Shown: one piece after another, positions 1-64,000 of the stretch
How positions within the stretch are numbered: position 1 is the first letter of the stretch
Layout of the letters: each line of letters begins with the position of its first letter
Assembly: GCF_001661265.1 (NCBI RefSeq)
Contig: NW_017566995.1
Coordinates: 434,001 to 498,000, forward strand
Reading direction: 5' to 3'
DNA: 64,000 nt
Source: Saitoella complicata NRRL Y-17804
Taxonomy: Eukaryota; Ascomycota; Saitoellomycetes; Saitoellales; Saitoellaceae
The notes under the pieces: model-generated
Database searches by the model: none
What the model was told of the DNA's origin: nothing
What the model saw: the letters and a program-made list of their open reading frames with translations, nothing else
Translations under genes and position numbers: made by a program

Positions 1-177
1 GAATCACCGTTGCGGCTCGAATCTGGCCGTGGCTGCGAGTGAGCGTTGACTGCCGCAAGCTTAAGATTGCCACAACAATTGCCAAGTACACCTTGACCCC
101 CCAAGAAGACAAGCATTTATACCCGGAAATATTCCAACCAATCGACTAGGTCAACAGCTGCTGTCCTCTAAATACAC

Positions 178-1715
178 ATGTCCCGCGGTGATCCTCAGCG
201 TCCTCGGCCAGAGCGTTCAGGTTCAGGTTTGTTCAGCCGACGACCACTGCTCTCACTTGGCTCTTTTACGGGTTCATTCTCGACTTCTCCCAGCAACAGT
301 ACCTCACATATGCTTCCTCCACAACAGCCAGCTTCTTCAAACCGTAACCGGTCCGACTCTGCGTCATCGACAACGCGACCTGTCAATGAAACCATGTCTG
401 CCGTGACGACTTCCAGCACGAATGTTCCAGCAACCTCTGCGGCCACAGCGCTGTCAAGTAATACGGGAGACATGCCAAGTATCAGGCTCGTTCCGCATGT
501 CGACCACTCTGGCCGACATTCGCTTCAATTTGAGCCAATCGAGCGCTCAGTGAACGATAAGACCATCATCAAGGTCGGGCGCTTCACAGACAAGCAAAAC
601 TCCGTCTGCGAAACCCTTATCACCTTCAAATCGAAGGTAGTAAGTCGAAGTCATGCCCATATCTGGTGTGAGGGTGGACAGGTAAGGACTGACGTCATAC
701 GTTGACTGTGTGCATTTACTGACAATATGGTTGTGTAGTGGTTTGTGAAGGATATCAAGTCGTCTTCCGGTACTTTCTTGAATCATATCCGCCTTTCGCC
801 ACCGAACACAGAGTCAAGGCCGTTCCCGCTCAAGGACGGTGATGTGCTGCAGCTTGGAATTGACTTCCGTGGTGGTACGGAGGAGGTTTACAGGTGTGTG
901 AAAGCGCGCGTGGAGGTGAATAAGTCATGGCAGAGGACTTTGAATCAGTTCGAGTAAGTCTATTGACATGGGACATCGGGTGTAAATGCTAACGATCGTA
1001 CAGTGTCGCTGCCCATAAGCACATTCGCAATCTCGCGGCTGGCAAGCCCATCGCTGATAGCGATAATGCTTCTCTCAACAGCTCTGAATGCTGCATTTGT
1101 CTATTCCCCATCGCGCCATGCCAGGCATTATTTGTTGCGCCTTGCTCGCACGTCTGGCATTTCAAGTGTATCAGACCGATGTTAATCCAAGCACACCCCA
1201 ATTTCCTGTGTCCACTATGCCGACAATACGCAGATCTTGAAGCAACCGTGGAGAAAGAGCTTGACGAAGTCTGGGCTGACGTGATCAAATCTTCCGACCC
1301 CAAGACGCCGAAAGGAGAGATCCCAGAGCCGTTAATGCAACCAATCGCTGCTGCTATCGGATCACAAAACCCAACGAGTGGACTTACGCAAGCTATCGAC
1401 AGCATGAATGCGGAAGAAGCGGAAGATACCCAGATTACCGAGCCCACCGATTCGGCTACAGCCGCGATCAACATGTCCGATGATGTCGCCAGCGGTTCCG
1501 GTGGATCTGACAACGACAGCCTATCCGCAATCATGGGCGCTGTTCCCATCCCTGTTAATAGACGTCTGCGTGCATTGACCGAAAACGGTGTCGACGGCAA
1601 CACGCCAAGGATCGATTCCGGACCCTTCGTGTTTGATGAGACATCGGCTAGGCAGGATGGAAACAGCGTCGTTACCTCCGATGTTGCGCAGGCGCAAGGT
1701 GGGAACCAGGCTTAG
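178..1715 (+). CDS. dma1: FHA-RING E3 ubiquitin ligase, Dma1/Dma2 family
   Basis: Three exons (178-681, 739-953, 1004-1715) join in phase to give 476 residues. The first ~100 residues are a Ser/Thr/Pro-rich disordered tail. A forkhead-associated domain follows (about 101-200), with the phosphothreonine-binding signatures GRF near 134 and SRSHA at 156-160, and the SSSGTFLN strand after the first intron. A RING-H2 finger lies at about 269-315 (CCICLF ... CSHVWHFKCI ... CPLC). FHA followed by RING is the arrangement of fungal Dma1/Dma2, which ubiquitinate targets in the septation and spindle-checkpoint pathways. The role is inferred from the family. The tail after residue 320 is acidic and not recognised. 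The branch site GCTAAC is visible in intron 2. Confidence 0.9.
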
Positions 1716-2141
1716 AGTTTCGTAGTTTGAAGGATCGGGGGCGGGGAGTGAGGTGTTGGGGACATGGCTATTGATACTGTCATTCGGGTTTGGAGTTAGG
1801 ATATACCACACCTCTGGACTGTTTGCATGTCTAGCATGAGTAGCAAATCGTTTATTATGCTATAGATCGCATTTGACATCTAGATGATTTTGCGCTCGTG
1901 GTCGTACTTGTCGAGCCGACCTCCCTCGTTCTCTGGCTCGACATGAGTCAAAGTCAACCCTCCCAGGGCTGACATACCCTCTCCCGATCTAATCCGTGGG
2001 CATTCATGAGCTTTCTCCCAGAGGTCAACTGGCCTATGGCCACGTGACGGGAATACTTCGCCGGATGTACCGATGTACTGGGGGCTCAGTTGTCAATGCG
2101 CCTTTTCGTGCATCTTCCACATATCTCTTCCATCCTCCATT
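1716..2141. other. intergenic gap between convergent genes
   Basis: This stretch holds the 3' ends of the converging FHA-RING and Shg1-like genes. I see no further ORF with a recognisable family, no tRNA and no repeat. Confidence 0.6.
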
Positions 2142-2713
2142 TCACTTCGCGCCTGAAGGCACGTAAATGCCATTCTCTTTTGCTTCCTGCGGCTTTCTGG
2201 CCTGCTCGATCTTTACCTCTGTCGTGGGCTCCTGTTTCTCGTCAACTTGTTTCCTCGCTTCCTCTTGTTCCTTCAAGACAGCTCTCATCAACCCTTCCAC
2301 CCTTTCCCTTAGCTCTTTAGACCCCATTACTCGATCTTCAGTCTTTTTCTTCAAGTCGGGGTAGGCTTCAGTCCTGGCACGGCATTTGTGTTAGATATGC
2401 ACGTGGGCAAGTCACGACGTCGTTGACTTACCTCTCGACGGCCGTACCAAGCAGGTTAGTCGCCTTTGTCCTATCTTTCGCCAGGATGGATTCATCTCGG
2501 GTGATCTCGGCTTCGACAATGTCTTTGATACGGGCGAGGAACGCGTTGCCATCATCCTGCCATGGCTGTAAGTACGCGTTTTCACTGATGAACACCGAAA
2601 GGCCGTACCCCTTCACGGAAGTTTGCGAGTAGCTCCTTGCGAAGAGCGTCAAAATGACCTTGCCGCTTGAATGCTGTTACAAGATCCGCAGTCTTTTTAT
2701 CAGTCGAGCTCAT
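2142..2713 (-). CDS. shg1: Shg1/BOD1-like COMPASS subunit
   Basis: Three exons (2609-2713, 2432-2565, 2142-2373) join in phase to 156 residues starting MSSTDKKTADLV. The opening block LVTAFKRQGHFDALRKELL is the hallmark of the COMPASS-Shg1 family, which includes yeast Shg1 and vertebrate BOD1. Shg1 is a subunit of the Set1/COMPASS histone H3K4 methyltransferase. The remainder is charged and helical, ending in a Lys/Glu-rich tail. The first intron is only 43 nt (2566-2608); the second is 58 nt (2374-2431). I chose this ATG because no upstream in-frame Met belongs to the conserved block. A 5' exon further upstream cannot be excluded. Confidence 0.8.
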
Positions 2714-2867
2714 GGCGATTCTATTTATCGAGTTTACGTATGTCGCGGTTGTTATGGAACTTCCCGAATCTGGAGTTGCGAACGCATGGGCCCTGCAACG
2801 TAGACACCCGAGCAACGATTGTCAATTATAATACAAGAAGAAGCCGAGCTATTTCGAAAATATATGC

Positions 2868-3458
2868 TTAGTCTGCAAGTTGTAACTTTGCGACACCCTT
2901 CTTCAGATTCTCCTCAATCTTCTTCTGAAACCTCAGCTTATAATCACGACCGGTGATCGTTGGCTTCGTGGGTGGGACTTTCGTAACCTTAGTAACAGTA
3001 GGGCTTGCCGCTGTTGAAGTTTTCTTCACTCCCAATGGAGTCCATGCGTTATTCCTCCGGTCTTTTCTGTTGTAACCCTTGTGGGGCACTCCCAAAAGAC
3101 CCTCAACGCGCTTCTGTCCCGTCCAGCACGGAACCCATGGACGCTTGAGCTCCTGCTTGGTCGGTGGCGTGAGCATTATGTGAGGAAGCTTGTCATGTGC
3201 GGAGACGCCGATGACGATCGGCGCGCAGCGAAACGTTGTGTTCCTCACCATCTCAGTCTCGAGGAGGACCTGTCCACAAGCCTCCCATTCACCACGCTCG
3301 AGACCCATAATCCTGGGCGCGAAGTGTTGAATTGCCACGGCGTTTTCAACCTCGTAAATGTTGAGTGATACTTCAAAGTTCGGGATCGTTTTCAGACGAC
3401 GATCGTCTTGGCTGAGCGGTAAGGCAGAGGTTGCGGCAACCCGACGCCGGGTGGTCAT
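2868..3458 (-). CDS. uncharacterised basic protein, 196 aa
   Basis: A single open frame of 196 residues begins MTTRRRVAATSALPLS. I do not recognise the family. The protein is basic, has a predicted globular middle (about 25-120, with a CWTGQKRVEGLLGVPHKGY stretch) and a Lys-rich C-terminal end that looks helical. There is no clear signal peptide; the Arg-rich first residues could be a weak mitochondrial presequence. It lies tail-to-head with the Shg1-like gene (155 nt apart), so it probably has its own promoter in the 3.5-4.0 kb gap. Its length and codon use look like a real gene rather than a shadow frame. Confidence 0.55.
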   Translation of the reverse strand: MTTRRRVAATSALPLSQDDRRLKTIPNFEVSLNIYEVENAVAIQHFAPRIMGLERGEWEACGQVLLETEMVRNTTFRCAPIVIGVSAHDKLPHIMLTPPTKQELKRPWVPCWTGQKRVEGLLGVPHKGYNRKDRRNNAWTPLGVKKTSTAASPTVTKVTKVPPTKPTITGRDYKLRFQKKIEENLKKGVAKLQLAD

Positions 3459-3996
3459 ATTGAAGCTGAGAGCGAGGAATGAGGTGTAAGCGGATAGGAC
3501 GAGTAGGAAAATTCTCCGATGGCTATTGGATGCAACACCAGAGTTGTACGTGGTGTGAGTTGGGGCTCGTATCAGCAGAGTGCAGCAGATGAGGTTTGGA
3601 GAGAAACAGACGACTTGGCAAACAAACCACAGACTTTATAGCACATTCTGAAAGAGCAGCAACTGACGTCAGGAGATCGAAGCAAGCTTCTCAACATCCG
3701 CAAGAGGCAGTTGACATGACTGAGGTGCCTCTCGGAACTAGCTTTAGCGCGTGAGAATGCCGCATTGGGAAGTGCCCACATTATGTTACGCAATATGTTT
3801 CTACTTTCAAACCGTCATTGAATGTAGGTAAATAGGATAAATCTTCACGGGATCATGATTGGTACATGAAGTCTAAGAAAGCCATACAGTAAGGAAAATG
3901 AACAAGATCATAACAATAGCATTATCAAGGGCATAATAGGTATAACATAGCACTCCAAAAATCGTACAACTCATGCATTACCAAATCACGACTCAC
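3459..3996. other. intergenic gap
   Basis: This is the region upstream of the uncharacterised gene and downstream of the PH-domain gene. It contains one perfect TGACGTCA palindrome (3664-3671), a possible CRE/ATF site. No gene is recognised. Confidence 0.5.
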
Positions 3997-5541
3997 TCAC
4001 ATCAACACAACATGCTGCCGACAATACTCAACCACGGCCACAACCTCCTCACACTCCTCCCCACTCTCACACCCAACCAACACCTCCCTCCCACTCACAA
4101 ACCCAACCCTAACAACATTCCTCATCCCCACCATCTCTTCCTTGACAACCCCCACACTCTCGACCTCACTCAACAAATCCCACATACTCGCTGGTCCGAG
4201 GCTGGATTCGACCAGCAGTTTGCGGTCTCGAATTGTGAGCCAGCGGCGGCGCCAGAGGGGGGAGTTGGCCTGGACGTTGACGTAGCCGGCGATCAATTCC
4301 ATTCCTTGCGCCTCCAAACGGGCCAAATGCTCCCATAGTCCGTATTTACCGCTTGTTGTGGGTCCGGGGCTGGTGGGCGTGAGGAATGTTGGGGACGCGG
4401 GCAGGGATTCCTGTTCGCGTTCCCGATCCCGCTCCATAGCGACACTGACGCAGCGTACGCCTTGGTTGACTCGTGCCATCCGATTCATCCATTTCGGACT
4501 CCTAGGTGGTACATCACCTCCTTCACTCTTTGAGCGTGCTCTCACCACCTCCGGGTCCGGCAGGACAACTTGAAGAGGTAAAGCAATCAACTTGTGCCCT
4601 TCCATCAACTTCTCCCGATCCGGATCCATCTGAAACCCACCATGCAAAGGATTTGAAGTCAACGGCGGACTAGGCGGTGCCGGAAACCCGATCAGCGGCT
4701 CAAACGGGAGCATCTGCTGCTCGTGCTCTTTCTCGGTGGCACTGGGGAGCAGCATCGGGAACGCACTTAACCGCACCGGATTCTGTGATGCCCATTCGGA
4801 CCATGGCTGGTCCATATCAGCGTACCCTTCATCCCGTCTCCTCCTCCTCGTACTAGTCCTATGCACCAATTGTAAACTCTCGACTGATGCAGCACCTTCG
4901 TACGAACTTCCTACACTCCCAACAGAAACGCGTCGATCACGTCGGAGTGCGGACCAATCACCCACCTCTAAACAACTCGTCCAACCCCGGAAGGTCTCCA
5001 GCAATGTTTGCCAATGAACAGTGGTTCGTGCTCTTGTTACACCGCCCGCAGTCGGCTTGACATATTTGATTGCCAATACACTCGGCTCCGGGTCGAGCCG
5101 AGCGGTGGGCTGAGCAACGAAAGCGTAGAGAGCATCGGTCGACGGTGGGATAGGCGTGTTGACCAACCCATTCAATCCGGTACACCCACTCGACCACAAC
5201 ACCAAGGTCGAACGATTCGTATACGTCAATATCATCCTACGGATCAGCCGTCACATTAGCGCAGGCGATCAGTTGCTGGGGGTTAGCAACACAAACCAAG
5301 CATCAGAATCGCGGGTAGACACCCTCTCCCACGCATGGCTGACGCTCAAAGCACGCAAACCGTTCAAGGACATTGCCCGACTACGAGGATGAAGTCGAGG
5401 GTCTATGAGGATTGTACACGATTGATTACAGGGGAGACTTTCTATTTCTATCTCGGCGAGGGAGGGGATCCGTGTCAGCGGGCACTCAATAACCCGAAAC
5501 CGCCCTCTCCTGTTCCTGACGGCCCTGCGTCCCTGCGTCAC
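3997..5541 (-). CDS. PH-domain-like protein
   Basis: The main exon (3997-5236) joins an upstream exon (5297 to about 5541) through a 60-nt intron (5237-5296, donor GTTTGT, branch GCTAAT), giving SDAW followed by MILTYTNRSTLVLW. If the first Met is used the product is 494 residues. The C-terminal ~100 residues (AGYVNVQANSPLWRRRW, then alternating strands and a final helix) look like a pleckstrin-homology fold. The middle is a long low-complexity linker with a basic run (RTSTRRRRRD). The N-terminal exon may be a second PH-like half. The start is uncertain because the DNA upstream is repetitive. A membrane or cortex adaptor role is only inferred from the fold. Confidence 0.5.
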
Positions 5542-5606
5542 CTGGGAGAACCCGAAACCGCGTCACCTGGGAGAATCCGTTCCTGACGGTGTTCTGTTCC
5601 TGACGG
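5491..5606. repeat. short interleaved direct repeats
   Basis: Three motifs recur: CCCGAAACCG (twice), GCGTCACCTGGGAGAA (nearly exact, twice) and GTTCCTGACGG (three times). They lie at the start of the PH-domain gene, in the spacer it shares with the bZIP gene. Confidence 0.75.
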
Positions 5607-5757
5607 TTGCCACTCTTAACAATTCGATGCCGCTTAGGTAAACATGCGATTGTGCCGCGCAGAGTCGGCGTGATGTCATGCCGCACACCGCTGCACACCC
5701 AGATCGAGGTGCAGCGCGACATCGCCCCCCCACGCGGCCCGTCAGGTGCGGCCCCGC

Positions 5758-5849
5758 GTGCTCACTGCTGGCGATCCGTGATTCCCCCCCCCCGTGCTCA
5801 CTGCTGGATAAAAAGGTATTCCCCCCCCGTGCACTGCTGGATAAAAAGG
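5758..5849 (+). repeat. promoter tandem repeat, about 36-nt unit
   Basis: The core GTGCTCACTGCTGG occurs at 5758-5771 and 5794-5807, and as GTGCACTGCTGG at 5829-5840. The last two copies continue into GATAAAAAGG. Each copy is preceded by a run of 7-11 C. The last copy ends 9 nt before the bZIP start codon, so ATAAAAAGG may act as duplicated TATA-like elements or lie in the 5' leader. Confidence 0.75.
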
Positions 5850-5857
5850 GTTGCAAC

Positions 5858-7138
5858 ATGCCGTCCACTTTCACTCCGGGCTTCTTCTCCGCCGCTTTCA
5901 CAGACCTCAATCCGTTCGACGCTTCGTTCGGTGGTGCCTCGGGTCGCAACTCGCCCTTCCCTCTCCCTGACTTTGCCCTCGGTGCTTCGGCTTCGCCCGT
6001 TCCACGCACCCTCGAAGGAGCTCTGACACTCCCTCCCATGAACTGGGCCTCCGCCGTCGAAAAGGACGGGATCATGGAAGAACAGGGTGCATACACGACC
6101 AGTGTTCACCTCCAGCACATCAACCCACACACCGGACAACCATCTCCGTCTCCCTCACCCACCACCGATATCCCGAATAATGCTCCTCCGTCTATCTTTA
6201 GTCAACCTTCGCCGTTGATGGGGGTGCCGCCTCAGCAGGTCATGCCGCCTATCGATCCGCGTATGCAGATTATGCCTCGTCCGTTTTCTGGGCAAGTCAC
6301 TCCTCCGGAGGATATTACTACCAAGTCGGCTCCTGCTCCAAGGGGTAACAGCGCCCACGGAAGGAGCAAGAGTATGAGTGCGGCTACTACAAAGGCTACC
6401 CGTGGTGGTGGTGGAGCAAGGAAGAGGAAGGTTAGTGCTGTTGATGTAGCGGGCGAGGTCATGTTGCCACCTCTCTCCACCAAGAAACCCAAACTCATCT
6501 CGCCCGAAGACTCTTCTGCTCCCGCAGTGTCTCGCCGCGGCGGCCGCCGCCCAAAATCCACTCCAGACCAAAAAGAACCCTCACCCTCTCCCTCTCCCGA
6601 AGACTTTGACGACGCCGACCCCAACGACTTCTCCCGCCGCTCAAAATTCCTCGAACGCAACCGCCTCGCCGCGTCGAAATGCCGCCTCAAAAAGAAACAA
6701 TGGGCAAACGACCTCGAAGCCACAGCTCGCCTCGCTTCCCAGCGATCCAGGCAATTGCAGGTCATGGCAGCACAGTTGAGGGAGGAGGTCTTGTTGTTGA
6801 AGGGGAGGTTGTTGGCGCATGAGGGGTGTGGGTGTGAGGCTATCAGGAGGTATTTGTCGAGGGAGGCGGAGATGTTGTCGCAGAGGCAAGGGTATGCCCC
6901 AAGCCATGGAGGACATGTGGGCGGTGTTGGGATGACGATGCCTGGTATTCAGATGGGACATGGACACAATCATGGTCATGGTCATGGTGAGGGGTTGAAG
7001 ATGGAGCCGATGACGCCGGCTATGCCTACGATGCCGTCGCCGCATGCTCAGCCTGGGGCTGAAGTAGACGAGGGGATCACCGGAGCTGCAGGTGATGGGA
7101 TGTTCTACGACGAACCCATCTCCGTCTCGGCTGCTTGA
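5858..7138 (+). CDS. bZIP transcription factor, ATF/CREB (Atf1-like) type
   Basis: An intronless frame of 426 residues starts MPSTFTPGFFSAAF. This ATG is preferred over the longer frame because the upstream DNA is C-run repeat. The bZIP lies at about 258-325: basic region NRLAASKCRLKKKQW, then spaced hydrophobic positions and LLLKGRLLAHEGCGC. The NRxAASKCRxKKK core and the terminal HxxC-type block match the Atf1/Atf21/CREB group, which responds to stress through MAP kinase. The N-terminal half is Ser/Pro-rich with a basic stretch (GGGARKRKVSA) that may be a nuclear signal. A His/Gly run (GHGHNHGHGHG) near residue 370 is unusual and could bind metal. The exact orthology to Atf1 is not certain. 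Confidence 0.88.
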   Translation: MPSTFTPGFFSAAFTDLNPFDASFGGASGRNSPFPLPDFALGASASPVPRTLEGALTLPPMNWASAVEKDGIMEEQGAYTTSVHLQHINPHTGQPSPSPSPTTDIPNNAPPSIFSQPSPLMGVPPQQVMPPIDPRMQIMPRPFSGQVTPPEDITTKSAPAPRGNSAHGRSKSMSAATTKATRGGGGARKRKVSAVDVAGEVMLPPLSTKKPKLISPEDSSAPAVSRRGGRRPKSTPDQKEPSPSPSPEDFDDADPNDFSRRSKFLERNRLAASKCRLKKKQWANDLEATARLASQRSRQLQVMAAQLREEVLLLKGRLLAHEGCGCEAIRRYLSREAEMLSQRQGYAPSHGGHVGGVGMTMPGIQMGHGHNHGHGHGEGLKMEPMTPAMPTMPSPHAQPGAEVDEGITGAAGDGMFYDEPISVSAA

Positions 7139-8447
7139 TCAACAATCACGACCGCAGCAATGTACGACTATAATCATGGCACACGACACAGCACAAATAT
7201 CAACAACACCTCACACACACCTTGGGCCTATATAATACACGCGGTTGGTCACGGGGTGTTTCTTGCTTTCTATTGGATATTGTTAATGGGTTCGCGTGTT
7301 ATTTTCTTTGAGATCGGAGTCTGCTTTTTCCTGCTTTGCTATTTTTTGCGTGTTTACGAGTGCGGGGTGTTCACTTTCTGTTTTTTCTTTGCAGGTTATA
7401 TTGTTAGTGGCAAGGTTACATACACGGGCATCTTGGCATGGAATTGGGTTATGGTTTTGCCTTTTGTTCTTTGAGCTTTACGACGTTGCAGTGCAGTGAT
7501 GATGGAGAAGAAGAAAAGGATGATGGGCTGATGCCTTGGTTGCTCGTGTGAGAACCTGAAATTGCAAGTTTGAGATAGGCTAGGTTGAGGAATTATCACT
7601 TTGATTTGCGCGATAATGAGCTGGTGTTCATCCCCTCGTTGTTCGTCATGTCGTGTTGTAACTTTCGTCGATATTATTCTCTTTTGACGTTGTTCAGCGG
7701 TAGCGAAGCGAAACTGAGCGTGCGAGGACATTTACACTCAAGTTCACATTTCTACTCCACTTTTCTGTTTGAGGGTACTGCGGCATGAGTGCTATCAGAG
7801 TTTCCCACGGTATGTCACGCTGAGTTCGAAGACGAAAGGGTTATGTCGTCAAAAAACAATAAGTCAAAGGTCTAAAGACGTGAAACGTATATAGAACAGC
7901 GTACGTAGTCCACGCCTGCTGACGTTTCCACAGACTGCAGGTAATTATTCCATATCCATGAGCACGCCGAGCACATCGCGCGCAGCAAACGACCCTTGTT
8001 CATAGGTTGAAGACACCAGAGGATCAATTTGCTACCTACCGGTCCACCGAATGCTAGAGTCTCAGCCATATGTATTCATGTGTGGTTCTTAAGTTTTTTC
8101 GAACCCGGCAACTTTCGGCAGCCTTACTACGGGATCGAAGAGAAGTTTCAAGCTTGGAAGCTGCAGACCGCCATTGGATCCATAGTAATACCACCGAAGG
8201 CTGCAAGTTTCGAAGGCCAGTTCACAGAGGAGGAAGTTTGGACTGTCAGTTTTGGGTTTTGTGTTCACACTAACATAGGCCAGCTAAGCTAATGATCCCG
8301 AGGTATAAAAAATAGGTCCAGACCGACCAAACACTGAAAAGGGAAGACCAGAAACAAGCTACCAAAACCGCTAGTCAATCCATCGCTGCATTGACATTAG
8401 GAAATCAGCACCCTGATCCTTCTTCATACTCAAGGTTGTCCGCTCGC
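7139..8447. other. 1.3 kb intergenic gap
   Basis: The first ~400 nt are T-rich and probably the bZIP 3' UTR. The rest has several short frames, none with a recognisable family or a convincing splice pattern. No tRNA cloverleaf was found; one GGTTCGAA-like string near 8100 has no matching A box. Confidence 0.5.
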
Positions 8448-8729
8448 TTAAGCGATGGTGCAGGTGTAGGCAACAACGGCACTTAGAAGAGAACAGTTAG
8501 CTCGAAGGACTGGGTGAGAGTATGAGCGAGCAAGCTTACCGCTCAGAAGACTGAACAGAGCAGGTGTAGGCGACAACAGCGCGCTCGGAGCTCTGGACAG
8601 AGCAGGTGTAAGCAACAACGGCACTGAAAAAGATCAGTTAGTAAGAGAGAACCAAAGACTTTAGAATTGAGGAGTTGCTTACCGCTCGGAGGAGGCGAGG
8701 ACGGGAGCAGAGAAGGTGCAGGCAGGCAT
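8448..8729 (-). CDS. tandem-repeat peptide precursor ending in a CaaX box (candidate lipopeptide pheromone-like gene)
   Basis: Exons 8683-8729, 8540-8623 and 8448-8481 join in phase to 54 residues. After MPACTFSAPVLA come three units. Each starts SSER, continues AVVAYTC, and ends SVQ in units 1 and 2 or TIA-stop in unit 3. The last four residues, CTIA, form a CaaX prenylation box. There is no signal peptide, as in a-factor-type precursors exported by ABC transporters. Basidiomycete pheromone precursors are commonly cut near Glu-Arg, and the rhodotorucine A genes of Rhodosporidium carry tandem peptide copies each followed by a CaaX-like tail; this gene has the same logic. Both introns (58-59 nt) split the Arg codon at the same place in the unit. 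TATAAGA lies at 8801-8807. The peptide family itself is not recognised, so function is inferred. Alternative: a small Cys-containing protein unrelated to mating. Confidence 0.6.
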
Positions 8730-9568
8730 TGTAGTAGTAGTAGTTGAGTTGGTCAGTGAGTGTGTTTGATGAGGTTGAAGAGACGGGGGAAACAGCCTCT
8801 TCTTATAGACAAATCTCGAGAGGATCTGTGCTAGAGCCCGACGAAGGCCAATGGACAAAGAAACCGTCGCTGTCGAGTCCACATGGTCCTTTGCGAAGTG
8901 CCAACTGCCTTGTTCTCAGGCGTAACGGAAGCCTTGCAGGCGCGTGGTAACAATACTAACCGCTCCACAATAGGCCTAAGCATATTGTTCTTGCCCTTTG
9001 TGATTCTACCGTTGAATCCCAAGCGACCGCTCAAAGCCAGATTTTCCTCGTCCACTTCCTTTACCGATTCATACCGACGACCGTTTCCAACCGGTCCATG
9101 TCTTTGTAACAGTGTGTACGATCGGGATGGCAGCACGTGGATACAATAGCAGTGACATCGCCTTCGAAATCACGGTATTGTTCTTATCTAGCCATGGCTG
9201 TACTTCTTACAACGTGGCTCCCTCCATCCCCGCCCCACGTTCAGCTTTATCGTAGTGAACAATAGCAGGCCATTACTTAAGGTCTGCAAGGCATTGTTCG
9301 GTTGCGATAAACCGAACGGGTCCCTGTAGTAGTCCTACATAATAACACTCGCGGACCGAGGTTTCGCCGCTTTGGATGGGGAACAATACCTAGCGGGGTA
9401 TTGTCTACGCGCCCGTACCTGGAACGTACGACGGGGAAAATTGGTTTCTGCTCTGGAGATGAAGATCGAGAATACAAGAAAGGAACATTATCCATTCTAA
9501 AAATATGCCTGCCCATTCAGCAGGGATGCGGTATGCTACCGGTCTGCCTGTCGTACGACGCAGACATA
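8730..9568 (-). promoter_or_regulatory. upstream region of the repeat-precursor gene, rich in AACAAT motifs
   Basis: HIBCH ends at 9569 on the same strand, so this gap serves only the small precursor gene. It holds six AACAAT/ATTGTT cores (8949-8954, 8984-8989, 9177-9182, 9258-9263, 9293-9298, 9382-9387); five extend to GAACAAT. Chance would give about 0.4. AACAAT is the classical core bound by SRY/MATA-HMG proteins. ACAAAGGGC (8993-9001, minus strand) differs by one base from the Ustilago pheromone response element ACAAAGGGA. Two hairpins with 8-bp stems and 6-nt loops sit at 9296-9317 and 9383-9404. Confidence 0.5.
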
Positions 9569-11338
9569 TCACTGCACCCACATCAAAGTCGACAGCTCAC
9601 TCTCCCCAGCAGCCCTCAGCTTAGTCTTTCTCGCAAGGATATCCCTAACCTTCTCCGCCACACCGGCCCTGCCTCTCCTGTTCTGCACAAAGAAATCTAC
9701 AACCTCCTCCGCCAACCAAGCGTTCACTCCACCATCACGGTGCATTCCCTCGATCAGCTGCTTAACCTCCACCTCGTTGGGCAAGTCCACCTGGTAGTGC
9801 TTCGCACGATGATGAGGCATACCCTTATACGGAATCCAGGAACGCGGTCGAGGCAATAACTCAAGCTCAGGGTCGTCCATTTTCACGTCGAAATACCAGT
9901 TCTGAATGTCCTGGTCGACATCTTCAATGTTTGCAGGCTGCCAATTTGGTCTGCCCCCCTCCTTCAACACCAACTTGGTCTCGACACCAGTAACGAAGTC
10001 CTCAGTCTGAACGAACCTCGAAGCAATGATGAACTCGCGCTTAAACGCTTCATCGATATCCCAGTTGCTACCCTCTCTCAGCTGCCTTAAAGTAACAGCC
10101 AGACTGCGAGGCGAACGCTCGCGGAGGAGCCTGATCGTCTCATGAGCCCAAGCAGTGTTCTCCTTCTCCAACGCTTTAATCACCTTGGTCACCGATTTGA
10201 AGTTGAAGCACCTGTCGATCGCCTTCCGAATGTCACCCGAAAGAGCGAACTGGTATCCCTTAGGCACCTCGCCAACGAAATCATCGATCGCCTCGCTGAT
10301 CTGGCTCAAGTCCGACGTCTCGAGCTCGGCCAAACGAGTCTCCAACATCGGGAGACGCTCAGAAGGAACATAGTGCGTAGCAATACCAGCCATGACAACA
10401 TCCCAGCCCCTGAGCTGCGCGCTGGTCATTCCAAGGTAGGTACCCAACTTTCCATCGAGACGGGACAAGAAGAAGGATGCACCGACGTCAGGGAAGAATC
10501 CGATAGTGGTTTCCGGCATAGCAAAGAGAGTTTTCTCGGTCGCGATACGGATAGGTGCGTGCATGGATAAACCGGCGCCTCCGCCCACTAAGTAAAAATC
10601 CGTCAGCTATGAACATCCTCAGATAAATGGGGCAAATCAACTTACTCGTGATACCATCCATGATGGCAACGTAAGGCTTGGTATATGATGCAATGAGGTG
10701 GTCGAGCTTGTATTCATCACCAAAGTATTCGGTGGCCTTCTTGAAACCCTCTGGCGTCCCGTCCTTGACATCCGAGGCAACGGCTGTAGAGATTCGTAAG
10801 CTGTCAGCCGAAAAGACGCCGTAACCTCGTGGGACTCACCTACAACATCACCGCCCGCGCAGAGGGCACGCCCAGCACCCTTCAAGACGATAACCTTGGC
10901 GAGATCGGACTTTTCCCATTCCTGCATAACTTGGTCAGACCTCTGATATATCGTATCTACGCTGCGCAAAATCTAACCTGCAACCGAGGAGTGATTTTTG
11001 AAACCATAGAGGCAGTGAGAGAGTTCAACTTCTTAGGTCTGTTGAGGATGATGGTACGGGTACCGAATTTGGATTCGAAAAGTACGTCATTCTGTTGAGA
11101 TATGTCAAAACATGCCCAAGGACGAGCGAGCGGACAAGAACGTTACCTCAGCGAGCTGTTGCGATTCGGAGGCAGAGTTTGAGGCCATCTGTAAGATTGC
11201 GACGGTCAATTGAGATCTGAGAAACGATCAGACCGTATGTACCTTGATGCTCCCATTCAAGAACGCAGGGTTCGTGATCTTTGCTCGTAGAGGCATGGCG
11301 ACCGGCCTGAAACGCAGAGCTGTTCTGGAGGCGAGCAT
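9569..11338 (-). CDS. 3-hydroxyisobutyryl-CoA hydrolase, mitochondrial
   Basis: Six exons (11243-11338, 11147-11188, 10978-11091, 10840-10921, 10646-10783, 9569-10587) join in phase to 496 residues. The start MLASRTALRFRPVAM is a typical mitochondrial presequence. The crotonase fold is clear: RTIILNRPKKLNSL, then GRALCAGGDVV (oxyanion-hole loop), MDGITMGGGAGLS, and the HIBCH-specific MPETTIGFFPDVGASFFLSRL with the catalytic Glu. The enzyme hydrolyses 3-hydroxyisobutyryl-CoA in valine breakdown; yeast Ehd3 is a relative. The C-terminal HIBCH extension is present and length is normal for the family. The final acidic end is ordinary. Confidence 0.93.
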
Positions 11339-11623
11339 GGTCTTCGGGAGACTCAACTGGAAGATACGCGGCGGGGTATTTCACCGGTGGGCTCAAGGTG
11401 CACCTTTGCGGGGCAGGCTCCGGCAAGGCACGTGCACCCTTCGCACGGTCGGCAGCTCATGAAGGAGAGGGTAATCGCTTGAAGTACTAGTAGTTTGACT
11501 TTCTTCTAATTGCGCTTCGCAGCTTCCGTTGTATCCTTCTCGACTCTTCACCCCCCGTGACCTACACCTGCATATCTCCGGACTTTCTTGTCGCGAAGGT
11601 CGAAATCATATACGACCACAAAA

Positions 11624-12439
11624 ATGGCCAGTTCAACGAGAAGATCGGTTTTGAGCCTGGTATCAGAAGCAGCTTCATTTAAGAGGGTACCAGTGGTATG
11701 CCGACGAACTCTCGCCACCGTCGTCGAAGCCCACAAGCCCGTCATCAAGGCCGCTCCCCTCGAGGAATCAGTAGTTTTCGGAACTGTACACGCCTTCCCC
11801 TCTCTTGAACCTAAAGGGTTCCACGTCTTCTCTAACGAATTCTTGGGTCTTCCTACGCGAAAGGATATCCTTCACCGCGCTGTCATCTTCGAAGCAGACG
11901 GCAAACGTCAGGGAACAGCCAGTACCAAAAACAGAGCAGAAGTCAGTTACAGTGGAAGAAAGCTGCGCCCACAGAAGCACACCGGTCGTGCTCGTTTGGG
12001 TGACAGGGGTTCTGGTATGCTTCGTGGAGGAGGTCGTATTCACGGTCCTAAGCCCCGTGACTTTTCTACGGAGCTTCCTCAGAAGCTATACAACCTCGCT
12101 TTCCGTACTGCGCTCTCTACGCGGTATAGAATGGGTGAATTGACCATCGTCGACGGCACAGAGCTTCCGACATACAAAACCCGGGTCATGTCTAAGGTGT
12201 TGGCTGCAAACAATTGGGACAAGCCACATGGTGGAGCTTTGTTGGTTATTAGTAAGAAGACAGAGGACGTGGCCTATGTGGAAAGGGCAGCGGCGAACTT
12301 GGGTAAAGATTGCGAGGTGAAGGAAGTTGAGGATCTTGAGGTGACTGATTTGTTGAAATGGGGGCGTGTTGTGATTGAGGAGGAGGCTTTGCTTAGAATC
12401 CAGGAGCGGACCACTCAGAAGCTAGCCCCGCGGGCATGA
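11624..12439 (+). CDS. mitochondrial large-subunit ribosomal protein uL4m
   Basis: A single exon gives 271 residues. The ATG chosen (MASSTRRSVLSLV) starts an Arg/Ser-rich presequence; the 12 residues of open frame before it look like leader. The uL4 core is plain: RKDILHRAVIFEADGKRQG, then the basic extended loop with RPQKHTGRARLGDRGSGMLRGGG and GPKPRDFSTELPQK, followed by the Rossmann-like C-terminal half. uL4 lines the peptide exit tunnel. It converges with mL38 (212 nt between stops), a second mitoribosome gene, though nothing shows co-regulation. Confidence 0.93.
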   Translation: MASSTRRSVLSLVSEAASFKRVPVVCRRTLATVVEAHKPVIKAAPLEESVVFGTVHAFPSLEPKGFHVFSNEFLGLPTRKDILHRAVIFEADGKRQGTASTKNRAEVSYSGRKLRPQKHTGRARLGDRGSGMLRGGGRIHGPKPRDFSTELPQKLYNLAFRTALSTRYRMGELTIVDGTELPTYKTRVMSKVLAANNWDKPHGGALLVISKKTEDVAYVERAAANLGKDCEVKEVEDLEVTDLLKWGRVVIEEEALLRIQERTTQKLAPRA

Positions 12440-12650
12440 GGTGAAGGAGGGTATTTATATGATAAGAGAGTTGCAAAAGCGCAGCGTGGAAGGCAATTGA
12501 TGCCACTGAAATGCAACATTCTTTCCCCATTATGCCCAGGTTACGAGAACCACTCAAGGTACCTTTACCATTTGTACAAGAGCCTACAGATGCATCGTGA
12601 CCTGCAGACAACCTTGTCCGTCCTTCCCTTCCCTGCCCAGTCCTCCATTC

Positions 12651-13859
12651 TTACGCCTTAATCCTCTTCAACTTAAGACCACCCAATCCGCCAGTCTCCT
12701 TCGCAATGCGCTCACTGACACCCTCGGTCCACTTAGCTCTCCAGAAGCTCGCACCAACAGGCTCCAACTCATGATCCTCAACAAACGTCCTGAGATCGAA
12801 CTTGAACGTTCCACCAGGAATCTCATAACCCTCCATCTTGAGCTTCTCGGTAGGCTGGCGGAAAGCCAGCATAGTGTAACGATGGTATTTGATACCGTAG
12901 GTAGGGTGAGGAGGTATGAATTGGGCGTGCTCCGTTCCATGTGCTGCGTTGAACTCGGTGAAAGTAGGCGAGATCTTGACGTCGGAAACCGCCCAAAGCA
13001 AGGTAGTGTTATAGGTCTGGTCCTCGACATTGGGTGTATCAGGGTCAACCAGAAGAACCGTGTAAGTATTCTCACCATCCTCGAAAGGAACAATCTCAAC
13101 TGCCGGAGGTGCGTTCGTACACTGGTCCAGTTCCACCCAGCTACCAGGTTCCACGATGTGACTTCCATTGAATCTCAAACGCAAGTCCACCACAGGCGTG
13201 ATCGATGGGAGAGTATCGGGAACAACGAACATAGTCTCCAAACGCTGCATAAGAACCGGTAGAGGGCGGAACTCCCAATCTTGCTTGGCGAGGTATCGGA
13301 AAACGGGCTTGGACATGTCAACGTCGCCGTTTTCGTGTCGCCAGCGGAATTCTGGGCTATCGATGTCTCTTTGAACTTCAAAGTACTCAAGGTTCTTGCA
13401 ATAACCGTCGAGGTTGTCCTTCCAAACTCGGCCCGGTCCCGTTTCGAACTGCTCGAATTTGTTGAGCTTTGCCGTGGCCAGCGTAATCTTTCTCTTCTCT
13501 TGCCTAATCTTTTCATTGATCACTTCTCTGTGGGCGTCGATGACCTTTAGAGCCTCGTCGTACGCTGGATTGACGCCTAATGGCGGATTGGGGTACTCGA
13601 GTCTTGGGTACGGTTTTGCGTATCTGGAAATCCTGTTTTTGTTGGCAGTACCAGCAGGGATAGGTGACGCCGGAGGAGCCTGATCGGCGGGATCGACGGT
13701 ACCGATGGTGTCGGGGTCTCCGGGCGCTGGTCGTGCGTTGGGCTCAGTCGAGGAACTGTTCCATCTCACGGAAGTGCGGTATGCCTGTTGGCGGAAGAGG
13801 CGGGAGGGGGCAGCTGCTCGCAGAGCGGAGGCACAGGTCGATCTTGATATTGATGCCAT
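12651..13859 (-). CDS. mitochondrial large-subunit ribosomal protein mL38 (MRPL35, PEBP fold)
   Basis: An intronless frame of 402 residues from MASISRSTCASALRAAAPSR, an evident mitochondrial presequence; an in-frame Met five codons upstream (13874) is an alternative start. After a Pro-rich linker comes RISRYAKPYPRLEYPNPPLG, and a conserved helix (YDEALKVIDAHREVINEKI). The C-terminal half is a phosphatidylethanolamine-binding-protein fold with YTVLLVDPDTPN and the HPTYGIKYHRY segment. Yeast Mrpl35 has the same plan and length. The PEBP fold is structural in mL38 rather than ligand-binding. Confidence 0.9.
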   Translation of the reverse strand: MASISRSTCASALRAAAPSRLFRQQAYRTSVRWNSSSTEPNARPAPGDPDTIGTVDPADQAPPASPIPAGTANKNRISRYAKPYPRLEYPNPPLGVNPAYDEALKVIDAHREVINEKIRQEKRKITLATAKLNKFEQFETGPGRVWKDNLDGYCKNLEYFEVQRDIDSPEFRWRHENGDVDMSKPVFRYLAKQDWEFRPLPVLMQRLETMFVVPDTLPSITPVVDLRLRFNGSHIVEPGSWVELDQCTNAPPAVEIVPFEDGENTYTVLLVDPDTPNVEDQTYNTTLLWAVSDVKISPTFTEFNAAHGTEHAQFIPPHPTYGIKYHRYTMLAFRQPTEKLKMEGYEIPGGTFKFDLRTFVEDHELEPVGASFWRAKWTEGVSERIAKETGGLGGLKLKRIKA

Positions 13860-14265
13860 GATCGTAACTGTCATGGTCCGAGATATACTTGGGTTGAGAG
13901 ATCTGAACTTCGACGACTTTTTCTCGACTGTTGACCGCACCTGGAAATCTACCAACACCTTCCCCCAGTCACGAGTCAGGTGCAGCTGTCGATTCACCTG
14001 GATACACGAAAAGATTATAGCCTTTTGTAAAATAACTAATAGAATCGACTGGTAGAAGAGGGAAGACTCAAGGATGGTCTTCATCTCGCAAGAATGGCAC
14101 CCGGTTCGCGTGCACACCCTTAATTACTGCCCGTCGCGCGTACATCGTCTAAACATTTCGCGTCGAAACACTCCAGATCCATCCGTCCAATTCCTTTCTT
14201 CACCAATTCCCGCGGTTGTAGATCTGTCAGCGACATAGATTCCTCACTCTGTTTTCCTCGTCGCC

Positions 14266-15177
14266 ATGATTGTCAATATCCTCAACATCCAAGTTCTGAA
14301 TAACCCGGCAAAGTTCTCTGCTCCATATGAGTTCGAAATTACTTTCGAGTGTCTGGAGCCTCTCAAGAATGGTACATCGTCCAATTGTCTTGGTTGAACC
14401 GCACTTTGTTAACCATGGACGCTTACAGACCTCGAGTGGAAGCTTACGTACGTCGGCTCTGCCACGTCCGACGCACACGACCAAGTCCTCGACTCCCTCC
14501 TTGTCGGCCCGATCCCCGTCGGTGTAAACAAGTTCGTCTTCACCGCCGACCCCCCGGACACCACCAAAATCCCCGCCGCCGACGCGATTGGTTGCACAGT
14601 TATCCTCCTCACCTGCTCATACGACGACCGTGAGTTCGTCCGTGTCGGTTACTACGTCAACAACGAATACGACGTCGAAGAATGGAAGGACCCCGAGAGC
14701 GGTAAGCGTCCAGACAAGGTGCAATGGGACCATGTTATTCGTGAAATTTTGGCGGATAAGCCGCGAGTAACGCGATTCAACATCAAATGGGATTCTGGAG
14801 ATGAGTTGTTTGACTACCCACCAGAGCAGCCTGGTGCGGATGAAGTCGAAGCTGATGAGGAGGTACGGGGTGTTCATACTTTAAAATGTAGCAATGCTGA
14901 CGAAATCGTACAGACATACGGTGCAGATGAAGCCGCCGAAGAGGAGGCCGACGAGGAGGAGGAGGAGGAGGCTGGTGCAGATGGCGAGGAGGGTGCTCCT
15001 GTTGCGGAAGCTGAAGTTGAGGGTGAGGAGGATTTGGAAGAAGACGACGACGAAGGAAGTGTTGATTTGGATGCCGAAGAGAACGATGACGTCCAGGAGG
15101 CAGCTGCTGAGGATACCGACATGACTGAGTCTACACCTGCCGATGGTGAGGTCAGCAAAGAGATGTCGAAGGCATAA
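14266..15177 (+). CDS. asf1: histone H3-H4 chaperone ASF1
   Basis: Exons 14266-14371, 14429-14862 and 14914-15177 join in phase to 267 residues. The first ~155 residues are the immunoglobulin-like ASF1 core: start [30 protein letters not shown], then [29 protein letters not shown], and [12 protein letters not shown] near 110. ASF1 hands H3-H4 to CAF-1 and HIRA in replication-coupled and replication-independent nucleosome assembly. The second intron falls exactly at the junction with a C-terminal tail of about 100 residues made mostly of Glu, Asp and Ala; fungal ASF1 proteins commonly have such acidic tails. Confidence 0.96.
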
Positions 15178-15418
15178 TGATGTTTTGGAGGTTGAAGGTG
15201 TGGTAAACGATATTGCTATATTAGGTAGACAGCGGCGGTAGGTGAGTGGGTACAACCGTTTAGTTATAGTATGGAACACAAAAGACAATAATTGGATTAC
15301 GGAATACATATATTCCATATCGTATAACAAAGCCAAATACCGACAATACGCCTTCCAAAAGCAATAGAGAAGGCACAAAAACGTTCACACTGCTACTGTA
15401 TCATAATCTTGCGAGTCA

Positions 15419-17223
15419 TTATTCAAGCATCTCCACCGCCTTCCTCGCAAGTGCCACCAGCTCGCCCTCACCCTCGTCACCATCATCCTCCGGAACGTCA
15501 CGTTGAGCCATGTCTTTGACAATCGCCACGATCTGAGTGCTTCTCCTGATCAAATCCACGAGATTATCATCTTCCGAATCCAACAACTGCAAAAGCGTCC
15601 ACACGGCAATATGTTGGAAGGTAGTGTCCTCGCTAGCGAGGAATCTTCTGAGGTAGGCATGGAATCCACCCTCAGGTTCATCCCATGCCGCAATGAACGG
15701 CGAGTAATCTTCGACCTTCGAAGACAAGTTGCCCAACGCAGCAGCACTGTTACCCTGCACCTCAATCGAGGGCGAATCGGTCAGAGGTATCAAAACGTCA
15801 CAGATGCCGAGAGAAAGAAGGTGACCCTTCAGCTCATCACTCAACGCAAGCACCGCCATGCATGCAGTCATCTCACTTTGCACGCTGATCGGCACGTCCA
15901 ACACCAGTTGCTTGCACTTTTGCACCGCACCTGCCTCCACAATTGCCCTCTTATTCCTTTCCGAGCTGGCTGCGAGGTTGCGGAGGGTAGAGATGGCGTG
16001 GCACTGGATTTCCTCGTTATCAGCACCTCCGAGGAGGTTGACTAGTGGACGGAGGAAACCAGCGTCAATGATTGGTGATTCGTTGAGAGGGTGTATCGAG
16101 ACATTGCGGATGCATGCCACTGAGGATAAGATGAGGGGAAGGTAGGAGGATTGGAGTAAACGGAGAAGTGGTGGAAGACCGGATGAGCGAACAATTTCCA
16201 GCTGATACTTCTCATCCGATGCAAGGTTTCTCAATGCAAGAGCAGCTTGGCACTGCACCTTGGGACTCGGTGAATCCAGAAGGTTCACCAAACTCTGGAC
16301 CAACCTCGGCTCACCCTGCGCCAACTTCTTCCGGTTCACACCATCAACAGCAATATTACTCAAAGCAGTCGTGCAGTAATATTGAACATCCGAATCCATA
16401 CTGCTCAGCAATGCTACCAACACAGGGATAGCACCCGCATTCACGAGCTGCTGACGATTCTCGTCAGAGTGCGTCATGTTAAGCAACGCACCCGTGGCAT
16501 TCCGTTGCACTCTCATATCTTTGCTCTTCGCCAGTCTGGTGAGAGGTACCAAAGCACCCGACCGAGCGATTTTGGTCTTGTTCTCGTCGTGAGTTGCGAG
16601 GTTTGTGATACATCCAACAGCGTTGCACTGAACCTCCACATTTTGGGAAAGCATTTGTCTAATTAGAGGGTCGAGACCACCGAGGCGGACAATGAGAACT
16701 TTGTTTTCGGTGTTGACGGCGAGATTGCCAAGCGCTGCACTTGCCGCACGCTGGACCTCGACGTCCTGGCTTTGCAGGAGGAAGAGAATGGGTTCTAATG
16801 TATCGCGGTTCACTTCTTTGACATCTATGATTCCGGTTAGAGATGCCAAAGATGAGCTGTATTGCGTCATACTCTTCTCGGTAATTTCAGCGAAAGCCAA
16901 TGCAGCACTTCGTTGAAGGTCGACATTGTCGGAGTATACAAGTGTGCTGAGTGCCCTCAAAGGTTCCTCACTGAAGAAGTCGGTATCACTTCTATTCTCA
17001 AGGTACGAAAGCAAGTCGGCGACGGCTTCGCGTTCATTCTCCTATACGCGCGGTCAGTCATCATGAGCAGAGAGCGCAAGAAACAAACAGCATACCTGCA
17101 ACAGCGGCTCATAAAGACCGTCTTGCGAGCGGCCTGAGATAGAAGAGTCAGCATGCGTGCCAATGACGTTGACCGGCAGTACCCACCTCCACACCCACAG
17201 CAGTTAGAGCACCAGTTGCCCAT
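15419..17223 (-). CDS. vac8: vacuolar armadillo-repeat protein VAC8
   Basis: Exons 17187-17223, 17096-17133 and 15419-17041 join in phase to 565 residues. The two tiny first exons are needed to recover the lipidated N terminus [12 protein letters not shown]: Gly2 for N-myristoylation and several Cys for palmitoylation. Then GLYEPLLQ and [17 protein letters not shown] lead into about eleven armadillo repeats (roughly 40-520), such as [15 protein letters not shown] and [22 protein letters not shown]8 sits on the vacuole membrane and works in vacuole inheritance, nucleus-vacuole junctions and selective autophagy. Length matches yeast Vac8 (578). Confidence 0.96.
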
Positions 17224-17511
17224 CGAGAGTCGTTAAAAAGCTCCCTCTTGGTTTCGATAGGTTGACAAAGAGAATGAACAGGAACTCTCAACGAAACAGC
17301 GGCCAGACGGGCGTAAAATGGCGAAGTAGGGGGATTGTGATTTCAATTTCGGACCTTGTTTGCTCGGGACGTCGCGTGTGGGCGCAGGTCTGATGCAACG
17401 ACACGTACGGCTGCACGGCTAGACAGCTGTCACTTAAAGTGAGTTTAATGAGGGTGGGTAACTACAGGTATATCCTCCATTTGTTTTATGCTATCTTAAA
17501 TGATGATCCAA

Positions 17512-19556
17512 CTATGAAAACTCCAAAGGCGTGACCCACTCAGCTCCCCATCCGGCGAATGCCTTATGTCCAAGCTTCCTCCACACTCTTCGTCCAATCC
17601 CGATGTCAGCAACGAACAAACCCGTCCAGTCGATACCTCCCTTGTTTGTCTGCAACGCAGTCATCAAGCCCTGCTTCGGTACGCCAAGGCATACGACCCA
17701 TTTGCTCTGGACATGGACGCCCCCATCCGCAATCACACCAGTAGCACCCGAAATACCACTCGGCATATCGAGAGACACGATGTTAGCCTTGTGATTGTTT
17801 GCCCAAGTGATGATCTCCTCAGAGCGCTGACGCATATCGTCATCCCAAATGTCCATCATGGAGTACTGGTATCCGAAGATACCGTCCAAGATCAACTCAG
17901 CTGGGAAGGCAAGGGACTCCGCAGTCATCTCGAGATCAGCCGGGTTAACAAGTCGCCCGCCTGCACCCAAGAAAGCCCTAGTCTGCGCACGAATGCAGTC
18001 GACGTAGTCTTCCTCCCTCTCTGTACCAACAACCGTTGCCAGCACTCTCACGGAGTGATTGCTGAGTTGACGGCCAGCCGCCAACGCACAAGCTCCGGTC
18101 TTGTTGTTTCCAGCCAAGATCACAATGACGGGCATAGCATTATGGTTCTTCGCGTTGATTCTCTTTCCTCCAAGAGCAGTCATGACCATCATCGCCACAC
18201 TCCGCCCCGCATTCTCTGCCAAGAGGTCATCAGATAATCCGAACTCGGCAGCAGCAAGCTTCTCCGCCTCGACCATCTGCATAGGCGAGACCGCAGGTAC
18301 CACCGTCCTGTCCGACGCCGTCCGTAGTCTATTCTTGCCTTCGGGGGCCTCACTAACGGGGCTGGGTGCAGCAGATTTGCTAACACTGGCCCGACCAATG
18401 CTTCTTCTCCTATCCACCATTGATCGACTCGCAGTTCTTGGCTTGCGCCTTGAGACGCGGCCATCATCGTCTGAGGTGTCTTCTTCCGTGCTGCTGCCCC
18501 AATCATCCCTGTGATTTCCTCCCTTGAGCACCATATCCCTATGGTGATAGTTTCCTTGCGGCACAGGAACGGGTCCACCATTCGCTGGCGATCGAACCTT
18601 TCTCAAAGGTGCCGGGGACTTGCGTGGTCCAACGCGGTTGTGGGCGACCAATAGCGACTCAGGATCGGTCATATCGGTTTCCTATGATAAAAACATCAGC
18701 AAAGGATCTTTCAAGGATTCGCGGCTCATCATACTCTGATCTCATCAAACACCTTCTTCTTATCGAACTTCCCCAACGCCAACTGAAAGTCAAAGTCCTG
18801 ATCAATATCCTCCGTGCGCCACCCCTCCTCCTCAACAGTCGTAGCTGTATGATTTCTCCTAGCCAAGAATTCCCGTCTGGGTAGTCTCTTCTTCTTGTAT
18901 GGGATTTGTCCGGAATCCGTGTCAACGTTTGAATCATCGTGAAGGGTCAAGGTGGCGAGCGTGGGAGTGTCGACTGCTGCGTTGATCACGACGGAATGAA
19001 GGGGCTTGTTTGGACGGCGAGACGCAGAGGCCAGGGATGGGATGACAGTGGAAGAAGAACCGAAGCCGGTCTTTGGTGCAGGGGAGCTGACAGGCGGAGT
19101 AGGCACAGGCACTTGTGCAGCAATGGTGGGAGGACGACCAAACTGCTCAACCCGTCAGCTAAGCTCGATCAGCAACATGCGGGGTACATACCGAGACGAT
19201 TGCAGGGTCCTGAAACTCTTGCTTCTTCACAGGTTGCGGCTTAAGCACTGGAGGCGGAGCAGACACAACCAGGACTGGTTGCACCGGTGCAGCGATCTTC
19301 GGCTTAGTCGGCAACACCTCCAGATCCCTAATGCTCAACCCATCTACATTGTAGCTCGGGGCACGATATCCACTTTTTAGAAACACCACTGTTCAATCCA
19401 TTAGCCCTGCGTAAATGCTGTGAACGTTGGAGGAACCGAACCATCTCGGAGGGAGAGCAATTGAGTAACGGGATCGACATCAGCTACTATTCCCTGGATG
19501 ACAGTGTCGTCTCTGAGCGATAGCTGGACGGTAAGACCGATGAATTGGGCGGCCAT
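17512..19556 (-). CDS. edc3: enhancer of mRNA decapping 3 (EDC3)
   Basis: Exons 19442-19556, 19192-19388, 18735-19142 and 17512-18681 join in phase to 629 residues. The N terminus MAAQFIGLTVQLSLRDDTVIQG is a divergent LSm domain (1-~75). An FDF motif (DFDFQLALGKFDKKKVFDEIR, about 220-240) ends at an exon border. A long Ser/Arg linker precedes a YjeF_N domain (about 370-620; VIVILAGNNKTGACALAAGR and LDMPSGISG). EDC3 binds Dcp2 through LSm, DEAD-box Dhh1 through FDF, and self-associates through YjeF_N in P-bodies. Intron 1 uses a weak donor, G/GTTCGG. All parts expected of the family are present. Confidence 0.94.
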
Positions 19557-19877
19557 ACTGCAATTAATCGTTGGGTGTGTTCGGAAATGTGAGATTCACG
19601 TTCGTACGCGACCGGCGCCGGGGACCGACGATCATTGATCAGGCCGTCGACAATATTCAAGTTAGGTTTCCAGTAGATGATATGCTCCTAGAAATTACAG
19701 AAGTACGGACATGTATAGAAAACTCATTCGCTGTACGTCATCTGTCGTATAACGTCGACCCTGCACCGAGACGCGTCCGAAGCCGACCCCGAACTCGAGT
19801 TCCGTAAAGCACGCATTCACACCGCCAGACGAGCTCCGATCTCTTGAATTACCCGTAAAGGCTTGACATATTGTACA

Positions 19878-20580
19878 ATGAATACGCCCACGCCAGGAGC
19901 GCACAAGCGCAAACCGTCATCCCTCGGTTCAGGTCTCCTTCTTCCAGGATCCGTACCCTCCACTCCACATCCTCTCGCCAACTCCTTCACAGCCTCCAAC
20001 ATCCCAGAGTCTCTACAGGCGGATACACCAGTACGAGGTGGAGCTACAGAAGATGAGTATGGCCTGATTGCTGCGCCTAAGGAGAGGAAGAGACGAAAGC
20101 CGAAGGATGATGACGATGACGAAGATGAGGATATGGACGATGACGAGGACGACGATGGGATTGTCATGTCTAGAGGTGTAGGGGAAAGTGATAAAGCCAA
20201 GGAAAGGTGAGACGATCGGTCGGGATACTTTCTATCACTAGGCTGACAGTGCCGCGCTTTACAGATTTTTGCTGGACTCCTTCACGACGGAGCAGATGAT
20301 CCGCTACGAGATCTACAGACGATCGAACCTGAATAAGTCAGGGCTCAAAAAGATCGCAAATGCTGCACTTGGTCAGTCAATTACACCTAATGTCGCCATC
20401 GTTATTGGTGGTTTCTCAAAGGTGTTTGTGGGCGAAATTGTGGAGCTTGCGCTGCAGATTCGAGGAGAGGGTACGGGACCGTTGAGTCCTGATAGTCTGA
20501 GAGAGGCATACAGAAGATACAAGGCGGATAGATTGGTAATGCCGCAAGCATCAAGCCGAGGGAGGAGGATGTTCAGATAA
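19878..20580 (+). CDS. taf11: TFIID subunit TAF11
   Basis: Exons 19878-20206 and 20265-20580 join in phase to 214 residues. The first half is disordered, with a basic patch ([11 protein letters not shown]) and a long Asp/Glu run. The second exon encodes the TAFII28 histone-fold domain: [23 protein letters not shown], then [22 protein letters not shown] and [12 protein letters not shown]11 pairs with TAF13 in TFIID. The intron falls exactly at the start of the fold. The EDC3 start lies 322 nt upstream on the opposite strand, so the two genes share a divergent promoter. Confidence 0.94.
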
Positions 20581-20761
20581 CAAACTAGGACAGCTGCAGG
20601 CGGTTGAATGCTGGCCAGTTTTTGGCAGTATACGGTTCTTAGGCATGGGTACGGCGTTTATCAATTGTGCATTTATATTGGGTTTCAATCAAGGGCATTT
20701 ACGCCACCAATAACGCCTTCGTCCCTTCGTTGTATCGTACATCGCGGTCCTGCACCTGTCA

Positions 20762-21180
20762 TTACCGCGGTAAAGGTATCTTCTTCCGCAGACTCTCCAC
20801 TTTCTTCACATCCTCACCTTGTTTCGGGCCTCGTGCTGCCATCTCACGCAGACCCAAGTCCCTCCATGCCGGCTCTGGTGGTTTCTGAGCACGAAGGAGT
20901 CCTGCAGCAGCATGCTGGTCGGGAACTGCAATGCTGATTAGTATTGCATAGCCCTAAGAACTCATACTGCAGCCAAGTACCTTCATCTTCGTCCTCTGGG
21001 TTCATTGGCTGATGCTCCGGAGGAACCCAGATGTCCTCCACTGGTAATTTCTGTTGCAGCCATTCATCGAGGTGGTCCACGATCCATGGCTGGTTCATGT
21101 GGATATATGTTGCATGGGAATCGCTCTATTCTCCGTCAGCAACGCGTTATCAATAAGCTCTTGAGCGTATCTCTCACCAT
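20762..21180 (-). CDS. apc13: anaphase-promoting complex subunit 13 (Apc13/Swm1)
   Basis: Exons 21178-21180, 20981-21125 and 20762-20925 join in phase to 103 residues. The first exon supplies only the ATG, followed by SDSHATYIHMNQPWIVDHLDEWLQQ. The block WIVDHLDEWLQQKLPVEDI, then PP, then an acidic run and WRDLGLRE, matches the short Apc13 family (human ANAPC13: a DLIDDAWREDKLPYEDV block, then WTDLAL). Apc13 stabilises TPR subunits in the APC/C ubiquitin ligase. The C-terminal ~40 residues are Lys/Arg-rich and longer than in the human protein. The next in-frame Met (MNQPW) is an alternative start if the ATG-only exon is wrong. Confidence 0.78.
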
Positions 21181-21414
21181 CCTTCCGTCCTGTTTACGTC
21201 GCTCATCGTAGGTCGTGTATGCAGTAACGTAGACAAATGCGTAGGGTTTGGTCAGCCCTCATCACTCGGGCTCTCCCGATCACCTGACTGACCACCAATG
21301 CACCGCCTCTTGCACCGCCACAAAATTGGGGCCCGCACAGAGCCTGGAGAATTTGCGCGTGTAAGGAGCGTCCGATCAGCACCGAGTTCTTTCGACACCT
21401 ACCCGAAGCACAAT

Positions 21415-22030
21415 ATGGCTCACGAAAAGTAAGTGAATGAGGGGTGATGCTGTCGGTTTGCGGAGGAGTGAGGTTTCGGTGCGTTTTCGGCGATTGAAGG
21501 GCGTTGAGAGACGGCAATGCTCGACAAAAGACACACGGAAAATGCCCAGCAAATATGCTTCAACTGATGAGCGAATGAATTGAGCTCTGTTCGTCGATTT
21601 TGAAGGACATGCGCTCACGAATGAACCATCGTTTATCGGCTTTTCACACTTGTTCGAAGATGCAACAGTCAACACACCGAAGGAGTCCTCCACAATTAAA
21701 CACCAGCAATGCCCTTTTCCGTGGTCCTTCTACGCATTGAGCCTGAATATGCCTTCCGACAGCACGCACGTTATATGTTTTGCAGCATATACTAACGTTT
21801 TTTCAGCGTCTGGTTCTCCCGCCCCCGCTCCTACGGAAAGGGCTCTCGTCAGTGCCGCGTCTGCGCCCACCAGGCCGGTTTGATCCGCAAGTACGACCTC
21901 AACATCTGCCGTCAGTGCTTCCGTGAGTACTCTGCTCAGATCGGCTTCGTCAAGGTACGTCCAGCACCTGGCCCCGGTGGTCCATCGACTTTCGTGAAAA
22001 CATGTTTTAACAGTCATCTAGCACCGTTAA
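21415..22030 (+). CDS. rps29: cytosolic ribosomal protein uS14 (RPS29)
   Basis: Exons 21415-21428, 21807-21954 and 22022-22030 join in phase to a 56-residue protein. It starts [17 protein letters not shown] and carries the four-Cys zinc ribbon ([22 protein letters not shown]) and [12 protein letters not shown]; the last exon adds only His-Arg-stop. The first exon is 14 nt and the last 9 nt. Intron 1 is 378 nt, far longer than any other in the window, with a textbook ACTAAC branch and T-rich tract before TTTTTTCAG. Long first introns are common in fungal ribosomal-protein genes. uS14 binds the 40S head near the mRNA entry. The APC13 gene lies head-to-head 234 nt away. Confidence 0.92.
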
Positions 22031-22697
22031 ATTGCTTTTCGATTCGTGAAGGAGTGCAGAGGCAGCAAAGTTATGCGTCGTTAGGTGTCGATCTTATCGT
22101 TTCGGTGTCCAATATTTCGGAATATAATCTTGGTGTTCTCGGTCCAGAAAAGGCTGAAGCGGCGTACTTTCTTTTTGTCTCGTACAATGCATATCCGGAG
22201 ATCAGTTTGGGCAATTCAAATACCATGACGTTTTTCGTATGGTGTGCTTCAAAAAATATGTGTTCAACAGGCGGTGCATACGTGTGACGAGAGGTGAACC
22301 TGTGTGACAATCGGACAGAGCGATTTGACATAGAGGCCGTGGACAACGCCATGGACAAAATACGGCTATGGGACGCTCGAGTTTCCGATGATGATCAAGA
22401 GCACCTTTCTGGAACTCTTCATCGCAGCATTTCAGCAAGATATGAGCCGAACTACGACAGCCCATTTGCCGCCCCAAGTGTCTGTATCAGCATGCTTGAA
22501 TCATCATCTAGACAAGAGTAATCTCCGCGTACACCCCGCTCGGGCTCCACACTGTATGTATGTAATTGCCCGATCTGGATGTGCACGTGCACGTGCGTTT
22601 AGTCAACGTTACAAGCAGCTGGCGTTGTAATGTGGACGCCAGTACGTACACATACATACCGGAGTTCGCCTTTCGCATTTGGCACCAATATACCATC
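22031..22697. other. intergenic gap
   Basis: This gap of 667 nt lies between RPS29 and the J-domain gene. Several short frames cross it on both strands but none shows a known motif or a splice-consistent extension. It may hold the long RPS29 3' UTR and the next promoter. Confidence 0.5.
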
Positions 22698-23753
22698 ATG
22701 TCGGATCCTGAAGCCATTACAACCGATGTGGACTATTATGAACTTCTCGGAGTAGCCTTCGAGGCCTCGGAGAAGGATATCACTAGGGCATACCGTCGTA
22801 CGGCCCTCAAATACCATCCTGACAAGAACCCCAACGACCTTCAGGCCGCTGAAAAGTTCCACGTTCTCGCCCAAGCATACGATGTACTTTCGACACCTGC
22901 TGCGAAAGCCGCCTACGACAATGCTCGCGCTGCCAAGCTTGCTCAGAAGAGACGGGCGGAGACATTTGATTTGGAGAGGCGGAAGATGAAAGATGACCTC
23001 GAAGAACGAGAGTTGCGAGCTAAGAGGCAAGAGACAGACGTTGAGGAGGCAGAAGCGAGGTTTCAAGAGACACTTGTCCGGTTACAAGCCGAAGGAGCTG
23101 AGAGGAGGCGCAAGAGGGATCAAGAGTTGCGGGACGAACAAGCACGGCAGAAAGAGAGAGCCCAGATTGAGGCTCACGAAGGCCTGGAGAAGCAGGACGC
23201 AGTCGAGTTCGAAGAAAGCCGATTCACGGAACTGGATCGGACAATCAAAGTACGCTGGCGCAAGGGGGATAGGCCTGATCTGTCGGAGGAGATGCTACGG
23301 AGCGTATTCGTCAAGTACGGAGAGATCGACACAGTGATTGCACGGGCTACAGACAAGAAGATTCAAACAGGTTTAGTGCGGTTCTCCTCAATCGTTGCTG
23401 CACATGCCGCAGTAACGGAGGGTGTGGCCGGGGATGAATGCAAAGGGTTCAAGGAGGTAGCCTGGGCATCGGGGACAGCGCCGGACGTATCCCATCAACC
23501 GACACCGGAACCAAAAGTGAGATCACCTCTTCTCAAATCTGCGGCAAAACCAGACGAGCCACAACAGGCAGCACCAAAACCTCAATCCGCCTCCGGTGCA
23601 CCGTCGTTTGGCTCCTTCAAAGGGTTCAAGCGAAAAGCAGCGGAAGCAATCGTAAATCCAGATTACGAGAGCGTAACATTGATGCGGATGAGAGAAGCAG
23701 AAAGGAAGAGATTGGTGAAAGAAATCCTGGAGAATGAGGCGAGGGATGAGTAG
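22698..23753 (+). CDS. J-domain/RRM spliceosomal protein, Cwf23/DNAJC17 type
   Basis: One exon gives 351 residues from MSDPEAITTDVDYYELLGV. The J domain (about 12-76) has the HPD tripeptide at 40-42 (LKYHPDKNP). A charged coiled coil follows (about 95-190). Next comes an RRM-like fold (about 203-285, with IKVRWRKGDRPDLSEEMLRSVFVKYGEIDTV). J domain, coiled coil, then RRM is the plan of fission-yeast Cwf23 and human DNAJC17, linked to the spliceosome. The ending FKRKAAEAIVNPDYESVTLMRMREAERKRL is also typical of DNAJC17 relatives. Confidence 0.88.
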   Translation: MSDPEAITTDVDYYELLGVAFEASEKDITRAYRRTALKYHPDKNPNDLQAAEKFHVLAQAYDVLSTPAAKAAYDNARAAKLAQKRRAETFDLERRKMKDDLEERELRAKRQETDVEEAEARFQETLVRLQAEGAERRRKRDQELRDEQARQKERAQIEAHEGLEKQDAVEFEESRFTELDRTIKVRWRKGDRPDLSEEMLRSVFVKYGEIDTVIARATDKKIQTGLVRFSSIVAAHAAVTEGVAGDECKGFKEVAWASGTAPDVSHQPTPEPKVRSPLLKSAAKPDEPQQAAPKPQSASGAPSFGSFKGFKRKAAEAIVNPDYESVTLMRMREAERKRLVKEILENEARDE

Positions 23754-23979
23754 GATACATGGCTGCCATAGCGGTCTTCGTAGCGCAATAATAACAGAAG
23801 CGGCATTGTATGCACTTATCTGCTATGAATGACAGATTACGCTTGTATCTGTGATTCGACCAAGCTGTGAGGGGTCCCAACGCTCATATTCCCAGAGTAG
23901 GATGCGCCACAGTTGTACGGCGCACCGCCATGTAACGTCGTCTTGTAACCCCATCCTCGGCAACAATTCAATTCAGGCC

Positions 23980-26598
23980 ATGTCTTCGGCTGATCCGTTG
24001 ATCGTTTTGAAGTCCCGGCCAGATGTGCATGCTCTGACAGAGGCGCTTGCTGAGCACTCCGCCTCGCACCGTCCGTCCTCCACACCGGACCCCAGGGCAG
24101 CTCAGTTCACACAGGCACTTCTGGCGGAAATCGTGCCGATACATTGGGAGGTAGCAGACGACAAAACGAGAAAAGAACTGATATGTGCTCTTGCGACGAT
24201 TAATGGCCTTGGAGGATGTCTTACACGGCTCGACGGACTTCTCAAAGCCAGGGAGTGGAGCCAATGTTCGCAAGTTCTCCAGATCCTATCCGGCGTGTTC
24301 GATTCCTTTCCGGTCTGGAGATACGCAGAGGCTGATAAAGGCCTCTGGCGCGAATACATCGCACTGACAGCTGGTGGACGCATATTGGGCAAATGTGCAG
24401 AAGTGTTACAGGCAATGCCAGACGCGGAGGAGGGAGTCAAGTGGCTGGGTGAAGGCAAGGCTTGGGCTTGTTGGCTTGGCTCAGGCATTGCGGAGGGTAC
24501 AATCAAGAATGAGTTGGGCCCTAGCCAAGCTGCTGGTCTACTGAACAAGGCTTTGGGATTGGGGTACACTTTCGAGCTCATGGATGTGCTCGTCCCAGCG
24601 CTCATACCAACGAACGTCACACAATTATGCGACTTACATGCTGCATTACTCCTCACAGCTCGGCATAATCACCTTCACGCCTTATGTTCATGGCTGTCGA
24701 GGAAATATCTGTCGGGTTCATCGCCGCCTTTGGGTGCAGCAGCGGCTCTTCTATCAGCGGTGGTATCACGAAACGAGCTGGAAGCATATATTCTGTCACC
24801 GTCAACCACTCAATCGCTGCCATTGACCAGGGCAGCACTTATCGCCCTCCATTCGCAATCACCACTAAACCTCACGTTCCTCAACAAGATTCTTATTCGA
24901 TTTTCGGACGTGACGTATATCGCACACGCACCCACAGTCGCGCAGGAAGCCCTCACACAATTACTGCTTCCAACTTTAGGACGTTTCGATCTACCGCTAA
25001 AGGACTCAGAAGCTCAGCGATTATGGATGGAGAGCACCAGTAATCGCTTAACCTCCATTGGAAGGAGAAGGTGGTTGGGTATGGTGGTTGGTGAGGCAGT
25101 TGACAAGTCATTGAAGTTCGGTGTGGACGAGATGAAGACTGAGGAAGCACAGGCATGGAAAGCTCTCGTTGATGTAGGACGTCAGGATGGTGCCATGCTG
25201 GGACAAATCGAGGCGCTCACACGGCCGGAAGAAACGAAGGCGGAGAAGATGGAGGCAAAGAAGAAGAAGGAAGTCAGCTTCCTCGATGCCATCTCCCGAG
25301 ACCCGGAGCCAGCCACTCCGCAAGTTGTTGATTCAGATGACGAAGAGGAGGACTTCCCGGTCTATGAGCTACCAGATTCAGATGATCCCGACTCAGACGA
25401 CGACCCTACTCTCATCAACAGGGAGAAACACAAGATCACACCACCAGTCTACATCAGGAACCTGCTCGTGACACTGAGAGCTAGTGAACCTAAGTACGAC
25501 GTCGTGAAGCTGGCTCTAAAGCACGCGGAGGGCTTGGTCAGGAGACACACCAGCTTCGGAACGGAGCTGGACCTATACGGAATTGAACTCGCCAATACCC
25601 TGGCTGGGATGAACGACGAGTTCGACATGCCAGACTTCGTTGACATGAAACAGCGCGCACTCGTTGCTCTCGTAGTCGGAAGACCAAAGCTCATCGGACC
25701 ATGGGCTGCAGAAGGAGTATGTAGTGGTAAATGGAGTCTTGGACAGCGGATGGCCGTACTTGCTGCAGTCTCTTCAGCTGCGGTCGAACTCTCGGGTCAG
25801 GATCTCGGACAACAGAAGAAGGTCGAGGGTGCGGTAATCGCGAGCAAACTGTTGCCAAAGCATCTGCATGCGATATACGCCGACGACTCCACAACTGAAA
25901 TCGACCGTCTGACAAGGGGTATCGAGGAAGCCAGCTTGAAACCCTTAGCTGCAGAAGCAGTAGACGCACTCTCCGGTCCTGAGGCACTTAAGGTCGGACA
26001 GACCAGACGGTTCTCACGCCGTCCGGAAGTCCAGGCAAGACAGAAGAAACCAGAGGTCAACACTCTTGCTCGGATCGCCGGGAAAGGATACTTCTTCCCG
26101 CTGGCCGGTGGATGGTGGATGATGATGCGTGGTGAAGGAGTCCGGGAACCCTTGTTCGCTGCACAAGTTGTCAAAACGCTCGGTATTGTGCTAAGATGTT
26201 CTGCGCCTAGTGCGTGTGACTTGCGAGAGATGACAAGTGAGCTATGGGGTATTGTCTTCGGACTTCGCGCCAAAGCAAATGGTGACAATACGTTGACTGA
26301 GGCGCTACTCTTCGCACTGCTAGTCATCTTTGAGGTCCATGAGCCGAGGCGCTTAGCAGAAGGCTGGGCAAAGGAAGTGATGGAAACAAGGGAATGGGTT
26401 GGAGGTGTCTTTGAGCATATGATAGATGAAGGCAGAACCAAGATGCTTGCAGCGGGTATCTTGCTCAAGATCAATGAGGTTGCGGAGAAGTTCGAGGTGT
26501 TGCTCATGGGAGGTATGCTAAGTTTTGGAGAAGGAGGGAGACAGGAAGGGTTGGGATTGAAGATGGGCAACTTGGCGATCGGCTTGCCAAGGCGGTGA
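23980..26598 (+). CDS. tel2: telomere length regulation protein TEL2
   Basis: An intronless frame of 872 residues from MSSADPLIVLKSRPDV. The protein is almost all alpha-helical HEAT-like solenoid. The conserved TEL2 block lies at about 470-610: acidic DSDDD entry, ITPPVYIRNLLVTLRASEP, FVDMKQRALVALVVGRP and KWSLGQRMAVLAAVSSAAVELSG. TEL2 works with Tti1 and Tti2 as a co-chaperone that stabilises PIKK kinases (TOR, ATM/Tel1, ATR/Mec1). The acidic stretch near 445-475 is a likely CK2 phosphorylation site for Hsp90-R2TP docking, as known in animals and yeast. The absence of introns in a gene this long is unusual for this window. Confidence 0.9.
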   Translation: MSSADPLIVLKSRPDVHALTEALAEHSASHRPSSTPDPRAAQFTQALLAEIVPIHWEVADDKTRKELICALATINGLGGCLTRLDGLLKAREWSQCSQVLQILSGVFDSFPVWRYAEADKGLWREYIALTAGGRILGKCAEVLQAMPDAEEGVKWLGEGKAWACWLGSGIAEGTIKNELGPSQAAGLLNKALGLGYTFELMDVLVPALIPTNVTQLCDLHAALLLTARHNHLHALCSWLSRKYLSGSSPPLGAAAALLSAVVSRNELEAYILSPSTTQSLPLTRAALIALHSQSPLNLTFLNKILIRFSDVTYIAHAPTVAQEALTQLLLPTLGRFDLPLKDSEAQRLWMESTSNRLTSIGRRRWLGMVVGEAVDKSLKFGVDEMKTEEAQAWKALVDVGRQDGAMLGQIEALTRPEETKAEKMEAKKKKEVSFLDAISRDPEPATPQVVDSDDEEEDFPVYELPDSDDPDSDDDPTLINREKHKITPPVYIRNLLVTLRASEPKYDVVKLALKHAEGLVRRHTSFGTELDLYGIELANTLAGMNDEFDMPDFVDMKQRALVALVVGRPKLIGPWAAEGVCSGKWSLGQRMAVLAAVSSAAVELSGQDLGQQKKVEGAVIASKLLPKHLHAIYADDSTTEIDRLTRGIEEASLKPLAAEAVDALSGPEALKVGQTRRFSRRPEVQARQKKPEVNTLARIAGKGYFFPLAGGWWMMMRGEGVREPLFAAQVVKTLGIVLRCSAPSACDLREMTSELWGIVFGLRAKANGDNTLTEALLFALLVIFEVHEPRRLAEGWAKEVMETREWVGGVFEHMIDEGRTKMLAAGILLKINEVAEKFEVLLMGGMLSFGEGGRQEGLGLKMGNLAIGLPRR

Positions 26599-26796
26599 TG
26601 AGATATAGCATGAAGATACCCATGATACAGTAGAATGCGATCCTTGTTACTGAGTATATTGGTTCAGAATGTGTGCGGCATCCCTTTGCCGCCGCACGGG
26701 TATATGGTCTTTCTATCTTTCACTGCACTATCCTTGACGTCAAACGAATGCTTCGGCCCTCCCTGCACATTCACGCTCTTCAGGCACACGTGCTCC

Positions 26797-27224
26797 CTAG
26801 TAGAAGATGTCGCGGTACTGTTGACTCACTTGCACGACGTTGTCGACGATGCTCATATCTACCAGAAATATTTAGCTTTGATCCTGCCAGATGCAAAAAG
26901 GCGGTTGACTTACCCAAATCCTCTCCGAAATCAATCGCAGTCAGACAAGTTACTGTCAGGTCCTGGTTCACCTTCCCGAGGATCTCCACAAAACGCCCAG
27001 GAGTGATCAGTGTAGCGGCCTCATGATATGAGATCTCAACATCGCCGCCAGCGTCGATAATCGCTCGGCCGCCGCCTGCGCTATTAACTTTGCCAATGAT
27101 GCGGATGGAGGAGCCGACGTGCTCGGAGCGGGTGGAGGCGTTGACGCGGGGAGTAGGGGCCTCTGGAGGCAGAGAAGGTCAGCGGCGTGTATTCTATGCA
27201 GATCATTTTGATGAAGATACCCAT
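26797..27224 (-). CDS. rfa3: replication protein A 14-kDa subunit (RPA3/Rfa3)
   Basis: Exons 27221-27224, 26914-27162 and 26797-26858 join in phase to 104 residues. The first exon holds only ATG-G; it reads MEAPTPRVNASTR after splicing. The OB fold shows GSSIRIIGKVNSAGGGRAIID, EISYHEAATLITPGRFVEILGKV, then TVTCLTAIDFGEDLDMSIVDNVVQVSQQY, ending RDIFY. RPA3 is the smallest subunit of the single-strand-DNA-binding trimer used in replication and repair. Length and motif order match Rfa3. The TEL2 gene converges on it with 198 nt between the stops. Confidence 0.9.
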
Positions 27225-28261
27225 TCTGTCAAGTTGTCAAGTGTAATGGAGTGAGATTTAGTGTTCAGTTCCGAGTCGCCTCTGTGCGTTTTGGGAGACG
27301 CGTATTTGCGTTGGCGTCGTACGTTACTGCTGTGTGCAAAATTCTTGACGGCGCGCATTTTACCGCCTGTCTGTGCGGGGATAGTTTACTGAACACGCCC
27401 ATCTTCATAGACAAGGCTTGGGAGGGCGGTTTCAGGGGGGCAATCGATAGATCAGACGCGTAGGAATCGATTGATGTTCTTGAATCGCGAGTAGTACCAT
27501 TTCTCATAGAGCTGTGACCTTGTGAAGGGGTTTGGCGTAGGTGCGTGATGTTGCATGAACATGCAGGAAAGCATCGAATACACTCACTGGGCCCACAAAC
27601 CTTAAGAACTATTAGAATCAGAGAAATCACATGCAGAATCTGTTCATCAAGATCCCTCTATCTCATGATACCTGGAGCTGCATCCCTAAATGCTTCCAGG
27701 GTGCATTTCTTTCTTGTAACTGAAAACACCTTTTAAGCATGAAGCGACTGAGGGAGACCTTATGGCCCAAAACCGGTGGCACGACGTAATTGCTAAGGAT
27801 AGATATGATCAGTTTGAACCCTTACTCAACCTCCGAGGCCTTTATCTATGTTGTTTTAGGGGTATTTGTGATATGAATTTGCGATTCGCGCGCACAGGTG
27901 GAAGTTACGTCAAGAATTTTGCACACAGCAGTAACCTTGCATCGCCCAGCGTAAGTAAAGCAATATTGAAGCGTACGAGTCATCTGCCAGCAACTACAAC
28001 TCTTTACTGTCGAGATCGTCGAGGTTTTTGGTTTACATTAAGGAGTCACACGCCATTTGACAAAGGGCGGCTGAAGATCTTCAAAGTTCTCAAGTTCCAC
28101 GGTTACCTGCGGTTCAGACACCTCCACGTTGAGTGTCCACGTCTATGTCTCCCTGATTCCTCCATTGATATGGTCTACATCTACGGATATGGTCTACGTC
28201 TCCCTGGTTCCTCCATCAACACGGTCTAGGTCCACGTCTACGCCCGTATTAAACGCCGTAC
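27225..28261. other. gene-poor gap before the repeat island
   Basis: This gap holds the RPA3 upstream region and about 800 nt without a recognisable gene. An imperfect tandem duplication of a 25-nt unit, GTCTAYGTCTCCCTGRTTCC plus TCCAT, occurs at 28141-28165 and 28192-28216. Confidence 0.5.
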
Positions 28262-30440
28262 ATGCCGCCTGCCAAGCGCTGCTTGAGTGGCCCATCTGAG
28301 CTCAACCAGGAATGCAAAGTGTTACGCTTGGAAAGGGACTCCTCTGGCATGAATCAAAAGATATTTGACGTTGTACTGAAGAGACTGACAACCGACAATG
28401 TCATAACACCTGCCTTTTCGAAGGATGCATTCAATTTTGCACTACAGTCCCCTGAGAAAGATCTGTACAAGAAGTTGATACTGAATCCCTTGGAGTTGAC
28501 AGACCTTAAGATGAATAAGGTGTTCACTCTCAGCACAGTTGATGAAGATACATTGGCTGATGATGCAACCCATCACTTTTTTTGTGTCAGTTCAATCAAG
28601 ATTGCTGTCAGGACACTAAGGATGATGTTGGATGCATGGGATGCTGCGGGAAAAAAATATACTGAGAATTTTAGGTGGAGGGAATACCTTCAGTTGAGGC
28701 CGCATCTCACTGTCATGAATGGCTTCATGACCTCCGGTTTCCCACACTCTTACTGTGATTACGTCACATCTGCGTATGCTGGTGTATATGTCCCAGGATC
28801 CTGTCATATGACTCTGTCTTACGATTCCGTTCTATGTATACGTCTTAAGTTTATGTCTTAGTTTAATTAGTCTTATATTTCTGTCTCAGTTAGATTAGTC
28901 GTATGACTCACGGTCGTACGAGTGATGGTCTGACTGATCATACGAGTTATGGTTTGATTAGTTGTATGTCTTCTGGTCTGATGTGACGTGGCTTCATGGC
29001 TTGGTGGCTTAGTGGCCTGACCCATCTCATCAACTGGGTACGCAACTCTGCGTCCTTCTAGTGTCCGCTGTGTTGCGTCCCTCTGGTGGACGCTGATCAG
29101 CGCCCTCCCTGAGTACGCAGATCTGCGTAACCGTCTGCTATATAAAGGGTGGCTTCTCCCCCCTTCTCTGGTTCTTCAGTTAGCAACAAGGGTCTTTGAG
29201 AAAACCAAGACCTCTTCCTACCTCACCTCTCTTGCAGGTTCCTTAACCTCTTGAGTCTCTCTTCGTTACACCACTTCGAGTTATTCTTGTTCACCAAGTC
29301 GACTCTCAGTTTCGGTTACGCACCCAAGCCGCCCTCGACCTCCGTCTACGTCTTGTTCGGTCCGTCTTGGTTTGGGCCTGGTCTTACTTGTGATCACGTC
29401 TTACGCCTTACGCCTTAAGCTTACGTCAGTGTTGCGTCCTCTCGGTCTCGGGCCCCTTCACTGGATAGACTCCGCCCGACCCGAGTCAGCACTTCGATTA
29501 CGCCTTCGATTTCAGCAGCGATGAGTGTTGTGATTTGATTAGGAGACACGACGCCCGTCCCTGACACTCACAGCCGAGTCAAATATATGGTTGGGGGTTT
29601 ACTGTTCAGTACCTTGGTCTTGTCAAACCTGTTGTGGTTGTAACATATAGTTATTTGGTTTCCTCTATGGCCGCAGCCAACTTCCTTCATGGTTATGGGA
29701 TGACACACAGGCTTTAACAAGGCAAGTTGGTATTCCATTTCAAGCCTTCTATGACCAGGGATGGATTGATGACAACATTGCCAAACCTTCAGCAGACACA
29801 GCTGTCCTTGTGGTTCCTTGCTTTGATCCAGGACGGGACAAATACGACTATTCTCCAGTTGAGTTCCAAAGGATCATCGACCTCATCAGCATGATCGCCT
29901 TGAAGCTCACAGATCTGGCAGTAGAGTTCTTGAGGGTTGATATGAGCAGGAAAATGCTTTGAGAGATGGTTCTAGAGGCGCATAATGCGCACTTGGAGAC
30001 TGATGCAGGAAGGAAACTGGTGCAAGAACTGAGCTTGCTGACGAAGAAGCTGGGGCTGGCCTGGGTGCGCAATCACAAGATGCCCCTTTATACACCTGAA
30101 CACAGAAAGAAGCTCAGTGATGCAAACGAGCTTGTGTGCTCAGGGCAGGGCTTGCAGAAGGATCATCTCGCAGTGTCATTCGCAAAGCATATGCGGCACG
30201 TTTATGGCGGCCCCACTTGCCTGATATCCATTTGCACTGCCCTCACGATGAGGCCAACAAGGTAGCATGGATGGAATGGGCTATCAGCCGCCGTGAAGGT
30301 ACGTCATTCGTCATGTCGTCTGTGCGCTGGCCAGGAAAGTCGACCCAGAGAAGTTGAGGTTGAGAAGAGCGAAGTTGAAACAAGAAAATCCTGAGAAGGC
30401 AGAGGAAGTAAAGAAGGCGCGAAATAAGAGGGCGAAGGCT
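28262..30440 (+). repeat. decayed copy of an unnamed repeat family, split by an LTR
   Basis: The left part encodes MPPAKRCLSGPSELNQECKV and about 180 further residues of no known family. After the LTR the coding similarity resumes (about 29590-30440) with DKYDYSPVEFQRIIDLIS and DMSRKML, and a Lys/Arg/Glu-rich end. The right part is closely similar to 49640-50060, showing that this is a dispersed family. The copy is broken. I cannot tell whether the family is a host gene family or an unclassified element. Confidence 0.6.
28802..29566 (+). mobile_element. probable solo LTR of a retrotransposon
   Basis: The stretch of 765 nt starts TGTCA and ends TGACA, the short inverted ends of an LTR. Inside are a promoter-like GCTATATAAAGG near 29140 and a CT-rich region after it. 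It interrupts the repeat-family copy. No internal domain of a retrotransposon is next to it, so it looks like a solo LTR. The five bases on either side do not match, so the target duplication is not seen and the limits are provisional. Family (Ty1 or Ty3 type) not determined. Confidence 0.5.
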
Positions 30441-31478
30441 TGAGCCGCACCGCCAAATGACTTCGAAATCGACGTGTACTTTACGCCGTCGCAGCACACG
30501 TGAGAAATCGGAGATGCCCAGAAACGAGGTTGCAAGATGCTTTCAGGTGGTAATTGGGTAATAATTACTATCATATAGGTATCTATCAAAACAATTCGCC
30601 GCGTTGCGCGATTGGCCTGCAGCGACGCACACAGGCTTCCAGGGACACTGCATTTTCGCACGCGGAGTCCGGCAATTTCGTGTCTCCCGTTCATGACCAT
30701 GAAGCAGTATGATATCTGATAGCTTCAGGCAGATCTGGGTGCTTATGGGCTTGTGTTGCCAGTTCGTTTTTTTGGCCTGTTCCTTGGTCCAAATGTCGAG
30801 ACCCCTCATCGCTTGCAATTGTTCAACGGAAAATGATTTATGACAAGTCTGGACCATTCCAAAATTGTACCCTACCGACAGAGATCACTTGCAACCATCG
30901 CACGACATGCTCAAGGTGATGTATTCCGCGACGAATCAGTCCGTCTTTTTCCGTACGTTCGGATCAACGAGTACTACATTTCTCACGCTTATGGCCCACA
31001 GTCTCCTTGGTTTCTTAGCTCCTGATATCATTGTAGTATTTTCGCCACATACGTCCTTCTTTAGAATATAGACGGAGCCTAGCAAACGTTTATGTTCGAT
31101 CTTCCACCCTGGTCTCTTGGATGGTTCTTGCACCTCGACCCAGACTACCCGGAGGCATAAATCATCTGTTTAACGACAGCTGCCCATTATATATTGTAGG
31201 TTTACTTAAGCGCAACTTCTTTACACAGCACTTCACGAACTTTGAACGAACGCCAAATTGTTTCCCACGCCATCCAATGACGAAGTAAGGGAAGGTTGAA
31301 CACGCGAAGATATTGTACACGCTTCAGATGCTGGACATTATATTATCTATGGTGTCTCACATATATCCTATCGCGAAAAAGATGGTGAAGAGATAAGTGA
31401 TGCGAATGCCCAGATGAAAAATGAAAGAAGAACGCCCATCCCGCACCTAATCCCACTGGTATCCGTGTATGTGTTCTT
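30441..31478. other. intergenic gap
   Basis: About 1 kb lies between the repeat island and the histidine-kinase gene. Only short unrelated frames are seen. Nothing is recognised. Confidence 0.5.
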
Positions 31479-34400
31479 TCAACTTTGCGCTGCCCCGGTA
31501 GGCGCAGAAGACCTTTGTTTCCATTCGTCAAACAACTGCCCGAGCCTCTTCAGACCCACGGGCTTCGTCAAAAATTCGTCCATACCACATTCAAATGCTC
31601 TCTTTTTGTCATCAGGAGAGTTCAATCCAGTCAACGCAACGACCCATGCCTTGTCCTGCAACTGCTCGGCAGCCTGCTCGAGTTCGCGGATACCCGCTGT
31701 TGAGTCAAATCCATTCATCACCGGCATCTGACAATCCATCAAAATAACGTCAAAGCTACACCCAGTCTCACCAATCCTCTGCTTGACCAACTCGACCGCC
31801 AAGGCACCGTTCTCTGCAGTAAGGAACGGGTACTTCCGTTTGCGAAGATAGGTCGCCAGCAACATCATGTTCACTGGATTATCCTCAACCACCAGCACCA
31901 TAGGTATGTCTTCCTTCACTGATGCCGCCGTCTCGGTGTTCGGCAAAGCATCTCCAAGCTCCTTCACATCTGCCAGCGGGCTAATCGAGCTGGGTCGTAA
32001 TACTGGCGGCGACGGCAAAGTGCTCTGCAAGTCCTCAAGAAGGGTTACTCCAGTCTGGGGATGCCACTCTCGTCCTGTTGCCAATGCTTCAGCACGCGTG
32101 AGTGGAGGTCGTCCAGGATGATGACTCTCACCATGTGCGCGATCCAGAAGAGTCTGCAATGCCTTACCAAGCTTAGCAGGACCGCAGGATTTCGAGAGAA
32201 TGAGGGCCTTCGAAAGGAAGCTGCCGGAGCGCCTGAAATGGCTGCATAAGACCATGTGAGGTCTACCCTCGGCTGCCTTGTAAAACTCCGAGGCTTCATT
32301 ACTTGAAGGAAGCTCACATCGAATGATCATATCCGCTTCCGTTCTATCCTCAACAACATCCATGCCGTACCACCTCTCACAATAGCCCGTCAAGGACTGC
32401 TTGAGAAGCTTGGTGGAAGACGCCACGTCGAACTCTGTAAACGCAACCTTAAGCCCCCGAGCCTTCTCGCGTGTCGCACACACAAGCGAGAGGTCAATTT
32501 TCGAGGGATCTGCTGGGGTAAGCGGCAAAACAACAGTGAACTGCGTTCCGCCTGGTCCCTTTCCAATTGGACTCTTCACCGAAATTGTCCCATTCTGCAA
32601 CTCCACAATCTGCTTGACAATCGACAACCCCAACCCTGTTCCGACATTGAGTATATTCTCCTGCGAAAACGGCGCAAATAGGCTGTTCCTCATGAAATCC
32701 TCTCCAATGCCGACACCTGTGTCAGTTACTCGGAAGATGATTCCGGTATTGCTGTACGAAAGCTTGACATGCACATGTCCCTCCTTGGTATACTTGATTG
32801 CATTACCAACGAGGTTCATCACGATCCGGCGGAATGCACCCTGATCGGTATGATAGAACCATCCCTGATCGCGTTTATCAACATCGACAACGATGCAGAT
32901 CGCTTTAGATACTGATTCCTGCCCAATCGCAACATGATCCGTTACCGCCTTGAACTCGTGCCCAGCGTAACAACTTTCCACTACCTCCTCAGTAAGCACA
33001 GCAAGGTCGACCTCGGTATTCTGGAATGTCTGCATTGCCGGTGTTGGTGATGACTCGAGAACCACCAGATTTCCCTTCGTCAGATGTGACAGCTTCGAGA
33101 AGTCGAGCACAGAGTTGATCACGTCGATCAATGTCCTTCCACAACTCTCGATGGTCGCCACGAAACTCGTTTGAAGTGGGTCCAACTCCGTATCTTGGAT
33201 GAACTCGACGGCTGCGAGGATGCCGTGCAACGGACTCCGCAATTCGTGACTGACATTGGAAATGAAACTGGCCTTGGCGTGGTCAGCAATAAGAATCTTC
33301 CTCTTTCCAATCTCAGACATAAGCGAGTCACCGAACGACTCGATATACTTGATTGTAGTCGCATCAGAAGCCTTCTTCGATTCTGCAAAAGCCACGATAA
33401 TCGCATACGGATTCCTCGCAAAGTCTCTAATAGGCACCATCACAAGCTCCTCAGTTGTCGGCGGTAGCATAGCAGCCAACTCCTCCGGAAGCTTCTTCTT
33501 CCCGTAGATATGTCCCTGCGGGTGTTCCTTCAGGAAGTTGCTAACAAAGGCGTCAGACAACATCAGAGGTGGCCCGTTCGGATCATGACCATGCTCCGTC
33601 TCCCCAACCCGACACGTCGCAAGAATCGGCCACTTCCTCTCACTCCCATCCGGCAACGGCTTCGCAGCCTCATCACTCGCCCCCTCCACATCCACAAACA
33701 CGACACCCGTAAACTCCAACGTCTCCCTCATCAACACACACGCCGACCGATAAATCCCCAACAAATCCCCTTGCTCCGTCATAGTGCTATCGATATCGTT
33801 GCTCAAGAATTCACGCGCGAATCTCGAAATGGATTTTTGCATCTTCGTCTTTGTCTCAAGGAGAGCCTGCTCACGCTTGAGTTCGAGTTCGTGCATGACC
33901 ATGGTGGCGAGGTCGAGGAAAGCTTGTTCACGATCTGTCGACAACTGGCGAGCCTTTGAGTCGAAAACACAGATGACACCGAGTGCGTGGCCGCTATGAC
34001 TGAACAATGGCGCTCCACAGTAGAATCGCGCATGTGGTGCACCCGTTACCCAGCTCCGGTTCTTGAATCGCCAATCTTTGCTGAGGTCCGGGATAACGAA
34101 TAACTTGTCGCGTTCTTTTCTGAGCAGGGTGTGAGAGCAGATACTGACTGCTCTTGGCGTGATATTCATTCGGGGGATCCATCCTTGTGCTTCCGGGCTT
34201 GCCTCTGACGCTGTTACCTGATACTTCTCGTCCATGAATTGAATGAACGCGAAATCGCAGTCCAACAAGATTCTCGCCAACCGACTAAACTTGTCCAATC
34301 CAAGTTCCTTGGCCGTGTCCGAAGACGTCAAATCCTTGTACCGAAAGAACTCCTCCAAACGCGCCTCTTCATCCTTGGGCGGTGGACAATCGAAGAACCC

Positions 34401-34589
34401 ATCATGATCATCACCAAGCTGCTCCTTCGCGTTCCATGGCATCTCCTCTCCGCCGACATCAATCACTCCTGACGAGTAAAAGTCCAGAAAGGTTTCGCAC
34501 ACAGCCGAGTCAGTGGATCCTTCGCTGGAGACTGCAGACGACCCGCACGATGTTGCATGGTTGACGGAAGCAGAGAATGCGAAATCCAT
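31479..34589 (-). CDS. hybrid histidine kinase with GAF sensor
   Basis: An uninterrupted frame of 1036 residues. A GAF domain spans about 95-240 (ICSHTLLRKERDKLFVIPDL, FYCGAPLFSHSGHALGVICVFD). A second GAF-like region (about 270-410) leads to the kinase. The dimerisation box ISNVSHELRSPLHGIL carries the phospho-His at 448. The ATPase has N box (MNLVGNAIKY, 591-600), G1 (DTGVGIG) and G2 (GTGLGLSIVKQI). The C-terminal receiver (about 895-1025) has VVEDN, phospho-acceptor Asp952 in LMDCQMPVMNG, and Lys in LTKP. No membrane segment is seen, so it should be soluble. Fungal hybrid kinases of this kind signal through a Ypd1-type phosphotransfer protein. Residues 700-818 between kinase and receiver resemble a degenerate receiver. 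Confidence 0.93.
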   Translation of the reverse strand: MDFAFSASVNHATSCGSSAVSSEGSTDSAVCETFLDFYSSGVIDVGGEEMPWNAKEQLGDDHDGFFDCPPPKDEEARLEEFFRYKDLTSSDTAKELGLDKFSRLARILLDCDFAFIQFMDEKYQVTASEASPEAQGWIPRMNITPRAVSICSHTLLRKERDKLFVIPDLSKDWRFKNRSWVTGAPHARFYCGAPLFSHSGHALGVICVFDSKARQLSTDREQAFLDLATMVMHELELKREQALLETKTKMQKSISRFAREFLSNDIDSTMTEQGDLLGIYRSACVLMRETLEFTGVVFVDVEGASDEAAKPLPDGSERKWPILATCRVGETEHGHDPNGPPLMLSDAFVSNFLKEHPQGHIYGKKKLPEELAAMLPPTTEELVMVPIRDFARNPYAIIVAFAESKKASDATTIKYIESFGDSLMSEIGKRKILIADHAKASFISNVSHELRSPLHGILAAVEFIQDTELDPLQTSFVATIESCGRTLIDVINSVLDFSKLSHLTKGNLVVLESSPTPAMQTFQNTEVDLAVLTEEVVESCYAGHEFKAVTDHVAIGQESVSKAICIVVDVDKRDQGWFYHTDQGAFRRIVMNLVGNAIKYTKEGHVHVKLSYSNTGIIFRVTDTGVGIGEDFMRNSLFAPFSQENILNVGTGLGLSIVKQIVELQNGTISVKSPIGKGPGGTQFTVVLPLTPADPSKIDLSLVCATREKARGLKVAFTEFDVASSTKLLKQSLTGYCERWYGMDVVEDRTEADMIIRCELPSSNEASEFYKAAEGRPHMVLCSHFRRSGSFLSKALILSKSCGPAKLGKALQTLLDRAHGESHHPGRPPLTRAEALATGREWHPQTGVTLLEDLQSTLPSPPVLRPSSISPLADVKELGDALPNTETAASVKEDIPMVLVVEDNPVNMMLLATYLRKRKYPFLTAENGALAVELVKQRIGETGCSFDVILMDCQMPVMNGFDSTAGIRELEQAAEQLQDKAWVVALTGLNSPDDKKRAFECGMDEFLTKPVGLKRLGQLFDEWKQRSSAPTGAAQS

Positions 34590-35525
34590 CGACGCGAAAG
34601 GTCGCTCTTCGTATCCCTGTTCGGTCTACGTTGGATCTCGGCGAATCGGCGGTCAGATCGCCTGGATCAACGGCGAACGAAGATGAGCAGACTTCAGGAC
34701 AGGGTGAAGGAAAGCTGAGGGCGAATTGCTGACCGTAACAGTCGTTTGTATTGCGAAATGAATCGTCCAGATCCGTCAGCTACAAGGTTCTATGGATGTA
34801 TAGCTAGCTATGCTATGCACCGCGGAGTGCAACAGTAGCCACAGCACGGGCGCTTCGGATTCAGAGCTAAACTTCGAGAGCTGAAGCTGTTTGGAATTTT
34901 GCGCTAAGCACCGACGGGAATTCCACCACGTGTTTGACAGCAATCTGACAAGAGGAAAATGAGGATCCCAATTCGTGGTTCTCAATTGAATCAACGGGAT
35001 GGAACATACAAGGGGCTTCGCTTGAAGATCATCTTTGTGCGAAGGTAGGGGCTCAACCTTGAGATGTTATAATTGCAATTATAACCAGATCGATAATCCC
35101 AGATTATCTCCCCCATCGATCTGCACCTCCCCGTCCGGACAGTCTACAGGATTTTGGGGGCGAAAGCGTTCGGGGTTGTTTCATCCAGCACCGCCCTGCA
35201 AGTGAAGTGTGAAGCCGACATGCGCCCCGGTCGAAAAGGCGTCCAACTGGTACCGGCAAGATTAACGGAGGACTTCGGCCGTACTGCAGCTGGACACTGC
35301 GCAATGCCTCGAACAACGCCTCAGCGTCAAGAAGACAGAGATTGGATTGGATTGATCCGTAAGCCGACTGACTGACCTGGACACCCCCCTGCCCCTGAAC
35401 CCCTGGAGGCGAAGATTACTGCTGTAAGATCGTAAAATGTCATGAACGCCTATACCTGTCCGCCGAACCCCATAAAACAAAGACACCGCCACTACCCATA
35501 CATGTGGACGTCGACGTCCCTATGC
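34590..35525. other. intergenic gap with inverted repeats
   Basis: About 940 nt upstream of the kinase gene. It includes a perfect 20-bp palindrome at 35066-35085 and, next to it, AGATCGAT...ATCGATCT arms around 35088-35120. No gene is recognised. Confidence 0.55.
35066..35085. repeat. perfect 20-bp AT-rich palindrome
   Basis: GTTATAATTGCAATTATAAC equals its own reverse complement. It lies about 480 nt upstream of the histidine-kinase start and could be a dimer-binding site or a cruciform; nothing in the sequence decides this. Confidence 0.85.
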
Positions 35526-37418
35526 TCAAACCGAGATCTCCCTCACGTGGATTTCCTCCATTGAACCTTTTGCGTGATCCTCCTTAACATGCTCCACTGC
35601 CTTCGACACCAACACCGCAGGCGGAACTTCATCATACAGTTCTGGTGCCTCTTTTCCTCTCCAATCATCACTGACACCCGAACTGTACGTGCTATCAGCA
35701 CTTCCTGCGCTCCCTTCCCCTGCTGTCCCGATTCCCCCAGTCCTCGCAAAACGAGCACTCGCTCTCCCAACCTCATCATCCCACACCACCTCCTCCCCCT
35801 CCTCATCCTCAAAAACATCCTCAAGACTCTCATGCCGTCCCATCCCCCTAATCGTCTCTCTGAGGATCATACCGTGCCTCCCAGGACTTGATTTTACCAC
35901 TTCCTCCCCCGCCTCCATCTTCTCGTACATCAACATAAATACGTTCGACATTTCGCCAAGTACGTCGCGTTCCGTACACGCCCAAATATCCCTATCCGAG
36001 ATCCTAAACCAGCCGTTCGCGGTTTTGCGATACGCGACATAATGTCCAAACGAATGGGACCCGTAATGTATCACAACGCTCTTCAACTCATACCGATCCT
36101 GATTCCCCCCTCCTTCCACTTCCGCACAGACCAGAGGTGTCCGTGGATCTGTTGAAAGCGCAGCATGTGTCGACATGTATTTCGAGAGGTCAAGGACGGG
36201 TGCATAAGAGACGGCTGCAGCGTTCTTATGTACCACCCCCGTGGTGAGGTTGAGTGCGCTGCGGTTAATATGTAGGACCAAAGCCTGCGGCCCCCTCGCA
36301 ATTGCCGCGATCTTCGTTTTCGTGCTCTCGATTTGTACCGGCAGCTTCACTCCTTTGAGAGCTTCATGCTCCGGATTCCATTCATCCACCGCTGTCCGCA
36401 ATAATTCTTCCCGCTCGACCAGTGCTGGTAGGGGGTTGAGAGACGTCGAGATGAGTTTCGCGAGCTGCTTTTGAGTGGCGATAATCGAACACATCCGACA
36501 CGGAACTCCATTAATTCGTTCAAGCGTGGTATAACTCTCCAAACACTGTTCCAACGTACAACTCCGCTCATTCGGTAATGGCACGGATAAATTCGTGAAG
36601 TTCTCGTGACGGATGGCTTCGACGTAGCCACATGACAAACATCCCACGCGATTCGCCATTAGGCCTTCGAAGGGGCTCTTCATGCTTTTCTCCTTCTCTC
36701 CTGGAATTCCATGAGCCGGTGTAGGATAGAGCCGGTTGGGCCTGAAAGACATTCCAGGGCCTAGGTGTCGGCGTTTCGAGACCTTTGCGGCTTCGTCGTC
36801 GAGTGCGCCCGTGATGATTTGGAAGAATTCTTGAGCGTCTTGTTGTTCGTTGTTCACTACTCGTCGGTTACTCGATAGCGCGTAAACCACGTCGCGGGGT
36901 GTATGTGACCCCGAGGTGTTTAGTTGCGCGAGGGTGTGGTTGAGGGCTATTGACACTGGTGTTGGTCGAGGGGAGGCCGACGAGATGGAGGTGAGGTATG
37001 GGGTGATGGACTCGAGGGATGCGAAAGCCTGTGCAAGAAGTCAGCTCCAGCTCAGAAGCCTGGCAAGACTGTCACGCACTTGCAATACAGAATTGAGAAA
37101 ACAACTGTTCCCAGTATTAACAAGCCCCCCCACCGTCGCCTCCCGTTCAATATCAACCACACTCCTGGACAACGTCCTCGCCCTCATCATCCCCACCACA
37201 TCCCCCCCAAACACCCCCTTCAACTTATCCCTCTTTGTCGCAAACGAGAAGTCAACAAGCATGACGCCCAAGTCATGCACGCTTGGCCAATCAAAGGCGG
37301 GTGCGAGGTAGATGTAGAGAAAAAGGAGGGTGGAGCAGGCGAATGGAAGGAGGCGGGCGAGGTCGTGGAAGTCGGGGAGGGTGACTGCGTCCAAATGGTA
37401 AATGTAAGGGTCCTTCAT
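35526..37418 (-). CDS. ubp1: ubiquitin-specific protease, Ubp1/USP30 type, membrane-anchored
   Basis: Exons 37080-37418 and 35526-37028 join in phase to 613 residues. A hydrophobic segment (about 21-44, LARLLPFACSTLLFLYIYLA) is a likely signal anchor. The Cys box GLVNTGNSCFLNSVLQ has the nucleophile at Cys106; the intron falls right after this box. QQDAQEFFQIITGAL is the QQD box. VGCLSCGY plus CRMC may form the zinc ribbon. The His box is YELKSVVIHYGSHSFGHYVAYRK. An N-terminal membrane anchor followed directly by the catalytic domain is the plan of yeast Ubp1 (ER) and USP30 (mitochondria, peroxisomes). The acidic C terminus is disordered. Confidence 0.88.
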
Positions 37419-37592
37419 GCCCGGAGCAGTCGATGGAGGAGAGAGGGGATGGTGGTGGAGGCAGGCGGAGAGCCTCGGCCGCGGGGAGGACGAGCGGCGC
37501 AGGTGGCAGTGTGCGTAAGGTTGCGTCCTTATCGATTTGCCCGAGAGAGCGAAACGCAAACGAAAAAAAAAAATCAAAGTCAACATAATCAG

Positions 37593-38080
37593 ATGGCCAA
37601 GGCAAAGCGTGAGTTCTTGTCGACCGTGGTACCCGAGGATTGCTTCTAACCGGTTCCTAAGCCCAATCAACCCGCTCCCGTGCCGCCAAGCGTGCCGTCA
37701 CCCCAGATGCCTCAGACGCCGTAGCAATCGAAAAAGTCGTCGAATCCATGCCCGCGACCCACGAAGAAGCCCTCCCCGCAAAACAACGTGTCCACTACGA
37801 AATCGCATCACTATCAGCCCGCGGTGACTCCGGGATCCAAAAACCTAAGCTTGCTGCACGGAAAAAGGCTTTATCCGCAAAAGCGCGGAAGAGGATGGAG
37901 GCGAGTCAGGATCGTGCGGAGGCTGTGATGGAGCAAATGGCGAAGAAGGTGCAGAAGAGGACGAAGAGTGTGAAGATTATCAAGGATAGAAGAGGAGCTT
38001 GGGATGAGATTAACCAGAAGGCTGAGAGGGAGAAGGCGAGGTTGGCGGCTTTGAGTCAGTTGCTGCACGAGAAGGAGTGA
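37593..38080 (+). CDS. Alb1-like ribosome biogenesis protein
   Basis: Exons 37593-37608 and 37662-38080 join in phase to 144 residues starting MAKAKPQSTRSRAAKRAVTP. The 16-nt first exon is needed to supply a start. The protein is Lys/Arg/Ala-rich and helical, with a KKALSAKARKRMEASQDRAE block that resembles the LSKKRAKKIERN block of yeast Alb1, a shuttling factor of pre-60S particles. The match is short and the family diverges fast, so an unrelated nucleolar protein such as an Slx9-type factor is possible. It is divergent from the UBP1-like gene with 174 nt between start codons. Confidence 0.5.
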
Positions 38081-38369
38081 TTTGGAGAATTTCAAAGGCG
38101 AAAAAGGGGTTTGATCATGTTCGAAATATACCTGATATGGAGAGGGGAGCTTCATTTGGTATTCAAGTTCTTCGCGTTCCACTTCGTGCCACCAAGAAAC
38201 ATCTATATATGTACACGTAATTTCCAATTCAAATGCAACCTGAATGAAGAAGCAAAAAGTAGCTCGGCCAGCTAGATCGTCCGAACATATGTCGATGGTA
38301 TATCTATGCGCACAACACAACATCACAACGCCAATTTCCCAACATCCTCACATACTGATCCATCATCAC

Positions 38370-39794
38370 TCACTGCTGCCACTGCTGCTGCTGGTTTTGC
38401 TGACCACCCTGCTGACCCTGGTACTGTTGCTGTTGCTGACCACCCCACGGCTGCTGCTGCTGTCCATATCCCCTTCCGTAAGCGCCCTTATCGCGACCCC
38501 AACCACACTTGACCGGCCTACCACCAACAACGAACCCGTTCAGCTGGCAAATTGCCATAGCGGCATTCTCATGCGAATCCAACGTCACGAACGCATACCC
38601 ACTATCAGCCTTGACCTTCAACTCCTGAACATACCCAAAGTTCTGGAACAAAGGTTGAACATCATTCTGGGTTGCAGTATGAGGCAAGTTCCCGACATAC
38701 ACAGTAGTGTTCGTCGGCGACGACGCAGCAAGAACCATCGCATAATCACCCATCCCCCCCATCCCAACCCCCGCCACCGCCGCCGGATTCTGAAAGCCCG
38801 GAACCCCAACACCGACACCCACACCCACACCGACACCCATGCCCATCCCGGGCATCCCAACCGACGCACTCCACCCCATCATCGCCAACGCCGCAGCCTG
38901 AACCTGCGCAGCCCCCGCTCCCTTCTGATTCGCCCAATTACACCTGATAGCCCTACTCCCCAACCACTCTCCATTCATCGTCGCAATCGCCTGCTCCGCG
39001 TCCCCCCTTTCCCTAAACGCAACGAACCCATACCCCCTGCTCCTTCCCGTGTTCGGATCCCACATAACTCGAGCATCCGACATGGACCCGAAGGCAGAGA
39101 AGGCTTTTGCGAGGATTTCGTCGTTGATTTCGGAGGAGAGGTCGCCGATGAAAATGTGGTAGTGGGCGGCGGTGTCTTCTTTGTTTGCGTTTGCGGGGTG
39201 GTTTGGGTTGTTGGTGGATTGGTAGGCCCAGTTGACTTTGATCTCCTGTAACCCCCAGTCAGCACATGTAGCAATAATGAAATGGAGCATGACATACGGT
39301 ATCGAATATTCTCCGCCCATTCAAAGTCTGCATAGCCGTCTCTGCCGCCCGTGGGTCCTCATACTCAACGAACCCATAGTTCAAACCCTGACCACCAAAC
39401 TATGTGCAAATCAATCAGCAACCCAATCCGAGAACTCGATGAGACGGACACATACGTTCTTGTCAGTGAGGATCTTGACATTCCTCACAGCCCCCGCAAC
39501 GCCAAAGATCTCGTGCAACATAAAGTCCGTGACCCTCGTGTTCAAGTTACCGACATACAACGCTACACCCAACAATCAGTGCACCATTCCCACAGCAAGT
39601 CAATTTGGCAGGGTATACACACTAGAAGCCTTCCTCTGTCCCTCCTGCTGCTGTCTCTGCATAGCCCTCGGTCCAGTAGGGACACCAGCTTCATCCGACC
39701 CAGCCTCGAACTCGGTCTGGTCATGAGATTCCTGGACTTCGACGTCCATGGGCATGTCCTCGACACTAGTGTTGGGGGTTTCTTGCACGTCCAT
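38370..39794 (-). CDS. pub1: three-RRM poly(U)-binding protein, PUB1/TIA-1 family
   Basis: Exons 39623-39794, 39456-39562, 39298-39399 and 38370-39245 join in phase to 418 residues. RRM1 (58-136) begins TLYVGNLNTRVTDFML; RRM2 (155-234) begins YHIFIGDLSSEINDE with RGYGFVAF; RRM3 (306-376) begins TTVYVGNLPHTATQND with SGYAFVTL. The C-terminal 40 residues are Gln/Gly-rich and prion-like. PUB1/TIA-1 proteins bind U-rich RNA, control mRNA stability and enter stress granules. The linker before RRM3 contains a Met-Gly/Val-Gly run (about 258-275) made by a CACCGA/CACCCA microsatellite. Confidence 0.92.
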
Positions 39795-40030
39795 TGTTGT
39801 CGTTGGCGAGCGAGCTGAGTTTTCGGAGTGAGTGTTGTTGCCTTGATGCAGGGTTGCCTCGAAATTACGGAATGGCCTCGTGAAAGTACACGCATGCGAA
39901 GGGTGAGGCACGAAAACATCCCGACTCCATCATCGAGGATTCTTGTTATTCTTGTTTGAAAATGCTTTTATTCATGCTCCAAAATGCTATCTGTTCTATG
40001 GGGAACCGGTGATGACCCGCAACACCGCAA

Positions 40031-41422
40031 TCATGGGAGGTCTTGAGTATCAATCTCCGGTACAACGGCCACGAAACTCGTCCTCAACGGACTCTCAGCA
40101 CAATCCAATCCCAGCTCTGCATCGATATGCGCCTTGACATCCGCTCCATGTAACCCATGACTCTCCGCGTGCTCCGAACTTCTCGGCATCGCCGGTTCAG
40201 TGTAATACTCGTCTATCCCCACAATCAGCAATCGCCATGTAGCAGCGGTTAAGGAAGACATACCAATGATAGGATGTAACAACACCATCTGATTCCGGAT
40301 TGTTAAACACGAGTTATTCGGCACTGTAACCCAATCCGCTCTCTCGAACGTCAGAGGCTCAGAAGCGACAAGCACAATATCCTGTCCCCGATCACGCCGT
40401 TCCATACGGTAATGTCCTCCAGGCTTGTACTCATGGAACGAGGACCCAGAACTGGTAACCACCACCGTCAGCATACCAACAACCCACAAGGTGCCCTGGG
40501 ATAGTAGTGGTCTTACCTGAAATATAAGGAGGCAGCTTCCTGCGTTCGACTCGTGATATACCGCGTACAAACCACGCTCTCGCCATCCGTGACAGCAAAG
40601 TTCATCATACTCGGTTCTCGCTCATCCTCGTCTTCCCCCTCCTGCGCCTCCTTCGTCCACGCCTTCAACAGATCGACGGTAGCCAACATAGCTTTCCGGA
40701 GGACTTCGGGGCCAAAGCCGCTGGCTGGGGAGGATGCTGGGTCGTGTCCTGAGTCGTGGAGACAGTTTAGGAAGAGCGCGAAGGCCCATTCACTGTCTGT
40801 GTTTCCGGCGACGTGAAGGAAGTATTGATCCCGTAACGCCGTCTGCAACCGTCTCTTAATCTTCGGAAACGCCGCAATATTCCCTGTCAGAACAGAATCG
40901 TCAGTCAAAACTTCTACGTCGTCATGGTCCTCCTGTCCTGACCATTATGCATCCACATCAAACTCCCAAAGCTCCACGGATGACAGTTCACCTCCGCTAA
41001 AATCCCCGCCGTACTCGCCCTCACATGCGCAAACACAAGCGCACTCTTCGTCTTTTCCGCCAATCGTGCAAGGTTCAAATTATTCCATGCTGGAGTAATC
41101 GCAGTAAAGATACATGGGCCTGAGCCGATTTCGGGATCGGGGGAGGAGGGGTCTTGGGTGTAGTAGCCGACGCCGAAGCCGTCGCCGTTGATGGGGCGGC
41201 GAGTGTCAATGCGGAGACGGGAGTCGAAGGATTGGCTGTGAACAAGATCAGTATGCAGTTTTATGCTGAAGACGAGATCCTATTTCACTTGATGATCGAG
41301 TGCTGCGGTCTGGTAATCAGATCTGGGAGGGTGCGATTAGCGATGATTCGTCACTGTACTCCCTTGTGCTCACCTGCCAACAGCATCTTTCGCTTCCCCT
41401 TGTAGATCAATAGCCGACACAT
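40031..41422 (-). CDS. dug3: class II glutamine amidotransferase, DUG3-like
   Basis: Six exons (41374-41422, 41289-41322, 40943-41235, 40517-40883, 40264-40451, 40031-40212) join in phase to 370 residues. It begins MCRLLIYKGKRKMLLA; Cys2, exposed after Met removal, is the N-terminal nucleophile. The fold shows RRPINGDGFGVGYYT, FAHVRASTAGILAEVNCHPWSFGSLMWMHNGNIAAF and GNTDSEWAFALFLN, all typical of DUG3/YafJ-type amidotransferases. In yeast the Dug2-Dug3 complex starts cytosolic glutathione breakdown. The last ~50 residues are variable. Every intron is 51-65 nt. Confidence 0.9.
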
Positions 41423-41649
41423 CTTCAGCTGCTTCGAGGAATCGGCCTTGTCGTCGTTACACTTATTGCCGCCTTCGGTCGGTGTATTGCGTGCTGCAGT
41501 CACCTGCACTCCACTGCAAGGACTGAACCTTAACTCGCACGATGACCAAAACGACGTTGAAAATCTCGCTATATTTAAGTGAATCTGTTCTAAGTTATGC
41601 CGTTATCCTACACCTCCTCCCGTCTTTTTCATCTCTTTTCTATCTTCGT

Positions 41650-43506
41650 CTACCACCCGAAACTCTCCACAAAAGTATCAATCTCCCTATCAGCAGTCAT
41701 GTTCGCACTGACAGCATTTGCAACCTCATCACTAAGCGTAGAAGGCCCACAAACACCAACCGCCATCCTACCCAACTCACTCGCCTCCGCCACAGCCATC
41801 TCAACCAACGCCAGCACATTCGGACGTCCAAAGCAGACGTACGAGGCGAACTGGCTAATACCCTCTTTGTCCGTCAATGAAAGCAAGGAACCCTCAGTGG
41901 ATGAAGGCACCTCAGTGACATCGCCCTCACGAGACTCGTCGGCAGTAGACTCAGTGTCCAAAGATGCGCTAGAGGTAACCTCCCTCGCCTCTGGCAACAA
42001 CTGCGGCTTCTTTTCAGGATGTTCAGCAACGAGCGCCTGTTCCCTCGTAACCCTAATCTCAACGTCCAAAAAGTCATTGGGTGCATCGGCCAACATCCCT
42101 GCCAGCTCATTGCGGACCCAGGAGAGGTGTGCGCGGTTTGTGATGACCCAGATGAATTTGACGCGTTTGGTATAGATCCCCGTCTGCGCGACACGGCGAC
42201 GGACCAAGTCTCTGGCGACAGTGATGGAGAAGGTGATTCCAGTTCCTCCGGCGATGAGGAGGACGGTTTCGTAGCGGTGAAACGCAGCACAATGTCCATA
42301 AGGTCCATCAACGCACACGGGCACAGTCTGCGCACCAGCCAAAGCCTTCTTGTAGAGAGTTCCTGTGGCACCCGAACGAGCGCGAATCAAGATATCAATC
42401 GAGTCATCCTCAGAAGTAGACATGATGGTAAACGGATGTCCCTGACCCGGCGCCAACGCCGGCAAACTCAAGAAACAATGCGATCCAGGCGCCCACCTCC
42501 TCATCACACTCAACCCTTTCGGCTTCTCAATCCTCAACACCACAATCCCTCCAGGATATGTTTCGACACTGGCTTTGCGGAACGGCGCACCCACCCCAAT
42601 CCTCATCCACCTAAACACCCGATCCAAACAAATAATCCCAATACTCGCCTTGACCCAAACAACACAACTCTTATCATGCTTCCAACTCGCCCCAAGCATA
42701 ACGCCCGCCATAGCCAAATGCACCAAATAAAAGCTCTCGTAGAATCTGTTCCTCAACCACCTCACACTTCCGAAACTCAGAAAGATACACGCGGCGAATC
42801 CGACGAAGCCGATGACGTTTGTGGTTTTCTTGAGACGCTCGGGTTGGCCTTGGGAGGTGTAGAGGTAGGAGTAGAGGACGGTGTGGAGGAAGACGTAGAG
42901 GAGCATTGCGCGGCCGACCCAGCGGTGCAGGACGTTGGCTTTTTCGTGAGAGAGGCCCATGAAGAGGGCGAGGGGGGAATTCTTCATCGAGAGGAAGAAG
43001 AGAGGGGGGAAGTTTGCCGCGGCGATACTATCCACAAAAAGTCAGCCATTGTTCAAGCGAGATGTGGGAAGGGAGACAAACCGTCCGAAACGCTTAGCCA
43101 CACGCTTCAAATCCGTCCCCCCAGTCTCATTCAACACAAACAATAAATTCAACCCCAAATAAACCACACAAGCAACCCACAACCCAACCTTCCCCACCCT
43201 CGTCGTCCTCATCATCCACCTTCTCCACACCACCCCCGGCGTCCTCACAACCCTCCTAACACTCCCCATCTTGGAAGAGGGTGTGCCGGAGAGTCGAAGA
43301 GTGAGAAGACGGTAGGCGTAGACGACCGTAAAGATGAGGACGGCAAGGGAGAAGCTGTAGTTGACGAGTTTGGCGTATTCGAAGGAGAGTGCGGCCATGG
43401 CGGCTTTTGCGCCGTTGTTTCCGCCGTTGTTGCCGCCGGTGCCGTTCGTGCTCGAAGCCGGGCCCGAAGAGGATCTCTTAACGACCTCGCTGATGATATT
43501 CTCCAT
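41650..43506 (-). CDS. ferric-chelate reductase (FRE/NOX superfamily)
   Basis: Exons 43082-43506 and 41650-43027 join in phase to 600 residues. The N-terminal half is a multi-pass membrane domain (about 40-260) with haem-ligand candidates in HRWVGRAMLLYVFLHTVLY and YLVHLAMAGVMLGASWKHDK. Then come the FAD-binding HPFTIMS motif and the NAD(P)H site LLIAGGTGITFSITVARDL. The C terminus VESFGW is usual for the family. It should reduce ferric iron (or copper) at the plasma membrane using cytosolic NADPH. The stretch 470-520 is a disordered insert. NADPH oxidase is less likely because no calcium-binding or Nox-specific C-terminal features are seen. Three iron-GATA-like motifs lie upstream. Confidence 0.9.
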
Positions 43507-44170
43507 CTTTCCCTGCGATTGCCGAGTGTGACGAAACACTCCCTTGGGTAGGCCATAGCGAGGGCTCTATATATACCCCTCCACCCATCCCATAGTCATG
43601 CACGACACCTCAAGCCAGTTGCGACGACGAACGAGACACGGAAGATCTAGAGTACGAACCAACCCTTAGCAGGACCTGCCAAAAATTATCTGATCTGACG
43701 CTTGGTGCATAATCTGATCCAGCTTCCAATCATTTCAAGCAGCTGCACAGTCCTCGGCCGAAAAAGATCTTTTTTTTTGTCGGGGGTGCAAGTGCAAGTG
43801 GGCGTTTTAGATGAATGGTGCCGTCCGAAGTTTGTCGCGTGCTGTTGCCGAGAGGTTGGTTGGGTGTTCTTGTCAAGGCAAGTGTGCCGGCAGTGAGCGT
43901 GGACGGAGGATGATGAGCGACCAGACAAACGATCGTCGTTCATGATCCTCGCATCATCTACGACAGACAGCAGGCCAGACCTCCCTCGGGCAAACGGCGC
44001 AGACTCGGCCCCAATCTCCTCTGCACGCCAGCTGAAGTTATCAGATCTCCCAGAATAGCCTAGCCCCCCCTGACGTTTTAGCCGAGGGTGAGTTGGTTAA
44101 GCGACCCCGAGTCATGTGAAGCGAAGTTATCTGATTTGAGATTCAACCTTCATTAATCATCCACTTCCAA
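43507..44170 (-). promoter_or_regulatory. ferric reductase promoter with three ATCWGATAA motifs
   Basis: Exact ATCWGATAA matches lie at 43686-43694 (ATCAGATAA, minus), 44038-44046 (ATCTGATAA, minus) and 44127-44135 (ATCAGATAA, minus). A near match (TAATCTGAT) is at about 43711. ATCWGATAA is the established target of fungal iron-regulatory GATA factors (SreA, Urbs1, Fep1/Cir1 group). The neighbouring POL12 gene ends at 44171 on the same strand, so the whole gap belongs to the reductase. Confidence 0.65.
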
Positions 44171-46096
44171 TTAAATCCTAACCAAATCAACCCTACACCT
44201 CTCCCACGCCCGATTCTCCACCACCCCTCCCTCCCCCTCCCCCTCCCTCACCTCCCTCCGCCCCACCGTAACCCGCGCCCATCCCCCCGCCGCAAACCTC
44301 TTCGCCATAACCCCCGGATTCAAACACACTACCCCATCAACAACCTTCGCAAACCCCTTCAACTCGCTCGGCGTCACCAACAAATCCGGGACCGCCTCCA
44401 CGAACTCTGTCAATCCCAGATAGGGAACATCGAGGTTCCCCGAGGGGGAGGGGAAGAGGGGATAGAAGTTGCGTTGGGAGATGAGGTGCGACGGCAGCCG
44501 AGCCAACATATTCTGGTGTGTTGGGTTCCGGACCAACTCTTCTTTCGAGAGGTGGAAGAGGATGTCGTTCGTCGTACACCCCAACACGACATCACCAACC
44601 TTAAACACCGCCGGACTCGGCAAAGACTTGATATGCTTCTGCCCAGAGAGTCCAAGAGATTTGAGCTCAAAGGCCTCTTGCGGGAAACACGCATGCCGGT
44701 TACACGCGTCCCTCACATGCGGCATCAACAACACCGTCGTCCCACTCGGAATCCTCAAGATCTCCTTTGCCACACACTCCCTAAACAACTCATCCAATGT
44801 CTCCACCTGTGCCTCCACCGTAGAAAAATCCCCATTCTTGATAAGCGGGTGTTCGGTATCGATAAAGGGCCCCATGAGGACGACGACCTCAGCCCTCTCC
44901 TCACCCCTTTCGAACCGTCCGCAGAATTCTTTGAGGGGCTCGAAGAGGAGGGAATTGTCCATCGTCCATGGACCTGACGCGATGGCGATCCTGTAACCCT
45001 CCTCCGCGAACTCATCCACTGAACTCGCCGCCAACGGTAACGGCGGCAACAACAAAATCTCCTTAACAGCAAAATACCCCCCTCCGGCATTCGTCCCCCT
45101 CACCGCAACGATCTGTCCCGGGAAAAACGCAAAACTCTTCAACTCCTCCGCCAACCGCAGCGGAACCCTGGCACCAGCTCCATACCTCCGACTCGTCTCC
45201 AACAACAAACTCGCAGTATTAAGCCGACCTCCTTGGTTCGAGTCACCGACGACTCGTCCCACGGCAACACATTCCCCCATCCTAACCACACTCGGATTTC
45301 CCACTTCTTCCTCGCCCAAGCCCAACGCTTCTGCATACGCGTCGACACGGTCATCCAACACGTCTGAGGCGGTGGTGGGTTTCATGTGACACGTCCTGAA
45401 TTGATACTTCTTTGGTTCGAAGGAGGCTGTGAGCGGCAAGGGTGTAGAGAGGGGAGCGTGGGTGAGGAGTGGGAGATGGGGGTTTAGAGTTTCGGTTGTG
45501 AGGCCGGGGTTGCGGCGAGCGGTAAACGGCGTTCCGGTTCCGATGGGGTTGGAGTTGAGGTGTGAGGCGCTGGCGCGGGGGGTCGCAGATTGGGAGAGCG
45601 GGGAGGAGTCGACGAAGTCGGCGGGTCGCTTCTTGGGCGTCGGAGTGTCGCCGCCGAGGAGGGAAGGCTTCACCGCCGACGAATTCGTGTTCAGCTTTCG
45701 TTTGAGCGAGGGCGAGGGAGTACCGGGCATGATCCCCCCACCCATACCAATCAACTCATCCAACCCCGTACCCCTCCCAATCTTTACCCCACTCCCCGGC
45801 GTTGCTCCTACACCCCCCTCTTTCTTCACCCTTGACTGTTGCCTAACCTCCCTCTCCAACTGCGCCTGAACATCCTTCTTGAAATTCCTCACGTTCTCCA
45901 ATGTGAGTACAACTTCACTCTCGGCAGAGTTTTGTTGGATACACCATGATTCCCATTTGTAAAAGAGTTCTTGGGGGTCGAGGGAGTAGAGGCGGAGGAT
46001 GGAGTGGAGTTCGGCGAGGATGTCGGGGGTTGAGGGGAGGGTGGGGCCGAAGTGCTGTTCGAGAGCTTCGGTGATGGCTGGATCGTCTGTCGTCAT
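44171..46096 (-). CDS. pol12: DNA polymerase alpha-primase subunit B (POL12/POLA2)
   Basis: An intronless frame of 641 residues from MTTDDPAITEALEQHFG (a Met six codons upstream is also in frame). The N-terminal helical domain (about 1-90) has LYSLDPQELFYKWESWC. A phospho-site-rich linker follows. The OB fold (about 230-350, CVAVGRVVGDSNQGGRLNTASLLLE) leads to the inactive calcineurin-like phosphoesterase domain (IAIASGPWTMDNSLLFEPLKEF, VVVLMGPFIDTEHPLIKNG, TTVLLMPHVRDACN, FYPLFPSP). The subunit tethers polymerase alpha and primase. Codons near both ends favour C at the third base more than the neighbours do. Confidence 0.93.
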   Translation of the reverse strand: MTTDDPAITEALEQHFGPTLPSTPDILAELHSILRLYSLDPQELFYKWESWCIQQNSAESEVVLTLENVRNFKKDVQAQLEREVRQQSRVKKEGGVGATPGSGVKIGRGTGLDELIGMGGGIMPGTPSPSLKRKLNTNSSAVKPSLLGGDTPTPKKRPADFVDSSPLSQSATPRASASHLNSNPIGTGTPFTARRNPGLTTETLNPHLPLLTHAPLSTPLPLTASFEPKKYQFRTCHMKPTTASDVLDDRVDAYAEALGLGEEEVGNPSVVRMGECVAVGRVVGDSNQGGRLNTASLLLETSRRYGAGARVPLRLAEELKSFAFFPGQIVAVRGTNAGGGYFAVKEILLLPPLPLAASSVDEFAEEGYRIAIASGPWTMDNSLLFEPLKEFCGRFERGEERAEVVVLMGPFIDTEHPLIKNGDFSTVEAQVETLDELFRECVAKEILRIPSGTTVLLMPHVRDACNRHACFPQEAFELKSLGLSGQKHIKSLPSPAVFKVGDVVLGCTTNDILFHLSKEELVRNPTHQNMLARLPSHLISQRNFYPLFPSPSGNLDVPYLGLTEFVEAVPDLLVTPSELKGFAKVVDGVVCLNPGVMAKRFAAGGWARVTVGRREVREGEGEGGVVENRAWERCRVDLVRI

Positions 46097-46458
46097 GTTG
46101 ATCTGATCAATCAAGGATTGTCTTCCTGAAATTGAAAGTCCTGGGTCGAGGACGCGTTTGATGCAGGTTAATTGGAGTGCCCGCGACGCGTCTGAGTGTA
46201 CGCCTGCGCCCAGCGCACAGCCGCACCACCAAAAGTACTACGTGAGGGTGTGAAGATTAAATGAAATCCATTTGTATTGTGTCGAGACCCTAAGCTCTCG
46301 TATGCTAGTGAAACCTCATCTATCACGGTCCAAATATAACCAGGTATCCCCAATAAAACGCCATATCCAAAGCAAAACTAAACAAAATGCTATCACCATA
46401 CTTATCGATATATCGCTACCATATCAGTACAACTCAAAACCCAGTCTCCTAATCGCAA

Positions 46459-48782
46459 TCACGCAAGACCAAGCTCACCCTGTCCACCGAAGAAATCATC
46501 AAAGTTGACCTGCATTCTATTCAACCCATCCACGGTCTGCACCTTTCCAGCATTAGCCGCTGCAGCAGTGTTGCACGGCGTGTCAACCTCGCTTCCTTCA
46601 CCCCAGCTTGTCAACGCAGTCGTACCATCATCATCACAAAATAACCCCGGCGGCGGCGAACTCGGCAGGATATCTGTCTGCGGACTCGTACCCGTTCCCG
46701 CTCCGAAATTGGGTTGAGGAATCATGTCTTCCATACCCGCTTGCGAGAGCATGTTTCCGAGAGCAGCCTTGGAACGGGGCGTCATCTCCACTCCACCGAC
46801 GATTTCGAAGCCCAAGGGCTTGGGCGGAGCTTCCTTGCTGTCCAGCAGGTTGAAGATACTGCTCTTCCACGGACTCGGCGTCGGCGCAACAGTCGGACTC
46901 TGGAAACTCCCAGTACTCCTTGTCGGCGTCTTCAAGAAATCGTCAATATTCCGTCTCGCCGAAGCCTCTGGCGTAGAGGGACGGTTCTCCTTCCCCTTTG
47001 CTGGTGAGAACTTCATGGGTGACATGTTAAGCCACTCGCCCATATCAATCGGCGCATTACCGATTCCGATATCAGACAATGCTTCGCGGCCCGTAGAGCT
47101 CATTCTATCCTCCTCAACCGTGGTCAACCCCAAATCATCGTTGCCAAAGACACCATCCGTCGCACCCAGGGGTCTAGGAGGCGAAGACATACTCCTCTTC
47201 AACGAATCCTTCGGGGCTTTCTTCGCCGCCTTCGGTCTCCTCGCCTTACTCTCCGCCGAAGCCGTACCCTTCGGCCGATCCCACAACTCTTCCGGTCGCA
47301 TGCGTTTCCGGGTGGTATAGAACACGCCACACGGATTACACAACAACATCTCCCTCCGATCCTTTCCATCGTTGTTAAACCTCTGACTTTCCTCCAAAGC
47401 CTCGAACGCACAATTGACTTTCCTCCACGCAGCAGTCTGATTCGTTCCACAATGCTGACAAATCTTGCCACTAAGTGTCGTTTGCGTCTGTCCAGGTCCC
47501 ATAAACGTGGGGTTTCCAGCCTGGACTGCAGCGAGACGCGCAGCGTTATTCGCCTGTACCCGGTCCCGGCCACGCATATCCTTCTTCCTGGGCGCAGTCT
47601 CCTTCTTCCTCTTCTTCGTGACAGGAGCAGGCTCAGACATCGGCCCACTGGGTCCGCGTTTCCTTGACTGCTCCTCCTGGTCGTCCTCGCCAGTGATGAC
47701 GACCACGGCATGACCTTTTGCCGGATCCATCTTCATGGTGACCTTGCGGCCACTCGTACTTCCGGCAACGCTATGCATAGAAGCTTTCCTGACCATTGAG
47801 GCGCTGGCGGAGGCGGGAGGGGCCATGGGCATGCTGGGAAGGATAGGGGAGGAGGCGCCGCGTTGGGTTTGCCAGTCGCTGAGGTTGCTAGTGGAAAGGG
47901 GCATTCCGGGCATCGGCGGAGGCGAGGAACCCAACATAGGGTGTGCGTTCGGTAATACGGGCGTAAAAGAAGGCGACGATGCTGCCGGTGAGGAAGCAGC
48001 AACCGAGCGTTCGTGCACTTGTTGCGGTGCGACGCGTTTTCCACTTGCCAATAAAGACGCTTTACGTCCTCCAGCCGTTGATGAAGCCCGCGACAGCGAA
48101 CGTTTCGTCGGTGCAAACTCCTCAGCCGGAGGCGTCATTTCCGCAAGTTGTCGGAGTTGTGTCTGAACATCCACCGCGAGCCCCTTTAACGATGCCGTCC
48201 ACGCCTGCACGTCAAAGCTCTTTGGTAATGCCTTGCTTATCGCGTCATACGTCCTCATAGCCGTCAGGAACTCACCTTGCGTGGCCCCAGCGACCTTGTA
48301 CAGTTTCAACTTGACCTCCAACACCTCTCCTGCACCGTAAATAGGTCCAGCACCGATCACGCGTCCAGTAACGTAATGTCTCTCAGCAGCCTCAGGACTT
48401 CCCAAAATCCACGAAAGCATCCCCTGTCCAAGGAATGGTGCATCCATTTCCGTGTAGTCGGTTGTGTAGACGGTGTAGTCAGCAGCATTCGGTCCATTGG
48501 CGATAAGTTCTGGCGACGCGGAGCAGACTGCCGAGATACACGTTCGAAGATCAACGAGACCAACCAGCGGCGTATCCAATGTACGCCCTGGCGTGTCGTT
48601 GAGAAGACGGATGGATATAGGTGTTGACGACCTTGCAAGGAATGGATGGTCATGTGTGGTGTCGAACGTATACAGGATTTTGACTGTGAGCACAACCGTA
48701 AGTAATCCAGATCTCAAAGCCCTGGCCTGAAGGTGAGCTCACCCTTCATCTGACGCGTTGTAGGGGGTTTAGGAGTCGTCAT
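46459..48782 (-). CDS. Spt21/Ams2-like factor with GATA-type zinc finger
   Basis: Exons 48743-48782 and 46459-48683 join in phase to 754 residues starting MTTPKPPTTRQMKVKILYTFDTTHDHPFL. The N-terminal ~170 residues resemble the Spt21/Ams2 N-terminal domain (KILYTF..., LARS, then YTTDYTE...GQGMLSWI). A GATA-like finger lies at about 421-475: CQHC, a 36-residue loop with TAAWRK, then CNPC. Its loop is about twice the usual 17-20. Fission-yeast Ams2 has both parts and drives S-phase histone transcription; Spt21 has the first part only. An AT-hook-like basic stretch (TKKRKKETAPRKKDMRGRDR) precedes the finger. Histone regulation is inferred from the family. Confidence 0.82.
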
Positions 48783-49139
48783 GTTGGTTCACTATCCTTC
48801 AGAGGTGTGGTGAAGGGGTGAATTGACGCGTCGACAGGCGTCCGGGAGGGTGGTGACAAGAGTGGAGCCCCGTGAGTGAACCAGGATGATAAAGCAAGGT
48901 CTGTAGGATACGGGAAGGATAAGGATGCCGTGAGAGCAGGCAGACACGTCTTTGCTAACTTGGATCTTCGTTGGTGGATTGGTTGGAGTTCAGCTCGAAT
49001 TCATTGAACGCGTCTCGCGTATCTTCATTAAGTACTGCAGTGCGCAAGATTCATGTCATAGCGCCAAAACCCGCCTGATCGCGCGCGAGGGATGCTACCT
49101 CAGCACCAGAGCAGTATAGCTGAAGGCTGAGAGTAAAAA
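48783..49139. other. promoter gap of the Spt21/Ams2-like gene
   Basis: This holds the upstream region of the Spt21/Ams2-like gene. I see no gene and no clear motif cluster. Confidence 0.4.
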
Positions 49140-50169
49140 ATGAAGACGGCCATGGATACATGGAGTCTCGAGCAATCGCTTGGTACCCTTGGATCTTGTG
49201 TAGCCTCTTTTCCCGTGAAGTTGTGGCAGCACAAAGTGTCTTTGATGCTGGCGTATGGTAGAAGGATACAAGATGTCAGGCTACACTTGACTTGTCCCAG
49301 CACTTCAAGAACATCGGTAAGTTTGCATAAGGCCGCAGGGAGACTGTACTTGGCAAACTATCGTGGATTGATGAGGTTTTGGGATGGTGATCAAGCAGGC
49401 AACCCTGCATGGAGATTAGGGTATCCCAATGTTCTCTTCTTTTTGGGGAAAGATTCGACTAAGGAAGCATTGGGCATGATCAAATCCTTCTTCTCCGGTT
49501 ATTTGCGCGCTGGACGTCTTGGGCAGCAGTCCACAATGGAGGGTGCAGGCGTAGGAAGGGAGCTGAAAAAAGGAACGAGCATCACCTTTTGCTGGGCATC
49601 TTTTCCCATATTATGACCTGTTCCCATGTCCAGAGACAGTGGAGTTTGATGCTTGCATGAAGTTCACAGATCAGTATCTTGGTCTTGTCAAACCGGTTGT
49701 GGTTGTGACTTATTCTTATCGGGTCTCCTCTATGGCAGCAGGTAAGTTCCTTCACGGTTATGGGACAGCACACAAAGTTTCACCAGCAAAGTCGGTTTTC
49801 TGTTTCTGGCCTTCCATGACGGGGGATGGATTGATGGAGATGTTGCGAACCATCAGCGGACACAGCACTTCTTGCGGTTCCTTGCTTTCATCCAGGCGCG
49901 ACAAATATGATTATTCTCCAGTCGAATTTCAGAGAATCATCGACCTTATCAGCATCATCGGCTTTAAAATTGCAGACCTGGCAGTTGAGATCTTGGCGGC
50001 TGATATGAGCAGGAAAATGCTTTGTGAGATGATTCGAGCAAACTACGCCTTACTGTCCGCGAACTATTCGATGGATATGCTTGTTTTCTGGGATGAATCG
50101 AGTACCAACAACCGTTGCACCTATCAAAAATTTGGCTATTCTCCCGAGGGGTCACCCTTGAAGGCATAA
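49140..50169 (+). repeat. second decayed copy of the unnamed repeat family
   Basis: Two frames (49140-49616, 49639-50169) carry a low-similarity left part and a right part closely like 29590-30060, including DKYDYSPVEFQRIIDLIS and DMSRKMLCEM. The left part (LYLANYRGLMRFWDGDQAG, LGYPNVLFFLG) has no counterpart that I can align at 28.3 kb, so the two copies probably keep different portions of one longer unit. The copy is broken; family and mobility are unknown. Confidence 0.6.
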
Positions 50170-50538
50170 CTTGGTAGCTGTAGCATAATTAATATACATC
50201 AAACTTAGACCCATCATGAAGCGTCCCTTGATCAGAGGCAGGCATCCTCCTCTCAATATCATTCATGCCTGGATTTCTTAGTAAATTGCTAACAAATCTC
50301 GGCAAGTTGGATATTCAGGGGAGGGACCTGCACATCGGTCCCTGGACTCTAGGACATTTTGACGGACAGTAAGAGGCTTGCGTCGAGATCTTTTTTTAAT
50401 AATTTGACGAAACATAGACTATATACAATGGGAGTGGTACCGTTCGAAAAGGCATAAAAAAAGAAAGATCCTGACACCCCTCTCTCCTTCTCTCTCCTGC
50501 CCAACATTCATCCTCTTCACGAACTAAGCTGACTAAGC

Positions 50539-52249
50539 TTATAGATACGCAAAAATACTCTCTCGCAAATGGGTGACTCGAGCAAAGTTGCGCAGCTGCG
50601 CAGAAAAGCTTAGAACATCATTACCAAGCAAGCTCGTCAGTATGGTACTCTCTGGAGGGGTGCTGGGAGGACATACGTCTGAATCTATGGACTGCAGTCG
50701 GGCCTCAAGACAGCGCTTGGTCTTCTCCTTTGCCTTCGAAAGGGGCAAGCAGCGCTGCGCAGCAAGCATATCTCCTGGTCGGATACCTGGGATGGTCTGA
50801 CTGGCAGGCACCCTCTTTAAATCCTCGAGTGCCAATCCATTTTCGCAAAAAGCTTGCTCGGTCTGCACAGCATCGAACCTGGTGTAGCTAGGGTGGTTTT
50901 TCGCCACAAAACTCGTAAAGCCTGCTACATCTTTGACGTCCTCCATCCGTAATGGGCTCGAGAGTAGTACCGGCACAGTCAAGATTGTGGGAATCGGAGT
51001 AGTAGCAGGCTTATGGGGAGTCGAGGAGATTGCAGGCGTAGTTCTCCACATAGGAGCTGGTGTACTGTAAGTCTCGGAGCTTGCTGCGGCGTGCACGGTG
51101 CCTTTGTGAAGTTTGTTGAAGGTCGGTGTATGTGGTGGGACCAACTCATCAACATCCCTGTCGGGAAGGGCCATGAACTGTCCCCAGCGGCTCAGATGAT
51201 GTGAGGCAAGGTGCATTCGCTTCCCTGAGCCCGGGACCTTCCAGCAGTACCCTTCGTGTACTTTACATACCCATTTTTCCTGAAGCTTCGTAACATTAGA
51301 CAAAACAGCACGCTTGAAGGCTTTATTTCAACATGTTGCTTCACTTCGTTCAGCATAGGCTTGGAGGGGTTGTTTCCGTGCTTTTTGGGGCCTCTGACGT
51401 CCTCCAAGGATGCGGGGAGGGGTATCGAGTTCAGCGTCTGAAGATCCACCCGGGTCAAGAGGGACGTATTTCGCTTAAATACCGATGGAAACACTCCAGT
51501 TCTTGTTCTTTTACCACTGTAGAGCTCCTGTAGATCCTTCACTTGATCCTTCAAGTCCTCTAAGTCAGCGGCACTGCGCAGCTTCGTCACTGCATATTCT
51601 ACCCTACCTCGAATGATCTGGTAACCCAGGATCATGTAAGAAATCCTGGGGGATATGTCGTCAGGGCAGCTCAGGTCGTCACAGAGATCTTCGGTGGCCA
51701 TTTTCATGAGCATGGCATGGACGTAGTCATAATCCCATGATGGTAGAATGGTTACCTGCCCTTCCATTGAGGGCTTACCCCCGGTCCTAGTGGTGGCAAA
51801 TTTGATGACGAATCTTTGCAACTCGAGCTCTTCGCTGACATCTGATGGCATGGGAAGAGCTTCTGATTTGTTGCGGGTTGTTGAAGGTTTTCTTCGGTTC
51901 TGGAGTCGATGAGAAGTCAGTTTCGACGACGTGTTGAACGCGTGGTTTCGCAGCACGGGAAGAAGCCCTACGTTGCGATGATTCAATAGCATCAATCAGC
52001 AGACGTTGTCAACTCGATTTGGGCAAGATACGACGTGATTTTTTGTTCCAGTTTGTCGGTGGTGTGGAGTACGCGCGCAACACGTGATTGGCATGACTGT
52101 TGCACTTGGCTGTAAGTGGAGAGTCTACGACCTTGCAGTACAACGAAATAGCAGTCTCGTAGCCATTCTGCGAGGACTGAACGCCCAAAAAAGTCGGCCG
52201 CGACAAGCGTAGAAATTCTAACTTGCCAAAATTGAAGGAGATAGACCAA
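50539..52249 (-). pseudogene. uncharacterised gene with a Cys/His cluster, probably broken
   Basis: Two long overlapping frames (51192-51995 and 50539-51303) read as one protein if the frame changes near 51310. The second contains KLQEKWVCKVHEGYCWKV, then HLASHHLSRWGQFM, a Cys-Cys-His arrangement I associate with a group of uncharacterised basidiomycete proteins; the spacing suggests zinc binding. The first has no recognised domain. A third frame (51992-52249) with LEQKITSYLAQIELTT may be the 5' exon. No intron with good signals was found at the frame change, so decay is more likely than splicing. It sits between a repeat copy and a transposon. Confidence 0.45.
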
Positions 52250-52408
52250 GAGTAACTCAATAGGATGTAAAAGACGGTCTTTTAAACTACTCTACTTACT
52301 TTCAGCCTGATCTGACTTGATCTGAGTACTTGGTGTTGTCACATCTGGGAATAAGGTTGTCTGCGGCACAGCTGCTGAGCACCGTGTTCTCAAACCCCCA
52401 CACCCAAC

Positions 52409-53477
52409 ATGCCAGATCTCAACATAGAAGACATCCCATACAGCGATCTTTTGCATGAAGAGAGACCATACCGTTGCGCTGAGATCGTGGGCCTCACAAA
52501 AGCTGAAATTCCAAAGGAGAAGATTGAGGAGCAGCGTCTTGTCAAGAGAAGGACATTGGAGGGTATCACTAACAATTGGTGGAAGACAGCCTCCTACCGC
52601 TACAGCCCTTGTTCTGGAGTCCTCGGATCCTTTCCAAACGCGATAAGGACGAGCTCACCCGCAGTGTTCGCACAGGGAAGTACAACAACGCTGTGGAAGC
52701 TGCTGCTGCCTTCAATCATGGTCGCCAAAGGGATCTTTCAGCGGAGACGGTATGCTTGTTACTACTCAAAAGCGAAGCAAAGTGTGTTACACAGCAGAGG
52801 AAACCGTTTCTGTCGGCTGCGGCTCGGGAAAGGCATTACCAATGGGCAAAGGAGCACTTGCACTGGAGGAAGGAGGACTGGATGCGGATCATCCACACCG
52901 ACGAACCGAAATTCCCGTGTTCTGGGCCAGGACATGTTGCAAAGGTCTATGTCTGGCCTGGGGATCCTCCTAGGGAGAATGAATTCATTCCTCGGATGCA
53001 TTCTGGTGGTGGGAGTATCTTCGTGTTTGGTGGAAAGTGCTGGTGGGGGGCCACAAAACACGCTCGTTCGCAGGTCCCAACGGTCGACAAGGTCGTGATG
53101 CGTGACTTCGTTGAAGACTTTCTACTTCCCAAGCTTCAGGGGTTCAGAGAAGCCGACATCAATCTCACAATCCAACATGACAACGACGCCAAGTTTCACG
53201 CGCCGACTGCAGAGAATCGTACGAACGGGAGGGATACAGAGTCCTACCCTGGCCGGCATACTCACCTGATATGAACCCCATTGAGGACTTGTGGTGCCTG
53301 ATCTCCAAATGCCTGGAAAAGCGAGCTGCGGTTGCAAAAGACCTCGATGAACTATGGAAGTAGACGTTGAAGGAATGGGAAAAGATTCCGCTCGAATACC
53401 TCCGGAAGCTCAATGTATCGATGCCCCAGAGGGTGAAGGACCTGTACGATGTTAAGAGGGGTCATACAAGACATTGA
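52409..53477 (+). mobile_element. Tc1/mariner-type DNA transposon, degenerate transposase
   Basis: The coding part starts MPDLNIEDIPYSDLLHEERP with a helix-turn-helix region (RCAEIVGLTKAEIP). The catalytic core shows IHTDEPKF (first Asp), VYVWPGDPPREN, IQHDNDAKFHA (second Asp) and WPAYSPDMNPIEDLW (Glu), spaced as in DD34E elements. The reading frame shifts near 52580-52600 and again near 53215-53240, and TAG occurs at 53361-53363, so the transposase is inactive here. Terminal inverted repeats were not found with confidence in the flanking ~150 nt on each side. Confidence 0.85.
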
Positions 53478-53927
53478 GGTTTTCTAGCGAGGGTGAGGAG
53501 GGGGGTGTTGGATGGAGCCGGTGGGGTACTCAGGAAGGACCCAGCGAATACAGTAGTTAGCGAGTTGTCCTCTTAAAGATGTGTTTATTTTGCTTTAAAC
53601 AAGACGTTTTTCAAATCGTTTCAGCGAATTTCCAACTTCTAACTTTACCGGCTTCCTCGCCGGCCCTCGCGCCGACTCTTTTGGGCCACGGTACGGCACA
53701 CGTACTTTGGTTCTTCCAGACCTGTTTCGTTTCCAATTTTGGGTAGATTAAGCGTCGAAAAAAATCCCGAAAGGTTCTTTGAAGGAGGTTGAGTAGTTTC
53801 AATTCAACATAGAACAATATGATTTTCCATTCGATTGTCGCTATTACGCGTTTATGGCAGCTGACGTTACGTCGGTTGCAGGATGTTGCAGCTCGTACAC
53901 CTCGACGAAAGTTATTTTTAGAACACC
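53478..53927. other. gap between transposon and MGM1
   Basis: This includes the transposon's right flank and the MGM1 promoter. No recognisable gene. Confidence 0.45.
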
Positions 53928-56709
53928 ATGCTCGCCCGTATCGCCAACCCTCAGGCGATTTTGAGAACGTCTCGGACGTTGCTCTTACGGCATGCTACAC
54001 CTTTTCGTCAAGTGCACCGGGCGCCAATGCCTTTGATCCGCCCCTTGGTTCGTGCGAGACTGAACCATGTACGAGTCGGGCAATTACAGGCAATTCAGGG
54101 AAGGGCCTTGTGGACGAACAATATACCAAAGTTGTTTTTGAAATCATTTAGAGTGCCTGTGGCTGCTGGTACGCTGTTGATTACTGTGTTAGGTTATCTG
54201 GACTACAAAGTGCAAGGTAAAGCGATCGCTGCTCTATCCAGGAAGAGTATTACTGACCTTGCTCACAGAGGCGAGGAACTATGCCAAAGACTTTGCAAAC
54301 GGCGCATGGGCAACAGCAAGTGGACTGTACCATTCCTTAGCGATACCGCAGGTTACGGCTCCCGCGTGGATACAAGAGCTATTACAATCCGCATCCCCAT
54401 CAAACTCCGAACAATCGAATTCCAGAGAATCCTCAGACAAGGAATCATCTTCCTCATTTAACACCGACCCCAAGGAACCCGAACGACCCAACATCCTCAC
54501 CACCCTCGCCGCCGCTACAGGCGCAACTCTCTTCACAGACGACGACACCCCCGGCCAAGCAAGAGACGACCAAATCATGGTTCTTACGCGTAAAATGATT
54601 GAAATTCGGAACATTCTCCAACGCGTCGGCAAATCTGACTCCCTCCAACTTCCCTCCATTGTTGTCATCGGGTCCCAGTCATCTGGAAAGAGTTCGGTGT
54701 TGGAGGCGATTGTTGGACATGAATTCTTGCCGAAGGGAAACAACATGGTCACGAGGCGGCCTATTGAGTTGACTTTGGTGCATACGCCTGGTGCGACGGT
54801 GGAATATGGAGAATTCCCGGCGCTTGGGCTGGGAAGGATCACGGACTTTGGGCAGATTCAGAGGACATTGACGGACCTGAACATGGCTGTCTCGGATGCT
54901 CAATGTGTGTCTGATGACCCGATTCAGCTCATCATCTACTCTCCCATGGTACCTGACCTGTCGTTGATCGATCTTCCTGGGTATATCCAGGTCGAGTCGG
55001 TGGGCCAACCACCGGAGCTGAGGGAGAAGATTTCGAAGTTGTGTGACAAGTATATCCGCAGCCCGAACATCATCCTCGCTGTGTGCGCCGCTGACGTGGA
55101 TTTGGCAAACTCACCCGCGTTGAGGGCTAGCAGGATCGTTGACCCATTGGGCCTGCGAACCATCGGAGTGGTTACGAAGATGGACCTTGTTTCCCCAGAA
55201 CGGGGTGCTGCCATCTTGCGAGACAACCAGTACCCACTTCATCTCGGATACATCGGTGTCGTTGCCCAAGCACCGTCTCTATCTCAGGGTTTGAGGCAGA
55301 GGTTGACGGGGGGCAACATCTCTGGCATCATCGCACAGAACGAGAAGAGTTTCTTTGACGGACGCCGGGAATTCGATACTGGGAGCGGTGTCAAGACGGG
55401 TACAGTCGAGCTGCGACGGACTTTGATGCATGTTCTCGAGTCATCCATGTCGTCGAGTTTGGAAAGTATCTCGAATGCGATCACGCAGGAGCTCGAGGAG
55501 GTTTCCTATAAGTTCAAGGTCTTGTACAACGACCGCGAGTTAACTGCTGAATCATATTTGGCGGAGAATGTGGATGCCTTGAAGCAGAGGTTTAAGGAGT
55601 TCTCGGCACGGTTCGGAAAACCGCAGGTTGCGGCGATGTTGAAGACGGATTTGGATCAACGTGTATTGAATATTCTTGCTGAGCATTACTGGGATGACAA
55701 GACACTCGCGTCCCTGTCGAATGCTTCTCCGGATGACAAGCACTGGCAGCACCATTTCGACGCATCATCGCTTGCGCTGACGAGGTTGGGCGTTGGCCGA
55801 GTCGCGACTGATCTCGTTGTCAACGCTTTGTCAAGCAAGATGCAACGACTTGCAGACGAAACCGACTTCCGCCATAATCACTTTGCTTCCAACCACATTC
55901 AGTCCGCTGTCCAGAACATCCTCAGGTCTCGATACCATTCCACTGCTGATCAGGTAGAGAACTGTGTCAAGCCATTCAAGTATGAGGTTGAGGTTGATGA
56001 TCGAGAATGGAATGTTGGTAAGGAGCGTGCCGTGGTCCTGTTGAAGGAGGAGGCGGCACGTGTGGAGGCAGCTATCACAGAATTGAAGAAGAGTGTGGGC
56101 TCGAAGAGGCTTGGCCAGGTCATGTCATTTTTGAAGGAACAGGGTGCGAAGGAAGTACAAGCAAATGAGCAGGATATGGGCGGATATAGTGGCGCTCTCC
56201 TACAGAAGGGTTCGTTCCTTCATACGTGATTGAGAGGCATGGACTAACCCCGTCGATAGGCAACTACGCAAACTACCTCCAAACCCGTGCAGATGTTCTC
56301 AAGATGAGAATTATGGCACTCAAGTCGAAGCAGTGTCGATCCAAGGAGAATCAGATGTACTGTCCGGAAGCGTTCTTGAACGTCGTTGCGGATAAGCTTG
56401 CTGCGACGGCAGTGTTGTTCATCAACGTCGAGTTGCTCACAGAGTTTTACTATCAGGTGTGTTGGGAACGTTATTGCTCCGTATGATAGATACTGACCTG
56501 GTATTCAGTTCCCTCGCGAGCTCGAGAACCGACTTGTTCGCAATCTGACGCCGGATCAAATCCAGGCCTTTGCAAGGGAGGACAAGGAGGTGAAGGCACA
56601 CATTGAGATGCAAGAAAAGAAGGAGTTGCTGCAGCTCGCACTGGACAAGATTGAGTCTGTCATACTGTTGGAGAAGACGAGCAAGATGCAGCAAGAGCAG
56701 CGCAGGTGA
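53928..56709 (+). CDS. mgm1: mitochondrial dynamin-like GTPase MGM1 (OPA1 homologue)
   Basis: Exons 53928-54216, 54269-56209, 56260-56456 and 56509-56709 join in phase to 875 residues. An Arg-rich presequence ([21 protein letters not shown]) is followed by an inner-membrane segment (about 76-92, [14 protein letters not shown]), then the dynamin GTPase: GSQSSGKSS (231-239), [14 protein letters not shown] and TKMD. The middle and GED regions follow, ending in a basic coiled coil. MGM1 fuses inner membranes and shapes cristae. A rhomboid cleavage region ([13 protein letters not shown], about 174-186) fits the known long/short isoform processing. All key GTPase residues are present. Confidence 0.95.
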
Positions 56710-57108
56710 TTCGGATTTTTCTCTCTTGTGATTTCATATATCTATGATTGGTTTGTTCATTGGCGCTTGGGCTACGGTGTTAGTTTTGCTGTTCTTTTTC
56801 CATTATTACGATCTCAGAACATTATATTTGATCCTGCTCCCACGGCTCACACCGCACACCAAGCTAAGGTGGCGCAGGCAAGGCAGCGAGCACCGCAGTT
56901 GCGAGGTCGCGATCAAGAAGGTCCGAAAGTGGTGCCAATTCAAAGCGTGAATTGCAATCTATCGTTTGCTACCCTTTTCCGCAGATTTCGCATCCTTCCT
57001 GGGTGACCTGGGTCGAGCCTGCGTTTCTGTGGCGCAGTTTCGCTTATAAGACAGGCACGGCCACGGTTACCTACATCCGTGTGTAACGTAGTCTGAAAAT
57101 CATCAACC
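56710..57108. other. intergenic gap
   Basis: About 400 nt between tandem genes on the same strand. No motif recognised. Confidence 0.4.
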
Positions 57109-58662
57109 ATGGACCCAGCAGACACTGAGGTTAGCCTTTTCGCATTGGACTTGGGCAGCGACATTGAGGATGTCAAGGAGGACTTGGCCGCTTCTGAAGC
57201 TGCCGGATGTACTGTCATCGCGGAGCCTGTGAAGGGAAAGAAGGATCGTCATGCGGTAATGAGCGAGGAGGAATACGCGAAGCAGAAGGAGAACTTCTGG
57301 CGAAACGTGAATATCGAGGAACCTGGGGTAATGCCTCTTAAATGGCATCTTTGTACTTATTCTGACAGATCATAACAGATGCTCGAGAAAAAGACCCTAC
57401 CAGCCGAGACCAAATTTGATATCTCACGCATCAAGAGTGCGATTGAGTTGTTCTACTACCAACGACAATACGAGAAGGCTCTGAACCTGGCAACAGAATT
57501 CCTGAAAGAGCCCACAAAGGGCGCGCCACGGATAGTCAGCGGAGACAGGAAAGAAATGGAAGATCTAGCGCGACGGTGCGAGCAGAAGCTTGCACATGCA
57601 TCATCTCAAAAGCCAGCAGCTGCGCCGAACCCAATCCCCGCAATTCAAATGTCCTCCACCTTCACCTTCAACTTCGCCGACGAGGACATTGAGATTGACG
57701 AGAATGAGCAACTAGCTTCAGCCACATCCTCGCTCTCCCTTGAATGCCCTGCGTTGACCGTCCCTTCACTCACACCCTGTGTCCATGATCTGACGCAGTT
57801 TGTGTCAAGATTACCGCATAAGCTCAATTACTCCACCCTCAACATCCCCAACACGTCTGCACGAATCCCAAAACGTGAGCTTTGGGATATCAAGCTACAG
57901 CTCATGCACGAGGAAAATCTGGATGATGTCAAAGAAGAGGATGAGCGAACGAAGGAAGCACTCAATGGTGTCGACGATGTCATTCCCGGTGTATACGAAG
58001 GCGGGTTCAAAACTTGGGAGTGTTCCATCGACCTATCGCGGTATCTTTCGATGGAGATTGGTGCTGGCACACTGACGTGCCCAGAGAGAGTTGCTGAGCT
58101 TGGATGTGGGTCAGCATTGCCGAGTATGCATTTGTTGCATCAGGCACTCCTTAAGGGTCACGCGCTGGCACTGACATTGCAGGATTACAATGCGTCGGTT
58201 TTGCAGCATGTTACGGTGCCGAATGTTTACCTGGCCTGGGCACTATCGCGCGTGGGTGCCGAGGAATGGGAAGGTGACGGTGAAATTGACGTTACAGATG
58301 AGGACAAAACAGCATTCCTGAATGACCTCAAGACAAAGAACATCCAAATCACCCTTCTAAGCGGCGGCTGGGGCGTAGAAATGCTCGAGTATATGAACCC
58401 TGCTCCTACTATCCTCTTGGCGTCAGAAACAATTTATTCCCCTAATTCCTTACCAGCTTTCATGGATGTTTTGCATGGATGCTGTGCGGCGGGCTCGCAG
58501 GCTTTGGTTGCTGCAAAGAAGGTTTATTTTGGGGTTGGAGGGGGTGTTGATGAGTTTAAGCGGGCGGTAGAGGCAAGGAATCTGTTGAGGTCAGGGGTTG
58601 TTGATGATGTTTCTACCCAGGGAGTCGCGAGGACTATATTGAAGGTGAAGGCAAGGTCATAG
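57109..58662 (+). CDS. hpm1: Hpm1/METTL18-type protein-histidine methyltransferase with N-terminal extension
   Basis: Exons 57109-57327 and 57379-58662 join in phase to 500 residues. From residue 164 (MSSTFTFNFADEDIE) the protein follows yeast Hpm1: PKRELWDIKLQLM, GVYEGGFKTWECSIDLSRYL, the SAM-binding VAELGCGSALPS, LTLQDYNASVL and LASETIYSPNSLPAF. Hpm1/METTL18 methylates a histidine of ribosomal protein uL3. Residues 1-163 are an extra module: an acidic start, EEEYAKQKENFWRN, then a helical pair (RIKSAIELFYYQRQYEKALNLA) that looks like one TPR. The frame stays open through the junction. Alternatively two genes are joined and the methyltransferase starts at 57649 (337 residues). Confidence 0.82.
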
Positions 58663-58816
58663 AGGAGGCATGAGTTGGTTCCTTGATTGATAGACCACTT
58701 TACACAGAAATGAGATCGCACAAAAGAAACGCAGTGTGTGCCATTATTATTGAATATGCTGTAAATGCGAAAACATTCTCATCCGCCCCCAGATCCGAGG
58801 GTAAACGAGACATCTC

Positions 58817-61800
58817 TCAACGCTTGAGGGTACGCTGCTTCTCAGCTCCCTTGACCAGCCTCCGTTCCACGAACAACCCCTTCCTCCTCCTTACAGCATC
58901 CATGTAGTTCTTTGCTACGTTCTCACGTTCAGCAAGTTCTCCTAGATCCTCCAATTCCTCCTCCGTGGTCGGCACCCAGAATGGGTCGATATCGAGCATC
59001 TCGAAACCATTGAAAATAAGCTGCGGACTTGCTGCACCGGAGGTCTTCTTGCGGATATCATCGGAGAAACCGAAAGACTCAACAACAGGGAAGACGGCCT
59101 TGATGGTGAAGAAAGGCGTGCCCTCCTTCATCTCCTCCGCAACGATCCTTCCTCGTCGCCTGGCTACGACTCCGTAAACCTTGCCTAACACATCGGTGGA
59201 TGCCTGAATGTCGACAGAGTACATGGCAAGCAGAAGGCGTGGTGACCATTGCAAGAAACCTTGTCTGATGGCGTCACGCACGACCGTCATGAACTGGCCA
59301 GAGATTTGACCCATCTGCGATCTCAATACGCTTGTGCCATTTTCATCGACCTCGTCCTCGACGGTTACGTCTTCAACGTAACATACAATACCCTGCATGG
59401 GCTCATGACAAAGAGGACCCCTAAGTGTGGCAATCTGGAAACCAGTGTAGAGGTAATCCTCGAAGTCGCGTGCAGTCAGAGCACCGGACTGGCGGGCCCT
59501 GTCTTCCTCAGAGTCGCCGTGGAACGCCTTCCTCATCCAATTCTCACTGGTCGAGTCAACCAAGAGGTTAGGTCCGATGCGCTTAGGGCCGAAAGCAACG
59601 ATCTTGTCGACGATACCCTTCCACTCAAACTTGTCGTCGTTCTCTTTGTCCGCGAAAGCCTCTTCAAGACCCGCTTTCAAGTCCTCCTTGCTGAGGTACT
59701 TCTCGGTCTGAAGGGTTTCTTCGTCCTCCACAATGTCACCATCCAGGGCTGTCGTAGTCTCACCTACACTCACTTGCTGCTGCTCATGTTTGAACATTCT
59801 CTGGAAAGAAGCAGCGTTCTTGACCAAGTATTCGGTAACAGCGGCAGGCAACGGCCTTGTTCTGATCTTAACACCGACCTTCTCGGAAGAGATGGTTGTC
59901 ACAGCCTCGCCCCTCTTCTCAACACCCTCTTTCAGAGGCGCCATCTCAGGTGCTTTGACAATCGTCTCCTTGAACGGCACAATTGGTTTCGAAGAGTAGA
60001 TTTCAACCTTTGCAAACCTCTCCCTCAAGTCCTTCAGGCACCGCTCCAGATGCAACTCACCGGCAGTAAGAATGACATGCTCACCGGTATCCTGAACCAA
60101 TACCTCAACGCAAGGATCGGCCTGGTTCAACAGCTTCAGTCCGTCCACAAGTTTAGGCATGTCCCTAGGGTCCGCAGGCTCGAGGGCAACCCGGACGATA
60201 GGCGCAGAACCCATGTTCACACCAGCTAAGTTCACACCACCACCTTGAACAGAGCAGATGGTACCGTTCTTCAAAACTTTACCCTCCAAACCACCGACAC
60301 CAAAGACATTACCGGCAGGAACTTTGTCCAAGGCGACAAGCTCACGTCCCATCAGGAGGTAAAGGTCCGTGATCGTGACGCGTGAGACATGACGGTCGGG
60401 CTGTGCAGGGTTGTACTTTGGTCCCATGACAAGCAACTCGTCGCCGACGGCAACGGTTCCAGAGTAGATGCGTGAGAAACCAATCATGTGTTCCTTCTTC
60501 TCGTCCACGAACTCCTCCTCTTCGGGCATCTCCACCGCATCTTCACCCTCTGCTACCTGTGCTTCAGTTGGCGCATCGGTCAATGAAGCCTTCTGCATAG
60601 CTTCCTCAAGCGGTACACCGTTTGCCTCGGCCTCGGCCCTCTCCGCCCTTTCACGAGCCTCCCTAACCTGTCGTTCGCGCTGTTCCCTTTGCAGCAATCC
60701 TTGCTCTCTCATTTCATCGGCCGTCAGCTGTCTCCTCTTGTTCCTTGGCAACTCATCTTCAGGCACAGCAACCATCTTACTGACATATGCCATGACGGGT
60801 CCGTTGGCATTACACGCAAGCATACTCTGCTTCACTTCCTGGTCGATCGCCTCAGCTCCAGGTGCTTCCTCAAGCATGGACTGGATACGAGCAGATTGGG
60901 CAGCGAGAGGAGACGGAAGCTCCAGAATAACAGCCAGAAGAACAGCAGTCGACAACGGAAGCCACTGAGACATGATCGAGGTAAGAGTAATACGCGCATC
61001 CTTCGCCCTGAGATCGCGAGGCAAAATCTTCACGCCGAGGGCTTTGACGATCTTCTCAACCATCTCAGTATCACGCTCCACTACTGTGTTTTGATAAACG
61101 GCGTGCACATTGTCCATAACGAACTGCACAAACATCGGCTTCAAGTTCCTGCCCTTCAAGTGTCGCGCCTGCAAGACACGCTTGGTCTTAGGATCAAGAT
61201 AGTAGTCGCCCCACAAAACCTTTTGCAAGTTTTCGGGCTTGACACCGAGCTTGGGTGCGTACAGCTGCGCGAACTGGGAGAGACGGAATGCCCATCCGTC
61301 GATAGCGGAGGCGAAGATCACGTTGCCCTTGGATGGCTCGAAGTAAATGTCTTCATCGTCTTTTTCCTCGAACTCTTCCTCTGTCAACTCTCCCGCAGCC
61401 TTCCGTCGCTCCTTTCCCTCGCGCCACTTCATGTCCTCCTCCATACGCTCACCAGCGAAGAAAGATCCCATAACGGCATTAACCTGCTCCACAACCTTAT
61501 TCAAATGTGCCGCAGCCTCGGCACTGCTCAGTCTCAACTCGGTAAACAGTCTGTCGAGCTTGTTCAGCACCAACACAGGCCGAATCTTCTCCAACCATGC
61601 TTGTCGAAGGACGGTAATAGTCTGTGAGCAAACTCCTTCGACGACATCAACTAAAACGAGCGCACCATCGCAGAGACGGGATGCGGTGGAGACTTCAGAT
61701 GAGAAGTCGATGTGTCCTGGCGAATCGATCAAGTTGATAAGGTGATCAGTCGCAGTTGGGGGTGCATCGGGCATTTCTGGTGGAGGAGCCTTGAGGGTGC

Positions 61801-62038
61801 GGAAGAAAAGGGAGATAGCCGACGATTGCATAGTAATACCACGTAGCTGTTCATCTTCTCTTGAATCTAGGTATCTGACCTGACCAGCCAACTTTGGCGA
61901 GATAATTCCGTTCGAGGAGAGCAGGCCATCCGAGAGTGAGGTCTTTCCGTGGTCGACATGTGCGAGAATACAGATGTTGCGGATATTCTCTGGAGTACTC
62001 TGTAGCGCTACCAGCTGTTGAGGAGGAATCACAGGCAT
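58817..62038 (-). CDS. efl1: elongation factor-like GTPase EFL1/Ria1
   Basis: An intronless frame of 1073 residues from MPVIPPQQLVALQSTPENIR (a Met three codons upstream is in frame). The GTPase domain shows ILAHVDHGKTSLSD, RGITMQSSAISL, LIDSPGHIDFSSEVSTA and VLNKLDRL. An insertion with long Glu/Arg-rich helices (about 440-500) is characteristic of EFL1 and absent from eEF2. EF2-like domains II-V follow, without the diphthamide His motif, as expected. EFL1 with Sdo1/SBDS evicts Tif6 from pre-60S subunits in the cytoplasm. The NDUFAF6-like gene starts 150 nt away on the other strand, so the two genes share a promoter. Confidence 0.95.
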   Translation of the reverse strand: MPVIPPQQLVALQSTPENIRNICILAHVDHGKTSLSDGLLSSNGIISPKLAGQVRYLDSREDEQLRGITMQSSAISLFFRTLKAPPPEMPDAPPTATDHLINLIDSPGHIDFSSEVSTASRLCDGALVLVDVVEGVCSQTITVLRQAWLEKIRPVLVLNKLDRLFTELRLSSAEAAAHLNKVVEQVNAVMGSFFAGERMEEDMKWREGKERRKAAGELTEEEFEEKDDEDIYFEPSKGNVIFASAIDGWAFRLSQFAQLYAPKLGVKPENLQKVLWGDYYLDPKTKRVLQARHLKGRNLKPMFVQFVMDNVHAVYQNTVVERDTEMVEKIVKALGVKILPRDLRAKDARITLTSIMSQWLPLSTAVLLAVILELPSPLAAQSARIQSMLEEAPGAEAIDQEVKQSMLACNANGPVMAYVSKMVAVPEDELPRNKRRQLTADEMREQGLLQREQRERQVREARERAERAEAEANGVPLEEAMQKASLTDAPTEAQVAEGEDAVEMPEEEEFVDEKKEHMIGFSRIYSGTVAVGDELLVMGPKYNPAQPDRHVSRVTITDLYLLMGRELVALDKVPAGNVFGVGGLEGKVLKNGTICSVQGGGVNLAGVNMGSAPIVRVALEPADPRDMPKLVDGLKLLNQADPCVEVLVQDTGEHVILTAGELHLERCLKDLRERFAKVEIYSSKPIVPFKETIVKAPEMAPLKEGVEKRGEAVTTISSEKVGVKIRTRPLPAAVTEYLVKNAASFQRMFKHEQQQVSVGETTTALDGDIVEDEETLQTEKYLSKEDLKAGLEEAFADKENDDKFEWKGIVDKIVAFGPKRIGPNLLVDSTSENWMRKAFHGDSEEDRARQSGALTARDFEDYLYTGFQIATLRGPLCHEPMQGIVCYVEDVTVEDEVDENGTSVLRSQMGQISGQFMTVVRDAIRQGFLQWSPRLLLAMYSVDIQASTDVLGKVYGVVARRRGRIVAEEMKEGTPFFTIKAVFPVVESFGFSDDIRKKTSGAASPQLIFNGFEMLDIDPFWVPTTEEELEDLGELAERENVAKNYMDAVRRRKGLFVERRLVKGAEKQRTLKR

Positions 62039-62188
62039 CTTGGTCACGGATCACTGGTCTTCTGCTCAATTTTGTGCGTTGATCGGTCGTTTGAGCTTTT
62101 TTGTGTGATTACGTCGCATGTGATAAAAATAGAAATGCAAGAAGCTTCTTTGGCGCCACACCTAACGTTTCTCCACAAAACCATAAGG

Positions 62189-63145
62189 ATGTCGCGACAG
62201 TCAAGAAGTGTGTTATCTACGGTTCAGAAGCGGACATATGCCTCCTCGACGGGTCCGAGCGTGGAGACCGCTCGCCAGCACTGCCGGGCGTTGTTGCAGA
62301 AGTACGACTATCCCTCTCATCTCATCCACGCCTTTATCCCGCCACGAGCAAGAGATGCTCATCTGGCGATCCGTGCGTTAAATATTGATTTGGCAATCAT
62401 TCCGGATCAGGTATCCCAAATGGCAGTGGGAGGGATGAGATATAAGTTCTGGAGAGAGGTGGTAGAGAAGGCATTCAACGGGGTACCACCGGACCAGCCA
62501 GTGGCAATCTTGCTGGCACATGCATTACAAACGACGCAAATGTCAAGGAGTTTCTTCAACAGGATGATCAAGGAGAGGGAGAACGTGCTTATTCAAGCAC
62601 CGGCGCCAGCGAACCTGGATGCGCTGGAGACGAGGGCAGAGAATATCTACAGTCCGCTCCTGTATTTACAACTGGAAGCACTTGGATTGAGAGAGTTGAA
62701 ATTGGATCATATCGTATCGCATATTGGCAAGTCAGGTGGACTGGCGACGCATCTGCGTGGGATTCCGCATAGTATTGCGAAGGGACAGGTTACGCTGCCA
62801 GTGGATATCGCGGCGAGACATGATATCATCGAAGAGGATCTGCTGAGAGGACAGCCAAACGAGGAGACCCTGGGTAAGCTACAGGAAGCTGTGTTTGAGG
62901 TAGCGACGAGGGCGAATGATCACCTTATTACCACGAGACAGATGATCAAGGAGCTGGACCCCGCATTGGTGAACAGGGACTCGAGGTCGGTATTTTTGAA
63001 CATGATTCCGACGACGCTATGGTTGGAGGAGTTGGAGAGCGTTAACTTTGATATCTTTAAGCCGTCGCTACAGACGAGCAAGGGAGTGAGGTTGCCATGG
63101 AGGTTATGGAGAGGCAGCAGTAGTAACAGCCAGTTCTTATTATAA
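62189..63145 (+). CDS. NDUFAF6-like mitochondrial complex I assembly factor (squalene/phytoene synthase fold)
   Basis: One exon gives 318 residues from MSRQSRSVLSTVQKRTYASS, a mitochondrial presequence; longer in-frame starts at 62135 and 62018 are less convincing. The body is the all-helical trans-isoprenyl synthase fold: ARQHCRALLQKYDYPSHL, ALNIDLAIIPDQV, RAENIYSPLLYLQLEALG and HIVSHIGKSGGLATHLRGIPHSIAKGQVTLP. NDUFAF6 relatives lack the Asp-rich catalytic motifs of true synthases, and none is evident here. The role in complex I assembly is inferred from the family. Confidence 0.82.
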   Translation: MSRQSRSVLSTVQKRTYASSTGPSVETARQHCRALLQKYDYPSHLIHAFIPPRARDAHLAIRALNIDLAIIPDQVSQMAVGGMRYKFWREVVEKAFNGVPPDQPVAILLAHALQTTQMSRSFFNRMIKERENVLIQAPAPANLDALETRAENIYSPLLYLQLEALGLRELKLDHIVSHIGKSGGLATHLRGIPHSIAKGQVTLPVDIAARHDIIEEDLLRGQPNEETLGKLQEAVFEVATRANDHLITTRQMIKELDPALVNRDSRSVFLNMIPTTLWLEELESVNFDIFKPSLQTSKGVRLPWRLWRGSSSNSQFLL

Positions 63146-63468
63146 AACAACCCTCCTCGAGAAAGCATGCACGTACACCCCGCCATTTGCCATCGGAGCC
63201 CACCGCCTTCATATACCGGTACCCCGGACATGCGGGTCGAAACTGCACATCACGCAGGCTTACACATTCGGTCTAGGCAAGTGCAGCCAATGGGGTCAGT
63301 CTGGTGCCAGCCGAGCGCAACACTACACCACCACCTTGGAACCCTGTATAACCACTGGCGTTGACTCAATCGGCTTGCTTTGACCAGCAGTACATATTCA
63401 TCTACAGATTACACCGCATACATCCTACAAAAGTGTCTTTACAACGCTTCAAGTCCCGCGATTCATCC
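63146..63468. other. promoter gap of the PP2C gene
   Basis: This short gap holds the NDUFAF6-like 3' end and the PTC1 promoter. Nothing notable seen. Confidence 0.4.
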
Positions 63469-64000
63469 ATGTCTGGCCGTCGACGGCCTTCGCTCTCTGC
63501 GACCATCGCTCGCATGAACCCCTTCTCGTCGTCTAATTCGAGCGCGGACAAGTTTGGAAGCAGCCCGACGAGTACGCGGAGTGGAGATAGCACGGGCAAC
63601 TCGGACGGCAAGAAGACGAAGAAGAAGTCCAGCGACGATGAGGTCATAAACTCGGCCGGTGAGGCTGCGGGTCAGCCAACGTCGACGAGTACATTCAGAG
63701 TTGGTGTGGCAGAAGACAAGAACAGAAAGTGCAGGCGAACGATGGAGGTGCGCAGCGATTGCAATTGTCTTTGATCGTTGTCCCTGATAACTCGCATTAC
63801 AGGATACACACGCATACATTTACGACTATGCTTCCGTCCCAGATCAGGGCTACTTTGCCATCTTTGACGGTCACGCCGGTAAACAAGCCGCCGACTGGTG
63901 TGGCAGCAACTTCCACAAAGTTCTCGCTGATATGATCGCACAAAATCAATCCACCCCTATCCCGGACCTTCTAGATAGAACATTCACAAGCGTCGACAAA
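63469..64000 (+). CDS. ptc1: PP2C protein phosphatase, Ptc1-like, partial
   Basis: Exon 1 (63469-63747) and exon 2 (63803 to the window end) join in phase; the gene runs out of the window after about 159 residues. Residues 1-75 are a Ser/Thr/Lys-rich tail. The PP2C domain starts [24 protein letters not shown], then GYFAIFDGHAGKQAADWCG, with the metal-binding Asp residues in place. VGVAEDKN and the pattern up to WCG match yeast Ptc1, which dampens HOG and cell-wall MAP kinase signalling. The intron falls within the conserved RRTMED motif. Confidence 0.9.

Follow-up and report, generated by a model that had tools for sequence, protein, structure and literature searches.

Precursors that carry several copies of a CaaX-terminated peptide are already known from Hypocreales, Ceratocystidaceae, and red yeasts (PMC3068285, PMC3236058, PMC13037118). 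The RHA genes of red yeasts encode rhodotorucine A in tandem copies with CaaX-like spacers between them (PMC3068285, PMC3236058), and the enzymes that process this precursor were not known as of 2010 (PMC3068285). HPP1 proteins of the h-type (hybrid-type), found in Trichoderma and Fusarium relatives, are ascomycete a-type precursors with three CaaX-like copies, the last of them C-terminal; HPP1 of Trichoderma is essential for male fertility, its Kex2 sites are dispensable, and such sites are not present in all h-type proteins (PMC3068285, whose authors raised the idea of lateral transfer from basidiomycetes for the Hypocreales case). In Huntiella and other Ceratocystidaceae, the precursors contain from one to five mature peptides of 7 to 10 residues, themselves predictions, each with its own CaaX or CpaX motif (PMC13037118, PMC10182648).

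The M-factor precursors of fission yeasts are organized differently: the mfm genes of Schizosaccharomyces pombe (mfm1 to mfm3; S. octosporus has six genes) encode one copy per precursor, so that the dose is spread over three genes (PMC6342294). The M-specific genes of S. pombe include, in addition to mfm1 to mfm3, the STE2-type P-factor receptor gene mam2, mam1, and sxa2, whereas map3, which encodes the receptor for M-factor, is P-specific; M-boxes, the binding sites of the HMG protein Mat1-Mc, lie near imperfect Ste11 boxes (PMC1693924). The sxa2 product, a serine carboxypeptidase, is secreted and degrades P-factor (PMC6342294).

The window analyzed here, a stretch of 64,000 nucleotides from Saitoella complicata, carries a gene that very probably encodes the lipopeptide mating-pheromone precursor of this yeast, a counterpart of M-factor and a-factor with three tandem copies. 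We favor this reading because the anatomy of the gene, the exclusively silent divergence of its units, the presence of both STE3 and STE2 receptors in the genome, and a promoter motif common to this gene and STE2 all point to it together. On the minus strand, positions 8729 to 8448 comprise, as judged from sequence signals, three exons with a predicted product of 54 residues:

8683..8729, minus strand: exon 1, 47 nt, encoding the leader MPACTFSAPVLA, SSE, and the first two bases of the Arg codon
8624..8682, minus strand: intron 1, 59 nt, GTAAGC..TACTAAC..TTTTTCAG, within the Arg codon of SSER, predicted from sequence signals
8540..8623, minus strand: exon 2, 84 nt, encoding AVVAYTC-SVQ-SSER-AVVAYTC-SVQ-SSE(R)
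8482..8539, minus strand: intron 2, 58 nt, GTAAGC..GCTAAC..TCTAAG, in the same phase and unit position as intron 1
8448..8481, minus strand: exon 3, 34 nt, encoding (R)AVVAYTC-TIA-stop, with the C-terminal CaaX box

The predicted protein (54 aa) thus reads MPACTFSAPVLA-SSERAVVAYTC-SVQ-SSERAVVAYTC-SVQ-SSERAVVAYTC-TIA-stop, and the exon/intron reading agrees with the earlier note, which had described a spliced 54-residue product with three SSER-AVVAYTC units, SVQ tails, and a CTIA end. Both introns begin with GTAAGC, contain a CTAAC branch-like site (13 and 14 nt upstream of the ends of introns 1 and 2, respectively), and split the Arg codon of SSER after CG; the acceptor is CAG in intron 1 and the less usual AAG in intron 2. 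Retention of either intron would place a stop directly after SSER. The introns have similar ends, but their interiors are no more alike than shuffled sequences (P = 0.21), so they were left out as a neutral clock. With its 54 residues and CTIA end, the product has the small size (<100 aa) and the CaaX/CpaX terminus of a-factor/M-factor-type precursors. No long hydrophobic N-terminal stretch could be recognized by eye in MPACTFSAPVLASSER, and KR, RR, and KK are absent from the 54 residues, leaving no dibasic Kex2 site. CTIA resembles the a-factor box CVIA, and CSVQ would be a plausible farnesylation box if it were C-terminal. The neighborhood of the gene includes a bZIP match below the Pfam cutoff (5642-7138, plus strand) and an enoyl-CoA hydratase family (ECH_2) gene (9569-10606, minus strand).

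The same general layout, tandem copies separated by CaaX-like spacers, is seen in the rhodotorucine A precursors (PMC3068285, PMC3236058), and the presence of three copies of the CaaX motif, one of them C-terminal, in an ascomycete a-type precursor is a feature of HPP1 (PMC3068285). Rhodotorucine A differs from the Saitoella product in being an unrelated peptide of basidiomycetes, a lineage to which Saitoella does not belong. Its spacer ends in Lys, and that of Saitoella consists of SVQ followed by SSER. The Saitoella units (YTCSVQ, YTCSVQ, and YTCTIA) depart from the h-type consensus (LI)GC(TS)VM, and the dibasic Kex2 sites of HPP1 are missing from them. CSVQ and CTIA do fit the CpaX form of Ceratocystidaceae, which are not members of Taphrinomycotina and with which we noticed no common peptide.

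The three 33-nt units differ pairwise at 6, 3, and 7 nucleotides, without a single amino acid change. For the same number of random changes, the neutral probability of an unchanged peptide is about 2e-4, 0.02, and 1e-5, respectively, values that are not independent since they come from three comparisons among three units. The inner CSVQ sequences keep their CaaX-like form and show one silent difference.

This gene appears to be the only one of its kind in the sequences covered. A repeated seven-residue block ending in Cys and followed by CaaX-like tails was found at a single place, the pheromone locus, in the unspliced frames of 197,913 bases (the window plus 15 other loci, mostly fetched for other genes and hence a nonrandom sample). 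The degenerate DNA pattern for AVVAYT and the next two bases (20 nt, unspliced) occurs three times in the 14.1-Mb genome, always at this locus, and neither this pattern nor a 42-residue search of the genome detected a second gene copy; a weak match from the latter on contig C20 (E = 0.24) was read as antisense to an SMC-like ATPase. Short pheromone precursors are often missed by homology searches. A protein database search with the precursor returned 159 candidates, none with E ≤ 10; Pfam and NCBIfam revealed no pheromone family in the 54-residue protein, and PF08015 (fungal mating-type pheromone) had no match over its gathering score and none at the pheromone locus in a genome search. The PF08015 match on contig C18 (17.5 bits, below the cutoff) has no CaaX-like end listed in the matched frame. 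Near STE3, 13 CaaX-like ends were listed in loci L005 and L006 (some of them counted twice, as the ends of these loci overlap), none with tandem units within the ≤75 residues shown. A nonexhaustive genome search turned up no other lipopeptide pheromone candidate. The window had no Rfam match.

Saitoella belongs to Taphrinomycotina within Ascomycota. The genome search found one STE3-type receptor, the kind expected alongside an a-factor/M-factor-type precursor, in an open frame at C6:567549-568394 (E = 2.3e-91), which over the query is 94% identical to the "a-factor receptor [Saitoella coloradoensis]," and one STE2-type receptor at C13:268654-269481. Basidiomycetes are not known to have STE2. 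The DNA is therefore that of a taphrinomycotine ascomycete and not of a basidiomycete, given the closeness of its STE3 to that of S. coloradoensis and the presence of STE2. The earlier note had advised looking for STE3 receptors elsewhere in the genome, and one has now been found; its suggestion of a multicopy CaaX pheromone-like gene is strengthened by the receptors, the promoter motif, and the silent-only divergence, but the basidiomycete setting in which it placed the gene has to be given up. The STE3 gene occupies positions 5022-6341 of locus L006 (C6:562501-571258), ∼3 kb from the end of contig C6, and the contig that carries STE3 in S. coloradoensis (574,177) is similar in size to C6. 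Upstream of STE3, L006 contains a tRNA-like stretch that possibly includes an intron (4387-4481); ARAGORN, run with bacterial settings, listed no tRNA in the window or in L006.

The region upstream of the pheromone gene contains the following elements:

8802..8807, minus strand: TATAAG, at -78 from the ATG, with no ATG between it and 8729
8853..8862, minus strand: TTCTTTGTCC, at -133, differing at one position from the Ste11 site of S. pombe (TR box, TTCTTTGTTY)
8950..8988, no strand assigned: M-box-like cluster, three ACAATA in 39 bp, forming two overlapping inverted pairs and one direct pair
9143..9181, no strand assigned: inverted ACAATA pair
9383..9404, no strand assigned: inverted ACAATA pair
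8730..9529, minus strand: whole upstream region, with nine ACAAT, eight of them ACAATA

The Ste11 consensus is that of PMC3713066, and the Ste11-like site is weak when taken alone, as about 0.14 one-mismatch sites are expected per 800 bp. The ACAAT motif was at first an observation by eye, guided by the S. pombe M-box, and the hexamer ranking and the genome count were run in answer. In that ranking, ACAATA comes first among 2,080 hexamers both in the 800 bp upstream of the pheromone gene (8 versus 0.23 expected; P = 1.5e-10) and upstream of STE2 (5 occurrences; P = 4e-6), against a background of 196,313 bases (the window and 15 loci minus the two test regions, and without either L006, the locus of the STE3 test region, or L054, which duplicates some of the window sequence). 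Upstream of STE3, ACAATA does not occur and ACAAT is near background (3 occurrences), so that, by the motif, an M/a cell-type promoter is indicated for the pheromone gene. Across the window and 17 loci, the highest ACAAT count per 600 bp is 9, reached at the pheromone gene and STE2 promoters each; next come 6 near window position 30,750 and 5 in loci L007 and L041. Within the window, the cluster that ranks second in ACAAT density (6 per 600 bp) spans approximately positions 30701-31450.

Genome-wide, ACAATA-N(0-30)-TATTGT has 9 distinct sites in 14.1 Mb: 4 in the pheromone gene promoter (at three places, as two overlap), 1 upstream of STE2, 1 at C5:197863, and 3 others (C2:56456, C3:126523, and C32:157168) that may have mating genes nearby or be due to chance. 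These totals do not exceed those of reversed controls (9 versus 14 sites, and 27 versus 36 for a second pair pattern), and the striking feature is where the inverted pairs fall rather than their number. The probability of 1e-15 calculated for four independent sites in the pheromone gene promoter is too small and is not relied on, because two of the four pairs overlap.

The S10 carboxypeptidases were searched because sxa2 is M-specific in S. pombe. This search gave 9 matches at four loci, the best at C5:198569-199894; the inverted pair on C5 lies 265-301 bp before the predicted start of this gene, whose upstream region has five ACAAT (P = 0.004) and three ACAATA (P = 6e-4) and whose product has an N terminus that looks like a signal peptide by eye. 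Locus L055 (C5:197600-198600) thus takes in the beginning of a gene that has an M-box-like promoter and encodes an S10 carboxypeptidase, probably a secreted one. The chance of this coincidence is about 0.0014 before allowing for the number of tries, as the HMG, ABC, S10, and ICMT genes were all compared with the motif and one of them fitted. The enzyme is a possible counterpart of Sxa2, and it would then destroy the partner's peptide pheromone. The ABC transporters and ICMT are unsupported as further members of such a regulon: seven ABC transporter regions, covering 13 of the 22 matches, contain no ACAAT cluster (at most 4 per 600 bp), and the ICMT gene is near none of the listed ACAATA pairs. 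At C9:310535-311185, an ABC transporter membrane domain extends over two matches with one in-frame stop, as in an intron-split or decayed gene.

A search for the mating-type gene yielded 7 HMG matches, and none of the 5 examined was read as matMc; PF04769, searched without a positive control, had no match in the genome. One HMG-box protein, of 564 aa with a glutamine-rich N-terminal part, is encoded on contig C26 (L042:2443-4137, minus strand), and its box is closest to the SOX and SRY boxes among solved structures. We take it to be, perhaps, the Ste11 counterpart.

The closest functional relative of the Saitoella gene is the fission yeast M-factor, and rhodotorucine A is an architectural parallel. 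Saitoella and S. pombe belong to the same subphylum, and both have a short CaaX precursor. The Tyr two residues before the Cys in the Saitoella unit has an equivalent in the M-factor of S. pombe. The upstream ACAAT elements accompanied by an imperfect Ste11-type site are a further likeness (PMC1693924), but the orientation differs: in S. pombe the two boxes share a strand, with the M-box on the 5' side of the Ste11 box, whereas the nearest such pairs in Saitoella run in the opposite direction. In Table 3 of PMC1693924, ACAAT is present in 7 of the 12 M-specific promoter rows (cwp1, mam1, mam4, mfm1, mfm2, mfm3, and sxa2) and absent from the segments listed for mam2, mam3, mat-Mc, mat-Mm, and SPAC11H11.03c. 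Since the mam2 row is without ACAAT, the parallel between the STE2 genes of the two yeasts rests on M-specificity and not on a common motif. Unlike the S. pombe genes, the Saitoella gene has three copies in one precursor, introns at two unit borders, and a different peptide. Part of the M-cell gene set is suggested to be common to Saitoella and fission yeast.

The gene could work as follows. An HMG-box mating regulator (compare Mat1-Mc helped by Ste11) would bind the ACAAT cluster and the imperfect Ste11-like site and switch on the pheromone gene, STE2, and the secreted carboxypeptidase together in one cell type. The precursor of 54 residues, translated from the predicted spliced mRNA, would have no signal peptide and be synthesized in the cytosol; its C-terminal CTIA box would be farnesylated, trimmed, and methylated, and cleavage after the acidic-basic pair ER would release AVVAYTC, its C-terminal Cys farnesylated, for export by an ABC transporter to the STE3 receptor of partner cells. 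A cut at this point is favored because in Coprinus a pheromone reportedly cannot function without an acidic-basic pair (PMC3068285, citing Olesnicky) and ER directly precedes AVVAYTC in each unit. Accordingly worded as a structure, the mature form would be the heptapeptide AVVAYTC with a farnesyl Cys methyl ester, for which we see roughly an even chance; the main alternative is the 11-mer SSERAVVAYTC. The inner copies might be freed by the same ER cut together with loss of SSER, which would leave CSVQ exposed. It is doubtful, and in our judgment rather unlikely, that a cytosolic route independent of Kex2 releases and farnesylates every one of the three copies, making genuine C-terminal CaaX boxes of the internal CSVQ sites, with splicing as a gate on the signal; under such a gate, retention of either intron would end the protein after SSER and so remove the CaaX end. 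The shortness of the heptapeptide and the unusual AAG acceptor count against the pheromone reading as a whole.

A substantial possibility, if somewhat short of even, is that only the C-terminal copy becomes pheromone; the inner copies would then be spacers or relics, whose likeness reflects gene conversion or recent origin, and their CSVQ would never be prenylated. CaaX prenylation requires a free C terminus, which favors such a limited role, as do the absence of a dibasic Kex2 site and, by eye, of a signal peptide. The dispensability of the Kex2 sites in Trichoderma HPP1 agrees with it too (PMC3068285), but the units differ at up to 7 of 33 nucleotides with the peptide unchanged, the inner CSVQ is CaaX-like, and the tandem precursors of red yeasts and Ceratocystidaceae show the same layout.

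Other explanations fare less well. The product might act in the mating program as something other than the ligand of STE3, either a CaaX lipopeptide or a small prenylated protein such as an intracellular factor; a seven-residue product is short and hydrophobic, and its binding to the receptor is a matter of inference, yet a layout of identical tandem units with short spacers is what released peptides typically have, a receptor gene and a carboxypeptidase gene carry the promoter motif too, and no competing candidate came out of the nonexhaustive genome search, which makes this improbable. Chance repeated DNA, open only after invented splicing, would account for the lack of a protein database match, but silent-only divergence, introns at matching unit positions, and the promoter signal render it very improbable. 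Least credible of all, and refuted as to lineage, is a basidiomycete pheromone of the rhodotorucine type: tandem units with CaaX-like tails between them are indeed its hallmark in PMC3068285, but this genome has STE2 and an STE3 that is 94% identical to that of an ascomycete.

Lipopeptide pheromones are hard to find because their genes are tiny and fast-evolving, and the protein database search missed the Saitoella precursor. In the literature excerpts searched, neither a lipopeptide pheromone gene of Saitoella nor a Taphrinomycotina precursor with tandem lipopeptides is described. Fungi named as sources of the GPCR-peptide pairs of a yeast toolkit include "Saitoella japonica" (PMC12941744), a name with no entry in the taxonomy; a Saitoella peptide may already be in use. 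As far as we have seen, what is new here is that a precursor with three copies, unit-border introns, a different peptide, and no Kex2 sites would perform the M-factor job.

Under the pheromone reading, the STE3 receptor, so far unpaired, gains a candidate ligand in a genus without a known sexual state (PMC7912804), and the promoter supplies an independent argument for it. The reading also extends the short list of lineages with tandem CaaX precursors by one and, being another case of either independent or ancestral origin, is relevant to the idea of lateral transfer. In Saitoella, an early-branching ascomycete yeast, one precursor would carry three copies of the signal, unlike its fission yeast counterpart. 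If all three copies are indeed used, this would be a multicopy a-factor in an early-branching ascomycete, an arrangement that either arose several times or predates the split between ascomycetes and basidiomycetes.
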